In this document: positions 1 through 64,000 of the stretch, piece by piece
Position numbering within the stretch: position 1 is the stretch's first letter
Layout of the letters: each line of letters opens with the position of its first letter
Program-made: the position numbers and the translations under genes
Source: Streptomyces malaysiense
GTDB taxonomy: Bacteria; Actinomycetota; Actinomycetes; Streptomycetales; Streptomycetaceae
Reading direction: 5' to 3'
Assembly: GCF_000980885.2 (NCBI RefSeq)
Contig: NZ_LBDA02000006.1
Span: forward strand, 62,001 to 126,000
Length of the DNA stretch: 64,000 bases
The notes under the pieces: generated by a model
What the model saw: the letters and a program-made list of their open reading frames with translations, nothing else
Told to the model about the DNA's origin: nothing
Database searches by the model: none

Positions 1-2
1 AT

Positions 3-836
<834 letters not shown>

Positions 837-1094
837 CGGTTGAAGGCCACCCGTTCGGCGCATACCAGTTGCATACGGGTGGCCCCGGCGCATTCGGGCA
901 ACCGCCGACGACCGGTGCCCGTGGAAGCCCCGCGCGGCCTAGTGTTGAGTTGTGCACCTGCCGTGCCCGGCGGCGGACGGGGGCATTTCCCTGCCCGCCG
1001 CGGGCGCGGCAAGGGTTTCTTCAGCGCGAAGCCGTCGATGGCGTCTGACATCGGCCGCGTGGCGTGGGCACCGCCGGCTGTGAGAGGGACGGGA

Positions 1095-3416
1095 ATGGAA
1101 CCGACCGAGAGCGTCGCCCCGGACTCACGGCTGCGCCTGCGCCGCCGCGCGCTCGCCTGGCGGGAGATCCTGCGGCCCGCCCGCGCCGGCGGCGGTACCC
1201 GCCCGCGCGTCCGCCCGGCCGCGGCCGGCCCCGTCACCCCGCCGGGCACCCGCGTGCCGCTCGCCGTCGAGCCCGCGCCCGGCCTGGCGGGCGCGAGCGT
1301 CGGCGGCGAGCCGGAGCCCGGCCGGCCGGGTCCCCGGCCCGCGCTGCCCGCGGCCGTCACGGCGGCCGCCGGGCTCGTCCTGGCCGCCGGTTTCCTGCGC
1401 GCCTTCGGTGGCCGGCACGCCCTCTTCCCGTACGGCACCGCCGGCTGGGCGCTGGCCCTGCTCACCGGGATCATCGTCGGCCACCTCGTCATGCTGGGCC
1501 GCGCCCGCTGGTGGGGCGGCACCGGCTCGGGCGCCGCGCTCACCCTCGCCGTACTGCTGCTCTACGGCTGGGTGCCCGCCGGCATGGTGAGCCTGACCGT
1601 CGTCGTCCTGGTCGGCATCGCCCGCCGGTACCGCTGGCGCCAGGGCGTGCTGCACGGCGCGACGGACATCCTCGGCATCGCCGTGGCCGCCCTGCTGCTC
1701 GGCGCGCTCGGCCGGGTGCCCAGCGTGGAGCAGCCCTGGCGGGCGCACAGCTGGAGCCTCGCCACCGCGCCCGAGGTCGTGCTCGCCGCCGTCGCCTATC
1801 TCGCCGTCAGCCGCGGCCTGCTGTGGTACCTGACCGCGCCGCGCACCCGCGGACTGCCCGGCATCCCCCGGCCCGCCCTGGTCAGACAGGGCCTGGTGGC
1901 CGTGGCGCTGCTCGGCATCGCGCCGCTCGTGTGCGTGGTCGCGGACGCCCAGCCGGTGCTGCTGCCGCTGTTCGCCATCCCCCTCATCGCCCTCGACTCC
2001 GCCCTGTGGATGGCCCGCGCCCGCGCCGAGGAGCAACTGCGCGACCCGCTGACCGGACTGCCCAACCGGCAGTGGCTCCAGGAGCGGATCTGGACCGCGC
2101 TGGATGAGGCCGACCGGGGCGGTGCCCGTTCCGCGCTCATGCTGATCGACCTCGACCGCTTCCGTTCGGTCAATGACACCCTCGGTCATCTCGCCGGAGA
2201 CCGGCTGCTGTTGCAGATCGCCGAGCGGCTGCGGCTCGCCCTGCCGCGCGGCGCGGAGGCGGCCCGGCTCGGCGGCGACGAGTTCGCGGTCTTACTGCCC
2301 GTCGCCGACTCCATCACGTCGGCGATGCGGGTCGCCCGCGGCCTCGTGACCGCCCTCAGCTCCCCGCTCGACCTCGACGGCCTCACCCTCGTGCTGGAGG
2401 CCAGCGCCGGGGTCGCCGTCTTCCCGGACCACGCGCTGGACGCGGAGGGACTGCTGCGGCGGGCCGACGTGGCCATGTACCAGGCGAAGCGGGACCGCAC
2501 CGGCGTCGAGGTCTACGAGTCCAAGCGGGACTCCAACACCCCGGACCGGCTCGGCCTCCTCGGCGACCTGCGCCGGGCGCTGGACGCGCACGAGGTGCAG
2601 TTGCACTACCAGCCCAAGGTGCGCTTCGACGGTCAGGTCGCGGGGCTGGAGGCGCTGGTGCGATGGGTGCACCCGGAGCGCGGGAAGGTCCCGCCGGACG
2701 AGTTCATCGCGATCGCCGAGTCCTCCGGGCTGATGCCCCATCTCACCGAGTACGTCCTGGAGACCGCCCTCGGGCAGGTCGCCCGCTGGCGGGCGCAGGG
2801 CATCCGGGTGCCGGTCGCGGTCAACGTCTCCCCGCGCGATGTGCACACACCCGGCTTCGCGGGCTCGGTCGCCGCGCGGCTGGCCCGGCACGGGGTGCCG
2901 GCGGGCGCCTTGCAGCTGGAGATCACCGAGCACGTCCTGCTGGAGGACCCGCAGCGGGCCGCCGACACCCTCGCGGCGCTCACCGGGCACGGCGTGAAGA
3001 TGTCCCTGGACGACTTCGGGACCGGGTACTCCTCCCTGGTGCATCTGCGACGGCTGCCGGTCAGCGAGCTGAAGATCGACCGCTCGTTCGTCGCCCGGCT
3101 CGCGGTGGACACCGAGGACGCGGAGATCGTGCGCTGCACCGTCGACCTCGCGCACTCGCTCGGGCTGCTCGTCGTCGCGGAGGGCGTGGAGGACGACGAG
3201 ACCTGGGAGCGGCTGCGGGACCTGGGCTGCGACGCGGTGCAGGGATGGCTGGTGGCCGCGGCGATGCCGCCGGAGGAGACGACGGCATGGCTGCGCTTCC
3301 GCCAGACCAGCGTCGGCTCACCCACGCGCCGCCCCCTGCCCGGGGGAGAGGTGCCCGTCCCGGGTGCGAGCGGGCCGCCACCGGCGACGGCGGGCGGCCG
3401 CAAGCCGACCCCCTAG
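1095..3416 (+). CDS. rmdB: Membrane GGDEF-EAL c-di-GMP protein, probable phosphodiesterase (RmdB-like), with a TTA codon
   Basis: This predicted 773-aa protein turns over the messenger c-di-GMP. About six to eight hydrophobic segments (residues ~85-310) anchor it. A GGDEF domain follows (DPLTGLPNR; GGDEF at 393-397), then an EAL domain (EAL at 519-521). The EAL catalytic set looks complete: EALVRW, NVS, EITE, LDDFGTG, LKIDR, AEGVE and QGW. The five residues before GGDEF are not preceded by an RxxD inhibitory site. In S. coelicolor the gene next to ligA is rmdB, described as a c-di-GMP phosphodiesterase affecting development; I assign the name by synteny and domains. Start: ATG 1095 follows GAGAGGGACGGGA; the open frame extends upstream to 840 without a better start. 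Codon 400 (2292-2294) is TTA, the rare codon read by the bldA tRNA. Confidence 0.85.
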   Translation: MEPTESVAPDSRLRLRRRALAWREILRPARAGGGTRPRVRPAAAGPVTPPGTRVPLAVEPAPGLAGASVGGEPEPGRPGPRPALPAAVTAAAGLVLAAGFLRAFGGRHALFPYGTAGWALALLTGIIVGHLVMLGRARWWGGTGSGAALTLAVLLLYGWVPAGMVSLTVVVLVGIARRYRWRQGVLHGATDILGIAVAALLLGALGRVPSVEQPWRAHSWSLATAPEVVLAAVAYLAVSRGLLWYLTAPRTRGLPGIPRPALVRQGLVAVALLGIAPLVCVVADAQPVLLPLFAIPLIALDSALWMARARAEEQLRDPLTGLPNRQWLQERIWTALDEADRGGARSALMLIDLDRFRSVNDTLGHLAGDRLLLQIAERLRLALPRGAEAARLGGDEFAVLLPVADSITSAMRVARGLVTALSSPLDLDGLTLVLEASAGVAVFPDHALDAEGLLRRADVAMYQAKRDRTGVEVYESKRDSNTPDRLGLLGDLRRALDAHEVQLHYQPKVRFDGQVAGLEALVRWVHPERGKVPPDEFIAIAESSGLMPHLTEYVLETALGQVARWRAQGIRVPVAVNVSPRDVHTPGFAGSVAARLARHGVPAGALQLEITEHVLLEDPQRAADTLAALTGHGVKMSLDDFGTGYSSLVHLRRLPVSELKIDRSFVARLAVDTEDAEIVRCTVDLAHSLGLLVVAEGVEDDETWERLRDLGCDAVQGWLVAAAMPPEETTAWLRFRQTSVGSPTRRPLPGGEVPVPGASGPPPATAGGRKPTP

Positions 3417-3960
3417 ACCTTCGCCGCCCCCGCTTCCCGGCTGCTTCCCGGCGAACCGGTCCACCAGCAGCCCCAGGCGCCGATCGTGCGCCCACTCCGG
3501 CAGCCGGCCGCCGCGCATCAGGGTCGTCAGGCCGTGCAGGGCCGCCCAGAAGGTCTCGGTCAGCGGGCCGGCGTCCTCCTCGGTGGTGACCGGTGCCACC
3601 GCGGCCAGCAGTTCGCCGAAGGCGTCCCGGAGCGGGGCCGGGGTCTGCGGTGCGGCGAACGGCAGGTCCACCAGACGGGTGAACATCGCGTCGTACAGGG
3701 CGGGCCGGCGCCGGGCGAAGGCCGTGTAGGTCCGGGTGACCGCGAAGAGCGGGGCCCGGACGCCGTCGGCGGCCGGGTGTGCCTGCCGCGGCTCCCTCGC
3801 CAGGTCGGCGCAGCCGTCGACCGCGACCGCCGCCGTGATCGCGTCCTTGCCCTTGAAGTGACTGTAGAGGACCGGCCGGCTTTACTCGATCTCGGCGGCC
3901 GGCCGGCGCGTGGTCACCGCGTCCCGGCCCTCAGCGCCGCGCCGCTCTTCGCGGTGTGAC
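3318..3960 (-). pseudogene. TetR-family regulator broken by an in-frame stop in its HTH
   Basis: Reading leftwards from ~3960, the frame encodes a TetR HTH end ([15 protein letters not shown]), then TAA at 3882-3884, then [15 protein letters not shown] in the same frame. The recognition helix and following helix are therefore split by one stop, where a Tyr codon (TAC/TAT) would be expected. Downstream the frame continues through a TetR-type ligand domain (TRTYTAFARRRPALYDAMFTR, WAALHGLTTLMRGG) to a stop at 3318, overlapping the 3' end of the convergent GGDEF-EAL gene by about 100 bases. The first helices of the HTH are not recognisable, so the 5' end is also damaged. A 122-aa product from ATG 3686 would have no DNA-binding domain. 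The gene diverges from gatC and may once have controlled this junction; that is inference. Confidence 0.7.
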
Positions 3961-4011
3961 CGGCCCGCCGGGCAGGGCGGCGCGGAGCCGCCGCGGGCCC
4001 GTCCGGGGAAA

Positions 4012-4046
4012 CCGTTTAACGGCCACGCCACCCCGCCCCATAGGAT
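4012..4046 (+). promoter_or_regulatory. Candidate gatC promoter with a short palindrome
   Basis: CCGTTTAACGG at 4012-4022 is a perfect 11-base palindrome. It lies 19 bases ahead of TAGGAT (4041-4046), a plausible Streptomyces -10 box 41 bases before the gatC ATG. Placement fits a promoter/operator for the gat operon, but no -35 box stands out. Confidence 0.3.
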
Positions 4047-4086
4047 TGGCTCCAAAACACACGCACTCACCCCAGAGGATCGCTGC

Positions 4087-4383
4087 ATGCCTGGCATCAC
4101 GCGCGAGGAGGTCGCCCACCTCGCCCGGCTGGCGCGTCTGGAGCTGAAGCCCGAAGAACTCGACCACTTCGCCGGCCAGCTCGACGACATCATCGGCGCG
4201 GTCGCCCGCGTCAGTGAGGTCGCCGACCAAGACGTACCGCCGACCTCGCACCCGCTCCCGCTGACGAACGTCATGCGGGCGGACGAGGTCCGTCCCTCGC
4301 TCACCCCCGAGCAGGCGCTCTCCGGCGCCCCCGCGCAGGAACAGCAGCGTTTCAAGGTGCCGCAGATCCTGGGGGAGGAGTGA
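4087..4383 (+). CDS. gatC: Asp-tRNA(Asn)/Glu-tRNA(Gln) amidotransferase subunit C
   Basis: The 98-aa small subunit of GatCAB stabilises the complex that converts mischarged Glu-tRNA(Gln) and Asp-tRNA(Asn) to Gln- and Asn-tRNA. The sequence shows the usual N-terminal [17 protein letters not shown] helix. It also has the central [20 protein letters not shown] segment, which wraps around GatA, and a C-terminal RFKVPQIL end. Length is normal for the family. Start: ATG 4087 gives the canonical N-terminus (MPGITREEV), though no strong ribosome site is obvious. Its stop codon sits 2-3 bases before the gatA start, so the two are translationally coupled. Confidence 0.96.
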
Positions 4384-4385
4384 CC

Positions 4386-5882
4386 ATGACGGACAACATC
4401 ATCAAGCTCACGGCCGCGCAGATCGCCGAGAAGATCGCCTCCGGCGAGCTGACGGCCGTCGCGGTCACCGAGGCCCACCTCGCCCGCATCGAGGCCGTGG
4501 ACGAGAAGGTGCACGCCTTCCTGCACGTCGACCGCGAGGGCGCCCTCGCCCAGGCCCGCGCCGTGGACGAGAAGCGGGCCCGCGGCGAGAAGCTCGGCCC
4601 GCTGGCCGGCGTCCCGCTCGCGCTCAAGGACATCTTCACCACCGAGGGCGTGCCCACGACCGTCGGCTCGAAGATCCTCGAGGGCTGGATCCCGCCGTAC
4701 GACGCCACGCTCACCAAGCGGCTCAAGGCCGCCGACGTCGTCATCCTCGGCAAGACCAACATGGACGAGTTCGCCATGGGGTCCTCCACCGAGAACAGCG
4801 CCTACGGCCCGACCGGCAACCCCTGGGACCTCACCAAGATCCCCGGTGGCTCCGGCGGCGGTTCCTCCGCCGCGCTCGCCTCCTACGAGGCCCCGCTCGC
4901 CATCGGCACCGACACCGGCGGTTCCATCCGCCAGCCGGCCGCCGTCACCGGCACCGTCGGCGTGAAGCCGACGTACGGCGCGGTCTCCCGCTTCGGCATG
5001 GTCGCCTTCTCCTCCTCCCTGGACCAGGGCGGCCCCTGCGCCCGTACGGTCCTGGACGCGGCCCTGCTGCACGAGGTCATCGCGGGCCACGACCCGATGG
5101 ACTCCACCTCCGTCGACGCCCCGGTCCCGCCGGTGGTCGAGGCCGCCCGCAACGGCGGCGTGGCGGGCATGCGCGTCGGTGTGGTCAAGCAGTTCCGCGG
5201 CGAGGGCTACCAGGCCGGCGTCATCCAGCGCTTCGACGAGTCCGTCGAGCTGCTGAAGGAACTGGGCGCCGAGATCGTCGAACTGGACTGCCCGTCCTTC
5301 GACCTGGCGCTGTCGGCGTACTACCTGATCGCGCCCTCGGAGTGCTCCTCCAACCTCGCCCGCTTCGACGGCCTGCGCTACGGCCTGCGGACCGGCGACG
5401 ACGGCTCGCACTCGGCCGAGGAGGTCACCTCCCTGACCCGCGAGGCCGGCTTCGGCCCCGAGGTCAAGCGCCGCATCATGCTCGGCACGTACGCCCTGTC
5501 GAGCGGCTACTACGACGCCTACTACGGCTCCGCGCAGAAGGTCCGCACCCTCATCACGCGGGACTTCGAGAAGGCGTTCGAGCAGGTCGACGTGATCGTC
5601 TCCCCGACGACCCCGACCACCGCCTTCGCGATCGGCGAGCGCGCCGACGACCCGATGGCGATGTACCTCGCGGACCTGTGCACCATCCCGACCAACCTGG
5701 CGGGCAACGCGGCCATGTCGCTGCCCTGCGGGCTCGCCCCGGAGGACAACCTCCCGGTGGGTCTTCAGATCATCGCCCCGGCGATGCGGGACGATCGCCT
5801 CTACAAGGTGGGCGCCGCCGTCGAGGCCGCCTTCGTGGAAAAGTGGGGACACCCGCTGCTTGAGGAGGCTCCGTCGCTGTGA
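4386..5882 (+). CDS. gatA: Asp-tRNA(Asn)/Glu-tRNA(Gln) amidotransferase subunit A
   Basis: This 498-aa catalytic subunit releases ammonia from glutamine for tRNA-bound Glu/Asp amidation. It has the amidase-signature fold with the Ser-cisSer-Lys triad: Lys in LALKDIFTT, the Gly/Ser-rich [11 protein letters not shown] stretch, and the nucleophile motif [13 protein letters not shown]. Start: the frame also offers GTG 4380, but the GGAGGAG ribosome site at about 4374-4380 is correctly spaced only for ATG 4386. The 3' end overlaps the next small gene by four bases (GTGA), suggesting coupled translation through gatC-gatA-orf-gatB. Confidence 0.97.
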
Positions 5883-6118
5883 GCAAGCTGTCCAAGGCCA
5901 AGGACTTCAAGAAGTCCAGGTCCGGTACGTACCTGTCCATGGCCACCACCGCGTTCGGCGCGATCGGTGTCACCAAGCAGATCAAGAAGGCCCGCGCCGA
6001 GCACGACACGCTGCGGCTGATCGACGCCGCGGTCTCCGCCGCCGCGATCGCGACCGGCCTCGCGATCCTCTACCGCGAGCTGAAGCGGCTGGGCGACGAC
6101 GACGTCCTGCTGGGCTGA
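5879..6118 (+). CDS. Conserved-looking 79-aa protein inside the gat operon, function unknown
   Basis: I do not recognise a family. The N-terminus is strongly basic ([16 protein letters not shown]), and a second basic patch reads KQIKKAR. Two moderately hydrophobic stretches follow, the first about residues 20-33 ([13 protein letters not shown]) and the second about 50-66 ([16 protein letters not shown]). The C-terminus is acidic (GDDDVLLG). It could be a small peripheral or single-pass membrane protein. GTG 5879 overlaps the gatA stop by four bases, and gatB begins 17 bases after its stop. It is therefore locked into the amidotransferase operon and has the G/C-rich third positions of a real gene. 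A role linked to GatCAB is inference from position only. Confidence 0.8.
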
Positions 6119-6134
6119 GAGGGAAGTTTTCACC

Positions 6135-7649
6135 GTGACCACCACGACCGACCTGGTGTCGTACGAGGACGCGCTGGCGTCGTACGACCCCGTCATGGGC
6201 CTCGAGGTCCATGTCGAACTCGGCACCAAGACCAAGATGTTCTGCGGGTGCTCCACGGAGCTGGGCGCCGAGCCCAACTCGCAGACCTGCCCCGTCTGCC
6301 TCGGCATGCCCGGCGCGCTCCCGGTCGTCAACGCGACCGGCGTCGAGTCGGCCGTCCGGATCGGCCTCGCGCTGAACTGCTCGATCGCCGAATGGTGCCG
6401 CTTCGCCCGGAAGAACTACTTCTATCCGGACATGCCGAAGAACTTCCAGACCTCCCAGTACGACGAGCCGATCGCCTTCGACGGCTACCTCGATGTGCAG
6501 CTGGAGGACGGCGAGACCTTCCGCGTGGAGATCGAGCGCGCCCACATGGAGGAGGACACCGGCAAGTCGACGCACGTCGGCGGCGCCACCGGCCGTATCC
6601 ACGGCGCGTCCCACTCCCTGCTGGACTACAACCGCGCCGGCATCCCGCTCATCGAGATCGTCACCAAGCCGATCGTGGGCGCCGGCGAGCGTGCCCCCGA
6701 GGTGGCCAAGGCGTACGTGCGTGAGCTGCGCGAGGTCATCCGTGCCCTCGGCGTGTCCGAGGCCCGCATGGAGATGGGCCAGATGCGCTGCGACGTGAAC
6801 CTGTCGCTGATGCCCAAGGGCGCCGAGAAGTTCGGCACGCGCTCGGAGACGAAGAACGTCAACTCCCTGCGCTCGGTGGAGCGTGCGGCCCGCTTCGAGA
6901 TCATGCGGCACGCGGCCGTGCTCTCCTCCGGCGGCACCATCGTCCAGGAGACCCGCCACTTCCACGAGGACACCGGGTCCACGACCTCGGGCCGCGTGAA
7001 GGAGGAGGCCGAGGACTACCGGTACTTCCCGGAGCCCGACCTGGTCCCCGTCGCGCCCTCACGCGAGTGGGTCGAGGAGATCCGCGCGGCGCTGCCCGAG
7101 CTGCCGCTGGTGCGCCGCACCCGGCTGCTCGCCGAATGGGGCATCTCGGCCACCGAGATGCAGGCGATCCTGAACGCCGGCGCGCTGGACCCGATCGTCG
7201 CCACCATCGAGGCCGGGGCCGACGCGGCCTCCGCCCGCAAGTGGTGGATGGGCGAACTGGCGCGCAGCGCCAACGAGTCCGGCACCTCCCTGGACGGGCT
7301 GGCGATCACCTCGCAGCAGGTGGCCCGGGTCACCGAGCTGGTCGCGAAGGGCGATCTGAACGACAAGCTGGCCCGCCAGGTCATCGAGGGCGTTCTCGCG
7401 GGCGAGGGCACCCCGGACGAGGTCGTCGACAAGCGCGGCCTCAAGGTCGTCTCCGACGACTCGGCGCTCGGCACCGCCGTGGACGAGGCCATCGCCGGCA
7501 ACCCCGGCATCGCGGACAAGATCCGCGGCGGCAAGGTGGCGGCGGCCGGCGCCCTGGTCGGCGCGGTCATGAAGGCCACCCGTGGCCAGGCCGACGCGGC
7601 CCGCGTCAAGGAGCTGATCCTGGAGCGGCTGGGCGTCGGCGAGGGCTGA
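6135..7649 (+). CDS. gatB: Asp-tRNA(Asn)/Glu-tRNA(Gln) amidotransferase subunit B
   Basis: This 504-aa subunit binds the mischarged tRNA and activates the carboxyl group with ATP. GatB signatures are clear: the opening [18 protein letters not shown], the metal-site cysteines in [17 protein letters not shown], the [15 protein letters not shown] motif, and [12 protein letters not shown]-terminal YqeY/tail domain is shown by [23 protein letters not shown] 6135 follows GAGGGAAG at a good distance. It ends the gat operon and is followed 40 bases later by a long perfect hairpin. Confidence 0.97.
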
Positions 7650-7688
7650 CGCGGGGGCCGGCCGGCGAGAGCCGGGCCACCGTCGACC

Positions 7689-7723
7689 GTGGGGGGACGC
7701 GCCGCACCGGCGCGTCCCCCCAC
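7689..7723 (+). terminator. Strong hairpin terminator after gatB
   Basis: GTGGGGGGACGCGCC (7689-7703) pairs perfectly with GGCGCGTCCCCCCAC (7709-7723) across a five-base loop. There is no long T run, as is usual in Streptomyces. Confidence 0.85.
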
Positions 7724-7885
7724 GGCATTTCCTCCCTCGCTGTGAATAAGCCCACGAACACAGCAAAGGATCACTTTCGCCTGCAAGAGTGTCCAAATAT
7801 TGCTCATACGTTCTTTGCGGGCTGTTCAGTCAATGGACGATCGTTCCCGGTCAAAGATCCACAAATCGTCCTTGGGAGCACGTCC

Positions 7886-10141
7886 GTGGCAGCCCTCGCG
7901 CGCTGGTGCGTCCGGCACCGACTGATCGCCGTCCTGCTGTGGCTGTGCGCCTTCGGCGGGGTCACCGCGGCAGCCTCCGTCGCCGGCACGTCGTACTCGA
8001 ACGACTACTCGGTCCCCGGCACCGAGTCCGGTCGCGCCGCGCAGCTGCTCCGGGCGGGTTTCCCGGGCCTCGGCGGCGACAGCGACACCGTCGTCTGGCA
8101 CACCGCGAAGGGCACCGTCCGCGCCGCCGACGTCGAACAGAGCATGACCACCGCCCTCGACAAGATCGCCGATCTGCCCGGCGTCGCCTCCGTGGACGGG
8201 CCGTACGACGGCCGGGGCGGCCGGCAGATCAGCGCCGACGGCCGCACCGCCTACGCCACCGTCACCTTCGCGCGCCAGGCCGAGGACATCGGTGCGAAGG
8301 AGGCCCAGGCCGTGGTGGGCGCGGCGAAGGCGGCCGAGGGGGACGGACTCCAGGTGGAGCTGGGCGGCAGTGCCATCGGGCTCACCGAGACACCGGACGA
8401 CCACACCGCCGAGGTGGTCGGGGTCCTCGTCGCCGCCGTCGTCCTCTTCCTCGCCTTCGGCTCCCTGGCCGCCTCCCTGCTGCCGATCGCCACCGCCCTG
8501 ATCGGCGTCGGCACCGCCTACGCCGGCATCGGGCTGCTGGGCCACGCCATGACGGTCGCCGATTTCGCGCCCATGCTCGGCATGCTGGTCGGCCTCGGCG
8601 TCGGCATCGACTACGCGCTGTTCATCGTCACCAGACACCGGCGCGGACTCAAACGCGGCCTGGACGTCACGGAGGCCGCCGTGAGCGCCGTGACGACCAC
8701 CGGACGCGCCGTCGTCTTCGCGGGGGCGACCGTGTGCATCGCCCTGCTCGGCATGCTGATCCTGCGCCTGAGCTTCCTCAACGGCGTCGCCGTGGCCGCC
8801 GGCCTGACCGTGGCCCTCACCGTCGCCGCCTCCGTCACCCTGCTGCCCGCCCTGCTCTCCTACATCGGCCCGCGCGCCCTCAGCCGCCGCGAACGCCGCC
8901 GGCTCGCCGAGCACGGGCCGCGCCCCGAGGTGCCCACCGGCCTCGCCGCCCGCTGGTCCGCGCTCGTGCAGCGGCGCCCCAGACTGCTCGGCTCGCTCGC
9001 CGTGGCCGTGATCGCGCTGCTCGCCCTGCCCACGCTCTCGCTCCACCTCGGCACCTCCGACCAGGGCAACGACCCCCGCACCTCCACCACCCGCAAGGCG
9101 TACGACCTGCTGGCCGACGGCTTCGGGCCCGGCATCAACGGGCCGCTGACCCTCGTCACCCGGGTGGACGGCGCCGCCGACCGGCTCGCCCTTGACAACC
9201 TCGACGCGACGCTGCGGGCCACCCCCGGCGTGGCCTCCGCCACCCCGGCCGCCTACGCCACCGGTGGCGAGACCGCCTACCTGACCGTCGTCCCCGACTC
9301 CGCACCCCAGTCCCAGGCCACCAGTGCCCTGGTGGACCGGCTGCGCGAGACGGTGCTGCCCCGCGCGGAGCGGGGCACCTCCCTCGACATCCAGGTCGGC
9401 GGGGTGACCGCCGGCTACGACGACTTCGCCGACGTCATCGTCGGCAAACTCCCGCTCTTCGTCGGCACCGTCATCGGCCTCGGCTGCCTGCTGCTGCTCG
9501 TCGCCTTCCGCTCGCTGGGCATACCGCTCAAGGCCGCCGTGATGAACATCGCCGCGGTGGCCGCCGCGTTCGGCGTGGTGGTCGCCGTCTTCCAGTGGGG
9601 CTGGGGCAGCGAGCTGCTCGGCCTCGGCAGAGCGGGTCCCATCGAACCCTTCCTGCCCGTGATCATGGTCTCGGTGCTCTTCGGGCTCTCCATGGACTAC
9701 CAGGTCTTCCTGGTCAGCCGGATGTACGAGGAATGGCTGGCGACCGGCGACAACCGGCGCGCCGTCCGCGTGGGCCTCGCCGAGACCAGCCGGGTGATCA
9801 ACTCCGCGGCCGTGATCATGATCTCGGTCTTCCTGGCCTTCGTGCTCAGCGGCGACCGCGTGATCGCCATGTTCGGCATCGCGCTGGCCGCCGCCGTCGC
9901 CCTCGACGCCTTCGTGCTGCGCACCCTCCTGGTGCCGGCCCTGATGCATCTGCTCGGCGCCGCCAACTGGTGGCTGCCGGGCTGGCTGGAGCGCAGGCTG
10001 CCGCACATCAGCATCGAGCCGCCGGAGTGCCGCGCCGCGCATGAGAGGCTCGGACGGGTCCCGGCCGACGGGATCGGCCGGGACCGGATCCGTGAACAGC
10101 AGAAGGAAGCGCAGCGCGATGTACGCGATATCCCTGGGTGA
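7886..10141 (+). CDS. MMPL/RND-family transporter
   Basis: This 751-aa membrane transporter resembles mycobacterial MmpL proteins, which export lipids or hydrophobic compounds using the proton gradient. The architecture is duplicated: one helix (~residues 9-28), an extracellular loop domain, five helices (~170-340, with FAPMLGMLVGLGVGIDYALFIVTRHR), a second loop domain, then five more (~520-690, including IMVSVLFGLSMDYQVFLVSRMYEE). The two GxGIDYAL / GLSMDYQVF motifs are typical of the MMPL proton-relay helices. Start: GTG 7886 lies eight bases after GGGAG and gives an N-terminus running straight into the first helix; the open frame extends into gatB but has no better start. The 3' end overlaps the next gene by 23 bases. 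The substrate is unknown. Confidence 0.92.
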   Translation: MAALARWCVRHRLIAVLLWLCAFGGVTAAASVAGTSYSNDYSVPGTESGRAAQLLRAGFPGLGGDSDTVVWHTAKGTVRAADVEQSMTTALDKIADLPGVASVDGPYDGRGGRQISADGRTAYATVTFARQAEDIGAKEAQAVVGAAKAAEGDGLQVELGGSAIGLTETPDDHTAEVVGVLVAAVVLFLAFGSLAASLLPIATALIGVGTAYAGIGLLGHAMTVADFAPMLGMLVGLGVGIDYALFIVTRHRRGLKRGLDVTEAAVSAVTTTGRAVVFAGATVCIALLGMLILRLSFLNGVAVAAGLTVALTVAASVTLLPALLSYIGPRALSRRERRRLAEHGPRPEVPTGLAARWSALVQRRPRLLGSLAVAVIALLALPTLSLHLGTSDQGNDPRTSTTRKAYDLLADGFGPGINGPLTLVTRVDGAADRLALDNLDATLRATPGVASATPAAYATGGETAYLTVVPDSAPQSQATSALVDRLRETVLPRAERGTSLDIQVGGVTAGYDDFADVIVGKLPLFVGTVIGLGCLLLLVAFRSLGIPLKAAVMNIAAVAAAFGVVVAVFQWGWGSELLGLGRAGPIEPFLPVIMVSVLFGLSMDYQVFLVSRMYEEWLATGDNRRAVRVGLAETSRVINSAAVIMISVFLAFVLSGDRVIAMFGIALAAAVALDAFVLRTLLVPALMHLLGAANWWLPGWLERRLPHISIEPPECRAAHERLGRVPADGIGRDRIREQQKEAQRDVRDIPG

Positions 10142-10691
10142 GGGCGCCGAACTGCGCCCGTTGGAGATCTGGCACGCCGAGGAGATGCTGGCCAACATCG
10201 ACCGGGGGCGCGCGTTCATCGGGCGGCACATCGGACTGCCCGAGGTGGTGGCCGACCTGGACGGTGCCCGCGCCTACCTGCGGTCGTACGGCGAGAAGCG
10301 CGCCACCGACACCGGGGCGCTGCACGGCATCTGGCAGGACGGGACGCTGGTCGGCGGGCTGCTCTTCCGTACCTGGGACACGCCCAGCGGGGTGTGCGAG
10401 GCCGGCTGCTGGCTGGAGCCCGCGGCGGCCGGGCGCGGGCTCGTCACCCGGGGCATGCGGCTCCTCGTCGACTGGGCGTTCGGGACGCGCGGCATGCACC
10501 GCGTGGAGTGGCGGGTGGCCACCGGCAACCAGCCGAGCATCAACGTGGCCCGGCGGCTCGGCATGACCCGTGAGGGTGTACTGCGCGAGAACTACCCGCA
10601 CGACGGGGAGCGCACCAGCACCGAGATCTGGTCGGTGCTGGCGCCCGAATGGCCCACGGCCCGCGAGGGCGCCGCGCAACACGCCCATTGA
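10119..10691 (+). CDS. GNAT-family N-acetyltransferase (RimJ/RimL type)
   Basis: This 190-aa protein is predicted to transfer acetyl from acetyl-CoA to an amino group. The acetyl-CoA-binding loop is visible as GCWLEPAAAGRGLVTRGMRLL. It is followed by the RimJ/RimL-like end of the fold (MHRVEWRVATGNQPSINVARRLGM, then REGVLRENY). Length and layout match ribosomal-protein Ser/Ala acetyltransferase relatives, which include many enzymes of unknown target. The ATG at 10119 lies within the last 23 bases of the MMPL gene and follows AGAAGGAAG, implying translational coupling. The true substrate cannot be read from the sequence. Confidence 0.9.
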   Translation: MYAISLGEGAELRPLEIWHAEEMLANIDRGRAFIGRHIGLPEVVADLDGARAYLRSYGEKRATDTGALHGIWQDGTLVGGLLFRTWDTPSGVCEAGCWLEPAAAGRGLVTRGMRLLVDWAFGTRGMHRVEWRVATGNQPSINVARRLGMTREGVLRENYPHDGERTSTEIWSVLAPEWPTAREGAAQHAH

Positions 10692-10736
10692 CGATCATTA
10701 AGCGCCCTCTCAGACGGCGTCCGTACGGTTGCCGGC

Positions 10737-11387
10737 ATGGCAACGAAGACATCGGAAGACGCCGCGGCCGGTACGACGGCGGCGCAGCTCGACGACGAGA
10801 CGGCACAGGAGGCGCGGACCGCGGGGCAGGACACCGCGGGGAAGGCGGGGGCCGAGGGCGAGAGCGCCGAGGGCGCGGTCGCCGGGGACACCGAGGAGGC
10901 GGCCGACGGCGCGCTCGCCGAGGAGACCGCGGACGGCCCGGCGGACGAGGCCGGGGAAGACGCGGCGGACGACGCGGCGGACGCCAAGGCGCCCTCCGGG
11001 GTCGGCCAGGGCGCCGGCGCCGTGGTCTCCGCCGCGCTGGGCCTGGTCTCGCTCAGCGGCGGCTGGGTCGGCACGGTCGCGGGCGCCCGCCAGCAGCTCG
11101 TCGGTCAGCTGCGGACGTCCTCCACGGCGGGCGTCGCCACACAGATCAAGGCGGTCTACGGTGACGCCTGGCACACCACCGCGCTGTGGGCCGGCTTCTT
11201 CGCCCTGCTCGCGCTGGTCACCGGAGTGGTCGTCCTGGCCCGCCCCGCCTTCGGCGCCCCCGGCCGCCCGCAGGCGCCCTGGATCAAGTCGGTGGCCTGG
11301 GCGGGTGTCTCGCTCGGTGTCATCGGCCTGCTGCTGGCGGTCCTGAAGTACTCGGACGCGCTGCTGGCGCTGCCTTCGGCGGGCTGA
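10737..11387 (+). CDS. 216-aa membrane protein with acidic Ala/Glu/Asp-rich N-terminus, function unknown
   Basis: The first ~90 residues are low-complexity and strongly acidic, rich in Ala, Glu, Gly and Asp. The C-terminal half carries about three hydrophobic stretches: ~98-115 (GAVVSAALGLVSLSGGWVG), ~147-168 (TTALWAGFFALLALVTGVVVLA) and ~186-207 (VAWAGVSLGVIGLLLAVLKY). This is a membrane protein with a long disordered, probably cytoplasmic, head. ATG 10737 gives the only sensible start for the hydrophobic half. It lies 45 bases after the acetyltransferase, same strand. I recognise no family. Confidence 0.75.
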   Translation: MATKTSEDAAAGTTAAQLDDETAQEARTAGQDTAGKAGAEGESAEGAVAGDTEEAADGALAEETADGPADEAGEDAADDAADAKAPSGVGQGAGAVVSAALGLVSLSGGWVGTVAGARQQLVGQLRTSSTAGVATQIKAVYGDAWHTTALWAGFFALLALVTGVVVLARPAFGAPGRPQAPWIKSVAWAGVSLGVIGLLLAVLKYSDALLALPSAG

Positions 11388-11410
11388 ACGGGCGGTAGCC
11401 CGCCACGCCC

Positions 11411-11459
11411 AGGGGCCTCGGGGAACCCGTGCTCATGCCACGGATTCCCCGGGGCCCCT
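11411..11459 (+). terminator. Long hairpin terminator
   Basis: A 21-base arm (11411-11431) pairs with 11439-11459, with one G.U and one C.A mismatch and a seven-base loop. It separates the membrane-protein gene from the following small gene. Confidence 0.7.
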
Positions 11460-11515
11460 CACGCGTGCGCGGCGCGCGACAATGGCCCCGGGACAACCGG
11501 CAAGGGGGAGAAGTC

Positions 11516-11800
11516 GTGTTCGACGCCTTCAGCGAACTGTTCACACCCGGTCGCAAACACACCCGCGACGAGCAGAACCGCCTCGAACTGACCCGGGAGG
11601 AGGCCGGCGACAGCGATCCCGGCCGCGGCCCCATAGACCTGACCTCCGGCAAGGCGGTCATACGCCTGTCCGCTCGGCGCCCGGCCGGCGCGGAGCCGGA
11701 ACGGGAGCGGGAGGAGCCGGAGCCGGAGCGGGAGCGGGAGGAGCCGGAGCCGGAGCGGGAAGGGGAGCGCGAGCGGGGGGCGGGCCCCCGGGAGCCGTAG
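11516..11800 (+). CDS. Small acidic/basic-repeat protein, probably DUF6191
   Basis: This 94-aa protein begins MFDAFSELFTPGRKHTRDEQ and contains a DPGRGPIDLTSGKAVIRL block, which I associate with the Streptomyces family DUF6191 of unknown role. From residue ~62 the tail is a charged repeat of Glu/Pro/Arg (EREREEPEPE units, about two full copies). GTG 11516 is preceded by AAGGGGGAG at ideal spacing. The next gene is convergent and ends seven bases beyond this stop. The family name is a recollection; the gene call rests on the ribosome site and codon bias. Confidence 0.7.
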   Translation: MFDAFSELFTPGRKHTRDEQNRLELTREEAGDSDPGRGPIDLTSGKAVIRLSARRPAGAEPEREREEPEPEREREEPEPEREGERERGAGPREP

Positions 11801-11806
11801 GCGTGG

Positions 11807-12964
11807 CTAACTCACCTGAAGCTCCAGGATCCTGTCGTCCCCCTTCTTCGGATGCCCCCGCCCGTCCGTGTTGCTCGTGATCAGCCAGAGCTTGCCGTCG
11901 CCCGCCGGCGCGACGGTGCGCAGGCGGCCGTAGGTGCCGGTGAGGAAGGACTGGGGGGCGGCCGCCGCCCGGGTGCCGTGGAGGGGGATGCGCCACAGGC
12001 GTTCGCCCTTGAGGGCGGCCATCCAGATGACGCCGTGGACGTAGGCGATGCCGCTGGGGGAGGCGTCGTCGGTGTGCCACTCGGCGACGGGGTTCTGGAA
12101 GCGCGGGTTCGTGGACCTGCCCTCGGCGTCCGGCCAGCCGTAGTCGCCGCCGGGCTTGATGGCGTTCAGTTCGTCCCAGGTGTCCTGGCCGAACTCGGAG
12201 GCGAACAGACGCTGGCGATCGTCCCAGGCGAGGCCCTGGACGTTGCGGTGGCCGTAGGAGTAGACGGGGGAGCCGGGGAAGGGGTCGCCGGGGGCCGGCT
12301 CGCCCTCCGGGGTCAGCCGGAGGATCTTGCCGCCCAGGGAGTCGCGGTCCTGGGCGAGGCCGCGCCGGCCGCTCTCGCCGGTGCCGGCGTAGAGCATGCC
12401 GTCGGGGCCGAAGGCGATCCGGCCGCCGTTGTGGATGGTGCCCTTGGGGATGCCCTTGAACAGCGTGTCGGGGGCGCCCAGTTGCTCACCGGCCGGTTTC
12501 TTGTCGTCGTAGCGCACGCGGACGATGCGGTTGTCCGAGGCGGAGGTGAAGTAGGCGTAGATCATGTGGTCCGACGCGTAGTGCGGGGACAGCGCGATGC
12601 CCAGCAGACCGCCCTCGCCCGCCGGGGAGACCCCGGAGACCGTGCCCAGTTCGGTCTTGCGGCCCGTGACCGGATCGACGCGGGTGATCGTCCCGTCGTC
12701 GCGGGAGGAGACCAGCAGACCGCCGTCCGGCAGCACGGCCAGGCCCCATGGCGACTTCAGGCCCTCGGCCACCGTGCGCAGCACCCGTACCGAGCCCTTG
12801 GCCGGTGCCGCCGGCTCCGTGGCCGGGGCGGCGGGCGCGGTGCTCGGGGGCGCCGTACGGGGGACCTCACCGGGGAAGCCCACCCCCGAGGAGCCGGCGG
12901 AGCAGCCCGCCGTCAGCAGCAGGGCGGCCGCGGCCAGCACGGCCGGCACAGCTCGACGTCGCAC
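11807..12964 (-). CDS. Secreted lipoprotein, PQQ-dependent sugar dehydrogenase family
   Basis: This 385-aa protein is predicted to be exported and lipid-anchored. A basic N-terminus and hydrophobic stretch end in the lipobox LLTAGC (Cys ~21), followed by a Ser/Ala/Pro linker. The mature part is the glucose/sorbosone-dehydrogenase beta-propeller (GSDH): SPWGLAVLPDGGLLVSSRDDG, GLLGIALSPHY, HNGGRIAFGPDGMLYAGTG and YSYGHRNVQGLAWD are family hallmarks. Members oxidise aldose sugars with PQQ, though many Streptomyces homologues are uncharacterised. Start: of two in-frame GTGs, the one at 12964 has AAGGG nine bases upstream, whereas 12970 is too close. It ends seven bases from the convergent 94-aa gene. 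The next gene upstream (aldo/keto reductase) is on the same strand ~60 bases away. Confidence 0.9.
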   Translation of the reverse strand: MRRRAVPAVLAAAALLLTAGCSAGSSGVGFPGEVPRTAPPSTAPAAPATEPAAPAKGSVRVLRTVAEGLKSPWGLAVLPDGGLLVSSRDDGTITRVDPVTGRKTELGTVSGVSPAGEGGLLGIALSPHYASDHMIYAYFTSASDNRIVRVRYDDKKPAGEQLGAPDTLFKGIPKGTIHNGGRIAFGPDGMLYAGTGESGRRGLAQDRDSLGGKILRLTPEGEPAPGDPFPGSPVYSYGHRNVQGLAWDDRQRLFASEFGQDTWDELNAIKPGGDYGWPDAEGRSTNPRFQNPVAEWHTDDASPSGIAYVHGVIWMAALKGERLWRIPLHGTRAAAAPQSFLTGTYGRLRTVAPAGDGKLWLITSNTDGRGHPKKGDDRILELQVS

Positions 12965-13022
12965 GATCACGATCCCTTCGGGGCGGCGTTCCAGCGGCAG
13001 ATCTTCCCCTCCCAAGGGTCCC

Positions 13023-14021
13023 TCAGTCCCACGACCCCCGCGCCCCCGGCAGCCGCCCTATCTCCGCCAGATCCGCCGCCGACAGCCGCAGACCGGCCGC
13101 CGCCGCGTTCTCCGTCGCCCACCGCTCCCGCTTCGTGCCCGGCAGCGCGATCACATGGCGTCCCCGCGACAGCACCCAGGCCAGCGCGACCTGCGCCGGG
13201 GTGACCTCCGGGCCGTGCCGCCGGGCGACGCGGCGCAGACCGGCCACGATCGGCTGGTTCGCGGCCATCATCTCGGCGGTGAACCGGGGATGCCGGGCAC
13301 GCACATCGTCCGGTTCGAAGCCCTCGCCCGGGGTGAGCGTGCCGGTCAGGAAGCCGTTGCCCAGCGGCATCGCCGCCAGGAAGCCCACGCCGCGCGCCGC
13401 GCACCACGGCAGCAGCGTCCGCAGCGCCTCCGGCGACCACACCGACAGTTCCGCCTCGACCGCGGCCACCGGGAACACCTGCTGCACCCGCTGCAACTGG
13501 CGCAGCGTGCCGTCGTGGAGTCCCGTGCCCGAACGGCGCCCACCGCGCGCGCCCAGCGCGCACAGGCCCAGCGACCGCACCTTCCCGGCCCGCACCAGCT
13601 CGGCCATCGCGCCCCAGGTCTCCTCGATCGGCACCTCGGGGTCGGGGCGGTGCAACTGGTAGAGGTCGATCACATCCGTCTGGAGCCGGCGCAGCGAGGC
13701 GTCGCAGGCCCGTCTCACATAGCCGGGGCGGCCGTTGGCCACGATGTGCTGCTCGCCCACCAGCAGCCCCACCTTCGTGGAGACGAACGCGTCCGCCCGG
13801 CGCTCCCTCAGCACTCGTCCGAGCAGCAGCTCGTTGGTGAACGGGCCGTACATGTCCGCGGTGTCCAGCAGGCTCGACCCCAGGTCCAGTGCCCGGTGCA
13901 CGCATCGCACCGATTCGTCGCCCCGCTGCCGCGAGGTGCTGTAGGCCCAGCTCATCGGCATGCACCCGAGTCCGACGGCCCCCACCGCGAGCGCCCCCGC
14001 GCCGATCGTCCTGCGCTCCAC
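13023..14021 (-). CDS. Aldo/keto reductase
   Basis: This 332-aa NAD(P)H-dependent oxidoreductase has the AKR TIM-barrel fold. The catalytic tetrad can be placed: Asp and Tyr in LLDTADMYG, Lys in VSTKVGLL, His in YQLHRPDPEVP. The NADP-binding C-terminal part reads ALPGTKRERWATENAAAAGLRLS. The sequence from residue 145 on, LVRAGKVRSLGL, is the usual strand-helix after the active site. Start: ATG 14021 gives a normal N-terminus (MERRTIGAGALAVGAVGLGCM). It is divergent from the dehydrogenase at 14098 with only 76 bases between, so promoters must overlap. The substrate is unknown. Confidence 0.93.
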   Translation of the reverse strand: MERRTIGAGALAVGAVGLGCMPMSWAYSTSRQRGDESVRCVHRALDLGSSLLDTADMYGPFTNELLLGRVLRERRADAFVSTKVGLLVGEQHIVANGRPGYVRRACDASLRRLQTDVIDLYQLHRPDPEVPIEETWGAMAELVRAGKVRSLGLCALGARGGRRSGTGLHDGTLRQLQRVQQVFPVAAVEAELSVWSPEALRTLLPWCAARGVGFLAAMPLGNGFLTGTLTPGEGFEPDDVRARHPRFTAEMMAANQPIVAGLRRVARRHGPEVTPAQVALAWVLSRGRHVIALPGTKRERWATENAAAAGLRLSAADLAEIGRLPGARGSWD

Positions 14022-14097
14022 CTGCTCCGGAACCCTCCCCTAGCCTGACCCCCAACCTAACCTCTGCGCCGCGCGTACCTGACATAGCCTCCTGACC

Positions 14098-15138
14098 ATG
14101 AGCGCAGACGTATGGCTTCCGCTTCCGCCCGAGGAGATCGAGGGGCTGCCCGAGGGGCTCCGGTATCTGTTCTGGGACGGGGGCGAGGACGGCGACCAGG
14201 AGTTTCCGGGCGACCCCGCCCGGTGTGTGATGTACGTGGTGCCCTACATGAAGCGGTGGCCGGTCAAGGTGCGCCCGCTGGAGCTGCTGAGCGACGTCCG
14301 GGTCATCCAGACGCTCACGGCCGGCGTCGACGACATCACGGCGCGCCTTTCGGCCATCGTGCCGGGCGTGCGGCTGTGCAACGCGCGCGGGGTGCACGAG
14401 GCGAGCACCGCCGAGCTGGCGCTCACCCTGACCCTGGCCGCGCTGCGCGGCATCCCGGACTTCGTGCGGGCCCAGCAACAGGAGCGCTGGCAGGGCGCGT
14501 TCCGGCCGGCGCTCGCCGACAAGAACGTGCTCATCGTCGGCTACGGCTCGATCGGCGCCGCCATCGAGGACCGGCTCACGCCCTTCGAGCTTGCGCGGGT
14601 GGCGCGCGTCGCGCGCTCCCGGCGCACCACGGCGCGCGGTCTTGTGCATCCGATCGCCGATGTGCTTTCTCTGCTTCCGGCCGCCGATGTCGTGATTCTG
14701 TCCACCCCCCTCACGGACGCCACCCACGGTCTGGTGGACGCCGAGTTCCTCTCCCGGATGAAGGACGGGGCCCTCCTGGTGAACGTCGCCCGCGGGCCGG
14801 TCGTGGACACGAACGCGCTGCTCGCGGAGCTGGAACGGGGCCGGATCATCGCTGCCCTGGACGTCACCGACCCCGAGCCGCTGCCGCCCGGCCACCCCCT
14901 CTGGAAGGCACCCGGCGCACTGATCACCCCGCATGTCGGCGGGCCCACCTCCGCCTTCCTGCCGCGCGCCAAGCGGCTGCTGGTCGATCAGCTGACCCGG
15001 TTCGTGAACCACGAGCCGCTGCGGAACGTGATCCTGACGACGGGACCGGACCCGAAGAACCCGGTGGGAACGGCCCCGGAAGATCCCGCCGGGACAGATC
15101 CGGAGGGCCCGGACACCCCGGGAACGAACGGGCGTTAG
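14098..15138 (+). CDS. D-isomer-specific 2-hydroxyacid dehydrogenase
   Basis: This 346-aa NAD-dependent dehydrogenase acts on an unknown 2-hydroxy/2-keto acid. Signs of the family are the Rossmann motif VGYGSIGAAIEDRL (~residues 143-156), the NVARGPVVDTNALLAEL block with the catalytic Arg, the Asp/Glu stretch ALDVTDPEPLPPGHPLW, and the catalytic-His region ITPHVGGPTSAFLPRA. The last ~30 residues are a Pro/Asp/Gly-rich tail (NPVGTAPEDPAGTDPEGP) with repeated DPxGT units, not part of the fold. ATG 14098 is the natural start. It is a distant relative of SerA at 22901, which carries a much longer C-terminal part. Confidence 0.93.
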   Translation: MSADVWLPLPPEEIEGLPEGLRYLFWDGGEDGDQEFPGDPARCVMYVVPYMKRWPVKVRPLELLSDVRVIQTLTAGVDDITARLSAIVPGVRLCNARGVHEASTAELALTLTLAALRGIPDFVRAQQQERWQGAFRPALADKNVLIVGYGSIGAAIEDRLTPFELARVARVARSRRTTARGLVHPIADVLSLLPAADVVILSTPLTDATHGLVDAEFLSRMKDGALLVNVARGPVVDTNALLAELERGRIIAALDVTDPEPLPPGHPLWKAPGALITPHVGGPTSAFLPRAKRLLVDQLTRFVNHEPLRNVILTTGPDPKNPVGTAPEDPAGTDPEGPDTPGTNGR

Positions 15139-15335
15139 GGCCTTTCCGGCACCCTCCGCGACCTCTCGGACGCGGCCTGTGCCCGCATCCCCGCTGGTCG
15201 TCACGGAGCGTAGAGAAGCTATGTCCCTGAGTGACGAACCTGGTGTATCGTCCCGACAGGGGCAGCGCCGCCTACATCGGCGCCGGGGATGACATTTCAG
15301 ATCTTGTGAGGGGGGCGACGGGCGATGCACGGCCT

Positions 15336-18300
15336 ATGGACGAACGATCCGACGCGGTGGAGCCGCCGAAGGCGGCCCTGGCGCACGGCCGCGGGCAGAC
15401 GCGGCCGGCACACCGCTCACCACACCCACCACCCGCGCCGGCCGGCCGGCCCCCGCAGGCACCCGCACCCGGTCCGCCGGGCCCGGCGGGACGCGGGCGC
15501 GTCACCCACCGGGAGGCCCCGGTGAACGCGCCCACACCGACCACCACCGTCCACGCGGAGGTGCGCGCGCCGCACCCGCACCAGGAACCGCCGGCGCGCG
15601 GACGGGTTACCGCCCCGCGCACCCGCGCCTCCGAACAGCTCGTCCTCGCCCTCGTCTGCGCGGCGTACGCCGTCGGCGCCGCGTTCGACTGGGGCACGGA
15701 CGAGATCGCGCTGGTCATGGGCGACTTCGGGCTCAGCGCCGCGGCCGGCGCCGCCGCCGTCTCCTGCTTCCTCTACGCCCGCGGCCCCCGGGTGCGCTAC
15801 CGCCCCGCCTGGCTGCTGTTCGGCCTCTCCTCGGCCATGGCGGCCCTGGGCAACGCCGTCTGGGGCTGGTACGAGGTCGTGCTCGGCCGGCCCGTACCGA
15901 GCCCGTCGTACGCCGATCTGTTCTTCCTGTGCTTCGCGCCGCCCGCGATCGTGGGCCTGCTGGTGCTCGCCAGCCGCCCGGTGACCCGGGCCGGCTGGAT
16001 CTGCCTGGGCCTGGACGCCTGGCTGGTCGGCGGCTCGCTGCTCACCCTGTCGTGGAGCCTCGCGCTCGCCCAGGCGGCCCGGTTCGACGGGCCGAGCGTG
16101 GCGCACACCGCGCTGTCGCTGGCGTACCCGCTGCTCGACATCGCGCTGATCAGCATGGTGCTCGCACTTCACTTCCGGCGCGCGCCCGGCAACCGCACCG
16201 CCGTGAACACCGCGATCGGCGCGCTCGCCCTGACCGTGATGTGCGACGCGCTGTTCACCTCCCCGCTGCTGCACAGCAGCTACCGCTCCGGGCAGCTGCT
16301 GGACGCGGGCTGGTTCGCCGGCTCGCTGCTGCTCGCCTACGCCCCCTGGGCCACACCCCGGCCCGGTAGCAGGTCGTCGGCACCGGAGGCGGACGGGCAC
16401 ACCCACGCGGCCTCCGGGCACCTGCCCGCGCCGCGCGCCGCCGACGACCGCTCGCCGTCCGCGCCCGCCCCGACCGCCGAGCACAGCCCCGACCCGGGCC
16501 CCGAGCAGGACCCCGGTTCCGGCCACGACGCGTCCGCGGGTCCCGGATGCGATGGCCACGAGGGCTCCGGACGCGGCTCGTACCCGGAACCGGGCCGCCG
16601 CCAGGACTGCGCGGACGGCCCGTTCGGGCCGCCCCCGGCGTCCGGGCACACCGGCCCCGCCTCCTACCCCGGTGCCGACCCCGTCCGCTATCCGGCCGGC
16701 CGCCCGATCACCGGCTCGCTCGCCGCGCTCACCCCGTACCTCGCCGCCGCGGTCTGCACCCTGGGCATCCTGTACAACGTCCTCAACGGCCGCAGGCCCG
16801 ACCACGTCGTGCTGATCACCGCGGGCTGCGTGGTGCTCGCGCTGGTGATCCGCCAGGGCATCATGCTGCTGGACAACATCGCCCTCACCCAGGAACTGGC
16901 GCAGAAGGAGAACCACTTCCGCTCCCTGGTGCAGGGCTCCAGCGACGTCATCATGATCGCCGCGCCCAACGGCGTCCTGCGCTACGTCTCGCCGGCCGCC
17001 GCCGGGGTCTACGGCCGGCCCGCCGAGGACCTGGTGGGCACCGAGCTGGCCGCCCTGATCCACCCCGAGGACCTGGGCTGCGTGGTGCACGAGGTGCGCC
17101 GCTTCCTCGCCGCCAGCCCGCTGACGGAGCCCGTCACCCGGATCGAGTGCCGCTTCCGCTCCGGCGGCGGGGGCACCTCGCGCGCGAGCGGGGCCGAGGG
17201 CGGGGAAGGCTGGCTGAACGTCGAGTCCACGGTCAGCCGCCACCACGGCGGCCTGATCTTCAACAGCCGGGACGTCACCGAACGCGTGCGCCTCCAGGCG
17301 CAGCTGCAGCACAACGCGGAGCACGACCCGCTGACCGACCTGCCCAACCGCGCGCTGTTCACCCGGCGGGTGCAGCAGGCCCTGTCCGGCCGCCGCGCCA
17401 CCGACCGGGGCGCCGCCCTGCTCGGCACCGCCGTGCTCTTCATCGACCTCGACGGCTTCAAGGCCGTCAACGACACCATCGGGCACCAGGCCGGCGACGA
17501 ACTCCTCGTGCAGGCCGCCCGAAGGCTCCAGGACGCGGTCCGCCAGGGCGACACCGCCTCCCGGCTGGGCGGCGACGAGTTCGCGGCCCTGATCGTCGGG
17601 GACGGCACCCATGACCGCGCCGCCCGGGAGCGCGACATCCTGGAGCTCGCCGACCGCCTCAGGACGACCCTCTCCCAGCCCTACGCGATCGACGGCAACG
17701 ATGTCCGGGTCAACGCCTCCATCGGCGTCGCCTTCGCCGAACCGGGGCTCGGCGCGGGCGAGTTGCTGCGCAACGCCGACCTCGCGATGTACCGCGCGAA
17801 GTCGGCCGGAAAGGGCCGCGTCGAGCTGTACAAGCCGCAGATGCAGCAGGACGTCGTGCGCAAGGCGGAGCTGGCCACCCGGCTGCGCGCCGCGCTGCAC
17901 GACGGGGAGTTCGCGCTGCTGCACCAGCCCGTGGTGTGCCTGGAGGACGGCCGGATCACGGCGGTCTCGGCGCAGGCCCGCTGGCGTTCCTCGCAGGGTG
18001 TGCTGTTCACCCCGGCCGAGTTCCTGCGGGTGGCCGAGGGCGGCGGCAAGACGGCCGAGCTGGACCGCTGGACCCTCCAGGAGGCCGTGGCGGGGGCCGC
18101 CGAGCGGGCGGCGAGCGGTCTCGTCGTACCGGTGGCGGTGCGGATGAGCGCCCGGCGGCTGCTGGACCGCTCACTGCCGCCCGGCTCGGTGGAGGCGCTG
18201 CTGACCAGATACGGGCTGCCGCCCGGGGCGCTGGTCGTCGAACTGTCCGACACCGATCCCGGGCTCGGGCTGGACGAGCTGGAGCGCAGGCTGACCGCGC

Positions 18301-18881
18301 TGAGCCGGCTCGGGGTGCGCATCGCGCTGGACGGCTTCGGCAGCGGCCACGCGGCGATCACCGCGCTGCGGCGGCTGCCCGTGGACATCCTCAAGCTCGA
18401 CCGCGGCCTGGTCGAGGGCGTGGTGGACTCCGCGCGGCTGCACAAGATCACCAGCGGGCTGCTGCGCATGGCCGGGGACCTCGGGCTCCAGTCCGTCGCC
18501 GAGGGCGTGGACCTGCCCGAGCAGGCGGTGGCCCTGCGTGCCATGGGCTGCACCCACGGCACCGGCGCGGCCTTCTCCGGCCCGCTGGACGAGTACCGGC
18601 TGCGCCGGGCGCTCGGCGCCGGGTCCTGCCCGGTGCCGCACACCGGGACCGGAGCGCACGCGGCGGCCGGAGCGCACGCGTCGGGCGGCCCCCACGCGCA
18701 GGGCGGCCCGCACGCGCAGGCCGGGTCCCACGCGCCGGCCGAACCCGCGTTCGCGGGCAGAGTGCGGGAAACCCAGGGGCGGCTGGGTGCCGCGGGGGTG
18801 TACACCGGAGGAGTACCCGCTGTTTTCGGAGGCAGCAGTGCCCTTCGCTCACATTCTGAGACGCCCGTCCCACCCACTTGA
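15336..18881 (+). CDS. Membrane PAS-GGDEF protein with degenerate EAL domain, probable diguanylate cyclase
   Basis: This ~1181-aa protein has several predicted helices (~100-345), a Pro/Gly/Asp-rich linker (~345-455), two further helices, a PAS domain (~525-650; LVQGSSDVIMIAAPNG), a GGDEF domain (GGDEF at 745-749) and an EAL-like domain. The GGDEF domain looks active: FIDLDGFKAVNDTIGH and SRLGGDEF, with a product-inhibition I-site RQGD at 736-739, exactly five residues before GGDEF. The EAL half appears dead: EAL reads SAQ (~878-880), the NVS Asn is gone (RMSARR), and DDFGTG is DGFGSG. It should make rather than degrade c-di-GMP. The Ala/Gly/His-rich C-terminus repeats AGAHA / GGPHAQ units. 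Start is uncertain: ATG 15336 keeps codon bias, but GTG 15522 has a much better ribosome site (GGGAGG). It lies directly upstream of the ilvB leader. Confidence 0.88.
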   Translation: MDERSDAVEPPKAALAHGRGQTRPAHRSPHPPPAPAGRPPQAPAPGPPGPAGRGRVTHREAPVNAPTPTTTVHAEVRAPHPHQEPPARGRVTAPRTRASEQLVLALVCAAYAVGAAFDWGTDEIALVMGDFGLSAAAGAAAVSCFLYARGPRVRYRPAWLLFGLSSAMAALGNAVWGWYEVVLGRPVPSPSYADLFFLCFAPPAIVGLLVLASRPVTRAGWICLGLDAWLVGGSLLTLSWSLALAQAARFDGPSVAHTALSLAYPLLDIALISMVLALHFRRAPGNRTAVNTAIGALALTVMCDALFTSPLLHSSYRSGQLLDAGWFAGSLLLAYAPWATPRPGSRSSAPEADGHTHAASGHLPAPRAADDRSPSAPAPTAEHSPDPGPEQDPGSGHDASAGPGCDGHEGSGRGSYPEPGRRQDCADGPFGPPPASGHTGPASYPGADPVRYPAGRPITGSLAALTPYLAAAVCTLGILYNVLNGRRPDHVVLITAGCVVLALVIRQGIMLLDNIALTQELAQKENHFRSLVQGSSDVIMIAAPNGVLRYVSPAAAGVYGRPAEDLVGTELAALIHPEDLGCVVHEVRRFLAASPLTEPVTRIECRFRSGGGGTSRASGAEGGEGWLNVESTVSRHHGGLIFNSRDVTERVRLQAQLQHNAEHDPLTDLPNRALFTRRVQQALSGRRATDRGAALLGTAVLFIDLDGFKAVNDTIGHQAGDELLVQAARRLQDAVRQGDTASRLGGDEFAALIVGDGTHDRAARERDILELADRLRTTLSQPYAIDGNDVRVNASIGVAFAEPGLGAGELLRNADLAMYRAKSAGKGRVELYKPQMQQDVVRKAELATRLRAALHDGEFALLHQPVVCLEDGRITAVSAQARWRSSQGVLFTPAEFLRVAEGGGKTAELDRWTLQEAVAGAAERAASGLVVPVAVRMSARRLLDRSLPPGSVEALLTRYGLPPGALVVELSDTDPGLGLDELERRLTALSRLGVRIALDGFGSGHAAITALRRLPVDILKLDRGLVEGVVDSARLHKITSGLLRMAGDLGLQSVAEGVDLPEQAVALRAMGCTHGTGAAFSGPLDEYRLRRALGAGSCPVPHTGTGAHAAAGAHASGGPHAQGGPHAQAGSHAPAEPAFAGRVRETQGRLGAAGVYTGGVPAVFGGSSALRSHSETPVPPT

Positions 18882-18914
18882 CACGTGGTGCGCCCCGGGG
18901 GGAGGGTCAGTGCC

Positions 18915-18956
18915 ATGCGCACCCGAATTCTCGTACTTGGACAGCGCGTCGGCTGA
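18915..18956 (+). CDS. ilvB leader peptide MRTRILVLGQRVG (13 aa)
   Basis: A 13-codon ORF with GGGGGGAGGG eight bases upstream encodes consecutive Ile-Leu-Val-Leu. The codons are ATT, CTC, GTA and CTT; three of these are rare in this genome. That is what a ribosome-stalling sensor of charged branched-chain tRNAs should look like. It lies 168 bases before ilvB, with an intrinsic terminator between. Leader peptides of this type have been proposed for actinobacterial ilvB operons. Confidence 0.85.
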   Translation: MRTRILVLGQRVG

Positions 18957-19011
18957 GCTGGGCCCTACCGGAACGCGATCCGGAATCCCCAGCGACCCTC
19001 ACCGGCGCGCT

Positions 19012-19045
19012 CCCCTCGCTTGCCTTACGGCACGAGGGGTTTTTT
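19012..19045 (+). terminator. ilvB attenuator (intrinsic terminator)
   Basis: CCCCTCG (19012-19018) pairs with CGAGGGG (19033-19039), with an inner TGCC/GGCA helix and a TTAC loop, followed by six T's (19040-19045). A factor-independent terminator ahead of ilvB and behind the leader peptide makes a classic attenuation unit. A preceding short hairpin CCGGA/TCCGG (about 18968-18983) could belong to the competing structure. Confidence 0.85.
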
Positions 19046-19124
19046 GTTGCACGAGTGCCCCTCGTACGACACCCGAACTCCGTCCGACCCTCGCAAAAAT
19101 CCTCAGCATCGAGAAGAGAAGCCG

Positions 19125-20975
19125 ATGACCGAGCAGGCCACCGGGGCCCATCATCCGCAGCCCCGGCCCCGATCCGGCGGACAGCACTCCGCCCCCGTCG
19201 AGCACGTCACGGGCGCGCAGTCCCTCATTCGCTCCCTCGAGGAGGTCGGCGCGGACACGGTGTTCGGGATTCCGGGCGGCGCGATCCTGCCGGCCTACGA
19301 CCCGCTGATGGACTCCACCCGGGTGCGTCACGTCCTGGTCCGCCACGAGCAGGGCGCGGGCCACGCGGCCGAGGGATACGCGCAGGCCACCGGGAAGGTC
19401 GGCGTCTGCATGGCGACGAGCGGACCGGGCGCCACCAACCTGGTCACCCCGATCGCCGACGCCCACATGGACTCGGTGCCGATGGTCGCGATCACCGGCC
19501 AGGTGTCGTCGAAGTCGATCGGCACGGACGCCTTCCAGGAGGCGGACATCGTCGGCATCACCATGCCGATCACCAAGCACAACTTCCTGGTGACCAAGGC
19601 CGAGGACATCCCGCGGGTCATCGCCCAGGCGTTCCACATCGCCTCCACCGGGCGCCCCGGCCCGGTGCTGGTCGACATCGCCAAGGACGCCCTCCAGGCG
19701 AAGACAACCTTCTCCTGGCCGCCGGTCATGGACCTGCCCGGCTACCGCCCCGTCACCAAGCCGCACGCCAAGCAGATCCGCGAGGCCGCCAAGCTGATCA
19801 CCGCCGCCAAGCGGCCCGTCCTCTACGTCGGCGGCGGCGTCCTGAAGGCCAAGGCCACCGCCGAGCTGAAGGTCCTCGCCGAACTCACCGGGGCACCCGT
19901 CACCACCACCCTGATGGCGCTCGGCGCGTTCCCCGACAGCCACCCGCTGCACGTGGGGATGCCGGGCATGCACGGTGCGGTCACCGCCGTCACCGCGCTG
20001 CAGAAGGCGGACCTGATCGTCGCCCTCGGCGCCCGCTTCGACGACCGCGTCACCGGCAAGCTGGACAGCTTCGCGCCGTACGCCAAGATCGTGCACGCCG
20101 ACATCGACCCGGCCGAGATCGGCAAGAACCGCGAGGCCGACGTGCCCATCGTGGGCGACGCCCGCGAGGTCATCGCCGACCTGGTCCAGGCCGTGCAGAA
20201 GGAGCACAGCGAGGGTCAGCGGGGCGACTACAGCGCCTGGTGGCAGGACCTCAACCGCTGGCGCGAGACCTACCCGCTCGGCTACGACCGGCCCGAGGAC
20301 GGCTCGCTGTCCCCGCAGGCCGTCATCGAGCGCGTCGGACAGCTCGCCCCCGAGGGCACCATCTTCGCGGCGGGCGTCGGCCAGCACCAGATGTGGTCCG
20401 CGCACTTCATCCAGTACGACCGGCCGGCCACCTGGCTGAACTCCGGCGGCGCCGGAACCATGGGCTACTCGGTCCCGGCCGCCATGGGCGCCAAGGCCGG
20501 CCGGCCCGAGCGGACGGTCTGGGCGATCGACGGCGACGGCTGCTTCCAGATGACCAACCAGGAACTGACCACCTGCGCCCTGAACAACATCCCCATCAAG
20601 GTCGCCGTCATCAACAACGGCGCGCTCGGGATGGTCCGCCAGTGGCAGACTCTGTTCTACAACCAGCGCTACTCCAACACCGTGCTGCACAGCGGTCCCG
20701 ACGACGTCAACCCCGAGGCCAGGGGCACGCGGGTGCCGGACTTCGTGAAGCTGGCCGAGGCGATGGGCTGCGTGGGGCTGCGCTGCGAGCGCCCCGAGGA
20801 CCTGGACAAGGTCATCGAGGAGGCCAATTCCATCAACGACCGTCCGGTGGTCGTGGACTTCATCGTCCACCAGGACGCCATGGTGTGGCCGATGGTCGCC
20901 GCCGGCACCTCGAACGACGAGATCATGGCCGCCCGGGACGTCCGCCCCGACTTCGGCGACAGCGAAGACGACTGA
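19125..20975 (+). CDS. ilvB: Acetolactate synthase large subunit
   Basis: This 616-aa ThDP- and FAD-dependent enzyme condenses two pyruvates (to valine/leucine) or pyruvate and 2-ketobutyrate (to isoleucine). The activating Glu lies in [16 protein letters not shown]. The ThDP motif begins at [19 protein letters not shown], and the FAD/central domain shows [17 protein letters not shown]. The first ~35 residues ([16 protein letters not shown]) are a loose extension before the Pyr domain. ATG 19125 follows GAGAAGAGAA. It is the first gene of ilvB-ilvN-ilvC, with a leader-peptide attenuator controlling entry. Confidence 0.97.
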
Positions 20976-20997
20976 GCGAGAGAGACGTAAAAAGACC

Positions 20998-22651
<1,654 letters not shown>

Positions 22652-22662
22652 GCCTCACGTCA

Positions 22663-22691
22663 GGGGGTCGGGGCATGCTGCTCCGGCCCCC
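22663..22691 (+). terminator. Terminator after ilvC
   Basis: GGGGGTCGG (22663-22671) pairs with CCGGCCCCC (22683-22691), with one U.G pair and an eleven-base loop. It begins 12 bases after the ilvC stop. Confidence 0.7.
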
Positions 22692-22782
22692 ATTCGCCAC
22701 GATCTCCGACAGCACTCCACATTGGAGTTCCCCGTCCGGGTGATCCTTCCGCAGCGGCGCAAAACGAAGAGCGCGGCGCCAC

Positions 22783-22788
22783 TAGACT
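22783..22788 (+). promoter_or_regulatory. Candidate -10 box for serA
   Basis: TAGACT matches the Streptomyces TAnnnT -10 pattern, about 110 bases before the serA start. It implies an own promoter for serA and a leader of about 100 bases. The -35 region is not distinctive. Confidence 0.3.
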
Positions 22789-22900
22789 GCTGCACAACAT
22801 ACGCGTCAGGCCCACAGCGTCGTGCGTCTTCCACGCGGCTAGCACCCCTCCGCCAGCGGCCGTCGGGACGGCCGTCCGCATTGGACTTGTGAGGACCCAC

Positions 22901-24490
22901 GTGAGCTCGAAACCCGTCGTACTCATCGCCGAAGAGCTTTCGCCCGCGACCGTCGACGCCCTCGGCCCGGACTTCGAGATCCGGCACTGCAACGGAGCCG
23001 ACCGGGCGGAGCTGCTGCCCGCCATCGCCGACGTCGACGCCATCCTGATCCGTTCCGCGACCAAGGTCGACGCCGAGGCCGTGGCCGCGGCCAGGAAGCT
23101 CAAGGTCGTCGCCCGCGCGGGCGTCGGCCTGGACAACGTGGACGTGTCCGCCGCCACCAAGGCCGGCGTGATGGTCGTCAACGCTCCGACCTCCAACATC
23201 GTGACCGCGGCCGAGCTGGCCTGCGGTCTGCTGCTGTCCACCGCCCGCAACATCCCGCAGGCCAACGCCGCGCTGAAGAACGGTGAGTGGAAGCGCAGCA
23301 AGTACACGGGCGTCGAGCTGGCCGAGAAGACCCTCGGCGTCGTCGGCCTCGGCCGCATCGGCGCCCTGGTCGCGCAGCGCATGTCGGCCTTCGGCATGAA
23401 GGTCGTCGCCTACGACCCGTACGTGCAGCCGGCGCGCGCCGCCCAGATGGGCGTCAAGGTGCTCTCCCTGGACGAGCTCCTGGAGGTCTCCGACTTCATC
23501 ACCGTCCACCTGCCGAAGACCCCCGAGACCCTGGGCCTCATCGGCGACGAGGCGCTGCGCAAGGTCAAGCCGAGCGTGCGCATCGTCAACGCCGCGCGCG
23601 GCGGCATCGTGGACGAGGCGGCGCTGTACGCGGCGCTGAAGGAGGGCCGCGTCGCCGGCGCCGGCCTCGACGTGTACGCCAAGGAGCCGTGCACCGACTC
23701 CCCGCTGTTCGAGCTGGACGAGGTCGTGTGCACCCCCCACCTGGGCGCCTCCACGGACGAGGCCCAGGAGAAGGCGGGCATCGCGGTCGCCCGGTCGGTG
23801 CGCCTCGCCCTCGCCGGCGAACTGGTCCCGGACGCGGTCAACGTCCAGGGCGGTGTCATCGCCGAGGACGTCAAGCCGGGCCTGCCGCTCGCCGAGCGCC
23901 TCGGCCGCATCTTCACCGCGCTCGCCGGTGAGGTAGCCGTGCGCCTGGACGTCGAGGTCTACGGCGAGATCACCCAGCACGACGTGAAGGTGCTCGAACT
24001 CTCCGCGCTCAAGGGCGTGTTCGAGGACGTCGTCGACGAGACGGTGTCGTACGTGAACGCGCCGTTGTTCGCCCAGGAGCGCGGCGTCGAGGTCCGCCTC
24101 ACCACCAGCTCCGAGGCCAGCGAGCACCGCAACGTGGTGACCGTGCGCGGCACGCTGGGCACCGGCGAGGAGGTGTCGGTCTCCGGCACCCTGGCCGGCC
24201 CCAAGCACATCCAGAAGATCGTCGCGGTCGGGGAGTACGACGTCGACCTGGCCCTCGCCGACCACATGCTGGTCCTGCGCTACGAGGACCGGCCCGGTGT
24301 CGTCGGCACCGTCGGCCGCATTCTCGGCGAGGCCGGCCTGAACATCGCCGGCATGCAGGTCGCCCGCGCCGCGGTGGGCGGCGAGGCCCTGGCCGTCCTC
24401 ACGGTGGACGACACGGTGACGCCGAACGTCCTGGCCGAGGTCGCCGCCGAGATCGGCGCGGCGTCGGCGCGTTCGGTGAACCTGGTCTGA
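22901..24490 (+). CDS. serA: D-3-phosphoglycerate dehydrogenase
   Basis: This 529-aa enzyme performs the first step of serine synthesis, oxidising 3-phosphoglycerate with NAD+. It is the long form with a Rossmann domain (VVGLGRIGALVAQRMSAFG), catalytic Arg (NAARGGIVDEAAL) and His (CTPHLGASTDEAQEKAG). An intervening ASB domain (~residues 320-450) and a C-terminal ACT domain (LRYEDRPGVVGTVGRILGEA) for serine feedback follow. Length matches the M. tuberculosis type. Start: GTG 22901 has GAGGA six bases upstream; GTG 22889 four codons earlier lacks a site. A very long hairpin closes the gene. Confidence 0.97.
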   Translation: MSSKPVVLIAEELSPATVDALGPDFEIRHCNGADRAELLPAIADVDAILIRSATKVDAEAVAAARKLKVVARAGVGLDNVDVSAATKAGVMVVNAPTSNIVTAAELACGLLLSTARNIPQANAALKNGEWKRSKYTGVELAEKTLGVVGLGRIGALVAQRMSAFGMKVVAYDPYVQPARAAQMGVKVLSLDELLEVSDFITVHLPKTPETLGLIGDEALRKVKPSVRIVNAARGGIVDEAALYAALKEGRVAGAGLDVYAKEPCTDSPLFELDEVVCTPHLGASTDEAQEKAGIAVARSVRLALAGELVPDAVNVQGGVIAEDVKPGLPLAERLGRIFTALAGEVAVRLDVEVYGEITQHDVKVLELSALKGVFEDVVDETVSYVNAPLFAQERGVEVRLTTSSEASEHRNVVTVRGTLGTGEEVSVSGTLAGPKHIQKIVAVGEYDVDLALADHMLVLRYEDRPGVVGTVGRILGEAGLNIAGMQVARAAVGGEALAVLTVDDTVTPNVLAEVAAEIGAASARSVNLV

Positions 24491-24544
24491 CCTCCCTTCC
24501 CCGCTCGCCCGCCCAGCCGACCCGCTGGGCTGAAGGGTTGGCGT

Positions 24545-24590
24545 AGAACGCGGGACGGGCCGAGGTCTCCCTCGGCCCGTCCCGCGTTCT
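24545..24590 (+). terminator. Perfect 21-bp hairpin terminator after serA
   Basis: The arms 24545-24565 and 24570-24590 are perfectly complementary around a four-base loop (TCTC). It insulates serA from the following convergent accessory region. Confidence 0.9.
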
Positions 24591-24684
24591 CTCGTCCTCC
24601 CGTGCCGTCGGGATCGCGCGGGTCGCGGCGGCCACCGCGGTGAGGCGCACCGCGGCTCGTGGGCGAACGTCGCCTGCCGCGGCA

Positions 24685-25476
24685 CTAGAGTCCGGCCGCT
24701 CGTCGGCCCAGGACGGGCTCGGCCAGGAACCTCGCCGGGCCGCACAGCGTCTGGCCGTGCCGGGCGAAGAGCTCGTCTCGGGAGTCGAAGTGCCCGAGGT
24801 CCGTGAGCAGGTACGCCGAGGGTTCGCACGAGCCGTCCGACGCGGGGCAGGCCGTGCCCCTGTCCCAGTCGACGCTCGTCCTGGACAGTGCCTCGAAGAG
24901 GGTCTCCGGACCGGCGTTCGTGAAGCCGCCGCCGGCCCGGCCACGTGGCTCGCCGGCACCGGCGAAGAGCTCGGACACCGCAAGCCACGGTGCGCCGGCG
25001 TGATCGGCCTCGGACAGCCCATCGAGGTGGAACTCCGGCCAGGCCAGCACTACTTGCGCGGGGACAAGCCGACGTAGCCGGGGGAAGCGCGGGTACCAGA
25101 ACGCGCCGTCCACGACCAGGCCGCGCACCCGGGAGGGAACGCCCCACGCCCGCGCGACCGCTTCCAGTACGGCCATCCGCTGGCTGCAGGAGCCGCGGCC
25201 GAGCCGCAGGACCTGGGACACCGGTCGCGTCTCCTCCACCGAGTACACCGGGCGAACCTCTTCGGAGATCCATCGGTGTGCGCGGCGGAGAGCCGCCACC
25301 TTCGCCGCGGGCCCCTCCTCTTCCGGGGCCGCGGTGCCGATACTCCGCACGGCAGACCGGACCCGCGGATGTCCCCGGTCGAGAATCCGCGTCGGTGCGG
25401 TTCCTCCGCACGCATCACGGCCGCCGGCCTCGGCCTGTCGAGTCCGCCCGCACGGCGTCAGCAGCCTACTCACCAT
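24685..25476 (-). CDS. Transglutaminase-like protein
   Basis: This 263-aa protein resembles the transglutaminase-like (papain-fold) superfamily. GRGSCSQRMAVLEAVARAWG around Cys97, followed by VPSRVRGLVVDG, is the nucleophile helix and first strand pattern. About 35 residues later AWPEFHLDG looks like the His-motif strand, but the position of the usual HAW histidine reads Leu, so activity is doubtful. No signal peptide is evident. ATG 25476 follows GGGGAGGGGA. The gene lies in an accessory block between serA and the proline genes. It is same-strand with the ATPase gene ~180 bases upstream. Family membership is my reading of the motif and not certain. Confidence 0.6.
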   Translation of the reverse strand: MVSRLLTPCGRTRQAEAGGRDACGGTAPTRILDRGHPRVRSAVRSIGTAAPEEEGPAAKVAALRRAHRWISEEVRPVYSVEETRPVSQVLRLGRGSCSQRMAVLEAVARAWGVPSRVRGLVVDGAFWYPRFPRLRRLVPAQVVLAWPEFHLDGLSEADHAGAPWLAVSELFAGAGEPRGRAGGGFTNAGPETLFEALSRTSVDWDRGTACPASDGSCEPSAYLLTDLGHFDSRDELFARHGQTLCGPARFLAEPVLGRRAAGL

Positions 25477-25654
25477 GACCGTCCCCTCCCCTTCGAGTGG
25501 GGCCCAGTCTCCCCATCTTTTTGAACACGTTCAAGTGCGCCTGCCTGCCGGCCGGCAGCGGGCGGGCCGCGCTGTCGACGCGGGCCTGCGCCTCGTCTGC
25601 CGCACGGGCCGGCACCCGGTCCCGCCGGCCGAGTTGGCATCGAACCGAGAGGGT

Positions 25655-26062
25655 TCAGCCGGGGACGCCCAGGCGGGCCCGGACCGTCTTGCCGAGTTCC
25701 GCCCTGAGGAACCAGTCCAGTTCCTCCGCGAGCGCGGCGACGACTCGCAGCCCCCGGCCGCGCTCGCCCCCGGGGCCCTGCCGGCCCGGCTCGGGGAACG
25801 CCTGTACCGGGTCCGACACCTCCACGATCAGCTCGTTGTTCTCCAACTCCTGCAGTCTCAGCCACAGTTGGTGACCCGGCACCTTCGCGTGCACCGCCGC
25901 GTTGGCGACCAGCTCCGACGCCACGAGGGCGGCGTCCTCGATGTCCCCGGCCCAGTTCCAGCCCGTGAGGCGACGGCGGACCTGGGCGCGGGCGACGGGG
26001 ACGCTGCGGGTGGTCATGGGGTAGCTCATGGCCCAGTCGTGGGTGAGGAGGGTGGGGGGCAT
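25655..26062 (-). CDS. Anti-sigma-factor-like ATP-binding protein (HATPase_c, RsbW/AbaA type)
   Basis: This 135-aa protein has a minimal GHKL ATPase fold: N box VASELVANAAVHA (~residues 46-58), G1-type VEVSDP, and glycine loop GGERGRGLRVVAAL. Such stand-alone kinase domains act as anti-sigma or serine-kinase partners. In Streptomyces they commonly sit next to HTH-DUF5753 and DUF397 genes, as here. Start: ATG 26062 has CGGAG six bases upstream; in-frame upstream codons lack a site. It is divergent from the HTH gene (160-base shared promoter region), suggesting joint control. Confidence 0.85.
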   Translation of the reverse strand: MPPTLLTHDWAMSYPMTTRSVPVARAQVRRRLTGWNWAGDIEDAALVASELVANAAVHAKVPGHQLWLRLQELENNELIVEVSDPVQAFPEPGRQGPGGERGRGLRVVAALAEELDWFLRAELGKTVRARLGVPG

Positions 26063-26221
26063 GGGGGCTCCGTTCCGTTGCAGGTGTTCAACACGGTGAC
26101 GGGCCATCCCGTTCGACTTCAATCGAAAGCCATCTGATTAATCAGTGAGTTGGTAAGTGGACTATGCAGGATTTCGCGCGATCGCCTGCGAGCGTTGCAC
26201 AGGTGCTGGAACACTCTGCAC

Positions 26222-27103
26222 ATGGCACCAAAGCGTGGGCGCACAGCCCAACGACTCGAACTTGGCTTGCAACTCCGTCAGTTACGAGAGAACTGTGGAC
26301 GCGGAGACCGAGGCGGTGGCTTCACCCGGAGGCAAGCCGTCGTCGGGCTCCGCATCTCGGAGGCCTCGTTGCAGCGGATCGAGTCCGGTTCCCTCAACTT
26401 TCGTAACGTAGGTGACCTGCGCAAACTCCTCGACAAGTACGGCGTCACCGACGAGGAGGTCATCGAGTCGCTGATCAACCTCAACAAAGACTCCAACCAG
26501 CAGGACTGGTTGACGCAGTACCGGGGGCTGATGCCTGCGGGGATGCCGGGGTTCGTGGGGCTGGAACCGGAAGCGCGAGCGATGAAGGCATACCACCCGA
26601 CGGTCGTCCACGGCCTGTTGCAGACCGAGCGCTACGCCTTGGCGACTCACGAGTTGCACAAGCCGATCGAGGAGTACACGACGGAGTTCATCCGCAGCAG
26701 CGTCGAGCTACGGATGAAGCGCCAGGAGATCCTCACCCGGGAGGACCCGGTCAGGCTTCACGTGATCCTCGGCGAGGCCGCTCTGAGGTACCCCGTCGGA
26801 GGTCCTGAGGTGATGGACGAGCAGTTCTCGAAGATCGAGGAGATGTCGGGCTGGGACCACATCACCATCCAGGTGTTGCCGTTCCGTCGGAGTTACCGCT
26901 CCACCAACGACTTCTCCATCCTCGACTTCGGAAAGGATCTGCCCCCGCGAGTACAGGCCGACAGTGCCTGGGGTTCGGTGTCCACCTCGGACAAGCCCCG
27001 TGAAGTGGACCGCTTTCACCGCAGGTTCGACGTCATGGCAGCATCGGCATTGCCCCCCGATGTCACACCCGAATTCCTGCACCGACTAAGAGGAGAGCTG
27101 TAG
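26222..27103 (+). CDS. HTH (XRE) regulator with DUF5753 domain, WhiJ-like, with a TTA codon
   Basis: This 293-aa regulator has an N-terminal XRE helix-turn-helix (~residues 13-75; LRQLRENCG, then GLRISEASLQRIESG) and a C-terminal DUF5753/Scr1 domain. The latter shows the hallmark Trp/Tyr region QDWLTQYRGLMP, GLLQTERYAL and LHVILGEAALR. WhiJ-type proteins of this layout repress development or antibiotic genes in partnership with a small DUF397 protein. Codon 21 (26282-26284) is TTA, so expression may depend on the bldA tRNA. ATG 26222 is chosen because it places the HTH near the N-terminus; the ribosome site is weak. The DUF397 gene follows after four bases. Confidence 0.9.
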   Translation: MAPKRGRTAQRLELGLQLRQLRENCGRGDRGGGFTRRQAVVGLRISEASLQRIESGSLNFRNVGDLRKLLDKYGVTDEEVIESLINLNKDSNQQDWLTQYRGLMPAGMPGFVGLEPEARAMKAYHPTVVHGLLQTERYALATHELHKPIEEYTTEFIRSSVELRMKRQEILTREDPVRLHVILGEAALRYPVGGPEVMDEQFSKIEEMSGWDHITIQVLPFRRSYRSTNDFSILDFGKDLPPRVQADSAWGSVSTSDKPREVDRFHRRFDVMAASALPPDVTPEFLHRLRGEL

Positions 27104-27107
27104 GGCC

Positions 27108-27320
27108 ATGAACCCGCGCCGCATCGCAACCGAACTCGCACCCGACCACGACTGGTTCAAGTCCTCCTACAGTGACCCCGGCCAGAACTGCGTCGAAGTG
27201 GCCCCCCTCCACCCCCACATCGGCGTCCGCGACTCCAAGGACCCCCACGGCCCCGCCCTCCTCCTCCCTTTCCACGCCTGGGCGGAGTTCATCGGGCACG
27301 TTGCCGGGGCCGCGGAGTAG
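27108..27320 (+). CDS. DUF397 small protein
   Basis: This 70-aa protein has the DUF397 core: DWFKSSYSDPGQNCVEVA, then HIGVRDSKDPHGPALLL and WAEFIGHV. DUF397 proteins are small partners encoded next to DUF5753 regulators and thought to modulate them. Here the ATG is four bases after the regulator's stop with TAGGG as a weak site, so the pair is co-translated. The normal family length is kept. Confidence 0.92.
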   Translation: MNPRRIATELAPDHDWFKSSYSDPGQNCVEVAPLHPHIGVRDSKDPHGPALLLPFHAWAEFIGHVAGAAE

Positions 27321-27431
27321 TCGGGATCGTCCCACCACGAGGCGCCCCCGCCGGACTGGATCGCCGGCCGGGCGGGGGCCCTCCCACCAGGCTCCGCTCG
27401 GGGCTGTCGGATGCGAGAGTGGAGGAGCGCC

Positions 27432-27766
27432 GTGGGGGTCCGCAGGACAGCGAAGGGCGTCGGTGACTTTCTGATCGACATGGTGGGAGAAGCCCTCACC
27501 GAGGCGATCCTCAGCCTGCTCGCCTGCGCCCTGCTCGGCTGCCTGGCCCTGACCGCCTACCTGAGCTGGTCCTTCGGCCCGCGCTTCACCATCGCGGGGG
27601 CCGGGCTGCTCGGTTTCTTCCTCGTCCACGTGCCTGGCAGATCTTCCGTGATCCCACGAAGGGCCGCCGTCGGGGCCTCGCCGCCCTGACCGCTGCCGGC
27701 TTCACCGTGGCCGCCATGACAGCCCTCTTCCTGCTGGCCCACGGCACAGGGTGCGACTGCCTGTGA
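27432..27766 (+). pseudogene. Small membrane protein gene with a probable frameshift
   Basis: From GTG 27432 (GGAGGAG five bases upstream) one frame encodes a helix-rich protein, ending GLLGFFLVHVPGRSS and stopping at 27689. From about 27630 another frame is clearly coding: AWQIFRDPTKGRRRGLAAL, then a second hydrophobic segment TVAAMTALFLLAHGTGCDCL, stopping at 27766. Joining them by a one-base shift near 27626-27632 gives a continuous ~110-aa protein with three membrane segments. Either this is a recent frameshift or a sequencing error. Function is unknown. It follows the DUF397 gene on the same strand. Confidence 0.6.
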
Positions 27767-27938
27767 GGCCGCCCGGCTCCATGCGCTCGGCCTGCCCGTG
27801 CGACGCGCGGCGGCCGGACGAACGCTCGGCCACCGCAGGACCGGGGCCGGTCCGCGGTGGCTGTCCCGGGAACGCGTGACTCGTGGAAGGCGCCGATCCG
27901 GGGCAGGGCGCGGGTCCCGTCATGATGATCCCGTCCCG

Positions 27939-29309
27939 CTACAGCCTCGCCCGCTTCAACGCCATGTGCAGCAGCAGCCGGTCCTCGCCGTCGTCCAGGT
28001 CCAGGCCCGTCAGCTGTTCCACGCGGTTGAGCCGGTAGTAGAGGGTCTGGCGGTGGATGCCCAGCTCCGCGGCCGTGCGGCCCGCCTGGCCCGCGCAGTC
28101 CAGGTAGACCTCGGCGGTGCGGGCCAGCTCGCGGTGGGCGGGGGAGAGGAGGGGGCCGGCCGCCGGGTCCTGCCCGGACTCCGGGGGGAGCGCGGTCAGC
28201 AGGCGGTACGGCCCGATGCCCCGCCACTGTGCGATCGGCCCGAGGTGCCGTTCGGCGAGCGCCGCCTGTGCCGCGGCGCGCGCCTCCTGCCAGACCGTGC
28301 CCAGCTCGGCCAGCCCGACCCGGGGGTCCCCGATACCGGCGGCGGGCCCGCCGAACCCGGCCGTGTACCGGCCCGCCCCGGCGACTCCCGCGGCGACCGC
28401 CGCGGCCACCGCCGCCCCGGCCCCGCGCGGTACCGCCCCGCGCGCCCTGCCGCCCGAAGCTCCCTCCGCCCCGGCGCCGGAACCCGCCGGCCCCGGGCTC
28501 CCCTCCGTCGTGGCCCCCGGCCCGCCGGGCGGCCCCAGGGCTCCCCAGGCCGTCTCCGCCTCCTCCAGCAACCGGCCCGCCGCCGCCGACGCCGGTGCCG
28601 CCACCGCCGTGGAGCGGAGCCGCACCAGTACCGCGAGGCTCTGGGACGCCGCTCCCCAGGGAACCGTGCACAGGGCCGCCGCGTGCGGGACGGAGCGGGC
28701 GGACGGGGCGTCGTCGGGGTCGGGGGAGGGCCAGGGGGCGACGCAGACCAGGGTGTGCGGGCCGTCCGCGCGGGGGCCGAGCGCCGTGCGCAGGTCGGCC
28801 ACCGCCATGTCCCGCTGCCAGCCGCCCTCCGCCGTGAGGACCGCCCGCAGCTCCCGGCTCAGACCCGCCCCGGCCTCCGCCTCGTCCGCCAGCAGCGCGC
28901 CGATCCGGCCGGCCACCCGCATCGCCGCCGCCAGTTGGTCGTCCGTCGGCCCGGTCTCGCCCTCCAGGAGCCAGACGTAGCCGACGACGACGCCCCGGTG
29001 CCGCACGGGCAGGCAGATCCGGCCGCGGTAGACCCCGGCCTCGGGGCTCGGCGGGATGCGGACCGGGCCGGTGGCGCGGGTGATGCCGAAGCCCTCGAAC
29101 CAGGCGCGCACGCCCGCCGTGGAGCGCCGGGTCAGGATCGAGCGGGTGCGCACCGGGTCCAGCGCCGAGGCGTCCAGCTCGTCGTCGCTGTCGTACGTGC
29201 CGAAGGCGAGCAGCTCGAAGTCGCGGTTCTCCAGGGTCGCGGGCGCGCCCAGCAGCTCCGAGATCTCGTCCACCAGTTCCTGGTAGTCACCCTTGTAATC
29301 CGCCGCCAC
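27939..29309 (-). CDS. PucR-family transcriptional regulator, probably controls putA-pruA
   Basis: This ~456-aa regulator has a C-terminal PucR HTH_30 domain: [20 protein letters not shown], then [21 protein letters not shown]-terminal and GGDEF-like (CdaR) regions of low conservation precede it, and the middle ~300-350 is a Gly/Ala/Pro-rich linker. PucR proteins next to proline catabolism genes in actinomycetes activate them in response to proline. Divergence from putA (~180 bases) supports that here. Start: GTG 29309 has GGGGGAG nine bases upstream; ATG 29327 and upstream codons in the open frame lack a good site. Confidence 0.88.
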
Positions 29310-29439
29310 CCGGGCATTCTCCCCCATTTTCCGGCCATCTTCATACAGATGTCTGAGATCCCGGGCACGGATGCGTGACAGCTGTCGATGGCCGACGATC
29401 AAAGGGATCCGTAGGTTTCGCGGTGGTTCTCCGTGCCGT

Positions 29440-29455
29440 ACCCGAATCGTCGGGT
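29440..29455. promoter_or_regulatory. Palindrome in the putA leader region
   Basis: ACCCGA-ATCG-TCGGGT is a perfect 16-base inverted repeat 37 bases before the putA start, in the gap divergent from the PucR-type gene. It could be the regulator's operator or a small hairpin. Confidence 0.35.
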
Positions 29456-29491
29456 GATGGCCTCTTTGGTGCTTGTCTGTGGAGGTGCCCC

Positions 29492-30418
29492 GTGCTGGGT
29501 CCCGTGATTCTCGCCGCGTCGCGCAGCGACCGGATGCGTCGCCTGATCTCGGCGGCCCCCGTGACCAAGCAGGTCGTCGACCGCTTCATCCCCGGTGAGA
29601 CGGTGTCCGACATCGTCCCGATCATCAAGGACCTGACGGGCAAGGGCCTCCAGCTGACGATGGACGTCGTCGGCGAGGACATCACCACCCCCGAGCAGGC
29701 CGCGCACGCCCGCGACGCCTACCTCGCGCTGATCGACCGCCTCAAGGACCTGGAGCTCGGCGAGAAGGTCGAGATGTCCGTGAAGCTGTCGATGTTCGGG
29801 CAGGCGCTGGAGGGCGGGCACGAGCTCGCGCTCGCCAACGTCCGCCCCGTCGTCGAGGCCGCCGCCGCCATCGGTACGACGGTCACGCTGGACGCCGAGG
29901 ACCACACCACCCTCGACTCGATGTTCGCCATCCACGAGGAGCTGCGGAAGGACCACCCGCAGACCGGCTGCGTCATCCAGGCGTACCTGTTCCGCACCGA
30001 GGCCGACGCCAGGCGGCTCGCCGAGGCCGGCAGCCGGGTCCGCCTGGTCAAGGGCGCCTACAAGGAGCCCGCCGAGGTCGCCTACCAGCAGAAGCACGAG
30101 ATCGACAAGGCCTACGTGCGCATCCTGAGGACGCTGATGGAGGGCGAGGGCTACCCGATGATCGGGTCCCACGACCCGCGTCTGATCTCCATCGCGCAGG
30201 AGCTCGCCCACAAGGCCGGTCGTAAGCTCGACGAGTACGAGTTCCAGATGCTGTACGGCATCCGCGGCGACGAGCACCTGCGGCTGGCCGCAGAGGGCCA
30301 CCGCATGCGCGTCTACACGGCGTACGGCACCGACTGGTACGGCTATTTCATGCGCCGTCTGGCGGAGAAGCCGGCGAACCTGCGTTTCTTCCTCCGGTCG
30401 ATGGTCAGCAAGGGCTGA
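29492..30418 (+). CDS. putA: Proline dehydrogenase
   Basis: This 308-aa monofunctional FAD enzyme oxidises proline to pyrroline-5-carboxylate, feeding electrons to the membrane quinone pool. The TIM-barrel PRODH core is visible: [71 protein letters not shown] and the FAD/substrate motif [17 protein letters not shown]. Start: GTG 29492 has GGAGG six bases upstream; the open frame extends earlier without a site. pruA follows after 38 bases. Confidence 0.96.
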
Positions 30419-30456
30419 GTCCCACCACCCGCTCACGTACAAGGAGTTCGGATCTC

Positions 30457-32088
<1,632 letters not shown>

Positions 32089-32108
32089 CCCTCGCCCTGA
32101 CCCGAACG

Positions 32109-32154
32109 ACGGGCCGGGAAGCCTGACCCCCGAGCAGGCTTCCCGGCCCGTTTC
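32109..32154 (+). terminator. Terminator of putA-pruA
   Basis: ACGGGCCGGGAAGCCTG (32109-32125) pairs perfectly with 32135-32151, with a nine-base loop and a short T run after it. Confidence 0.88.
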
Positions 32155-32257
32155 CAATGCCCGGCGCCCGCCGACGACCCGGCGTCGGCGACGGACCCGG
32201 CCCGGCGTCAATTCGTCCGGCGCACCAGGATCTTGACCGTGTTCCCGCCCCGCCGGG

Positions 32258-32638
32258 CACCCGGACCCGCGCGCCCCGCCGCTCGTCGACTGGGCCGAGA
32301 ACTGCGGCTCCCGCACCCGGGACTGGTGGGCCGCCCAGGACTGGCTGCCGGCCGCCACCGTCCGGGCCGAGGACGACGGGGCGGTGCTGTTCATGGTGGG
32401 CAGCGGCCTCGGCATGCCCGTCATGCCCGCGCTGTCCCTCACCGGTGCGCCGCCCTCGGTGGAGATCGCGGGCCTCGGCCCGGACCGCCCGTACCGACGC
32501 GTCGGCTACGTCACCACCCCGGAGCTGGCCGACACCACCGCCGTCCGCGCCCTGATCCGGACCCCGCGCTCGCTGGAGGGGCCCGGTGGGTCCCGAGGGT
32601 CCCGAAGCCTCGGAGAGCCCGCACTCGAACGCACGTAG
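32258..32638 (+). pseudogene. Remnant of a LysR-type regulator (substrate-binding domain end)
   Basis: Between pruA and leuB an open frame reads DWAENCGSRTRDWWAAQDWL, then AEDDGAVLFMVGSGLGMPVM, then GPDRPYRRVGYVTTPELADT. The last two blocks look like the C-terminal half of a LysR substrate-binding domain (GxGxxxxP and the R-R-x-G-Y-V strand). No HTH or proper start is present upstream, so I treat it as a 5'-truncated remnant. A short product from ATG 32384 (84 aa) cannot be excluded. The stretch 32155-32257 before it and 32639-32882 after it show nothing convincing. Confidence 0.45.
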
Positions 32639-32882
32639 CCGCAGGTCAGAGCGGTTCGCGGTGATCCGCCGTCTCAGATAGTAGGAAGTCCGAGTAATTG
32701 TGCAGACAGACGCGGGCCGCTCCCTTAGCTTGGAAGAAGCCGAACGTCTCGCTCGATCCAGCGAATGGCGGTCGTGAGCCGGATCCGTGCAGGCAACCCC
32801 TGCGGCCGGTGCTCCCCGCCCTCCGGCGTCTCGAACACCCCCCTCACCGCCGTACTCCCTTCATGCCGAGGAGTCGATTTCC

Positions 32883-33014
32883 ATGGCCGAGACGACCGTC
32901 CGCCGCCGCGTCCGCCACGTGCCCAGCACCGGCGAGTCCGACCGCAAGAACGCCGCCGCCGCCCTCCAGCGCGCCCTCGACCGCCGGGACAACGGCGGAC
33001 AGACCGGCCACTGA
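32883..33014 (+). CDS. 43-aa basic peptide, function unknown
   Basis: This short ORF starts at ATG 32883 with GAGGAG at ideal distance and has strong third-position bias. The product is basic and Arg-rich (VRRRVRHVPSTGESDRKN, then AALQRALDRRD), with no hydrophobic segment. It stands alone between two terminators/remnants, with a perfect 14-bp hairpin 37 bases after its stop. I recognise no family. The strong ribosome site makes it likely to be translated. Confidence 0.65.
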   Translation: MAETTVRRRVRHVPSTGESDRKNAAAALQRALDRRDNGGQTGH

Positions 33015-33050
33015 GCCGTCCGCCGTACCGCCTTTCGAGCCGCTCACCCC

Positions 33051-33083
33051 ACACGGGCCGTCCGGATGTCGGACGGCCCGTGT
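33051..33083 (+). terminator. Hairpin terminator before leuB
   Basis: ACACGGGCCGTCCG (33051-33064) pairs perfectly with CGGACGGCCCGTGT (33070-33083), loop GATGT. It ends the 43-aa gene, only 32 bases before leuB, so it may also attenuate read-through into leuB. Confidence 0.8.
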
Positions 33084-33114
33084 CATTAGCTGGGACGAGG
33101 GGTAGGGTGCCCGC

Positions 33115-34158
33115 ATGTCTCGCAGCATCAATCTCGCAGTGATCCCCGGTGACGGCATCGGCCAGGAGGTCGTGGCCGAGGGTCTGAAGGTCCTCTCCGC
33201 CGTGCTTCCGCAGGATGTGAAGCTGGAGACCCAGGACTACGACTTCGGCGCCAAGCGCTACCACGCCACCGGTGAGACCCTCACCGACGCGGACCTCGCG
33301 CAGCTGAAGCGGCACGACGCCATCCTGCTCGGCGCCATCGGCGACCCGTCGGTGCCCTCCGGCGTCCTGGAGCGCGGCTTCCTGCTCAAGCTCCGCTTCG
33401 CCTTCGACCACCACGTCAACCTGCGGCCGAGCAAACTGCTGCCGGGCGTGTCCACCCCGCTCGCCGGGCAGCCGGAGATCGACTTCGTCGTCGTCCGCGA
33501 GGGCACGGAAGGCCCGTACACCGGCAACGGCGGCACCATCCGCAAGGGCACCCCGCACGAGGTCGCCACCGAGGTGTCGGTCAACACGGCCTACGGCGTC
33601 GAGCGCGTCGTCCGTGACGCCTTCGCCCGCGCCCAGGCCCGCCCGCGCAAGAAGCTGACGCTGGTGCACAAGAACAACGTGCTGACCTTCGCCGGCCACC
33701 TGTGGACCGACACCTTCAACCGGGTCGCCCAGGAGTTCCCCGAGGTCGGCACCGACTACCTGCACGTCGACGCGGCCACGATCTTCCTGGTCACCCAGCC
33801 CGAGCGCTTCGACGTGATCGTCACCGACAACCTCTTCGGCGACATCATCACCGACCTCGCCGCGGCCGTCTCCGGCGGCATCGGCGTGGCCGCCTCCGGG
33901 AACATCAACCCGGGCCGCGAGTTCCCGTCCATGTTCGAGCCGGTGCACGGCTCGGCGCCGGACATCGCCGGCCAGGGCAAGGCCGACCCGACGGCCACGG
34001 TCCTCTCCGTCGCCCTGCTGCTGCGTCACCTCGGCTACGACGCCGAGGCCGACCGCATCGACGCGGCGGTCGCCGCCGACCTCACCGAGCGCGCGGACAA
34101 GCCCGCCCGGAGCACCTCCGAGATCGGCGACGCGGTCGCCTCCCGAGTAGCCGGCTGA
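33115..34158 (+). CDS. leuB: 3-isopropylmalate dehydrogenase
   Basis: This 347-aa Mg2+/NAD+ enzyme of leucine synthesis oxidatively decarboxylates 3-isopropylmalate. Family motifs are the opening [33 protein letters not shown], the catalytic Lys in [29 protein letters not shown], the metal Asp in [14 protein letters not shown], and the NAD loop [20 protein letters not shown]. The GSAPDIAG/adenine-binding segment is of the actinobacterial type. ATG 33115 follows GAGGGGTAGGG. It is separated from ilvE by a terminator and ~260 bases. Confidence 0.96.
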
Positions 34159-34177
34159 CCCGGCGCTCCATTCGGAA

Positions 34178-34212
34178 GAAGCCGCCGGGTCGCACGACCG
34201 CCCGGCGGCTTC
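34178..34212 (+). terminator. Terminator after leuB
   Basis: GAAGCCGCCGGG (34178-34189) pairs perfectly with CCCGGCGGCTTC (34201-34212), 20 bases after the stop. Confidence 0.8.
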
Positions 34213-34306
34213 CGCATGTCTCCGCCGGGTGAAACGATCGCCCCCGGGCCGCCACCACGACCCCTGGGCCGCCGCCACCCGATTCCATCGGCCGGGGCCC
34301 GCGCGC

Positions 34307-34374
34307 GATAATCGAACGCGGAGCCGCGGTATGAGGGAAAGCTCGGACGTCCGAGCACCGGTCCCCAGCCGGTG
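34307..34374 (+). promoter_or_regulatory. ilvE upstream region: -10-like box and two palindromes
   Basis: GATAAT (34307-34312) is a possible -10. Downstream, in the presumed leader, GCTCGGACGTCCGAGC (34341-34356) is a perfect palindrome, and CACCGG/CCGGTG (34356-34361/34369-34374) forms a second hairpin 48 bases before ilvE. No leader peptide with branched-chain codons was found. Confidence 0.4.
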
Positions 34375-34422
34375 CCGACGTGAGCGCGGCCCGTCACGAC
34401 AACCGGTGAAGGACAATCACTC

Positions 34423-35511
34423 ATGACGACGCCCACGATCGAGCTCAAGCCCTCCGCCAGTCCCCTCGCCGCCGCCGAGCGCGAGGCGATCCTGGCCAAT
34501 CCCGGGTTCGGCCGCCACTTCACCGACCACATGGTGACGATCCGGTGGACCGAGGGCCGCGGCTGGCACGACGCCCAGCTCGTGCCGTACGGCCCGCTCT
34601 CCCTCGACCCCTCCACCCATGTGCTGCACTACGGCCAGGAGATCTTCGAAGGGCTGAAGGCGTACCGCCAGCCCGACGGCTCGATCGCGCTGTTCCGTCC
34701 CGAGGCCAACGCCCGCCGCTTCCGCACCTCCGCCCGCCGCATGGCCATGGCCGAGCTGCCCGAGGAACTGTTCATCGCCGCCCTGGACGCGCTGCTCGTC
34801 CAGGACGCCGACTGGGTCCCGGCGCACGGCGGCGAGGCGGCCCTCTACCTGCGCCCCTTCATGATCGCCACGGAGGCCGCGCTCGGCGTGCACCCGGCCA
34901 ACGAGTACATGTTCCTGCTCATCGCCTCGCCCTCCGGCGCCTACTTCTCCGGTGGCGTCAAGCCGGTCACCATCTGGGTCGCCGAGGACCACGTCCGCGC
35001 CGTGCCCGGCGGCACCGGTGACGCCAAGACCGGCGGCAACTACGCCGCCTCCCTGCTCCCGCAGGCCGAGGCCGCGGCCCACGGCTGCGACCAGGTCGTC
35101 TACCTCGACGCGGTCACCCGCACCAAGGTGGAGGAGAGCGGCAGCATGAACGTCGCCTTCGTCTACGGCGACAGGATCGTCACGCCGGCCCTGACCGGCT
35201 CCATCCTGGAGGGCATCACCCGCGACTCCCTCCTCCAGGTCGCCCGTGACCTCGGCTACCAGGCCGAGGAGGGCGTGGTCACCCTGGAACAGTGGCGCGC
35301 GGACGCGGCCTCCGGCGCGCTGACCGAGGTCTTCGCCTGCGGCACCGCCGCGGTGGTCACCCCGATCGGCCACGTGAAGACCAAGACCGACGCGTGGACC
35401 CACGGCGACGGCGCCCCCGGCGAGGTCACCATGCGCCTGCGCGAGGCCCTGCTCGGCGTCCAGCGGGGCATGACCGAGGACAAGCACGGCTGGATGCACA
35501 GGATCGGCTGA
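34423..35511 (+). CDS. ilvE: Branched-chain amino acid aminotransferase
   Basis: This 362-aa PLP enzyme performs the last step of Ile/Leu/Val synthesis and the first of their breakdown. It is a fold-IV transaminase. The PLP lysine is Lys202 in [15 protein letters not shown]. The substrate loops [18 protein letters not shown] and [15 protein letters not shown], and the phosphate-binding [13 protein letters not shown], are present. ATG 34423 follows GAAGGA. It is transcribed alone, closed by a strong terminator with T run. Confidence 0.96.
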
Positions 35512-35525
35512 CGCTCGGGCACCCT

Positions 35526-35582
35526 CGCGCAGGGCCGCCGCGGATTCCCTCCAGGGGGATCACGGCGGCCCTGCGCGTTTTT
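35526..35582 (+). terminator. Intrinsic terminator after ilvE
   Basis: CGCGCAGGGCCGCCG (35526-35540) pairs perfectly with CGGCGGCCCTGCGCG (35563-35577), followed by TTTTT. The long loop holds a second hairpin (ATTCCCT/AGGGGGAT). Confidence 0.9.
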
Positions 35583-35647
35583 GGAGCGGTGTTCGATCCG
35601 TCACAAGCCCATCGCTCGGTGGGGCCTTTCCGTGCCCGGACTCTCCG

Positions 35648-35685
35648 TTTAGAGTGCTGCTCTAAAGCTTAGAGCGTCGCTCTAA
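35648..35685. promoter_or_regulatory. Tandem palindromic operator upstream of ureAB
   Basis: TTTAGAGTGCTGCTCTAAA (35648-35666) and TTAGAGCGTCGCTCTAA (35669-35685) are adjacent inverted repeats built from four TTAGAG/CTCTAA half-sites. They sit 28-65 bases before the ureAB start and are A/T-rich in a G/C-rich genome. They look like a double site for a dimeric TetR- or MarR-type repressor, plausibly the TetR protein encoded at 39836. Confidence 0.7.
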
Positions 35686-35712
35686 AAGGTTGACGAGAGG
35701 GAGGCCCGCGCC

Positions 35713-36417
35713 GTGCGACTGACCCCCACGGAACGTGACCGGCTGCTGCTCTTCGGCGCCGCCGAGCTGGCCCGAGCCCGCCGCGCCCGCGGCCTCAGGC
35801 TGAACGTGCCGGAGGCGACCGCGCTGATCGCGGACACCGTCTGCGAGGCCGCCCGGGACGGCAGGCGGCTCGCGGAGGCCGTCGAGGCGGCGCGCGGCGT
35901 CCTCGGGCCCGCGGACGTGCTGCCCGGGGTCGCCGACGTGGTGACCGAGGTGATGGTCGAGGCCGTCTTCGACGACGGCTCCCGGCTCGCGGTGGTCTCC
36001 GACCCCATCGGCGGCGGCCTGGGCACGGACGCCCCGGGCGCGCTGCTGCCCGGCCCCGCGCACGCCGACCCGGAGCCGGCGCTCCGGCTCACCGTGACCA
36101 ACACCGCGGCCGTACCGGTCTCCGTCACCTCCCACTTCCACTTCTTCGAGGCCAACCCGCGCCTCGACTTCGACCGCGCGGCCGCCTACGGCATGCGGCT
36201 CGCCGTGCCCGCCGGATCCTCCGTGCGCTTCGGGCCGGGCGAGAGCGAGGAGGTCGGCCTGGTGCCGATCGGCGGCGAGCGGATCGCCATCGGCTTCGCC
36301 GGGCTGGTCGACGGACCGCTGGACGCGCCGGGCGCGCGGGCGGAGGCGCTGCGCAGGGCCGCGGCCTGCGGATATCTGGGGGTAACGAGCGACGAGGAGA
36401 AGGGGCAGGACCGATGA
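35713..36417 (+). CDS. ureAB: Urease gamma/beta fusion subunit (UreA-UreB)
   Basis: This 234-aa fusion has residues ~1-100 like the gamma subunit (LTPTERDRLLLFGAAELARARRA, EATALIADTVCEAARDGR, VLPGVADVVTEVMVEAVFDDG). Residues ~110-225 are like the beta subunit (LTVTNTAAVPVSVTSHFHFFEANPRL, FDRAAAYGMRLAVPAGSSVRFGPGE). Gamma-beta fusions are known in some bacteria. GTG 35713 follows GAGAGGGAGG. The stop overlaps the ureC ATG (ATGA). No ureE, F, G, D or H accessory gene is found in the window. Confidence 0.92.
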   Translation: MRLTPTERDRLLLFGAAELARARRARGLRLNVPEATALIADTVCEAARDGRRLAEAVEAARGVLGPADVLPGVADVVTEVMVEAVFDDGSRLAVVSDPIGGGLGTDAPGALLPGPAHADPEPALRLTVTNTAAVPVSVTSHFHFFEANPRLDFDRAAAYGMRLAVPAGSSVRFGPGESEEVGLVPIGGERIAIGFAGLVDGPLDAPGARAEALRRAAACGYLGVTSDEEKGQDR

Positions 36418-38138
36418 GCCGTTCCAAGGGGCGCGAGGTCAGCCGGGCGATCCACGTCGACCCGGGCGCCTACGCCGCCACCCACGGGCCCCGCGCGGGC
36501 GACCGCGTCCGCCTCGGCGACTCGGGCCTGACCGTCCGCGTGGAGTCCGACGCCCAGCGCCACGGGGACGAGTTCCTCGCCGGGTTCGGCAAGACGGCCC
36601 GCGACGGGCTGCACCTCAAGGCCGCCGCCGTGCGCGAGACCTGCGACGTCGTGATCAGCAACGTCGTGGTGATCGACGCGGTGCAGGGCATCCGCAAGGT
36701 GTCCATCGGCATCCGCGAGGGCCGCATCAGCGCGATCGGCCGCGCGGGCAACCCGGACACCCTCGACGGCGTGGACGTCGTGGTCGGCACCGGCACCTCG
36801 ATCGTCTCCGGCGAGGGCCTGATCGCCACCGCCGGTGCCGTGGACACCCATGTCCATCTGCTGTCGCCGCGCATCATGGAGGCCTCCCTCGCCTCCGGCG
36901 TGACCACCGTCATCGGGCAGGAGTTCGGCCCGGTGTGGGGTGTCGGCGTCAACTCCCCCTGGGCGCTGCGGCACGCCTTCGGCGCCTTCGACGCCTGGCC
37001 GGTCAACATCGGCTTCCTGGGCCGGGGTTCGTCCTCGCACGAGGCGCCGCTGATCGAGGCGCTGGCCGAGGGCGGCGCGAGCGGCTTCAAGGTGCACGAG
37101 GACATGGGCGCCCACACCCGCGCCCTGGACACCGCGCTGCGGGTGGCCGAGGAGCACGACGTCCAGGTCGCCCTGCACAGCGACGGGTTGAACGAGTGCC
37201 TCTCGGTCGAGGACACCCTCAGGGTGCTGGAGGGCCGCACCATCCACGCCTTCCACATCGAGGGCTGCGGCGGCGGCCACGTCCCCAACGTGCTCAAGAT
37301 GGCCGGGGTGCCGAACGTCATCGGCTCCTCCACCAACCCCACCCTGCCCTTCGGCCGGGACGCGGTCGCCGAGCACTACGGCATGATCGTCTCCGTCCAC
37401 GACCTCAAGCCCGAACTGCCCGGCGACGCGGCCATGGCCCGCGACCGCATCCGGGCCGGCACCATGGGCGCCGAGGACGTGCTGCACGACCTGGGCGCGA
37501 TCGGCATCACCTCCTCCGACGCCCAGGGCATGGGCCGCGCGGGCGAGACGGTACGGCGCACCTTCGCCATGGCCGGCAAGATGAAGGCCGAGCTGGGCCC
37601 GCTGGAGGGCGACGGCGAGGGCGACGACAACGCCCGCGTGCTGCGCTACATGGCCAAGCTGACCATCAACCCCGCGATCGCGCACGGCCTTTCGCACGAG
37701 GTCGGCTCCATCGAGGTCGGCAAGCTCGCGGACATCGTGCTCTGGCGCCCCGAGTACTTCGGCGCCAAGCCGCAGCTCGTCCTCAAGTCCGGCTTCCCCG
37801 CGTACGGCGTCGTCGGCGACCCCAACGCGGCCACCGACACCTGCGAACCCCTCGTACTGGGACCGCAGTTCGGGGCGTACGGCGCGACGGCGGCCGACCT
37901 CTCGGTGGCGTTCGTCGCGCGGGCGGCCGCGGACCAGGGCAACGACACCATGCCGACGCGCCGCCGCCGGGTCGCCGTGCGCGGCACCCGCGGCATCGGC
38001 CCCGCCGACCTGCGGCTGAACGCCCGTACCGGAGCGGTCGACGTCGACCAGCGCACCGGCCTGGTCACCCTCGACGGCGACCCGCTGCGCTCGGAGCCGG
38101 CCGACTCCGTCTCCCTCAACCGCCTCTACTTCCTGTGA
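36414..38138 (+). CDS. ureC: Urease alpha-subunit-like amidohydrolase with altered active-site flap
   Basis: This 574-aa protein aligns along its length with urease alpha. Nickel ligands are kept: His146/His148 (DTHVH), carbamylated Lys226 (GFKVHED), His in VALHSDGLNE, His in EGCGGGHVPN, Asp369 (SSDAQGMGR). The flap normally reading MVCHHL reads VSVHDL here (328-331). The general-acid His329 remains, but the flap Cys is Val and the next His is Asp. It is coupled to ureAB by ATGA overlap. An agmatine deiminase follows and all accessory genes for nickel insertion are absent locally. It may be a weak urease served by accessory genes elsewhere, or act on another ureido compound. Confidence 0.85.
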   Translation: MSRSKGREVSRAIHVDPGAYAATHGPRAGDRVRLGDSGLTVRVESDAQRHGDEFLAGFGKTARDGLHLKAAAVRETCDVVISNVVVIDAVQGIRKVSIGIREGRISAIGRAGNPDTLDGVDVVVGTGTSIVSGEGLIATAGAVDTHVHLLSPRIMEASLASGVTTVIGQEFGPVWGVGVNSPWALRHAFGAFDAWPVNIGFLGRGSSSHEAPLIEALAEGGASGFKVHEDMGAHTRALDTALRVAEEHDVQVALHSDGLNECLSVEDTLRVLEGRTIHAFHIEGCGGGHVPNVLKMAGVPNVIGSSTNPTLPFGRDAVAEHYGMIVSVHDLKPELPGDAAMARDRIRAGTMGAEDVLHDLGAIGITSSDAQGMGRAGETVRRTFAMAGKMKAELGPLEGDGEGDDNARVLRYMAKLTINPAIAHGLSHEVGSIEVGKLADIVLWRPEYFGAKPQLVLKSGFPAYGVVGDPNAATDTCEPLVLGPQFGAYGATAADLSVAFVARAAADQGNDTMPTRRRRVAVRGTRGIGPADLRLNARTGAVDVDQRTGLVTLDGDPLRSEPADSVSLNRLYFL

Positions 38139-38177
38139 CCTCCGGACCCCTCCTGTGAACCCCGAACGGACCCCCAG

Positions 38178-39227
38178 ATGAGCACCCCTGCCGCCGACGG
38201 CTTCCGCATGCCCGCCGAGTGGACCCCGCACGAGCGCACCTGGATGGCGTGGCCGGGCCCCAACCCCACCTTCGACGACGCCGACGACCTCGCCGCCTCC
38301 CGGCACGCCTGGGCCTCGGTCGCCCGCGCCGTCCGCCGCTTCGAACCGGTGACCGTGGTCTGCGGTCCCGGCACTTCGGCCGAGGCACGGGAGCTGCTCG
38401 GGCCGGACGTCGACCTCGTGGAGCGCGAGCTGGACGACGCCTGGATGCGGGACATCGGGCCCACCTTCCTGACCGACGGCCGGGGCGGACTGGCGGCCGT
38501 GGACTGGACGTTCAACGGCTGGGGCGCCCAGGACTGGGCCCGCTGGGAGCACGACGCGAAGATCGGCGGGCACGTCGCCGACCTCGCGGGCGCCCGGACG
38601 TACGCCTCGGCGCTGGTCAACGAGGGCGGCGGCATCCATGTCGACGGCGAGGGCACGGTGCTGCTCACCGAGACCGTGCAGCTCGGCCCCGAGCGCAACC
38701 CGCACTGGACGCGGGAGCGGGTCGAGGCGGAGATCCACGCCCACCTCGGCACCAGCAAGGCCATCTGGCTGCCGCGCGGCCTGACCGCCGACTATCCGCC
38801 GTACGGGTTCGGCACCCTCGGCCACGTCGACATCGTCGCCGCCTTCGCCCGCCCCGGTGTCGTGCTCGCCCATCACCAGCCGGACCCGGCCCACCCCGAC
38901 CACGAGGTCGGCAAGGAGATCATCGGCCTCCTCAGGTCCTCGACCGACGCCCAGGGCCGTCCACTGGAGGTCGTCGAGGTCCCCGCGCCGACCGTCCTGG
39001 AGGCCGACGGCCACTGGGCCGACTACTCCTACATCAACCACTACCTCTGCAACGACGGCGTCGTCCTGTGCGCCTTCGACGACCCCCGCGACGAGACGGC
39101 CGCCGCCATCTTCCGCCGCCTCTTCCCCGAGCGCACCGTCACCCTGGTCGACGCCCGCCGGATCTTCGCGGCCGGGGGCGGCATCCACTGCATCACCCAG
39201 CAGCAGCCGCGGTCCCGCCGCCCTTGA
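38178..39227 (+). CDS. aguA: Agmatine deiminase
   Basis: This 349-aa protein of the peptidyl-arginine-deiminase/agmatine-deiminase family removes ammonia from agmatine to give N-carbamoylputrescine. Motifs include RMPAEWTPHERTWMAWP at the N-terminus, DDAWMRDIGPTFL, NEGGGIHVDGEGT, the catalytic His/Asp strand GTLGHVDIVAAF, and catalytic Cys338 in AAGGGIHCITQQQP. ATG 38178 lies 39 bases after the urease-like gene, same strand. No N-carbamoylputrescine amidase gene is seen nearby. This leaves open whether the preceding amidohydrolase handles the carbamoyl product. Confidence 0.93.
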   Translation: MSTPAADGFRMPAEWTPHERTWMAWPGPNPTFDDADDLAASRHAWASVARAVRRFEPVTVVCGPGTSAEARELLGPDVDLVERELDDAWMRDIGPTFLTDGRGGLAAVDWTFNGWGAQDWARWEHDAKIGGHVADLAGARTYASALVNEGGGIHVDGEGTVLLTETVQLGPERNPHWTRERVEAEIHAHLGTSKAIWLPRGLTADYPPYGFGTLGHVDIVAAFARPGVVLAHHQPDPAHPDHEVGKEIIGLLRSSTDAQGRPLEVVEVPAPTVLEADGHWADYSYINHYLCNDGVVLCAFDDPRDETAAAIFRRLFPERTVTLVDARRIFAAGGGIHCITQQQPRSRRP

Positions 39228-39260
39228 CCTCAAGTCCGCTTCAGGTCGGAGGCTGAGCAC

Positions 39261-39719
39261 ATGACCACACAGACGGATCAGTCGGAGATCACCACGCTCG
39301 TGGACCGGTACTTCCGGGCGCTGGACGCGCGGGAGTTCACGCCCGGCTGGGCGGACGCCTTCCTCGCCCCGGACGCCCGGATGGAGACCCCGCTCGGGAC
39401 GTCCGAGGGCGCGGCGGCCGTGCGGGCGACCGAGGAGGCGCTCGGACGGTACGACCGCACCCAGCACCTCGCCTCGGGCATCGTCGCCGACACGGACGCC
39501 GGTACGGCGCGGGCCTCCTGGAACGCCCTGATGGTCCACGTCCGTCACGACGCCACGCTGTTCCAGGTGGGCGGGGTCTTCGAGGCGGAGCTCGCACGCA
39601 CCGGTGACGGCTGGCGGTTCGCCCGGATGGCCGTCCGGGCGGTCTGGACGCAGGGACGGCCGCCCGGGGGAGTGGGGGAGGCCCCCGCCCGGCAGCCGTC
39701 GGCGCCTCGGGTCGGGTAG
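39261..39719 (+). CDS. NTF2/SnoaL-like protein
   Basis: This 152-aa protein resembles the SnoaL-like/NTF2 alpha-beta barrel fold. It has an N-terminal helix (ITTLVDRYFRALDAREF), then GWADAFLAPDARMETPLG, and later strands WNALMVHVRHDATLFQVGGVF and GDGWRFARMAVRAVW. The first helix-turn with Phe/Trp is typical. Members are small isomerases, cyclases or ligand-binding proteins, so no reaction can be assigned. ATG 39261 follows GGAGG nine bases upstream. It lies 33 bases after the deiminase in the same run of genes. Confidence 0.8.
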   Translation: MTTQTDQSEITTLVDRYFRALDAREFTPGWADAFLAPDARMETPLGTSEGAAAVRATEEALGRYDRTQHLASGIVADTDAGTARASWNALMVHVRHDATLFQVGGVFEAELARTGDGWRFARMAVRAVWTQGRPPGGVGEAPARQPSAPRVG

Positions 39720-39728
39720 AACATACGG

Positions 39729-39839
39729 GTGAACGTCCTGGTCCGTGCGGGCTGCACGGTGGCGGGCCTGCCCGCCGAGTGCCACGGCCCGTACAAGACC
39801 CATGTCCCGCCCGCCGCCGTACGCCTGGTGACCCCATGA
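39729..39839 (+). CDS. Possible 36-aa ORF overlapping the TetR start (ATGA)
   Basis: GTG 39729 opens a frame reading NVLVRAGCTVAGLPAECHGP, then YKTHVPPAAVRLVTP, and ends in the ATGA shared with the next gene's start. Codon bias fits this frame, but there is no convincing ribosome site. It could be a translated coupling peptide or the last scrap of a lost gene. Confidence 0.3.
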   Translation: MNVLVRAGCTVAGLPAECHGPYKTHVPPAAVRLVTP

Positions 39840-40453
39840 CCGAGAGTTCCGCGCCGCGCCGGCGCACCCCCGCCCCGCCCCGCGAGGAGCTGCTCGCCGC
39901 GGCCATGGGCATGATCGCCGAGCGCGGTCTGGAGAAGCTCACCATGGCGGCGCTCGGCCGCGAGGTCGGGATGAGCAGCGGGCACCTCCTCTACTACTTC
40001 CGCTCCAAGGACGAACTGCTGCTCCAGACCCTGGAGTGGAGCGAGGGCCGGCTCGGGGCGGCGCGCGGCCGGCTGCTGGCGGGGGAGGGCCCGGCCCGGG
40101 AGCGGCTGGCGGCGTACGTCGACCTGTACGTGCCCGACGGCCACCGCGATCCGCACTGGACCCTGTGGCTGGAGGTCTGGAACCGCTCCCAGAACGCCGA
40201 CGACGACGCGCGCGCCCGCCAGGCCGCGATCGAGGGGGCGTGGCACCGGGACCTCGTCGCCCTGATCGCGGAGGGCGTCTCGCGGGGGGAGTTCCGGGAG
40301 GTGGACGCGGACCGCTTCGCGACCCGGACGCGTGCGCTGCTCGACGGGTTCTCGATCCAGGTCGCCATCGGGTTGCGAGGGATTTCGCGGGAGCAAGTGC
40401 TGGCGCATGTGAGGGAGTTCGTCGAGGACGGTCTGATCGCCCGGTCGTCGTAG
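39836..40453 (+). CDS. TetR/AcrR-family regulator
   Basis: This 205-aa repressor-type protein has an N-terminal HTH: PREELLAAAMGMIAERGLEK, then LTMAALGREVGMSSGHLLYYF with the usual RSKDELLLQTL after it. A ligand-binding domain follows, with DPHWTLWLEVWNRSQ and a BetI-like C-terminal half (TRTRALLDGFSIQVAIGLRG). ATG 39836 gives a canonical N-terminal arm. It is the best local candidate for the tandem palindromes ahead of ureAB, being the last intact gene of that run. It is followed by the ruined transporter, which it may once have controlled. Confidence 0.92.
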   Translation: MTESSAPRRRTPAPPREELLAAAMGMIAERGLEKLTMAALGREVGMSSGHLLYYFRSKDELLLQTLEWSEGRLGAARGRLLAGEGPARERLAAYVDLYVPDGHRDPHWTLWLEVWNRSQNADDDARARQAAIEGAWHRDLVALIAEGVSRGEFREVDADRFATRTRALLDGFSIQVAIGLRGISREQVLAHVREFVEDGLIARSS

Positions 40454-40515
40454 GGGTGCGGCCCGCGCCCGCGGTCCCCCGCGCCCCTGCGGGGCGCGTC
40501 GTCCGATCAGCTCGC

Positions 40516-41672
40516 GGGCAGGTCGGGTTCTTCATGCGGCCCGTCGGCGGATGGCTGCTGGGGCGGGCCGGCGACCGCAGGGGCCGCAAGGCGGCGCTGA
40601 CGCTGACCGTCACGCTGATGTCGGCCCCGGCGGCGCTGATCGCCGTCGCGCCGTCGCGCCGACGTACGCGGTCGCCGGGTACGGCGGCGCCCTCGTCCTG
40701 CTCGTCGCCCGGCTGCTCCAGGGCCTGTCGGTGGGCGGCGAGTACGCGGCCGGCGCCACCTACCTCACCGAGGCCACCGACCCGGGCAGGCGCGGCTTCG
40801 CCTCCGGCTTCCAGTACGTGTCCGTGACCGCCGGCCAGATCGTCGGCCTCGGCCTCCAGATCATCCTCCAGCGCACCATGTCCGACTCGGCCCTGCACAG
40901 CTACGGCTGGCGCATCCCCTTCGTCGTCGGTGCCCTCGGCGCGGCCGTCGTCTTCCACCTGCGCCGCGACATGCCGGAGAGCGAGGTGTACGACGAGGAC
41001 ACCTCGGCCGCCGAGGAGCGCGGCGGCCTGCGCGCCCTGGGCGGTACCGGCGCGAGGCATTCCTCGTATCGCGCTCACCGCGGGCGGCACGGTCGCGTAC
41101 TACACGTACACCACCTGTCCGACCAGGTACCTCTCCAACTCGGCGGGCCTGGCCGAGGACACCGCGACCCTCGTCTCCTTCACCGCGCTGATCGTCTTCG
41201 CCGCGCTCCAGCCGCTCGCCGGGGCCCTGTCCGACCGGATCGGGCGCCGGCCGCTGCTGATCACCTTCGCGGTCGGTTCCACCGTCCTGACCGTGCCGGT
41301 CGTGACCCTGCTCAAGCACGCCGGCGGCTACTGGCCCGCGCTCGGCCTCTCCTTGCTCGCGCTGGTGGCCGTCACCGGCTACACCTCGGTCAACGCCCGC
41401 GTGAAGGCCGAGCTGTTCCCCACGAGTGTCCGCTCCTTGGGCATCGCCCTCCCGTACACCCTCGCCAGCGCCCTCTTCGGCGACACCGCCGAATACATCG
41501 CGCTGTGGTTCAAGAAGGCCGGGATGGAGTCCGGTTTCTTCTGGTACGTGGCGGGCTGTGCGGCCGTTTCGCTCGTCGTGTATGTCACCATGCGGGAGAC
41601 CGGGGACCTGGATCCGACCGGAACACGAGGGGCCGACGGAGTGGAGAAGTCCGCCGTGACGACCGCATCCTG
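40516..41672 (+). pseudogene. MHS-family MFS transporter, truncated and frameshifted
   Basis: Three frames together spell a metabolite:H+ symporter. Frame 1 (from ~40516) reads GFFMRPVGGWLLGRAGDRRG. Frame 2 from ~40660 reads YAVAGYGGALVLLVARLLQG and GGEYAAGATYLTEATDPGRR. A third frame from ~41060 reads IALTAGGTVAYYTYTT through AELFPTSVRSLGIALPY to the end at 41672. The first shift is an exact 8-bp tandem duplication (TCGCGCCG twice, 40646-40661); removing one copy restores VAPTYAV. Two single-base losses near 41042 and 41068 explain the second change, giving WRYRREAFLVIALT. The first ~80 residues are missing. The family is MFS sugar/metabolite transporter (ShiA/ProP-like). The gene cannot make a working transporter. 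Confidence 0.85.
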
Positions 41673-41716
41673 AGACGGTCGGTGAGCCGGGGGCGTCGCT
41701 GTGCCAGACTTCCCCC

Positions 41717-41849
41717 GTGCTTACGTTCGCCACGATTATCGGCAACAGGCGCGCCGGTCCGCAGTGACCATCTCGTACGAAAAGGTACGGGTGGCCACCG
41801 TTCGTCCTCGACCCGCGCGCAGACCTCTCGCATCCGCGAGGGGTTTTTT
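41717..41849 (+). promoter_or_regulatory. Candidate cimA leader with terminator (attenuator)
   Basis: An intrinsic terminator (CCTCTCGC 41824-41831 / GCGAGGGG 41836-41843, then TTTTTT 41844-41849) lies 111 bases upstream of cimA. Before it, a short ORF from GTG 41717 to TGA 41767 includes adjacent ATT-ATC (Ile-Ile). A CGTAC/GTACG hairpin and a GGGTGGCCACCG...CGTCC stretch (about 41787-41808) recall a T-box antiterminator. Either reading implies isoleucine-linked attenuation, but no ribosome site supports the short ORF and the T-box lacks a clear stem I. Confidence 0.5.
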
Positions 41850-41959
41850 CGTTTTACGGCCCACCTTCAGCCGTGAACCGAGCGCGAGGGAGTATTGGGG
41901 GGACGGTGGAGCCGGTCATTCCGGTAAGACCGAAGATCCACAACAGGAGCCTTGAGACC

Positions 41960-43567
41960 ATGACCGAGACGGCACCCAGCGAGCTCGACGACTCGTTCCA
42001 CGTCTTCGACACCACGCTGCGCGACGGCGCGCAGCGCGAGGGCATCAACCTCACCGTCGCGGACAAGCTCGCCATCGCCCGGCACCTGGACGACTTCGGC
42101 GTCGGCTTCATCGAGGGCGGCTGGCCCGGCGCGAACCCCCGCGACACCGAGTTCTTCGCCCGCGCCCGGAACGAGATCGAATTCCGTAACGCCCGGCTCG
42201 TCGCCTTCGGCGCCACCCGCCGCGCCGGTGCCAAGGCGGCCGACGACCCGCAGGTCAGGGCGCTGCTGGAGTCCGGTGCCCCGGTGATCACGCTGGTCGC
42301 CAAGTCGCACGACCGGCACGTCGAGATGGCGCTGCGCACCACCCTGGACGAGAACCTGGAGATGGTCCGCGACACCGTCTCCTACCTGTGCGAGCAGGGC
42401 CGCCGGGTCTTCGTGGACTGCGAGCACTTCTTCGACGGCTACCGCGCGAACCCCGAGTACGCCAAGGCCGTCGTACGCGCCGCCTCGGAGGCCGGGGCCG
42501 ATGTGGTGGTGCTCTGTGACACGAACGGCGGCATGCTGCCCGCCCAGGTGCACGCCGTCGTCGCCACCGTGCTCGCCGACACCGGCGCCCGGCTCGGCAT
42601 CCACGCCCAGGACGACACCGGCTGCGCGGTCGCCAACACGCTGGCCGCGGTCGACGGCGGCGCCACGCACGTGCAGTGCACCGCCAACGGCTACGGCGAG
42701 CGGGTCGGCAACGCGAACCTGTTCCCCGTGGTCGCCGCCCTGGAGCTGAAGTACGGCAAGAAGGTGCTGCCCGAGGGCCGGCTGCGGGAGATGACCCGGA
42801 TCTCGCACGCCATCGCCGAGGTCGTCAACCTCACGCCGTCCACCCATCAGCCGTACGTGGGTGTCTCCGCGTTCGCGCACAAGGCCGGGCTGCACGCCTC
42901 CGCGATCAAGGTCGACCCGGACCTCTACCAGCACATCGATCCCGCGCTGGTCGGCAACACCATGCGGATGCTGGTCTCCGACATGGCGGGCCGCGCCTCC
43001 GTCGAGCTCAAGGGCAAGGAACTCGGCGTCGACCTCGGCGGCGACCGCGAGCTGATCGGGCGGGTGGTGGCCCGGGTCAAGGAGCGCGAGCTCAAGGGCT
43101 ACACCTACGAGGCCGCCGACGCCTCCTTCGAGCTGCTGCTGCGCGGCGAGGCGGAGGGCAGGGCGCTGAAGTACTTCGACGTCGAGTCCTGGCGGGCGAT
43201 CGCCGAGGACCGACCCGACGGCAGCCACGCCAACGAGGCCACGGTCAAGCTGTGGGCCAAGAGCGAGCGCATCGTCGCCACCGCCGAGGGCAACGGCCCG
43301 GTCCACGCCCTCGACCGCGCCCTGCGCGTCGCCCTGGAGAAGATCTACCCCCAGCTCGCCGCCCTCGAACTGGTCGACTACCGCGTCCGCATCCTGGAAG
43401 GCCGCCACGGCACCTCCAGCACCACCCGCGTCCTCATCTCGACCTCCGACGCCACCGGCGAGTGGTCCACGGTGGGCGTCGCGGACAACGTGATCGCCGC
43501 CTCCTGGCAGGCTCTGGAGGACGCCTACACGTACGGCCTGCTGCGCGCGGGAGTGGAGCCGGCGTAG
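41960..43567 (+). CDS. cimA: Citramalate synthase
   Basis: This 535-aa enzyme condenses pyruvate with acetyl-CoA to (R)-citramalate, a threonine-independent route to 2-ketobutyrate for isoleucine. It has an HMGL-like TIM barrel (FDTTLRDGAQREGINLTV, the metal/active-site opening; GFIEGGWPGANP; HAQDDTGCAVANTLAA; GYGERVGNANL) followed by linker and LeuA dimer/allosteric domain (residues ~390-530, TRVLISTSDATGEWSTVGV). The GGWPGANP motif and length fit CimA rather than LeuA. ATG 41960 follows AGGAG. Distinguishing CimA from a LeuA paralogue rests on these motifs. Confidence 0.92.
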   Translation: MTETAPSELDDSFHVFDTTLRDGAQREGINLTVADKLAIARHLDDFGVGFIEGGWPGANPRDTEFFARARNEIEFRNARLVAFGATRRAGAKAADDPQVRALLESGAPVITLVAKSHDRHVEMALRTTLDENLEMVRDTVSYLCEQGRRVFVDCEHFFDGYRANPEYAKAVVRAASEAGADVVVLCDTNGGMLPAQVHAVVATVLADTGARLGIHAQDDTGCAVANTLAAVDGGATHVQCTANGYGERVGNANLFPVVAALELKYGKKVLPEGRLREMTRISHAIAEVVNLTPSTHQPYVGVSAFAHKAGLHASAIKVDPDLYQHIDPALVGNTMRMLVSDMAGRASVELKGKELGVDLGGDRELIGRVVARVKERELKGYTYEAADASFELLLRGEAEGRALKYFDVESWRAIAEDRPDGSHANEATVKLWAKSERIVATAEGNGPVHALDRALRVALEKIYPQLAALELVDYRVRILEGRHGTSSTTRVLISTSDATGEWSTVGVADNVIAASWQALEDAYTYGLLRAGVEPA

Positions 43568-43591
43568 CGGCTCTCGCGGGCACGAGGCGCC

Positions 43592-43624
43592 GGGCGCCCC
43601 GCCCCGACGGGGCTCAGGGCGCCC
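43592..43624. terminator. Bidirectional terminator between cimA and GPP34 gene
   Basis: GGGCGCC (43592-43598) pairs with GGCGCCC (43618-43624), enclosing GCCCCG-A-CGGGGC (43601-43613). The two converging genes end on either side; the right arm overlaps the GPP34 stop. Confidence 0.6.
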
Positions 43625-44216
43625 GCCAGATGTTGTCGAAGGCGGCGTTCTCGATCCGCCGGCGTTCCCGCACCGCCGTCAGCTCGGTGATCGCGTCGCC
43701 CACGGCGGCCAGGACGGTGAGGACCGCGTCGTCGGCGTCCTCGTTGCCGTCCGCGCGGTCCTCACCGATGCCCAGCGGGACGGCGAGGGCGGTCAGCACC
43801 GGCTCGTGGGACCACCAGCGGTCGGCCGCGTGGCGGCGGGCGGGGGTGTCGGGCCGGGGGGCGTCCCCGCCGAGCCGGGGCAGCCAGCGCCGGCGCTCCC
43901 CGGTGAGCTGACCGGAGCGGTCCAGGTCGTCCTGGTAGGCCGCGGCGAGCCCGCGGCCCCGGCGCCACAGCCAGTCCTCGACGCTCTCGTACGGCTCCGC
44001 GCGCACCAGAGCCGCGCCCGCCTCGTCCAGCATCCGGTCACCCGTGCCCAGCGACGCCCCCGGCACGATGCGCGCGCCGTCCAGGGTGAGCGCCCGCGTC
44101 CCGAGCAGGTCGACCAGCTCGGCCCCCGCGAGGGCCAGCGACAGATCGCCCTGCTCGACGGGGCGCGTGCCGGGGACGTCCACGCTGACGAGGAACAGGT
44201 CCTGCGGTGTGGTCAT
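43614..44216 (-). CDS. GPP34 (GOLPH3-like) family protein
   Basis: This 200-aa protein of the GPP34 family is common in Streptomyces. It is related to the eukaryotic Golgi phosphoinositide-binding protein GOLPH3, suggesting membrane-lipid binding. Clues are the opening TTPQDLFLVSVDVPG, the GDLSLALAGAELVDLL helix, DLLGTRALTLDGARIVPG, and a C-terminal AVLTVLAAVGDAITELTAVR helix with basic end (RERRR). ATG 44216 follows GGAGCCCTTC; an upstream in-frame extension lacks a site. It is convergent with cimA and its partner or pathway is unknown. Confidence 0.85.
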   Translation of the reverse strand: MTTPQDLFLVSVDVPGTRPVEQGDLSLALAGAELVDLLGTRALTLDGARIVPGASLGTGDRMLDEAGAALVRAEPYESVEDWLWRRGRGLAAAYQDDLDRSGQLTGERRRWLPRLGGDAPRPDTPARRHAADRWWSHEPVLTALAVPLGIGEDRADGNEDADDAVLTVLAAVGDAITELTAVRERRRIENAAFDNIWRAP

Positions 44217-44402
44217 GAAGGGCTCCAGGTCGCCGGGGCGGCAGGGCGTCAGACGCGGCCCGGTCGTTCGGACGGGACTCCGGCGGACTGAGGTGAGACT
44301 CGTCCAGGACCGTAGCGGCAGCGTACCGAGCACCTTCTCACGCGGCTCGGCCTCGTCGCGGGCGCGCCACACACCGACGCCCCGCCGCTCGGCGAGCGAC
44401 GG

Positions 44403-44433
44403 ACCGGCCGGGGGACGAACCGGCCGGGGGACG
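44403..44433. repeat. 15-bp direct repeat
   Basis: ACCGGCCGGGGGACG occurs twice in tandem (44403-44417, 44419-44433) in the 260-base gap between the GPP34 gene and the ricin-like remnant. The rest of that gap shows no gene. Confidence 0.7.
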
Positions 44434-44476
44434 GCGGACCCCCCTCACCGTCCCCCAGCCGGCCCTGGGCCGCTCG

Positions 44477-45866
44477 TCACCGAAGCCGCCGCTTCTGGTC
44501 GGCGGCGCCCGTGCAGGACCGGATCTGCGCGCGGGCCCCGTCGGCCGGGGAGTCGTCGGTGACGTCCAGGCACTTGTCCGCGGCGAGGTTCACGTCGCGG
44601 AGGTCTTGCCGGGCAGCGAGTGAGTGGCGTGCTGCGAGCCTCAGTCGATGGTGACGGTCCGGGCGGAGGAGGAGCCGTTGTAGGCGATCAGCGCCTTGCT
44701 GCCGTCCGGGTTGCGCCAGGCCACGTTGGGCACCGTGGTGGACGCGGTGGAGGCGATCCGCTGCGCGCCGGGCCGCACGAACTTGGTGAGCTGGCCCATG
44801 TCGTAGTACTCGACGGTGTAGTCCACGCTCCTGCTCCTGCCGTCCCCGTCGTGCACGGTGACCAGGCCGGTGCAGGTGCCGCAACCGCCGTTGTGCGGGC
44901 CCATGTCCTGGTCCACGGCCAGCGACCACTTGGTCACCGACTTCGCCCAGTTGCGGGTGTAGTCGACGATGTCCGCCATGTCCTCGTGCTGCTGGTCCGC
45001 GTTCCAGGTGCCCCCGGAGTGCTCGGTGCCGAAGGCGTCGAGCGACGGGTACTTGTCGTGGATCGTCGTCTGCTCGGAGACGTCACCGCCTAAGCCGTGC
45101 CAGGCGATGCCGCCGAAGTCGGGGTGCTCGCGGATCGCCGGATCGTCCACCGAAAGCGCGGCGTAGGAGTCGTAGCTGTCCCAGTTCCAGCCGTGTGCGA
45201 GGACCTTGGTGCTCAGGCCCGCGGACTGGAGCCGCGGCAGCAGGTCGGCTCGTTCTGCGGGGTCACGTACGAGACGTCGACGCCCTGGTCCCGGTACTCC
45301 TGGAGGTACTTGACGAAGTAGGACGCGTAGGCGCCGTAGTCCTCCGCCTTCAGCCGGCCCCCGTTCAGCGAGCCGCTGTCCTTCATCCAGGCCGGGGCCG
45401 TCCACGGCGAGGCCATCACGGTCAGCGAGGGGACCAGCTGGAGCGCCTGCCGGGTGAGCGGCACGACGTCCGCGAGGTCGTGCGCGATCGAGAACCTGCT
45501 CAGACTCGGGTCGGTCTGCCCGGCCGGGACGTCGTCGTACGTGCAGCCGTGGCGAGCGAGGTCCGATGCGCCCATCGGGTTGCGCAGGAAGGACAGGCCG
45601 ATGCCGTCCGTCGGCGAGAACAGCTTGCGCATCGTCGCGTCCCGGGTCGCCTGGGACAGGGCGCCGCTGCTGCCGAACAGCCAGGCCGCGGTGTCGGTGA
45701 ACGAGGCGCCGGTGAAGACATGGCGGCCGGCGGAGTCGTCGGTGGTGGTGAGCCACGCGGTGACCTGCTCACCGGCGGCATGGGCGGGAGGTACGGCCGC
45801 GGTGAATCCGGCGGCGGAGAGCAGCCCGGCCGGCAGCAGCCGGAGCGCGCGGTGGGATCTCCTCAT
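44477..45866 (-). pseudogene. GH30 glycosidase with ricin-type lectin tail, multiply disrupted
   Basis: From ATG 45866 a signal peptide (LLPAGLLSAAGFTAAVPPAHA) leads into a GH30 glucosylceramidase-like barrel: LSFLRNPMGASDL, PWTAPAWMKDSGSLNG, VTPQNEPTCC with the acid/base Glu. There the frame breaks: the next readable block LLPRLQSAGLSTKVLAHGWN is in another frame. About 20-25 residues (the usual YPSM... segment) are missing, apparently deleted between CTGCTGCC repeats. Further on the nucleophile motif FGTEHSGG is kept. The frame ends at TGA 44641-44643 where Trp (TGG) is expected (VTID*GSQHATHSLPG). A ricin B-lectin scrap (LAADKCLDVTDDSP) follows in yet another frame to 44477. It looks like a secreted polysaccharide-degrading enzyme that has decayed. 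Confidence 0.85.
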
Positions 45867-45936
45867 GGTGCGTCGCCCTTCCTCTCGGGTCGACAGAGCG
45901 GGGATGAGCGGGGCGGAGCAACTGGTATGCGTTCTT

Positions 45937-45997
45937 CATGAGTTGATGAGGAGTCAATTAACTCACGCCATGAGCTAAGTCATGAGTGAGCCATGAG
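45937..45997. repeat. Four CATGAG repeats upstream of the GH30 pseudogene
   Basis: CATGAG occurs at 45937, 45969, 45981 and 45992. It is interleaved with the inverted repeat GAGTT...AACTC and CATGA...TCATG. The A/T-rich block sits 70-130 bases before the pseudogene start and may be a former sugar-regulator site. Confidence 0.45.
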
Positions 45998-46064
45998 GGC
46001 CGAGGGAGGGTCCATGCCGAGGTCGAGAACCGCCCGGCTCGTGAGGGACCAAAGGGGGCGGCGG

Positions 46065-46505
46065 TCAGATCTCCGTGCCCGGTATCTCCATCGAGCCCAC
46101 CCGCTCCAGCAGCGCCGCCGCCAGCGTCAGTACCCCCCGCTCCGTCTCGCCGAGTGTGCTCAGGGCCGCCGCGAGCCAGACGTCACGTTCGGCCATGTCC
46201 CGCTCCAGTGCCCGCCGGCCCGGTTCGGTCAGGCTCAGCACCGACTGCCGGCGGTCGCCCGCGTCCGGCTCCCGGGCGATCAGCCCCTCCGCCTCCAGGT
46301 CCGCGAACACCCGTGTCAGCGACTGCGGCCGCTGCCGCTCCCGTGCCGCGATCCGTCCCGGCGTGGCCGGGCCGTGCGCGTGCAGATGTCCCAGCACCGC
46401 GAGCTGGTTGGGGCTCAGGCCCCCCTCCCCGCGCTCCTGTCGCAGCCTCCGGTTGATCCGGACGACGGCACGACGGAGAGCGGCGGCATCGGCGAGATGA
46501 TCCAT
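46065..46505 (-). CDS. MarR-family regulator
   Basis: This 146-aa winged-helix regulator has the MarR layout: a dimer helix (LADAAALRRAVVRINRRLRQ), LSPNQLAVLGHLHAHGPATPG as helix-turn, the recognition helix and wing RPQSLTRVFADLEAEGLIAREPDAGDRRQSVLSLTE with the DxRxxxxxLT wing pattern, then C-terminal dimer helices. ATG 46505 is preceded by AAGGAG at long distance. The YceI gene on the same strand ~400 bases upstream has a palindrome in its promoter that this or a similar protein could bind. Confidence 0.92.
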   Translation of the reverse strand: MDHLADAAALRRAVVRINRRLRQERGEGGLSPNQLAVLGHLHAHGPATPGRIAARERQRPQSLTRVFADLEAEGLIAREPDAGDRRQSVLSLTEPGRRALERDMAERDVWLAAALSTLGETERGVLTLAAALLERVGSMEIPGTEI

Positions 46506-46911
46506 GCGCGGATCGTACGCAGCTCCTTATCGAATTTCCGACTTACGGGCTCTGTTCTCGGACAGTGCGTCAGATACTGATACGCAGCGCTTATGAAGCA
46601 AACGGTGACGACGACGGCCGTCCCGCTCTTCCGTGCGGCCGCCTGTGGCTGGAGGGCGGGGCAGGACGGCACACGGACTCCGTGGTCCTCGCGGTGGTCC
46701 TCACCCTGACCCCGATGCGGGGCCGGTGGTCCGCCGGCCGGCTCGGCCCTCTTCACCGCGGGTCCCGCCCTCGCGATCCGGATCCGCCGCTACGGCCTCC
46801 GGGCTCGGTGGGCGCCCGGCGGGACCAGCACCCTCTCCCGGTCCTCGGGTACCACGGCCGGAACGCCACCGGCCGGCGGCCGGCCCCGCTGTCCGCGATC
46901 GCGGCCGGGGC
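46506..46911. other. Gap with no clear gene between MarR and YceI genes
   Basis: About 400 bases. A start ATG at 46592 facing right (MKQTVTTTAVPLFRAA) soon hits a stop, and scraps of hydrophobic coding (~46750-46800) hint at a vanished gene, possibly a transporter divergent from the MarR gene. Nothing can be called. Confidence 0.4.
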
Positions 46912-47514
46912 TCACGCGTTCTTGATCGCGGAGACGTCGAAACGCAGCTTGATCTTGTCGGAGATCAGGACACCGCCCGTCTCCAGCGCGGCGTTCCAGG
47001 TCAGGCCCCACTCGGAACGCAGCAGCTCGGCCTTGCCCTCGAAGCCGGCCCGCTCGTTGCCGAACGGGTCCTTGGCGACGCCGTTGAACTCCAGGTCGAC
47101 GGTGATGGGCCTGGTGACCCCGAGCAGGGAGAGGTCGCCGGTGATGCGGTAGTCCTCGCCGCCCAGGGACTCCGCCCCGGTGGAGCGGAAGGTCATGGTG
47201 GGGAACTCGTCGATCTTGAAGAAGTCGGCCGACTTCAGGTGGCCGTCGCGGTCGGCGTTGCCGGTGTCGATGCTCGCCATCGTGACGTCGAGCGTGGCGG
47301 TCGACTTGGCCGGATCCCGACCGTCGAGGTGGAGGCTGCCGGTGAAGTCCTGGAAGCCGCCGCGCACGTTGGTGACCATCGCGTGGCGGGCCACGAACTC
47401 GATCGTGGTGTGCGCGGGGTCGATCGTGTAGTCACCGGTCAGCGCGGCCAGATCGGGGCCGGTGCCCTGCGCGGGGGCGGCGGTCCTGTGGTCCTTGCGG
47501 CCGAAGATGCCCAT
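46912..47514 (-). CDS. YceI-family lipocalin-like protein
   Basis: This 200-aa protein of the YceI family forms a lipocalin-like barrel that binds isoprenoid or other lipids and is often stress-induced. Family signs: YTIDPAHTTIEFVARHAMVTNVRGGF, KSADFFKIDEFPTMTFRS, GDLSLLGVTRPITVDLEFNG and the end SDKIKLRFDVSAI. The first ~27 residues are a non-signal extension (GIFGRKDHRTAAPAQG), so it is cytoplasmic here. ATG 47514 has AGGAGG at ideal spacing. A palindrome upstream suggests repression. Confidence 0.93.
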   Translation of the reverse strand: MGIFGRKDHRTAAPAQGTGPDLAALTGDYTIDPAHTTIEFVARHAMVTNVRGGFQDFTGSLHLDGRDPAKSTATLDVTMASIDTGNADRDGHLKSADFFKIDEFPTMTFRSTGAESLGGEDYRITGDLSLLGVTRPITVDLEFNGVAKDPFGNERAGFEGKAELLRSEWGLTWNAALETGGVLISDKIKLRFDVSAIKNA

Positions 47515-47530
47515 GACGTCCTCCTGGAGC

Positions 47531-47555
47531 GATTCTGTTTAACGTTCAACGAATC
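47531..47555. promoter_or_regulatory. Inverted-repeat operator upstream of YceI gene
   Basis: GTTTAACGTTCAAC (47537-47550) is palindromic apart from one pair and is flanked by GATTC (47531-47535) and GAATC (47551-47555). It lies 17-41 bases before the YceI start. The TTNAACGTTNAA form is like sites bound by MarR-type dimers. Confidence 0.6.
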
Positions 47556-47912
47556 TGACGCCTCAGACCGTAGCCCCATTCCGTTCGGTTTTCAACATGA
47601 TGTGCAGTGTGATGCGTCGATCACTCGAAGTAACTATGCGCGTTCACCGAAAGATGCGCATACCGTGGGGAGGGGTCGCGGCCGAGGGCCGTCCGAGGGG
47701 TGGCGTCACTCCAGGGATGGCATGCGCGTTCCCACGAATGCGGGATGATCCGCGGGGGCGCGCTTGTGGAATCCCCACAACGGAAGCCGCCTCTGAGCAG
47801 TCGGAACGGCTGCACCTTGCCGTGGTTCTGTTCACTCGCACCAGGAAAACGGGCGTGAGACTGTACGGAGTCGACGGCTCGCTTTCCTTGGTGTCCTTCG
47901 TAAGGTCGCTAC
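47556..47912. other. Promoter region of accB
   Basis: No gene is apparent. It contains an inverted repeat TATGCGC/GCGCATA (47635-47641/47656-47662) with a 14-base spacer, in relatively A/T-rich DNA, and the leader of accB. The promoter itself could not be pinned down. Confidence 0.4.
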
Positions 47913-49508
47913 ATGACCGTTTTGGAAGAGACGACGGGTGAGCCGACCGGCGAGCCGACGGACGCGCGCGGACGGGTCGCCGAACTGCACGACATCCGTG
48001 CGCAGGCCGTGGCCGGCCCGAGCGAGAAGGCGACCGCGGCGCAGCACGCCAAGGGCAAGCTGACGGCGCGGGAGCGGATCGAGCTGCTCCTGGACCCGGG
48101 TTCCTTCCAGGAGGTCGAGCAGCTGCGCCGGCACCGGGCGACCGGTTTCGGCCTGGAGGCGAAGAAGCCGTACACCGACGGTGTCATCACCGGCTGGGGC
48201 ACGGTCGAGGGCCGTACGGTCTTCGTGTACGCCCATGACTTCCGTGTCTTCGGCGGCGCGCTGGGCGAGGCCCACGCCACCAAGATCCACAAGATCATGG
48301 ACATGGCCATCGCGGCCGGCGCGCCCCTGGTCTCCCTGAACGACGGCGCGGGCGCCCGCATCCAGGAGGGCGTCAGCGCGCTCGCCGGGTACGGCGGCAT
48401 CTTCCAGCGCAACACGAAGGCGTCGGGTGTCATCCCGCAGATCTCCGTGATGCTGGGCCCGTGCGCGGGCGGCGCGGCCTACTCGCCGGCCCTCACGGAC
48501 TTCGTCTTCATGGTCCGCGAGACCTCGCAGATGTTCATCACCGGTCCCGACGTGGTCAAGGCGGTGACGGGTGAGGAGATCACCCAGAACGGCCTGGGCG
48601 GCGCGGACGTACACGCCGAGACCTCGGGCGTCTGCCACTTCGCGTACGACGACGAGGAGACGTGCATCGCCGAGGTGCGCTACCTCCTGTCGCTGCTGCC
48701 GCAGAACAACCGCGAGAACCCGCCGCGCGTGGAGTGCTCCGACCCGGCCGACCGCCGCTCGGACGTCCTGCTCGACCTGGTCCCGGCCGACGGCAACCGG
48801 CCGTACGACATGGCCAAGGTCATCGAGGAGATCGTCGACGACGGCGAGTACCTGGAGGTCCACGAGCGCTGGGCGCGCAACATCATCTGCGCGCTCGCCC
48901 GCATCGACGGCCAGGTGGTCGGCATCGTCGCCAACCAGCCGCAGGTCCTCGCGGGCGTACTGGACATCGAGGCGAGTGAAAAAGCTGCGCGCTTTGTCCA
49001 GATGTGTGACGCTTTCAATGTTCCGATCGTGACCTTCCTGGACGTTCCCGGGTTCCTCCCCGGCGTCGACCAGGAGCACGGCGGAATCATCCGGCACGGC
49101 GCGAAGCTGCTGTACGCCTACTGCAACGCCACCGTGCCGCGGATCTCGCTGATCCTGCGCAAGGCGTACGGAGGTGCCTACATCGTCATGGACTCCCAGT
49201 CGATCGGCGCCGACCTCACCTACGCCTGGCCCACCAACGAGATCGCCGTGATGGGCGCGGAAGGCGCGGCCAACGTCATCTTCCGCCGCCAGATCGCCGA
49301 GGCCGAGGACCCCGAGGCCATGCGGGCCCGCATGGTCAAGGAGTACAGGTCCGAGCTGATGCACCCCTATTACGCCGCCGAGCGCGGCCTGGTCGACGAC
49401 GTCATCGACCCGGCCGAGACCCGCGAGGTGCTGGTGAAGTCGCTGGCGATGCTCCAGACCAAGCACGCCGACCTCCCGTCCCGCAAGCACGGCAACCCCC
49501 CGCAGTAA
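47913..49508 (+). CDS. accB: Acyl-CoA carboxylase beta subunit (carboxyltransferase)
   Basis: This 531-aa carboxyltransferase makes malonyl-/methylmalonyl-CoA from acetyl-/propionyl-CoA with a biotinylated alpha subunit encoded elsewhere. The two crotonase-like halves are clear: KLTARERIELLLDPGSFQE, SLNDGAGARIQEGVSALAG, MLGPCAGGAAYSPALTDFVF; then VGIVANQPQVLAGVLDIEAS, FLDVPGFLPGVDQEHGGIIR and LRKAYGGAYIVMDSQSIGAD. The adjacent epsilon gene identifies it as the AccB/AccE type known from S. coelicolor rather than PccB. ATG 47913 is used. Polyketide and fatty-acid precursors depend on this enzyme. Confidence 0.95.
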   Translation: MTVLEETTGEPTGEPTDARGRVAELHDIRAQAVAGPSEKATAAQHAKGKLTARERIELLLDPGSFQEVEQLRRHRATGFGLEAKKPYTDGVITGWGTVEGRTVFVYAHDFRVFGGALGEAHATKIHKIMDMAIAAGAPLVSLNDGAGARIQEGVSALAGYGGIFQRNTKASGVIPQISVMLGPCAGGAAYSPALTDFVFMVRETSQMFITGPDVVKAVTGEEITQNGLGGADVHAETSGVCHFAYDDEETCIAEVRYLLSLLPQNNRENPPRVECSDPADRRSDVLLDLVPADGNRPYDMAKVIEEIVDDGEYLEVHERWARNIICALARIDGQVVGIVANQPQVLAGVLDIEASEKAARFVQMCDAFNVPIVTFLDVPGFLPGVDQEHGGIIRHGAKLLYAYCNATVPRISLILRKAYGGAYIVMDSQSIGADLTYAWPTNEIAVMGAEGAANVIFRRQIAEAEDPEAMRARMVKEYRSELMHPYYAAERGLVDDVIDPAETREVLVKSLAMLQTKHADLPSRKHGNPPQ

Positions 49509-49543
49509 CCGAGCGGACATCTCTCTTACGGAGACTGACACCC

Positions 49544-49735
49544 ATGAGCACTGCCGACATCCGCGTCGAGAAGGGCCACGCCGACCCCGAGGAGGTCGCC
49601 GCCATCACGGCCGTCCTCCTCGCCCGCGCCGCCGCCCGCCCCGATCCGACCCGCCGCCGCCCGCACCCGAAGGCCGGCTGGCGCCGCCTCGACCGCGAGC
49701 CGGGCTTCCGCGCCCCGCACAGCTGGCACGGCTGA
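49544..49735 (+). CDS. accE: Acyl-CoA carboxylase epsilon subunit
   Basis: This 63-aa subunit stimulates the actinomycete acyl-CoA carboxylase by bridging the alpha and beta parts. The pattern is typical: a short acidic/basic start (IRVEKGHADPEEVAAITAVL), Arg/Pro-rich middle, and the end GWRRLDREPGFRAPHSWHG, which resembles other AccE tails (GW....FR.P.SW). ATG 49544 follows TACGGAGAC. It lies 35 bases after accB and is closed by a 22-bp hairpin. Confidence 0.92.
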   Translation: MSTADIRVEKGHADPEEVAAITAVLLARAAARPDPTRRRPHPKAGWRRLDREPGFRAPHSWHG

Positions 49736-49743
49736 GGCGAGAA

Positions 49744-49789
49744 GACATGGCAGTGGGGCCCCTCCTCGGAGGGGCCCCACTGCCATGTC
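49744..49789. terminator. 22-bp perfect hairpin between accE and cvnD
   Basis: Arms 49744-49765 and 49768-49789 are perfectly complementary. It separates accBE from the convergent conservon. The 135 bases between it and the cvnD stop show nothing else. Confidence 0.9.
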
Positions 49790-49924
49790 CGCGTGTTCCC
49801 ATGCCCAGGTGCCCGTCCACACGCCGTCCGTGCGCCCCGAAGGGGCGCGGGGGAACCGCGCGGGCGGACAAGACTGCCCGTCGCGGTGTAGCACCGCGAC
49901 GGGCAGCCGGGCAGCCGCGGTCGA

Positions 49925-50515
49925 CTACCGCAGACGAGCCATCAGCGCGTGCTCGACCAGCGTGATGAGCGTCGACTTGGCGTCGGCCCGATGCCGTGCG
50001 TCCGTCGTGATGATCGGGGTGTCCGGACCGATCTGGAGCGCCTCGCGCACCTCTTCCGGGTTGTACGGCTGGTTGCCGTCGAAGCCGTTGAGGGCGATGA
50101 CGAACGGCAGGCCGCTGTTCTCGAAGTAGTCCACGGCCGGGAAGCAGTCGGCGAGCCTGCGGGTGTCGACGAGGACCACGGCGCCGATCGCGCCGCGCAC
50201 CAGGTCGTCCCACATGAACCAGAAGCGGTCCTGACCCGGCGTGCCGAACAGGTACAGGATGAGGTCCTGGTCGAGGGTGATACGGCCGAAGTCCATGGCC
50301 ACCGTGGTGGTGGTCTTGTCCCCGGTGTGGGTGAGGTCGTCGATGCCGGCCGAAGCGGACGTCATCACGGCCTCTGTGCGCAGCGGGTTGATCTCCGAGA
50401 CGGCGCCGACGAACGTGGTCTTGCCCACGCCGAAGCCGCCCGCCACCACGATCTTCGCCGAGGTGGTGGAGCGACTCTGAGAAACCGGCCCTCCGCTAGA
50501 GCTTGCGAAGTCCAC
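49925..50515 (-). CDS. cvnD: Conservon Ras-like GTPase CvnD (downstream conservon)
   Basis: This 196-aa small GTP-binding protein is the last gene of this conservon. Walker A is VVAGGFGVGKTTFVGAVSE, switch II region LFGTPGQDRFWFMWDDL, and the base-recognition strand FVIALNGFDGNQP. Conservon proteins form a membrane-associated complex resembling eukaryotic GPCR/Ras modules. GTG 50515 overlaps the cvnC stop by 20 bases. A 292-base stretch (50062-50353) is identical to the second cvnD at 55381-55672, more than coding constraint would demand. Confidence 0.96.
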   Translation of the reverse strand: MDFASSSGGPVSQSRSTTSAKIVVAGGFGVGKTTFVGAVSEINPLRTEAVMTSASAGIDDLTHTGDKTTTTVAMDFGRITLDQDLILYLFGTPGQDRFWFMWDDLVRGAIGAVVLVDTRRLADCFPAVDYFENSGLPFVIALNGFDGNQPYNPEEVREALQIGPDTPIITTDARHRADAKSTLITLVEHALMARLR

Positions 50516-51095
50516 TGAGCACCCTTTCGAGCAGTGTCACGTCTGGCTGGCCACCGGCGTTCTCGTCGCCGCCGGGCTGATGGATGGCGACCAGGCCCGC
50601 CTCCGCCAAGTCGGCGACGAGGATCCTGGCCACGCCGAGGGGGATCGTCAGCAGGGCCGAGATCTCGGCCACCGACTTGATCTCCCGGCAGAGATTGCAG
50701 ATCCGCTGATGCTCGGGCAGTTGACCCTGCATCTGGTGCGGAGCAGCGGTGGTGTGCACCAGCGCCTCGATGGCGAGCTGGTAGCGCGGGCGGGTCCGGC
50801 CGCCGGTCATGGCGTACGGACGCACCAGGGGGTTGTTCGCCGCGGCCGGCGCCGGCTCGGGGCGGCGCTGCGGCTGGACCGGCTGGATGCGCGGGGCAGG
50901 CGGCTGGTCGTACGGCGAAGGGCCGGGACCCCCGGGCCGGTCGTACGGCGAGGGGCCGGGGCCCTGCGGGGCGTAGGGCTGCCGGTGGTGGGGCGCGGAG
51001 GGGAAGTCGTACGGGTTCGCCGAGCCGTCGCCGTGGCCCTGGGCAGGGCCGTACGACCAATTGCCCGAGGGCGAACCTCCTGGGGGTGTTGCCAC
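50496..51095 (-). CDS. cvnC: Conservon protein CvnC (DUF742), long N-terminal tail
   Basis: This 199-aa protein has a C-terminal DUF742 domain (~85-199): NPLVRPYAMTGGRTRPRYQL, ALVHTT, LPEHQRICNLCREIKSVAEI, LGVARILVADLAEAGLVAIH and the end LLERVLSGLRKL. Its winged-helix-like segment suggests a DNA- or protein-binding role. The N-terminal ~80 residues are Pro/Gly/Tyr-rich (SPYDRPGGPGPSPYDQP, repeated), absent from the second CvnC at 55800. GTG 51095 follows GGAGGAGG. Confidence 0.94.
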   Translation of the reverse strand: MATPPGGSPSGNWSYGPAQGHGDGSANPYDFPSAPHHRQPYAPQGPGPSPYDRPGGPGPSPYDQPPAPRIQPVQPQRRPEPAPAAANNPLVRPYAMTGGRTRPRYQLAIEALVHTTAAPHQMQGQLPEHQRICNLCREIKSVAEISALLTIPLGVARILVADLAEAGLVAIHQPGGDENAGGQPDVTLLERVLSGLRKL

Positions 51096-51189
51096 TTTCT
51101 CCTCCTCCGACTGCGTCGGGCACCCATCCGTGTGGAGCCGCGTCCCGAAACCTTACGGCCCCGGGACACGAATACGCACCGTCCGATTA

Positions 51190-51612
51190 CTAGTTGAGAA
51201 GGCTTCCCTGGAGCTCCGCGCGGAGATCCGGGGTGAGGACCGTGCCCGCGCGGTCCACCAGCAGGGCCATCTCGTACCCGATGAGGCCGATGTCCGCTTC
51301 CGGGTGGGCCAGGACCGCCAGGGACGATCCGTCCGAGACGGACATGATGAAGAGGAATCCCCGCTCCATCTCCACAACCGTCTGGTTGACACTGCCGCCC
51401 TCGAAGATGCGCGAGGCACCGGCGGTCAGCGAGGTCAGACCGGAGGCGACGGCGGCGAGCTGGTCGGCGCGGTCACGGGGGAAGCCTTCGGACATCGCCA
51501 GAAGGAGTCCGTCGGCGGAGACCACCACCGTGTGGGACACCCCCGGGGTGTTGTCCACGAAGTTGGTGATCAACCAGTTCAGGTTCTGTGCCGCCTGGCT
51601 CATCGGGCTCAC
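51190..51612 (-). CDS. cvnB: Conservon roadblock/LC7 protein CvnB
   Basis: This 140-aa roadblock-fold protein is probably a regulator of CvnD GTPase activity. The core reads AQNLNWLITNFVDNTPGVSH, VVSADGLLLAMSEGFPRDRA and LAVLAHPEADIGLIGYEM. Start: GTG 51612 has AGGAG seven bases upstream and lies just past the cvnA stop; ATG 51603 (MSQAAQNL) is three codons in but poorly spaced. Almost identical to the second CvnB at 56310. Confidence 0.95.
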   Translation of the reverse strand: MSPMSQAAQNLNWLITNFVDNTPGVSHTVVVSADGLLLAMSEGFPRDRADQLAAVASGLTSLTAGASRIFEGGSVNQTVVEMERGFLFIMSVSDGSSLAVLAHPEADIGLIGYEMALLVDRAGTVLTPDLRAELQGSLLN

Positions 51613-51613
51613 A

Positions 51614-54600
51614 CTAACGCTCCTGGTCGTAGGTGCTGTCAGGACCACTGTGTTGGTTCCCAGTGGCCTGGCCGTTCGTTTCGGTGCCTGCGCTGCGTCC
51701 TCGCTGGACGCCCCGGCGCAGGTTGCTCAGCCTGCCCCGGACGTCCTCCGGGGCGCGGGAGACCTGGGGGCCTCCCTGAGGGGTGGTTTCGGCGCTGCCC
51801 TCGACCAGGTTGGCCTTGGGTACCCGCCGCGGCAGACCGGAGGCGGTGACCCCGCCTGCCTTGGGTTTACGCAGCTGGGAAGCCTGCTGCCAGCGCTCGT
51901 CGTTCGCCGAACGCCAGTCGTCGTCTCCGTCGCCGTCGTCCGCTGCATGCCGTTCACCGTCACCGTTGTCCCTCGGTGCGGCGGCCGGCGTCTCCGGCTG
52001 CGCGGGGACCGCGCCGTCGAAACCGTTCTGGACGGCCCCCCGGCGGGGCAGCCCGGCGTCGGTCAGCGCGTGCGCTGCGGGAGCGCCCGCTCCGGGACTG
52101 TCGAAGCCTACGCGGTTCTGCTCACTCGCGTCGGCCGGCGCGGATTCCGTTTCCGGAGCGTAATGGGCCGGGTAGCCGTTCTGGTAGGCGCCCTGCTGCT
52201 GCCAGTCGCCCTGGTAGGCGGGCTCCGCATAGCCGCCGTGCGGGTAACCGCCGTTCTCCGGGTAGCCTTCCGCGCCCGGCAGTTCACCGTTCTGGGGGTA
52301 GTACTGCCCGTCGTAGGACCGCTCGTAGGACGCCGACGGCGTCTCCGCGTACGGCTCCTGGTACGCCTGCTCCTGGTACGCGGCCTCCTGGTAGGGAGTC
52401 TCCTCGTACGGCTGCCGCGGCTGCTCGGGGTAGCCGGAGTACTGCCCTTCGAACAGCGGCTCCGCGTAGGTCTCGCCGGTGTCCTGGCGCGGCTCGTCCG
52501 ACTGCGGCTGGCCGTGGGTCTGCGCCTCCAGGGAGGCGCGGCGCCCCTCGCGGAGCAGTGAGCGGCCGACCGGGTCCAGGTCCCGGATGTCGTCCGGGAC
52601 CTCGGTGTACTGGCTGTCGTCGAAGCCGAGTTCGGCGGCCGTGCGCAGCGGCTGCGCCTCCGGGCGCTCCGCCCGGAACTGCTGCTCCGGGATGATCTGC
52701 GAGACCGTGAACTCCTCGCGCTCCAGCGGGGTGTCGCCGCCACCGCCGTGCGTGATCGCGTCCGGCAGCATGACCAGCGAGGTGGTGCCGGCCTGCTCGC
52801 CCGAGGGGCGCAGCTGGACCCGGATGCCGTGCCGGTCGGACAGCCGGCCGACCACGAACAGGCCCATGCGCTGGGAGATCGCGGCGTCCACGGTCGGCGG
52901 GTTGGCCAGCTTGTGGTTGATGTCCGCGAAGTCCTCGGCGGTCAGGCCGATGCCCTTGTCGTGGATCTCGACCATGACACGGCCGTCGGGCAGTCGGGTC
53001 GCGGTGACCTTGACCTTGGTCTGCGGCGAGGAGAACGTGGTGGCGTTCTCCAGCAGCTCGGCCAGCAGGTGCACGAGGTCGGTGACCGCGCGGCCGTGGA
53101 TCTCGGCGTCCGGGACACCGGACAGCTCGATGCGCTCGTACTGCTCCACCTCGGAGGAGGCGGCGCGCAGCACGTCGACCAGCGGCACCGGCTGGTCCCA
53201 GCGGCGGCCGGGCTCCTCGCCGGCGAGGACCAGGAGGTTCTCGCCGTTGCGGCGCATACGGGTGGCCAGGTGGTCCAGCTTGAAGAGGTTCTCCAGCTGG
53301 TCCGGGTCGGCCTCGTTGTTCTCCAGGTCGGTGATCAGGGTCAGCTGGCCCTCGATCAGCGACTGGTTGCGGCGCGACAGGTTGGTGAAGATCGCGTTGA
53401 TGTTGCCTCGCAGCAGGGCCTGCTCGGCGGCGAGGCGGACGGCCTCGCGGTGCACCTGGTCGAAGGCGCGGGCTACCTCGCCGATCTCGTCCTTGGTGTG
53501 GATCGGGATCGGGGCCACCCGGGTGTCGACCCGGCCGGGGTCGGTGCGCGAGAGCTGGTCGACCAGCATCGGCAGGCGCTGCTCGGCGATACCGAAGGCC
53601 GCGTTGCGCAGCTGGCGCATCGAGCGGCTCATCTGCCGGGCGACCGCGCCGGCCAGGAGGAAGGCGAACAGCAGGGCGATGACCACGATGGTGCCGGTGA
53701 TGATCGCGGAGGTGCGGGCGTCGTCGGCGATGCCGGACGCCTCGTTCACGGCCTTGTCGGCCATGTCCGCCTCGATCTTGCGGTACGCCTTGTACTTGAG
53801 GGTGTTGACCGCGAACCAGTTCTGGGCGCTGACACCGTTCGCGGCGAGCGCGTCACGGGTGGCCGGGCTGGTGTCCTTCATGGTGGCCAGCAACGAGACC
53901 ATGGTGCTCGGGTTGCTCGGCGGCGGCACGTAGTTCGGGTCGTCCAGCTTGGCCTGCGCGGCCTCGGCCTTGGCGTCCTCCTGGACCTTCTTCTGCGCGG
54001 CGGCCAGGACCTGCGAGTCCTGCGCGGTGCCACCGCCCTGGTACTCCTCGATCGCGATGCGCTCAAGGTAGGCGTAGGAGGCCAGGGAGACCCGCTGGGT
54101 GGAGAGGTTGGGCGCGTCCGGACCCGGCTTGACCAGCAGGTGCATGCCGATGGAACGCTCCAGCGACAGCGCCGCCTTGGTCAGCGACATGGCGTAGACG
54201 GTACGGCCGTACGAGGTGATGTTGCCGGTGCCCAGACCGAGCTCGTTGGCGAACTCCATCAGCGGGTGGGCGACCTCGACGTACGCCTCCTCGGTCTGCA
54301 CGCCGGTGAGCTTGGAGGTGTAGGCGGTCTTGCGCAGGACCTGGATCTCGGGCTCGGCCTTGCGGAACAGCTTCAGCCGACGCTCCAGACCGGGCGTGTG
54401 CGGCATGCTCTTCGTCGCCTCGGTGAAACCGGCGGCGGCCTCGTCGGTGGCCTTGCGCGCGTTCTCGATCGTCGCCTTGCTCTTGCTGTCCTTCTTGTTC
54501 AGCAGGAGCGGCTCGGCGGTGATGTCGCGCTCGTTCTCCACGGCGTCCGCGTAGACGAGGGCCGCGCGCACCAGCCGGGCGGTGTTCTCGGCGTCACGGG

Positions 54601-54850
54601 CCTGCTGCCAGGTGTCGATGGAGTTGTTCACCTGGAAGCCGCCCATGACCAGGCCGACGGCCGCGGGTATGAGCAGGATCGCGTTCAGCCTGGTGGGCAC
54701 CCGCCAGTTGCGCGGGGAGAAACGGCCACCGCTCGGCGCGGGAGTCTCCGCCGGCTCCGCACCCTGCACCGGGGCGGGCGCCGCGGCTCGCGGCGGCGGG
54801 GTGAAGTTGCCCCGCGCCGACGGCTCGGGACCGTTCTTGCTTCGCCTCAC
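51614..54850 (-). CDS. cvnA: Conservon sensor-kinase-like protein CvnA
   Basis: This 1078-aa membrane sensor has TM1 (~49-69, LNAILLIPAAVGLVMG), an extracellular NIT-type sensory domain (~70-375), TM2 (~380-403, AIITGTIVVIALLFAFLLAG), HAMP-like region, and a GHKL ATPase domain (~560-700; N box ELLENATTFSS, GIGL, GLFVVGRL). There is no phospho-acceptor His box, as usual for CvnA. The long tail (~700-1078) is Gln/Tyr/Pro/Glu-rich with repeated YxEPxY / YPxxG units. GTG 54850 lies 12 bases after AGAGG. It heads the downstream conservon. Confidence 0.95.
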   Translation of the reverse strand: MRRSKNGPEPSARGNFTPPPRAAAPAPVQGAEPAETPAPSGGRFSPRNWRVPTRLNAILLIPAAVGLVMGGFQVNNSIDTWQQARDAENTARLVRAALVYADAVENERDITAEPLLLNKKDSKSKATIENARKATDEAAAGFTEATKSMPHTPGLERRLKLFRKAEPEIQVLRKTAYTSKLTGVQTEEAYVEVAHPLMEFANELGLGTGNITSYGRTVYAMSLTKAALSLERSIGMHLLVKPGPDAPNLSTQRVSLASYAYLERIAIEEYQGGGTAQDSQVLAAAQKKVQEDAKAEAAQAKLDDPNYVPPPSNPSTMVSLLATMKDTSPATRDALAANGVSAQNWFAVNTLKYKAYRKIEADMADKAVNEASGIADDARTSAIITGTIVVIALLFAFLLAGAVARQMSRSMRQLRNAAFGIAEQRLPMLVDQLSRTDPGRVDTRVAPIPIHTKDEIGEVARAFDQVHREAVRLAAEQALLRGNINAIFTNLSRRNQSLIEGQLTLITDLENNEADPDQLENLFKLDHLATRMRRNGENLLVLAGEEPGRRWDQPVPLVDVLRAASSEVEQYERIELSGVPDAEIHGRAVTDLVHLLAELLENATTFSSPQTKVKVTATRLPDGRVMVEIHDKGIGLTAEDFADINHKLANPPTVDAAISQRMGLFVVGRLSDRHGIRVQLRPSGEQAGTTSLVMLPDAITHGGGGDTPLEREEFTVSQIIPEQQFRAERPEAQPLRTAAELGFDDSQYTEVPDDIRDLDPVGRSLLREGRRASLEAQTHGQPQSDEPRQDTGETYAEPLFEGQYSGYPEQPRQPYEETPYQEAAYQEQAYQEPYAETPSASYERSYDGQYYPQNGELPGAEGYPENGGYPHGGYAEPAYQGDWQQQGAYQNGYPAHYAPETESAPADASEQNRVGFDSPGAGAPAAHALTDAGLPRRGAVQNGFDGAVPAQPETPAAAPRDNGDGERHAADDGDGDDDWRSANDERWQQASQLRKPKAGGVTASGLPRRVPKANLVEGSAETTPQGGPQVSRAPEDVRGRLSNLRRGVQRGRSAGTETNGQATGNQHSGPDSTYDQER

Positions 54851-55243
54851 TCGACCAACAACCTCTCGGCGGTCGGCACCTACGTCGTGCCGCAGTCTCT
54901 CAGAGCCCGCTCGGCCGACGACGACGCAGTACGTCAGGGACCATGGGGCAGTCCAGGCATTCCAGCACGTGGACCAGCGCACTTCCAAACAGTGGAAACC
55001 CTGTGACCGTTCAGTTGTAAACGAGAGATAAAACGGTCATAAAGAGCGAGCCCCGCCAAAAGGCGGGGCAGTCGTGCGCGCAGCGGCATCGGGCGACCGC
55101 GTCGCGTGGTGAACTCGGTTGATTCCTCTGCCGAACTGTTATGAACACCGCGGCCGACCGTGGCAAAGGCCACAGTCGGCCCCGCCGGGCCCCGTACGGC
55201 AACTGCCGTACGGGGCGTCGCACTTGAGTGCCGTCCCGGCCGG
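54851..55243. other. Intergenic region between the two conservons
   Basis: It holds the promoter of the downstream conservon and three hairpins for the upstream one: GCCCCGTACGGCA/TGCCGTACGGGGC (55189-55216), a 13-bp stem with one mismatch (55152-55182), and GCCCCGCC-AAAA-GGCGGGGC (55050-55069). No gene seen. Confidence 0.7.
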
Positions 55244-55819
55244 TTACCGCAGTCGCGCCATCAGCGCGTGCTCGACCAGCGTGATCAGCGCGCTCTTCGC
55301 GTCGGCGCGGTGCCGTGCGTCGGTGGTGATGATCGGGGTGTCGGGTCCGATCTGGAGCGCCTCGCGCACCTCGTCCGGCGTGTACGGCTGGTTGCCGTCG
55401 AAGCCGTTGAGGGCGATGACGAACGGCAGGCCGCTGTTCTCGAAGTAGTCCACGGCCGGGAAGCAGTCGGCGAGCCTGCGGGTGTCGACGAGGACCACGG
55501 CGCCGATCGCGCCGCGCACCAGGTCGTCCCACATGAACCAGAAGCGGTCCTGACCCGGCGTGCCGAACAGGTACAGGATGAGGTCCTGGTCGAGGGTGAT
55601 ACGGCCGAAGTCCATGGCCACCGTGGTGGTGGTCTTGTCCCCGGTGTGGGTGAGGTCGTCGATGCCGGCCGAGGCCGAGGTCATCACGGCCTCCGTGCGC
55701 AGCGGGTTGATCTCCGAGACGGCGCCGACGAACGTGGTCTTGCCCACGCCGAAGCCGCCCGCCACCACGATCTTCGCCGAGGTGGTGGCCCGTCCCGCGT
55801 CAGAGCTTGCGAAGTCCAC
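55244..55819 (-). CDS. cvnD: Conservon Ras-like GTPase CvnD (upstream conservon)
   Basis: This 191-aa paralogue of the gene at 49925 has the same GTPase motifs (GGFGVGKTT; GTPGQDRFWF; ALNGFDGNQP). The N-terminus is five residues shorter (DFASSDAGRATTSAKIVV). GTG 55819 overlaps the cvnC stop. Its central 292 bases are identical to the other copy, while flanks differ, including synonymous changes. Confidence 0.96.
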   Translation of the reverse strand: MDFASSDAGRATTSAKIVVAGGFGVGKTTFVGAVSEINPLRTEAVMTSASAGIDDLTHTGDKTTTTVAMDFGRITLDQDLILYLFGTPGQDRFWFMWDDLVRGAIGAVVLVDTRRLADCFPAVDYFENSGLPFVIALNGFDGNQPYTPDEVREALQIGPDTPIITTDARHRADAKSALITLVEHALMARLR

Positions 55820-56198
55820 TGAGCACCCTTTCGAGCAGCGTCACGTCCGGAGCGCCGCCGTTGTTCTCGTCCCCGCCCGGCTGGTGGATGGCGACCAGGC
55901 CGGCCTCGGCCAGGTCGGCGACCAGGATCCGGGCCACTCCCAGTGGCATGTTCAGCAGCGCCGAGACCTCGGCCACCGACTTGACCTCACGGCACAGGTG
56001 GCAGATCCGCTGGTGCTCGGGAAGCAGCCCCATGAGCGCGGCGGGGTCGGCCGTGGTGCTGATCAGCGCCTCGATGGCGAGCTGGTAGCGCGGCCGGGTC
56101 CGGCCGCCGGTCATGGCGTAAGGCCGCACCAGCGGCTGGTCGCCCTCGTCCCCGTACGGTTCCGCGTACGGATCGTGATGGGCGGTGGGCGGGGTCAT
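55800..56198 (-). CDS. cvnC: Conservon protein CvnC (DUF742), short form
   Basis: This 132-aa protein has the DUF742 domain (QPLVRPYAMTGGRTRPRYQL, then LPEHQRICHLCREVKSVAEV, and LLERVLSGLRKL at the end). It has only ~25 residues before the domain (TPPTAHHDPYAEPYGDEGD), in contrast to the long Pro/Gly/Tyr tail of its paralogue. ATG 56198 follows CCGGAGGATCC. Confidence 0.93.
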   Translation of the reverse strand: MTPPTAHHDPYAEPYGDEGDQPLVRPYAMTGGRTRPRYQLAIEALISTTADPAALMGLLPEHQRICHLCREVKSVAEVSALLNMPLGVARILVADLAEAGLVAIHQPGGDENNGGAPDVTLLERVLSGLRKL

Positions 56199-56309
56199 GG
56201 ATCCTCCGGGCGGGACAGCAAGTCGGTCAGTCAAGCCGTCTGACGGGGCCGGTGGGGGGTTTGTGGCGGCCGGACGGTGTTTTGGTGAGCTGGGTGGTGC
56301 CGGGGCCGG

Positions 56310-56732
56310 TCAGTGAAGCAGACTGCCCTGTAGTTCGGCGCGCAGGTCCGGGGTGAGCACCGCCCCCGCGCGGTCGACGAGCAGTGCCATCTCGTAGCCC
56401 ACCAGGCCGATGTCGCACTCCGGGTGGGCCAGTACCGCGAGGGAAGACCCGTCCGAGATCGACATCAGGAAGAGGAACCCCCGCTCCATCTCCACGACCG
56501 TCTGGGCCACGGTGCCGCCCTCGAAGATCCGGGAGGCCCCGGCCGTCAGCGAGGTCAGACCGGAGGCGACGGCCGCCAGCTGGTCGGCGCGGTCCCGCGG
56601 GAAGCCCTCGGACATCGCCAGCAGCAGGCCGTCGGCGGAGACCACCACCGTGTGGGACACCCCGGGGGTGTTGTCCACGAAGTTGGTGATCAACCAGTTC
56701 AGGTTCTGTGCCGCCTGGCTCATCGGACTCAA
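56310..56732 (-). CDS. cvnB: Conservon roadblock/LC7 protein CvnB
   Basis: This 140-aa protein is nearly identical to the copy at 51190 (SLLH in place of SLLN at the end, GGTVAQTVVEME in place of GGSVNQTVVEME). Start TTG 56732 has AGGAG at the right distance, just after the cvnA stop; ATG 56723 is a possible alternative. It should act with the Ras-like protein of its own or the other conservon. Confidence 0.94.
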   Translation of the reverse strand: MSPMSQAAQNLNWLITNFVDNTPGVSHTVVVSADGLLLAMSEGFPRDRADQLAAVASGLTSLTAGASRIFEGGTVAQTVVEMERGFLFLMSISDGSSLAVLAHPECDIGLVGYEMALLVDRAGAVLTPDLRAELQGSLLH

Positions 56733-59700
56733 CTAACGCTCCTGCTGGTGAGTGGGGCTCGGGTAGCTGCCCGTCTGACCGGTACCGGCCTGACGACCCT
56801 GGGCGATGCCCCGACGGAGATTGGTCAGCCGGCCGCGTACGTCGTCGGGCGCACGCGAGACCTGCGGACCGGCTTGGTGCTGTTGCTGCTGAGCCGTGCC
56901 CGGCACGAGGTTCGCCCGGGGCACCCGGCGCGGCAGACCGGACGTGGTGATACCGCCCGCGGCGGGCTGGCGCACCCGCTCCGCCTGCCGTACGAGTTCG
57001 TCGTTCGGCGAGGCGCGCCACGAGCCGGTCGCGGCGGGCTCGTCGCGCTGCGCGGCCTGCGGCGGCTGCTGCTCGGCGGGCGCGCCCTGCGGCTGGCCGC
57101 CCTGCTGCTGGCCGGCCGCGCCGTGGAACCAGTTGGTCTCCAGCGTGTCGAACAGCGGGGTACGGCCGTCACCGGGACCGCTGGCCGGCGGCAGCGCCTC
57201 CGGCTCGCGCACCGGGCGCTCCTGGTGGGCCGGCACCTGCCGCGGGGCCGGCGGGCGCGGGGCGCCGAAGTCGTCACGGGCGGGCGGCTGCGGGCGCTCG
57301 AACTGCCCGGTGTGCGCCGGGTCGGCACGGCCGGGCAGCGCGTGCTGTCCGGTGCCACCGTTGTCGTAGGCCCCGGGGGCGTCGTACCGGCCGGTGTCCT
57401 GGGCGGGCGCGTCCGGCCGCGCCGGGGTTCCGAAGACGTCCGGGCGCACGAACGAGCCGTCGTCCTGCTGCCCGGCCGGAGCGTCGTACCCCACCGACTG
57501 CTGCGCCGCGTCGGGTCGCTGGAACTGCCCGGTCTGCTGCGGGAGTTCGGCCTGCGGGAACTGGCCGGTGTGCTGACCGGTCTGCCGGCCCGGGTCGGCC
57601 TGCGGGAACTGGCCGGTGTGCTGCGGCGCGTCCGGCCGCTGGAACTGTCCGGTGTTCCGGCCGGCGTCCGGGCGCTGGTACTGGCCGGTGGTGTCGGGCC
57701 GCGCGAACTGGCCGGTGTCCTGAGGGGATCCGGGCCGCTGGAACTGTCCGGTGTTCCGGCCGGCGTCCGGGCGCTGGTACTGGCCCGTGGTGTCCGGCCG
57801 GGCGAACTGGCCCGTCTGCTGCGTGGGTTCCGGGCGGCCGTACTGGTCCGCGCCCTGGGAACCGGGCAGCTCGGGCCGGCCGAAGTCGCCCGTGGGCACC
57901 GGACCGTGCGGATCGATGCGAGGCATCTCCGCGGTCGAACCCGGACCCTGCCGGTCGCCGATCGGCGGCATCTGCGCGGTCTGCGCCGGGTTCAGCTCGT
58001 CGTGTCCGCGCGGGGTGTCGAGGGACGCCCGGCCGTCGTTCCAGTCCTGGCCGCGCCGGGAGTCGCCGCCGGGCAGCTCGGCCCGCGGGCCGCCACGCGG
58101 CGGCAGCTGGGGCTGACGGCCCTGGTCGGCACCGCCGCCGGCGTCACGCTGCGAGCCGCGGCCGCCGAACAGGTCCTGCTGGGGCCCGGCCGGGTTGGCG
58201 GCCTGGAGGTTCTGCGGGGCGTTCGGCGCCTGGGCACCAAAGCCGGGAGCGCCGCGCTGCGGACCGCGCGCGCCGCCGGGAGCACCGCCCGGCGAGCCGG
58301 GACGGCCGCCCTGGCCCGTGCCGGGCAGCGCGGCCCGGGGACCCTGACCCGCGCCGACCTGGCCGCGCGAACCGCCACCGGAGCCGAGCGGACCACCGCC
58401 GGGACCGCCGGCGTTGCCGCCACCGCGGCGGGCCGCGGCCGCACCGGCTGCGGCCTGCGCGGCGGCCGGACCGCCGCCCGCGCCGGGACCGCCGGCCTTG
58501 CCGGGAGCCTTCTTGCCGCCCTGGGCGACGTCCACGGGCAGCATGACCAGCGCGGTCGTGCCGCCGGAGTCGGACGGGCGCAGCTGGATGCGGATGCCGT
58601 GGCGCTGCGAGAGCCGGCCGACCACGAAGAGGCCCATGCGGCGGGAGACGGAGACGTCCACGGTGGGCGGCGAGGCCAGCCGCTCGTTGATCGCCGCGAG
58701 GTCCTCGGGGGAGAGGCCGATGCCGGTGTCGTGGATCTCGATCAGCACCCGTCCGTCGGGCAGCGCGTGACCGGTGACCTTGACCTTGGTCTGCGGGGAG
58801 GAGAACGAGGTGGCGTTCTCCAGCAGCTCGGCGAGCAGGTGCACGAGGTCGTTGACGACCCGGCCGGCGACCTCGGTCGTCGGCACGGCGGCCAGCTCGA
58901 TGCGCTCGTACTGCTCCACCTCGGAGGCGGCGGCGCGGAGCACGTCGACCAGCGGCACCGGACGGGTCCAGCGGCGGCCCGGCTCCTCACCGGCGAGGAC
59001 GAGGAGGTTCTCGCCGTTACGGCGCATACGGGTGGCGAGGTGGTCCAGCTTGAACAGCGAGGACAGCTGGTCCGGGTCGGCCTCGCGGGACTCCAGTTCG
59101 GAGATGAGCGACAGCTGGCGCTGGATCAGACCTTGGGAGCGGCGCGAGAGGTTGGTGAACATCGCGTTGACGTTGCCCCGCAGCAGGGCCTGCTCGGCGG
59201 CGAGGCGGACCGCCTCGCGGTGCACGTCGTCGAAGGCCGCGGCCACCTGGCCGATCTCGTCCCGGGAGTGCACACCGACCGACTCGACGGAGGTGTCCAC
59301 GTCCTGCGGGTCGGACTCCGACAGGTGCTTGACCAGCTCGGGCAGGCGTTCCTGGGCGACCTTGGTGGCGGTCTCCTGGAGCCGGCGCAGCGAGCGGATC
59401 ATGGAGCGGGCCACGACGAAGGCGCCGACCAGTGAGACACCGAGCACCAGCAGGATCAGCACACCGGAGATGATGGCGTCGCGCTGGGTGGCGCTCTTGA
59501 GCTCGCGCGCCTTCTGCTCCATGTCCTCGAGCAGCGTGTGCTCGATCTTCTTCATCTGCTCGATCTTGGTCGAGCTGTCGTCCACCCAGTCCCGGTAGGA
59601 GCGCGCGGGCAGGTCGGACAGGCCGCCGCGCTGTGCGAAGGCGCGCTTGGCGTAGGTGTCCGCGGACTCGATCGTCGGGTTGTTGCCCCCGTCGATCGGC

Positions 59701-60743
59701 TTGAGCAGCTCCTCCGCGTTCTGGCTCGCGTAGATCTTGCGGAAGATCGCCAGCTCGGAGTTCTCGCTCTCGTACGCCGACTCGCCGTACAGGCGGTCGT
59801 TCTCCGAGAGGTTCGCCTTGCTGGAGGTGGTCGAGGGCAGCGCCGCGGCGATGGTCGCGCGCTGCACCGAGGCGTACTCCTTGGCGGTGGAGAACGCCGC
59901 CAGGGCGCGGGTGCGCGAGATCATCTCGGGGTTGCTGGACGCCTCGGCCATGTCCTGGGACAGCCCGATCAGCTGGGTGATCAGCCGGTGGTACGACTCG
60001 ATGGTCTGGGTCGAGTTGCCCTTGGACTCGTAGGCGGACCGGCGGATCTTCGCCAGGTCGTCCAGCTGGTTGGCGAGACCGACGAGCGCGTCGCGCACGC
60101 CCTGGAGCTGGCCGTCCTTGCTGGCCTGGTCGATCTGCTCGGAGGCGTCGAGGAAGTTGGCGCGGGCCCGGTCGGTCTTCTGCTGGTAGCCCTTGACCGT
60201 GTAGTCGCTCGCGCTGAGCCCGTGCGACAGCGGACCGGCGGACTGGTCACGCTCCTCCTGGAGCGCGGCGGCCAGTTCGGTGGCCTGCTTGGTCATGTCC
60301 GTCAGCAGCTTCATGTTGTCGAGCTGCTGGATGTCGTTCAGGTTCTCGTCGATGCGCAGTGCGCCCAGCGAGGTCGCCGCGACCACGGGGAGCGCGAGCA
60401 GCGAGACCAGACGGGTCGAGATGCGCCAGTTGCGCAGCGCCAGGCGCGAGCCGGAACTGGGCGGCACTGACGCCGATTTCGCGGCCGCGGCGGGCTTCGC
60501 GGAGGCCGGGCCGCCCGCGGGCTTCGCGGAGCCCTTGCCGGAGGCGGAACCCTTGCCCGAGGCGGAGCCCTTGGCGGAGGGGGCCGACGCGCCGGGGCGT
60601 GCGCGGTCGGGGCCCTCACCGGGCGGGGTCGGGCCCGGGTTCTGGGCGTGCTGGGGAGAGGCGCTGCCCTTCATGGGGCCAGTCCCGTCGTGCGGCTCCG
60701 GCTCCGCCGAAGCGCTGCCATCCCTCTTGAAACGTCCCTGCAC
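56733..60743 (-). CDS. cvnA: Conservon sensor-kinase-like protein CvnA with repeat-rich tail
   Basis: This 1336-aa protein has a low-complexity head (~40-100, GSASGKGSASGKGSA units), TM1 (~108-128), NIT-type extracellular domain, TM2 (~419-444), and a GHKL ATPase domain (N box ELLENATSFSS ~638; ends ~734). The ~600-residue Pro/Gln/Gly-rich tail contains repeated TGQF/TGQY-RPD units. The two domains resemble the other CvnA, but heads and tails differ entirely. GTG 60743 has the same spacing to AGAGG as in the other copy. It heads the upstream conservon. Confidence 0.95.
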   Translation of the reverse strand: MQGRFKRDGSASAEPEPHDGTGPMKGSASPQHAQNPGPTPPGEGPDRARPGASAPSAKGSASGKGSASGKGSAKPAGGPASAKPAAAAKSASVPPSSGSRLALRNWRISTRLVSLLALPVVAATSLGALRIDENLNDIQQLDNMKLLTDMTKQATELAAALQEERDQSAGPLSHGLSASDYTVKGYQQKTDRARANFLDASEQIDQASKDGQLQGVRDALVGLANQLDDLAKIRRSAYESKGNSTQTIESYHRLITQLIGLSQDMAEASSNPEMISRTRALAAFSTAKEYASVQRATIAAALPSTTSSKANLSENDRLYGESAYESENSELAIFRKIYASQNAEELLKPIDGGNNPTIESADTYAKRAFAQRGGLSDLPARSYRDWVDDSSTKIEQMKKIEHTLLEDMEQKARELKSATQRDAIISGVLILLVLGVSLVGAFVVARSMIRSLRRLQETATKVAQERLPELVKHLSESDPQDVDTSVESVGVHSRDEIGQVAAAFDDVHREAVRLAAEQALLRGNVNAMFTNLSRRSQGLIQRQLSLISELESREADPDQLSSLFKLDHLATRMRRNGENLLVLAGEEPGRRWTRPVPLVDVLRAAASEVEQYERIELAAVPTTEVAGRVVNDLVHLLAELLENATSFSSPQTKVKVTGHALPDGRVLIEIHDTGIGLSPEDLAAINERLASPPTVDVSVSRRMGLFVVGRLSQRHGIRIQLRPSDSGGTTALVMLPVDVAQGGKKAPGKAGGPGAGGGPAAAQAAAGAAAARRGGGNAGGPGGGPLGSGGGSRGQVGAGQGPRAALPGTGQGGRPGSPGGAPGGARGPQRGAPGFGAQAPNAPQNLQAANPAGPQQDLFGGRGSQRDAGGGADQGRQPQLPPRGGPRAELPGGDSRRGQDWNDGRASLDTPRGHDELNPAQTAQMPPIGDRQGPGSTAEMPRIDPHGPVPTGDFGRPELPGSQGADQYGRPEPTQQTGQFARPDTTGQYQRPDAGRNTGQFQRPGSPQDTGQFARPDTTGQYQRPDAGRNTGQFQRPDAPQHTGQFPQADPGRQTGQHTGQFPQAELPQQTGQFQRPDAAQQSVGYDAPAGQQDDGSFVRPDVFGTPARPDAPAQDTGRYDAPGAYDNGGTGQHALPGRADPAHTGQFERPQPPARDDFGAPRPPAPRQVPAHQERPVREPEALPPASGPGDGRTPLFDTLETNWFHGAAGQQQGGQPQGAPAEQQPPQAAQRDEPAATGSWRASPNDELVRQAERVRQPAAGGITTSGLPRRVPRANLVPGTAQQQQHQAGPQVSRAPDDVRGRLTNLRRGIAQGRQAGTGQTGSYPSPTHQQER
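57634..57831 (-). repeat. 99-bp tandem repeat in cvnA tail (33-residue unit)
   Basis: Two successive 99-base units (about 57634-57732 and 57733-57831) share a ~50-base identical core. Each encodes TGQYQRPDAGRNTGQFQRP-type sequence. Shorter TGQF units flank them (57530-57860), so the tail is a length-variable repeat array. Confidence 0.8.
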
Positions 60744-61325
60744 TAGCGTCGCAACCTCTGGACCAGGCGTTCCTCCGCGCGAGCGGCGGAACACGGTGTC
60801 GGCGTCGTGGAAGGCGCCCTGAAAACGCCCCCCGGTGGTCTTGAGTGACCGGCGCTGGTTCCCCCTTGTCTCGCCGCCACTCGGCGCTGCGTTGCGCCCC
60901 TGCGCGCCGGGTCGATCCTGCGGCGGTCCGTGGAATTCCAGCACAGTGGCGGATCTCCAACAAGGGCCGTGTGCCGAGCTGTGACAACCGTGACAGGTTG
61001 TGCATGTCGAGTCACCAGTCGTGGAAGTCGATCTCATCCATAACGGACGTATCCCTGCGAGTTGCCGCCCGGTGGCACGTGTCCCAGTCGCCATGATCAG
61101 CAGCGGAATGTGGCCTTCCGGCCGTCAATGTCCGTTTCGTTGAGGCGGTTTGTCGGCCGGAATTGACCTGTTTGTCCCTGAGTTGGTGAGCAAAATCACA
61201 TAACCATCAAGGCAGGTTGGCGAGTTGGTCAGGGAATCGGATGTTTAGCCTGACGCTTTACATGAGGGACGTATCTGTCACCCCGCACCGTCACCCGCCG
61301 ACACACGACTAGGACGCGTACAACC
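60744..61325. other. Divergent promoter region, cvnA / small repeat protein
   Basis: About 580 bases with no gene I can support. The part 61150-61300 is A/T-richer than the rest and should contain promoters for the rightward gene. The left part should hold the conservon promoter. No clear palindrome beyond short ones. Confidence 0.5.
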
Positions 61326-61520
61326 GTGAAGACGACGATGATGTTCCGCAAGATAGCCAACCCGCGGCGCACGACCCTGGTGCACCTCGAGGACGCCGGC
61401 GAGCTGCAGGCGCCCGCCCTGCCGGAGCAGTCCGTCGAGCTCCCCGCCCAGACGGCCAACCCCCGGCGCACCATCCTGATGGACCTCCCCGAGGCCGTGG
61501 CGGCCGCCGCCGGCGAGTGA
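61326..61520 (+). CDS. 64-aa protein with duplicated ANPRRT motif
   Basis: GTG 61326 opens a short ORF whose product contains the same motif twice: IANPRRTTLVHLED (~9-22) and TANPRRTILMDLPE (~43-56), with an acidic Pro/Glu/Leu/Gln spacer. It has good codon bias and is followed by a 20-bp terminator, but has no strong ribosome site. No hydrophobic segment. I recognise no family. The twin motif suggests a two-site binding peptide or a precursor peptide; it is divergent from the conservon. Confidence 0.6.
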   Translation: MKTTMMFRKIANPRRTTLVHLEDAGELQAPALPEQSVELPAQTANPRRTILMDLPEAVAAAAGE

Positions 61521-61547
61521 CCGCCGGCGCGGCCGCGGCACCCCGGG

Positions 61548-61594
61548 GCGCGGCCCGGAAGATCACCCGACGGCGGTGATCTTCCGGGCCGCGC
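61548..61594 (+). terminator. Terminator after the 64-aa gene
   Basis: Twenty-base arms (61548-61567 and 61575-61594) are perfectly complementary around a seven-base loop, with TCGTCTTTT after. A further hairpin GCGCCCC/GGGGCGC lies at 61606-61622. Confidence 0.88.
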
Positions 61595-61622
61595 TCGTCT
61601 TTTCGGCGCCCCACGGGGGCGC

Positions 61623-61924
61623 ACACGTTTTCCCCCGCATTCGCGCCGCCGCGTTTATCGGCCGCGGCGGCGGTGGGCGCCGTAGCCCTCCAGGTCCCCG
61701 CCGGCCGACCCGGGTGGACATGATCTCCGCAGGTCAGAGGTGCGGAGTGCGCCCCAAGTCCCGCTGGCGACGCCCTCGAAAACGCCGGAAACGGGAATTC
61801 CCCTTAAGCGCATTACGGCCCCGGGAAAAGCCCTCGCCATGCCCGCCCGGCCGAACATCGTGCCGCCCGACCGGTTAACCTTGGGCGTCAGTACGCCGGT
61901 TCTCAGTGAGGGGCGCAAGCACCC
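61623..61924. other. Upstream region of the FAH-family gene
   Basis: About 300 bases without a gene. The part 61780-61900 is less G/C-rich and presumably holds the promoter for the FAH-gltX pair. Nothing more can be assigned. Confidence 0.4.
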
Positions 61925-62710
61925 GTGCGCATCGCCAGGTTCTCCATCGACGGGAACGTAGCCTTCGGCGCGGTCGAGGGCGACAAGGAGGACGAACTCG
62001 TCCTCGACATCATCAAGGGCATCCCCTTCGCCGACCACGAGCTGTCCGGCACGAAGGTGCCGCTGAGCAAGGTCAGGCTGCTCCCGCCGGTCCTCCCCAA
62101 CAAGGTCGTGGCCTTCGGCCGCAACTACGCCGAGCACGCGCGGGAGCTGGGCAACGAGGTGCCCGAGGCCCCGTTCGCCTTCTTCAAGCCGTCCACCTCG
62201 GTGATCGGCCCCGGGGACGAGATCCGCTACCCCTCGTTCACCGAGGAACTGCACCACGAGGCCGAGCTGGCCGTCGTCATCGGCCGCATGTGCCGCGAGG
62301 TGCCCCGGGAGCGCGTCAAGGACGTGATCTTCGGCTACACCTGCGCCAACGACGTCACCGCCCGCGACGTCCAGCGCCGCGAGAAGCAGTGGGCGCGGGC
62401 CAAGGGCTTCGACAGCTCCTGCCCGCTCGGCCCCTGGGTGGAGACCGGCCTGGACCTCGCTCGGGCCAATGACCTCACGGTGCAGCTCACCGTCAACGGC
62501 GAGCAGCGCCAGCTGGGCCGCACCAGCGAGATGATCCACCCCATCGAGGACCTGATCGTCAACATCACCGAGGCCATGACGCTGCTGCCCGGCGACGTCA
62601 TCCTCACCGGCACCCCGGCAGGGGTCGGCCCCCTGAACGTCGGCGACGACGTCGCCGTCACCATCGAAGGCATCGGCACTCTCACCAACAAGGTTGTCAA
62701 GCGTGGCTAG
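61925..62710 (+). CDS. Fumarylacetoacetate hydrolase-family protein
   Basis: This 261-aa enzyme of the FAH superfamily cleaves C-C bonds or hydrates/tautomerises keto acids with Mg2+ (acylpyruvase, oxaloacetate decarboxylase-like). Metal-binding acids are in [14 protein letters not shown] and [13 protein letters not shown]. Other hallmarks: [49 protein letters not shown]. The FAH_N-type N-terminal part is short. GTG 61925 is 8 bases into the gene's first plausible start. It overlaps gltX by eight bases, so it is translationally coupled to it. The reaction cannot be fixed from sequence alone. Confidence 0.92.
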
Positions 62711-64000
62711 CGCACCCGCCTCCCCGTCTCCCGTCCGCGTCCGTTTCTGCCCCTCGCCCACCGGCAACCCGCACGTGGGCCTGGTCCGCACCGCCCTGTT
62801 CAACTGGGCGTTCGCCCGGCACCACCAGGGCACCCTGGTCTTCCGCATCGAGGACACCGACGCGGCCCGCGACTCGGAGGAGTCCTACGAGCAGCTGCTC
62901 GACTCGATGCGCTGGCTCGGCTTCGACTGGGACGAGGGCCCCGAGGTCGGCGGCCCGCACGCGCCGTACCGGCAGTCGCAGCGCATGGACATCTACGCCG
63001 ACGTCGCGCACAAGCTCCTGGACGGCGGGTACGCCTACCACTGCTACTGCTCCCAGGAGGAGCTGGACTCCCGCCGCGAGGCCGCCCGTGCGGCCGGCAA
63101 GCCCTCCGGCTACGACGGCCACTGCCGCGACCTGTCCGCCGAGCAGGTCGAGCGGTACCGCGCCGAGGGCCGGCAGCCGATCGTCCGCTTCCGGATGCCG
63201 GACGAGACGATCACGTTCGACGACCTGGTGCGCGGCGAGCTGACCTTCACCCCGGAGAACGTGCCGGACTACGGCATCGTCCGCGCCAACGGCGCCCCGC
63301 TGTACACGCTGGTCAACCCCGTCGACGACGCGCTGATGGACATCACGCACGTGCTCCGCGGCGAGGACCTGCTCTCCTCCACCCCGCGCCAGATCGCGCT
63401 GTACAAGGCGCTGACGGAGCTGGGCATCGCCAAGCGGACCCCGGCCTTCGGCCACCTGCCGTACGTGATGGGCGAGGGCAACAAGAAGCTCTCCAAGCGC
63501 GACCCGCAGTCCTCGCTGAACCTCTACCGCGAGCGCGGCTTCCTGCCTGAGGGCCTGCTCAACTACCTCTCCCTGCTGGGCTGGTCGCTCTCCGCGGACC
63601 AGGACATCTTCACGGTCGAGGAGATGGTCGCGGCCTTCGAGATCTCCGACGTGAACCCCAACCCGGCGCGCTTCGACCTGAAGAAGTGCGAGGCGATCAA
63701 CGCCGACCACATCCGCCTGCTGGATGTGCAGGAGTTCACCGAGCGCTGCCGCACCTGGCTGAAGGCCCCGTTCGCCCCCTGGGCGCCGGAGGCGTTCGAC
63801 GAGGCAAAGTGGGAGGCCATCGCCCCGCACGCCCAGACCCGTCTGAAGGTGCTCTCCGAGATCACCGAGAACGTCGACTTCCTGTTCCTCCCGGAGCCGG
63901 TCTTCGACGAGGCGTCCTGGACCAAGGCGATGAAGGAGGGCAGCGACGCCCTGCTGCGCACGGCCCGCGAGAAGCTGGAGTCCGCGGACTGGACGTCGGC
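62703..64000 (+). CDS. gltX: Glutamyl-tRNA synthetase, N-terminal part (runs off the window)
   Basis: This class I synthetase charges tRNA-Glu, and in this type of organism also tRNA-Gln for GatCAB to correct. About 432 codons are visible. The HIGH-like motif is [20 protein letters not shown] and the KMSKS-like motif [16 protein letters not shown]. The anticodon-binding part (from ~300) begins with [20 protein letters not shown]. The absence of a stop before 64000 explains the truncation. GTG 62703 overlaps the FAH stop. Non-discriminating GltX would match the gatCAB operon in the same window. Confidence 0.96.

Follow-up and report, generated by a model that had tools for sequence, protein, structure and literature searches.

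A single valine codon with nearly fixed spacing to a terminator-abutting hairpin: a possible form of attenuation ahead of ilvBNC in Streptomyces malaysiense and other Actinomycetia

Several ilvB leaders of Actinobacteria have been described. In S. lividans TK24, the available text of one report gives for ilvL the peptide MRTRILVLGKRVG, hairpins and a U-rich stretch (PMC8079986, Table 4), describes this ilvL as leaderless, and also makes known a leaderless leuS leader (PMC8079986). Streptomyces ilvB leaders had been predicted in 2005 by Seliverstov et al., who, in the sections available, called the mode of regulation unclear and, citing earlier work by Craster and others, reported that exchanging codons of the ilvB leader in S. 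coelicolor had no regulatory effect (PMC1262725). In C. glutamicum, the accessible text describes a “fast” attenuator of ilvBNC in which the leader peptide begins one nt from the transcript start and the control codons are CUU and GUA, and mutants indicated that expression depends on the terminator (PMC11857589). According to the available part of the M. tuberculosis work on ilvB1NC, changing LVVI to AAAA abolishes induction, and removal of the ilvB1 terminator eased the phenotype studied (PMC13236596). There is a puzzle here: the Streptomyces ilvB leader resembles an attenuator, yet codon changes in it are reported to be ineffective. The analysis below suggests one reason, namely that a hairpin touching the terminator would need no overlapping antiterminator, and that a single codon at a fixed distance should then matter most.

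The window analyzed here is a 64-kb stretch of Streptomyces malaysiense DNA; its coordinates refer to the forward strand unless stated otherwise. An I/L/V-run leader peptide and a terminator directly upstream of ilvB, a feature of actinobacterial ilvB leaders, occur in it: ilvBNC is preceded by a 13-codon uORF with three rare branched-chain codons and by an intrinsic terminator. The uORF, ilvL (18915-18956; ATG at 18915, stop at 18954-18956), encodes MRTRILVLGQRVG and has a homologue in S. lividans. Its codons are ATG CGC ACC CGA ATT CTC GTA CTT GGA CAG CGC GTC GGC TGA, so that ATT CTC GTA CTT occupy positions 5-8. Counted over six genes of the window, ATT makes up 5/128 Ile codons, GTA 6/300 Val codons and CTT 11/318 Leu codons, while CTC is common (97/318 Leu codons). 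The earlier note on this DNA had proposed a 13-aa branched-chain leader peptide ahead of ilvBNC with rare ATT, GTA and CTT codons; the peptide is there and widely conserved, and each of the three codons is scarce in the six genes. A 25-base signature of the uORF was present in 367/392 genomes of the genus, and the reversed control pattern in 0 among the matches listed; in one genome (G199) the signature matched twice, once per strand. Downstream lie ilvB, the acetolactate synthase large subunit (19125-20975; NCBIfam NF005860 and TIGR00118 above cut-off), ilvN, the small subunit (20998-21522; TIGR00119 above cut-off), and ilvC, ketol-acid reductoisomerase (21653-22651; TIGR00465 above cut-off), with serA next, from 22889. 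Among the matches listed, the closest relatives of this ilvB are from Streptomyces. No Rfam family reached its gathering score anywhere in the 64 kb.

For comparison, we assembled a set of loci. A scan of named genomes contributed 80 loci, the best 80 of 593 confirmed matches, from which L044 was left out as too short. The window was added, as were 29 more loci (L082-L110) and 80 stretches drawn evenly across the class. A uORF and terminator were found in 179/189 loci examined, and L102 was dropped for an over-extended terminator call, leaving 178. The class part of the sample comprises 109 of 147 other sampled genomes (the 38 not included stood mostly lower in the match list), and the unit is present in 103 of these 109. 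We divide the 178 loci into a “Streptomyces group” of 66, which takes in Kitasatospora and Peterkaempfera loci, and the remaining 112.

A -35 box, TTGACA, lies at 18878-18883 and is followed after an 18-nt spacer by a candidate -10 box, GAGGGT, at 18902-18907. In the Streptomyces group, the distance from the end of the -35 box to the uORF start is 31 nt in 64/66 loci and 30 nt in the other 2, and in the -10 hexamer A at position 2 and T at position 6 are each found in 97% of the 66 loci. Over the whole sample, 164/178 loci (66/66 and 98/112) have a TTGACA, matched at 5/6 bases or better, whose last base falls 28-33 nt ahead of the uORF, compared to 3.3% of dinucleotide shuffles given the same test. 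The earlier note had named a strong ribosome site, and the purine stretch in question coincides with the -10 hexamer; the call is a natural one, given that the stretch does resemble a Shine-Dalgarno sequence within the Streptomyces group, where a 5-nt match occurs in 51/66 loci vs 15% of shuffles. Outside that group, no Shine-Dalgarno match of at least 4 nt was seen in 61/112 loci vs 59% of shuffles. The purine stretch before the ATG is thus more likely a -10 region than a ribosome site: its position fits a -10 box, the spacing to TTGACA agrees, and the S. lividans ilvL is reported as leaderless. With Shine-Dalgarno matches near the shuffle level outside the Streptomyces group, a leaderless uORF is the better reading; transcription probably starts at the uORF ATG or a few nt from it, and translation of the uORF would then need no Shine-Dalgarno sequence. 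Upstream of the -35 box, an imperfect palindrome, TGAGAC-N4-GTCCCA (18857-18872, not assigned to a strand), is a candidate operator. Its general form, TGRGAC-N4-GTCYCA, is conserved in the Streptomyces group (64/66 loci; 2/112 of the others) and begins 57-59 nt before the uORF start; by eye, the palindrome is a poor match to the published NdgR motif. The gene upstream of ilvL (15231-18881) encodes a PAS-GGDEF-EAL (cyclic di-GMP) protein, and its stop codon falls inside the ilvL -35 box.

Sequence and folding place an intrinsic terminator, CCCCTCG..CGAGGGG plus T6, at 19012-19045 between the leader ORF and the first structural gene, with the stem at 19012-19039 and the T-run at 19040-19045. This is the intrinsic terminator with T6 that the earlier note had described. 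The folding of 18915-19045 beats that of all 200 dinucleotide shuffles (z -3.9). The terminator at 19012-19045 escaped a simple terminator scan, perhaps owing to a 2-nt bulge in its stem. Directly after the T-run, GTTGCAC (19046-19052) recurs in 64/66 Streptomyces-group loci and in 7/112 others.

In a classical attenuator, an antiterminator overlapping the terminator would be expected, and the search for one gave a largely negative answer. Equilibrium terminator probability said nothing about antitermination at E. coli leu and his and almost nothing at trp; we therefore chose a capture measure, in which the RNA is masked up to the assumed ribosome edge and upstream pairing of the terminator 5' arm is scored before the 3' arm exists. 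All seven E. coli controls (thr, leu, trp, his, ilvGMEDA, ilvBN, pheA) showed stall-dependent capture, which was highest with the ribosome in the regulatory run (0.66-0.99) and at most 0.11 with the ribosome at the stop codon. In the window, capture of the terminator 5' arm was 0.27 when stalled and 0.21 at the stop, and the test found no antiterminator there. The claim of a “textbook” and “complete” attenuator thus fails on this point, the window lacking by this test the overlapping antiterminator that the controls display. Nor did the test back a GGAAAGCG-CGCUUGCC antiterminator that had been spotted by eye in Streptomyces. Across the 178 loci the median stall-dependent change in capture was 0.03-0.04. 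Stalling raised capture by more than 0.4 in 7/178 loci (3/66 in the Streptomyces group, 4/112 in the others), stalled capture exceeded 0.5 in 17/178 (8/66 and 9/112), and stalling disfavored the terminator in 3/112 loci outside the Streptomyces group (L111, L117, L172). Hence, the classical mechanism may be partly at work in some loci.

What folding does predict is a hairpin, P1, immediately before the terminator. Its 5' strand, AGCGCGTCGG, spans codons 10-13 (18943-18952), its 3' strand, CCGGCGCGCT, lies at 19002-19011, 0 nt from the terminator stem, and between them is a variable inner hairpin, P2 (18954-19001). P1 thereby pairs the final uORF codons with the bases immediately ahead of the terminator, and in most loci it begins inside the uORF. 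The gap between P1 and terminator in the Streptomyces group is 0 nt in 61/66 loci and 1 nt in 5/66; over the full sample, a helix of at least 5 bp ending no more than 3 nt from the terminator was present in 172/178 loci vs 18% of shuffles. The folding of the P1 region has a median z of -4.0 over the 178 loci and a z below -2 in 159, and the strands of P1 occur in 71 distinct pairs. Plain folding misplaced some P1 calls, and the alternation of GC and CG in P1 is partly a register shift.

The position of P1 bears directly on a classical reading of the locus, in which P1, extended by a few pairs, would take bases of the terminator 5' arm and so exclude the terminator, as in the shared-GCC model for C. 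glutamicum, whose mutants are reported, in the accessible text, to fit shared bases (PMC11857589). Contiguous extension of P1 in the Streptomyces group takes 0 terminator bases in 61/66 loci and stops 1 short in 5/66; among the other 112 loci it falls short in 77 and takes 0 in 27, 1 in 5 and 2 in 3. These counts leave out extensions across a mismatch or bulge, which some folds do show, and such extensions, together with the eight loci that overlap by 1 or 2 nt and the 17 with stalled capture above 0.5, leave this reading some ground. Against it stand the lack of contiguous overlap throughout the Streptomyces group and in most other loci, and a stall-dependent change in capture near zero where all seven E. 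coli controls are positive. We consider base sharing unlikely to be the explanation. Folding holds P1 and the terminator together without conflict, and any block that P1 imposes must therefore be steric or kinetic.

The second regularity is the spacing between P1 and one valine codon. In the window, GTA (18933-18935) starts 10 nt before P1, and GTA is found at 9-11 nt in 168/178 loci: the in-frame codon starting 9-11 nt before P1 is GTA in 66/66 Streptomyces-group loci and in 102/112 others, and GTA never takes this position out of frame. These counts come from a helix search that was blind to GTA and allowed gaps of 0-4 nt only. In the class sample, the spacing holds for 96/109 genomes, 57/64 genera and 30/32 families. 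Outside the Streptomyces group, the best 3-nt interval contains 0.89 of last-GTA positions. The corresponding fraction is 0.37-0.63 for the start codon, run start, run end or stop, and it is 0.58-0.76 when the last CTC, CTT or ATT is taken instead. There, the last GTA sits at 9-11 nt in 100/112 loci, or 91/103 distinct uORFs. Over 2000 draws, a codon picked at random from the branched-chain run reached the same position in 27 of 112 loci on average and never in more than 43. When the stretch from GTA to the terminator was shuffled, the spacing arose in 394/3360 cases (11.7%), and the median P1 score was 12 vs 24 for the unshuffled loci. The spacing is absent in 13/109 sample genomes. Six of these (L093, L102, L130, L150, L174, L186) lack the unit or were dropped, and in the other seven the helix search placed P1 elsewhere: plain folding gives 9-11 nt for L096, L099 and L125, in L101 a preceding GTA lies at 10, and L159, L175 and L182 fit neither way.

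With GTA in the A site, P1 starts at +13 to +15 from the first P-site base. The mRNA enters the ribosome at about +13 to +15 on the same scale. Under the boundary assumed here, whose exact place is uncertain, a ribosome at GTA would cover 2-4 nt at the start of P1. Codon choice in the leader is also skewed. Among distinct uORFs, A/T-ending codons account for 43/64 of the branched-chain-run codons in the Streptomyces group and 245/413 in the others, vs 2% of Ile/Leu/Val codons in ilvB; GTA provides 16/16 and 123/173 of the run's Val codons vs about 1% in ilvB; and CTG provides 0/30 and 15/170 of its Leu codons vs about 60% in ilvB. Other degenerate uORF codons end in A/T in 18-35% of cases, and part of the A/T-ending bias is therefore not specific to branched-chain codons.

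Taken together, these features suggest an element built unlike the textbook attenuator, in which one valine codon keeps almost the same spacing to a hairpin that abuts the stop signal. Scarcity of charged Val-tRNA for GTA, or of Leu- or Ile-tRNA for the preceding codons, would make the ribosome wait while its A site contains GTA or a codon before it. P1, beginning just ahead of the mRNA entry, would then remain folded and, perhaps with the ribosome stationed there, would prevent terminator closure inside the exit channel of the polymerase, allowing readthrough into ilvBNC. When amino acids are ample, the ribosome would pass GTA, open P1 from its terminator-side base and reach UGA, upon which the terminator would close. 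Sequence comparison and calculation establish the uORF, the predicted terminator, the promoter geometry, P1, its contact with the terminator, the spacing of GTA to P1 and, in the folding test, the lack of an overlapping antiterminator. Induction of the operon through branched-chain codons and the function of the terminator are carried over by analogy from M. tuberculosis and C. glutamicum, and we infer that P1 would block termination without sharing bases, by space or by speed, and that GTA would be the decisive codon. Against this reading count the S. coelicolor codon changes without reported effect, the conflict-free folding of P1 with the terminator, the loci with high or stall-dependent capture, the 13/109 sample genomes lacking the spacing or the unit, and the few nt of P1 that a ribosome at GTA would cover. 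As a joint explanation of ilvL, a leaderless uORF, a stall at GTA and a terminator blocked by contact with P1 have, in our estimate, an even chance of being correct.

A different role for P1 is conceivable, as a pause hairpin that synchronizes ribosome and polymerase while another structure antiterminates, for instance the CUCGU codons pairing with ACGAG in the terminator 3' arm. The two are complementary in the window, and a pairing of the terminator's right shoulder with the loop of the uORF hairpin has been proposed in the available text on Corynebacterium (PMC10272879). A ribosome waiting at the CUCGU codons would cover them, though, and the terminator 3' half has no CGAG in 62/178 loci, 54 of which still retain TCGTA in the uORF (e.g., L067, L106, L151). 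On the same counts, we rejected CUCGU-ACGAG pairing as the cause of CTCGTA conservation, and the pause-hairpin account as a whole appears quite improbable. A second pairing has a narrower distribution. At 19110-19118, before ilvB, lies CGAGAAGAG, whose CGAGAA complements the UUCUCG of leader codons 5-7. CGAGAA is present between terminator and ilvB in 63/66 Streptomyces-group loci and in only 7/112 others, and this pairing was dropped as a class-wide cause of the conservation; it may have a role within Streptomyces.

It could also be that the streptomycete leader contributes little, that control lies with initiation, for example through NdgR, and that the terminator only sets a fixed level of readthrough. 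The S. coelicolor codon substitutions reported to be ineffective (PMC1262725) would agree with such a scheme, as would the binding of NdgR upstream of ilvB described in the available text of PMC4340878 and the conserved palindrome upstream of the -35 box. The class-wide conservation of P1, of the GTA spacing and of rare codons is hard to explain unless translation of the leader has a function, and the M. tuberculosis reporter data, in the part available, speak for the leader codons (PMC13236596). We consider a leader of such slight effect very unlikely.

Returning to the contact between P1 and the terminator, we propose more tentatively, and with rather more doubt than belief, that it defines a class-wide attenuator of Actinomycetia: an antiterminator that would share no base with the terminator, a ribosome at a fixed GTA 9-11 nt before P1 that would keep P1 against the terminator base, P1 or the ribosome that would sterically block closure of the terminator, and an advance by one codon that would open P1 from the terminator side. 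In leuS leaders, a leucine codon may serve as the same kind of ruler. If true, the scheme would give stalled ribosomes a second means of preventing intrinsic termination, one present across a large bacterial class, and would bear on the engineering of valine producers and on inhibitors of branched-chain amino acid synthesis. In the open-licence literature, we found neither the GTA spacing nor hairpin contact without overlap described.

Evidence from other leaders is more limited. In the leuS leader of the same genome (L227, reverse strand; MRAVRLLLSGPR followed by a stop), a hairpin folds directly against the terminator, and plain folding sets this P1 four nt earlier. Among 30 leuS loci from 60 genomes, a leucine uORF and a terminator were found in 12 and none in 18; in the 12, a Leu codon lies 10-11 nt before P1, and P1 ends 0-2 nt from the terminator, in a search restricted to gaps of 0-4 nt and with adjacent Leu codons that make a chance match likely. 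Two leuS loci (L242, L245) have a second candidate uORF that shows no fit. A leuS ruler with a leucine codon is thus a weaker proposal than the GTA result. The scanned part of L225 upstream of a TrpE match, whose gene start was not located, showed no uORF containing a pair of adjacent Trp codons, a result of little weight. In other classes of the phylum (L209, L210, L211, L213, L217, L219, L222), short LVLI-like uORFs occur upstream of ilvB, some of them near T-run hairpins.

Comparison with the known systems shows what the locus shares with them and where it departs. Like E. coli trp, his, thr, leu, pheA, ilvGMEDA and ilvBN, it has a leader peptide, putative regulatory codons and a terminator before the structural genes; in those seven, a stalled ribosome leaves upstream RNA free to pair with the terminator 5' arm, which was not found in the window. 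The Corynebacterium ilvB-II leader, in the text available, likewise has a uORF spanning a hairpin just upstream of the terminator hairpin before ilvB, whereas the antiterminator proposed for it uses the terminator 3' arm (PMC10272879). With M. tuberculosis ilvB1NC, as given in the accessible part of that report, the likeness extends to a uORF of branched-chain codons, a GUA that is marked as regulatory there and an intrinsic terminator, and would take in the induction on branched-chain amino acid limitation; in M. tuberculosis, however, the antiterminator and terminator are mutually exclusive and the peptide run is LVVI (PMC13236596). In C. glutamicum the antiterminator lies directly beside the terminator hairpin, as P1 does in the window with a gap of 0. 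According to the available text, the C. glutamicum hairpins share a GCC trinucleotide that is central to the model (PMC11857589), whereas those of the window touch with no base in common. Such a shared boundary trinucleotide is not seen in our sample, contiguous overlap being 0 or less in the Streptomyces group and reaching 3 in none of the 178 loci. The S. lividans ilvL and the 2005 predictions are closest, with the same gene position and an almost identical peptide; the available text of these sources does not describe an antiterminator, the GTA spacing or the P1-terminator contact (PMC8079986; PMC1262725). The element is best read as the ilvL attenuator of a streptomycete, a member of an already known kind, and across the sample compared here it is the contact between P1 and the terminator, rather than the sharing of bases, that is kept.
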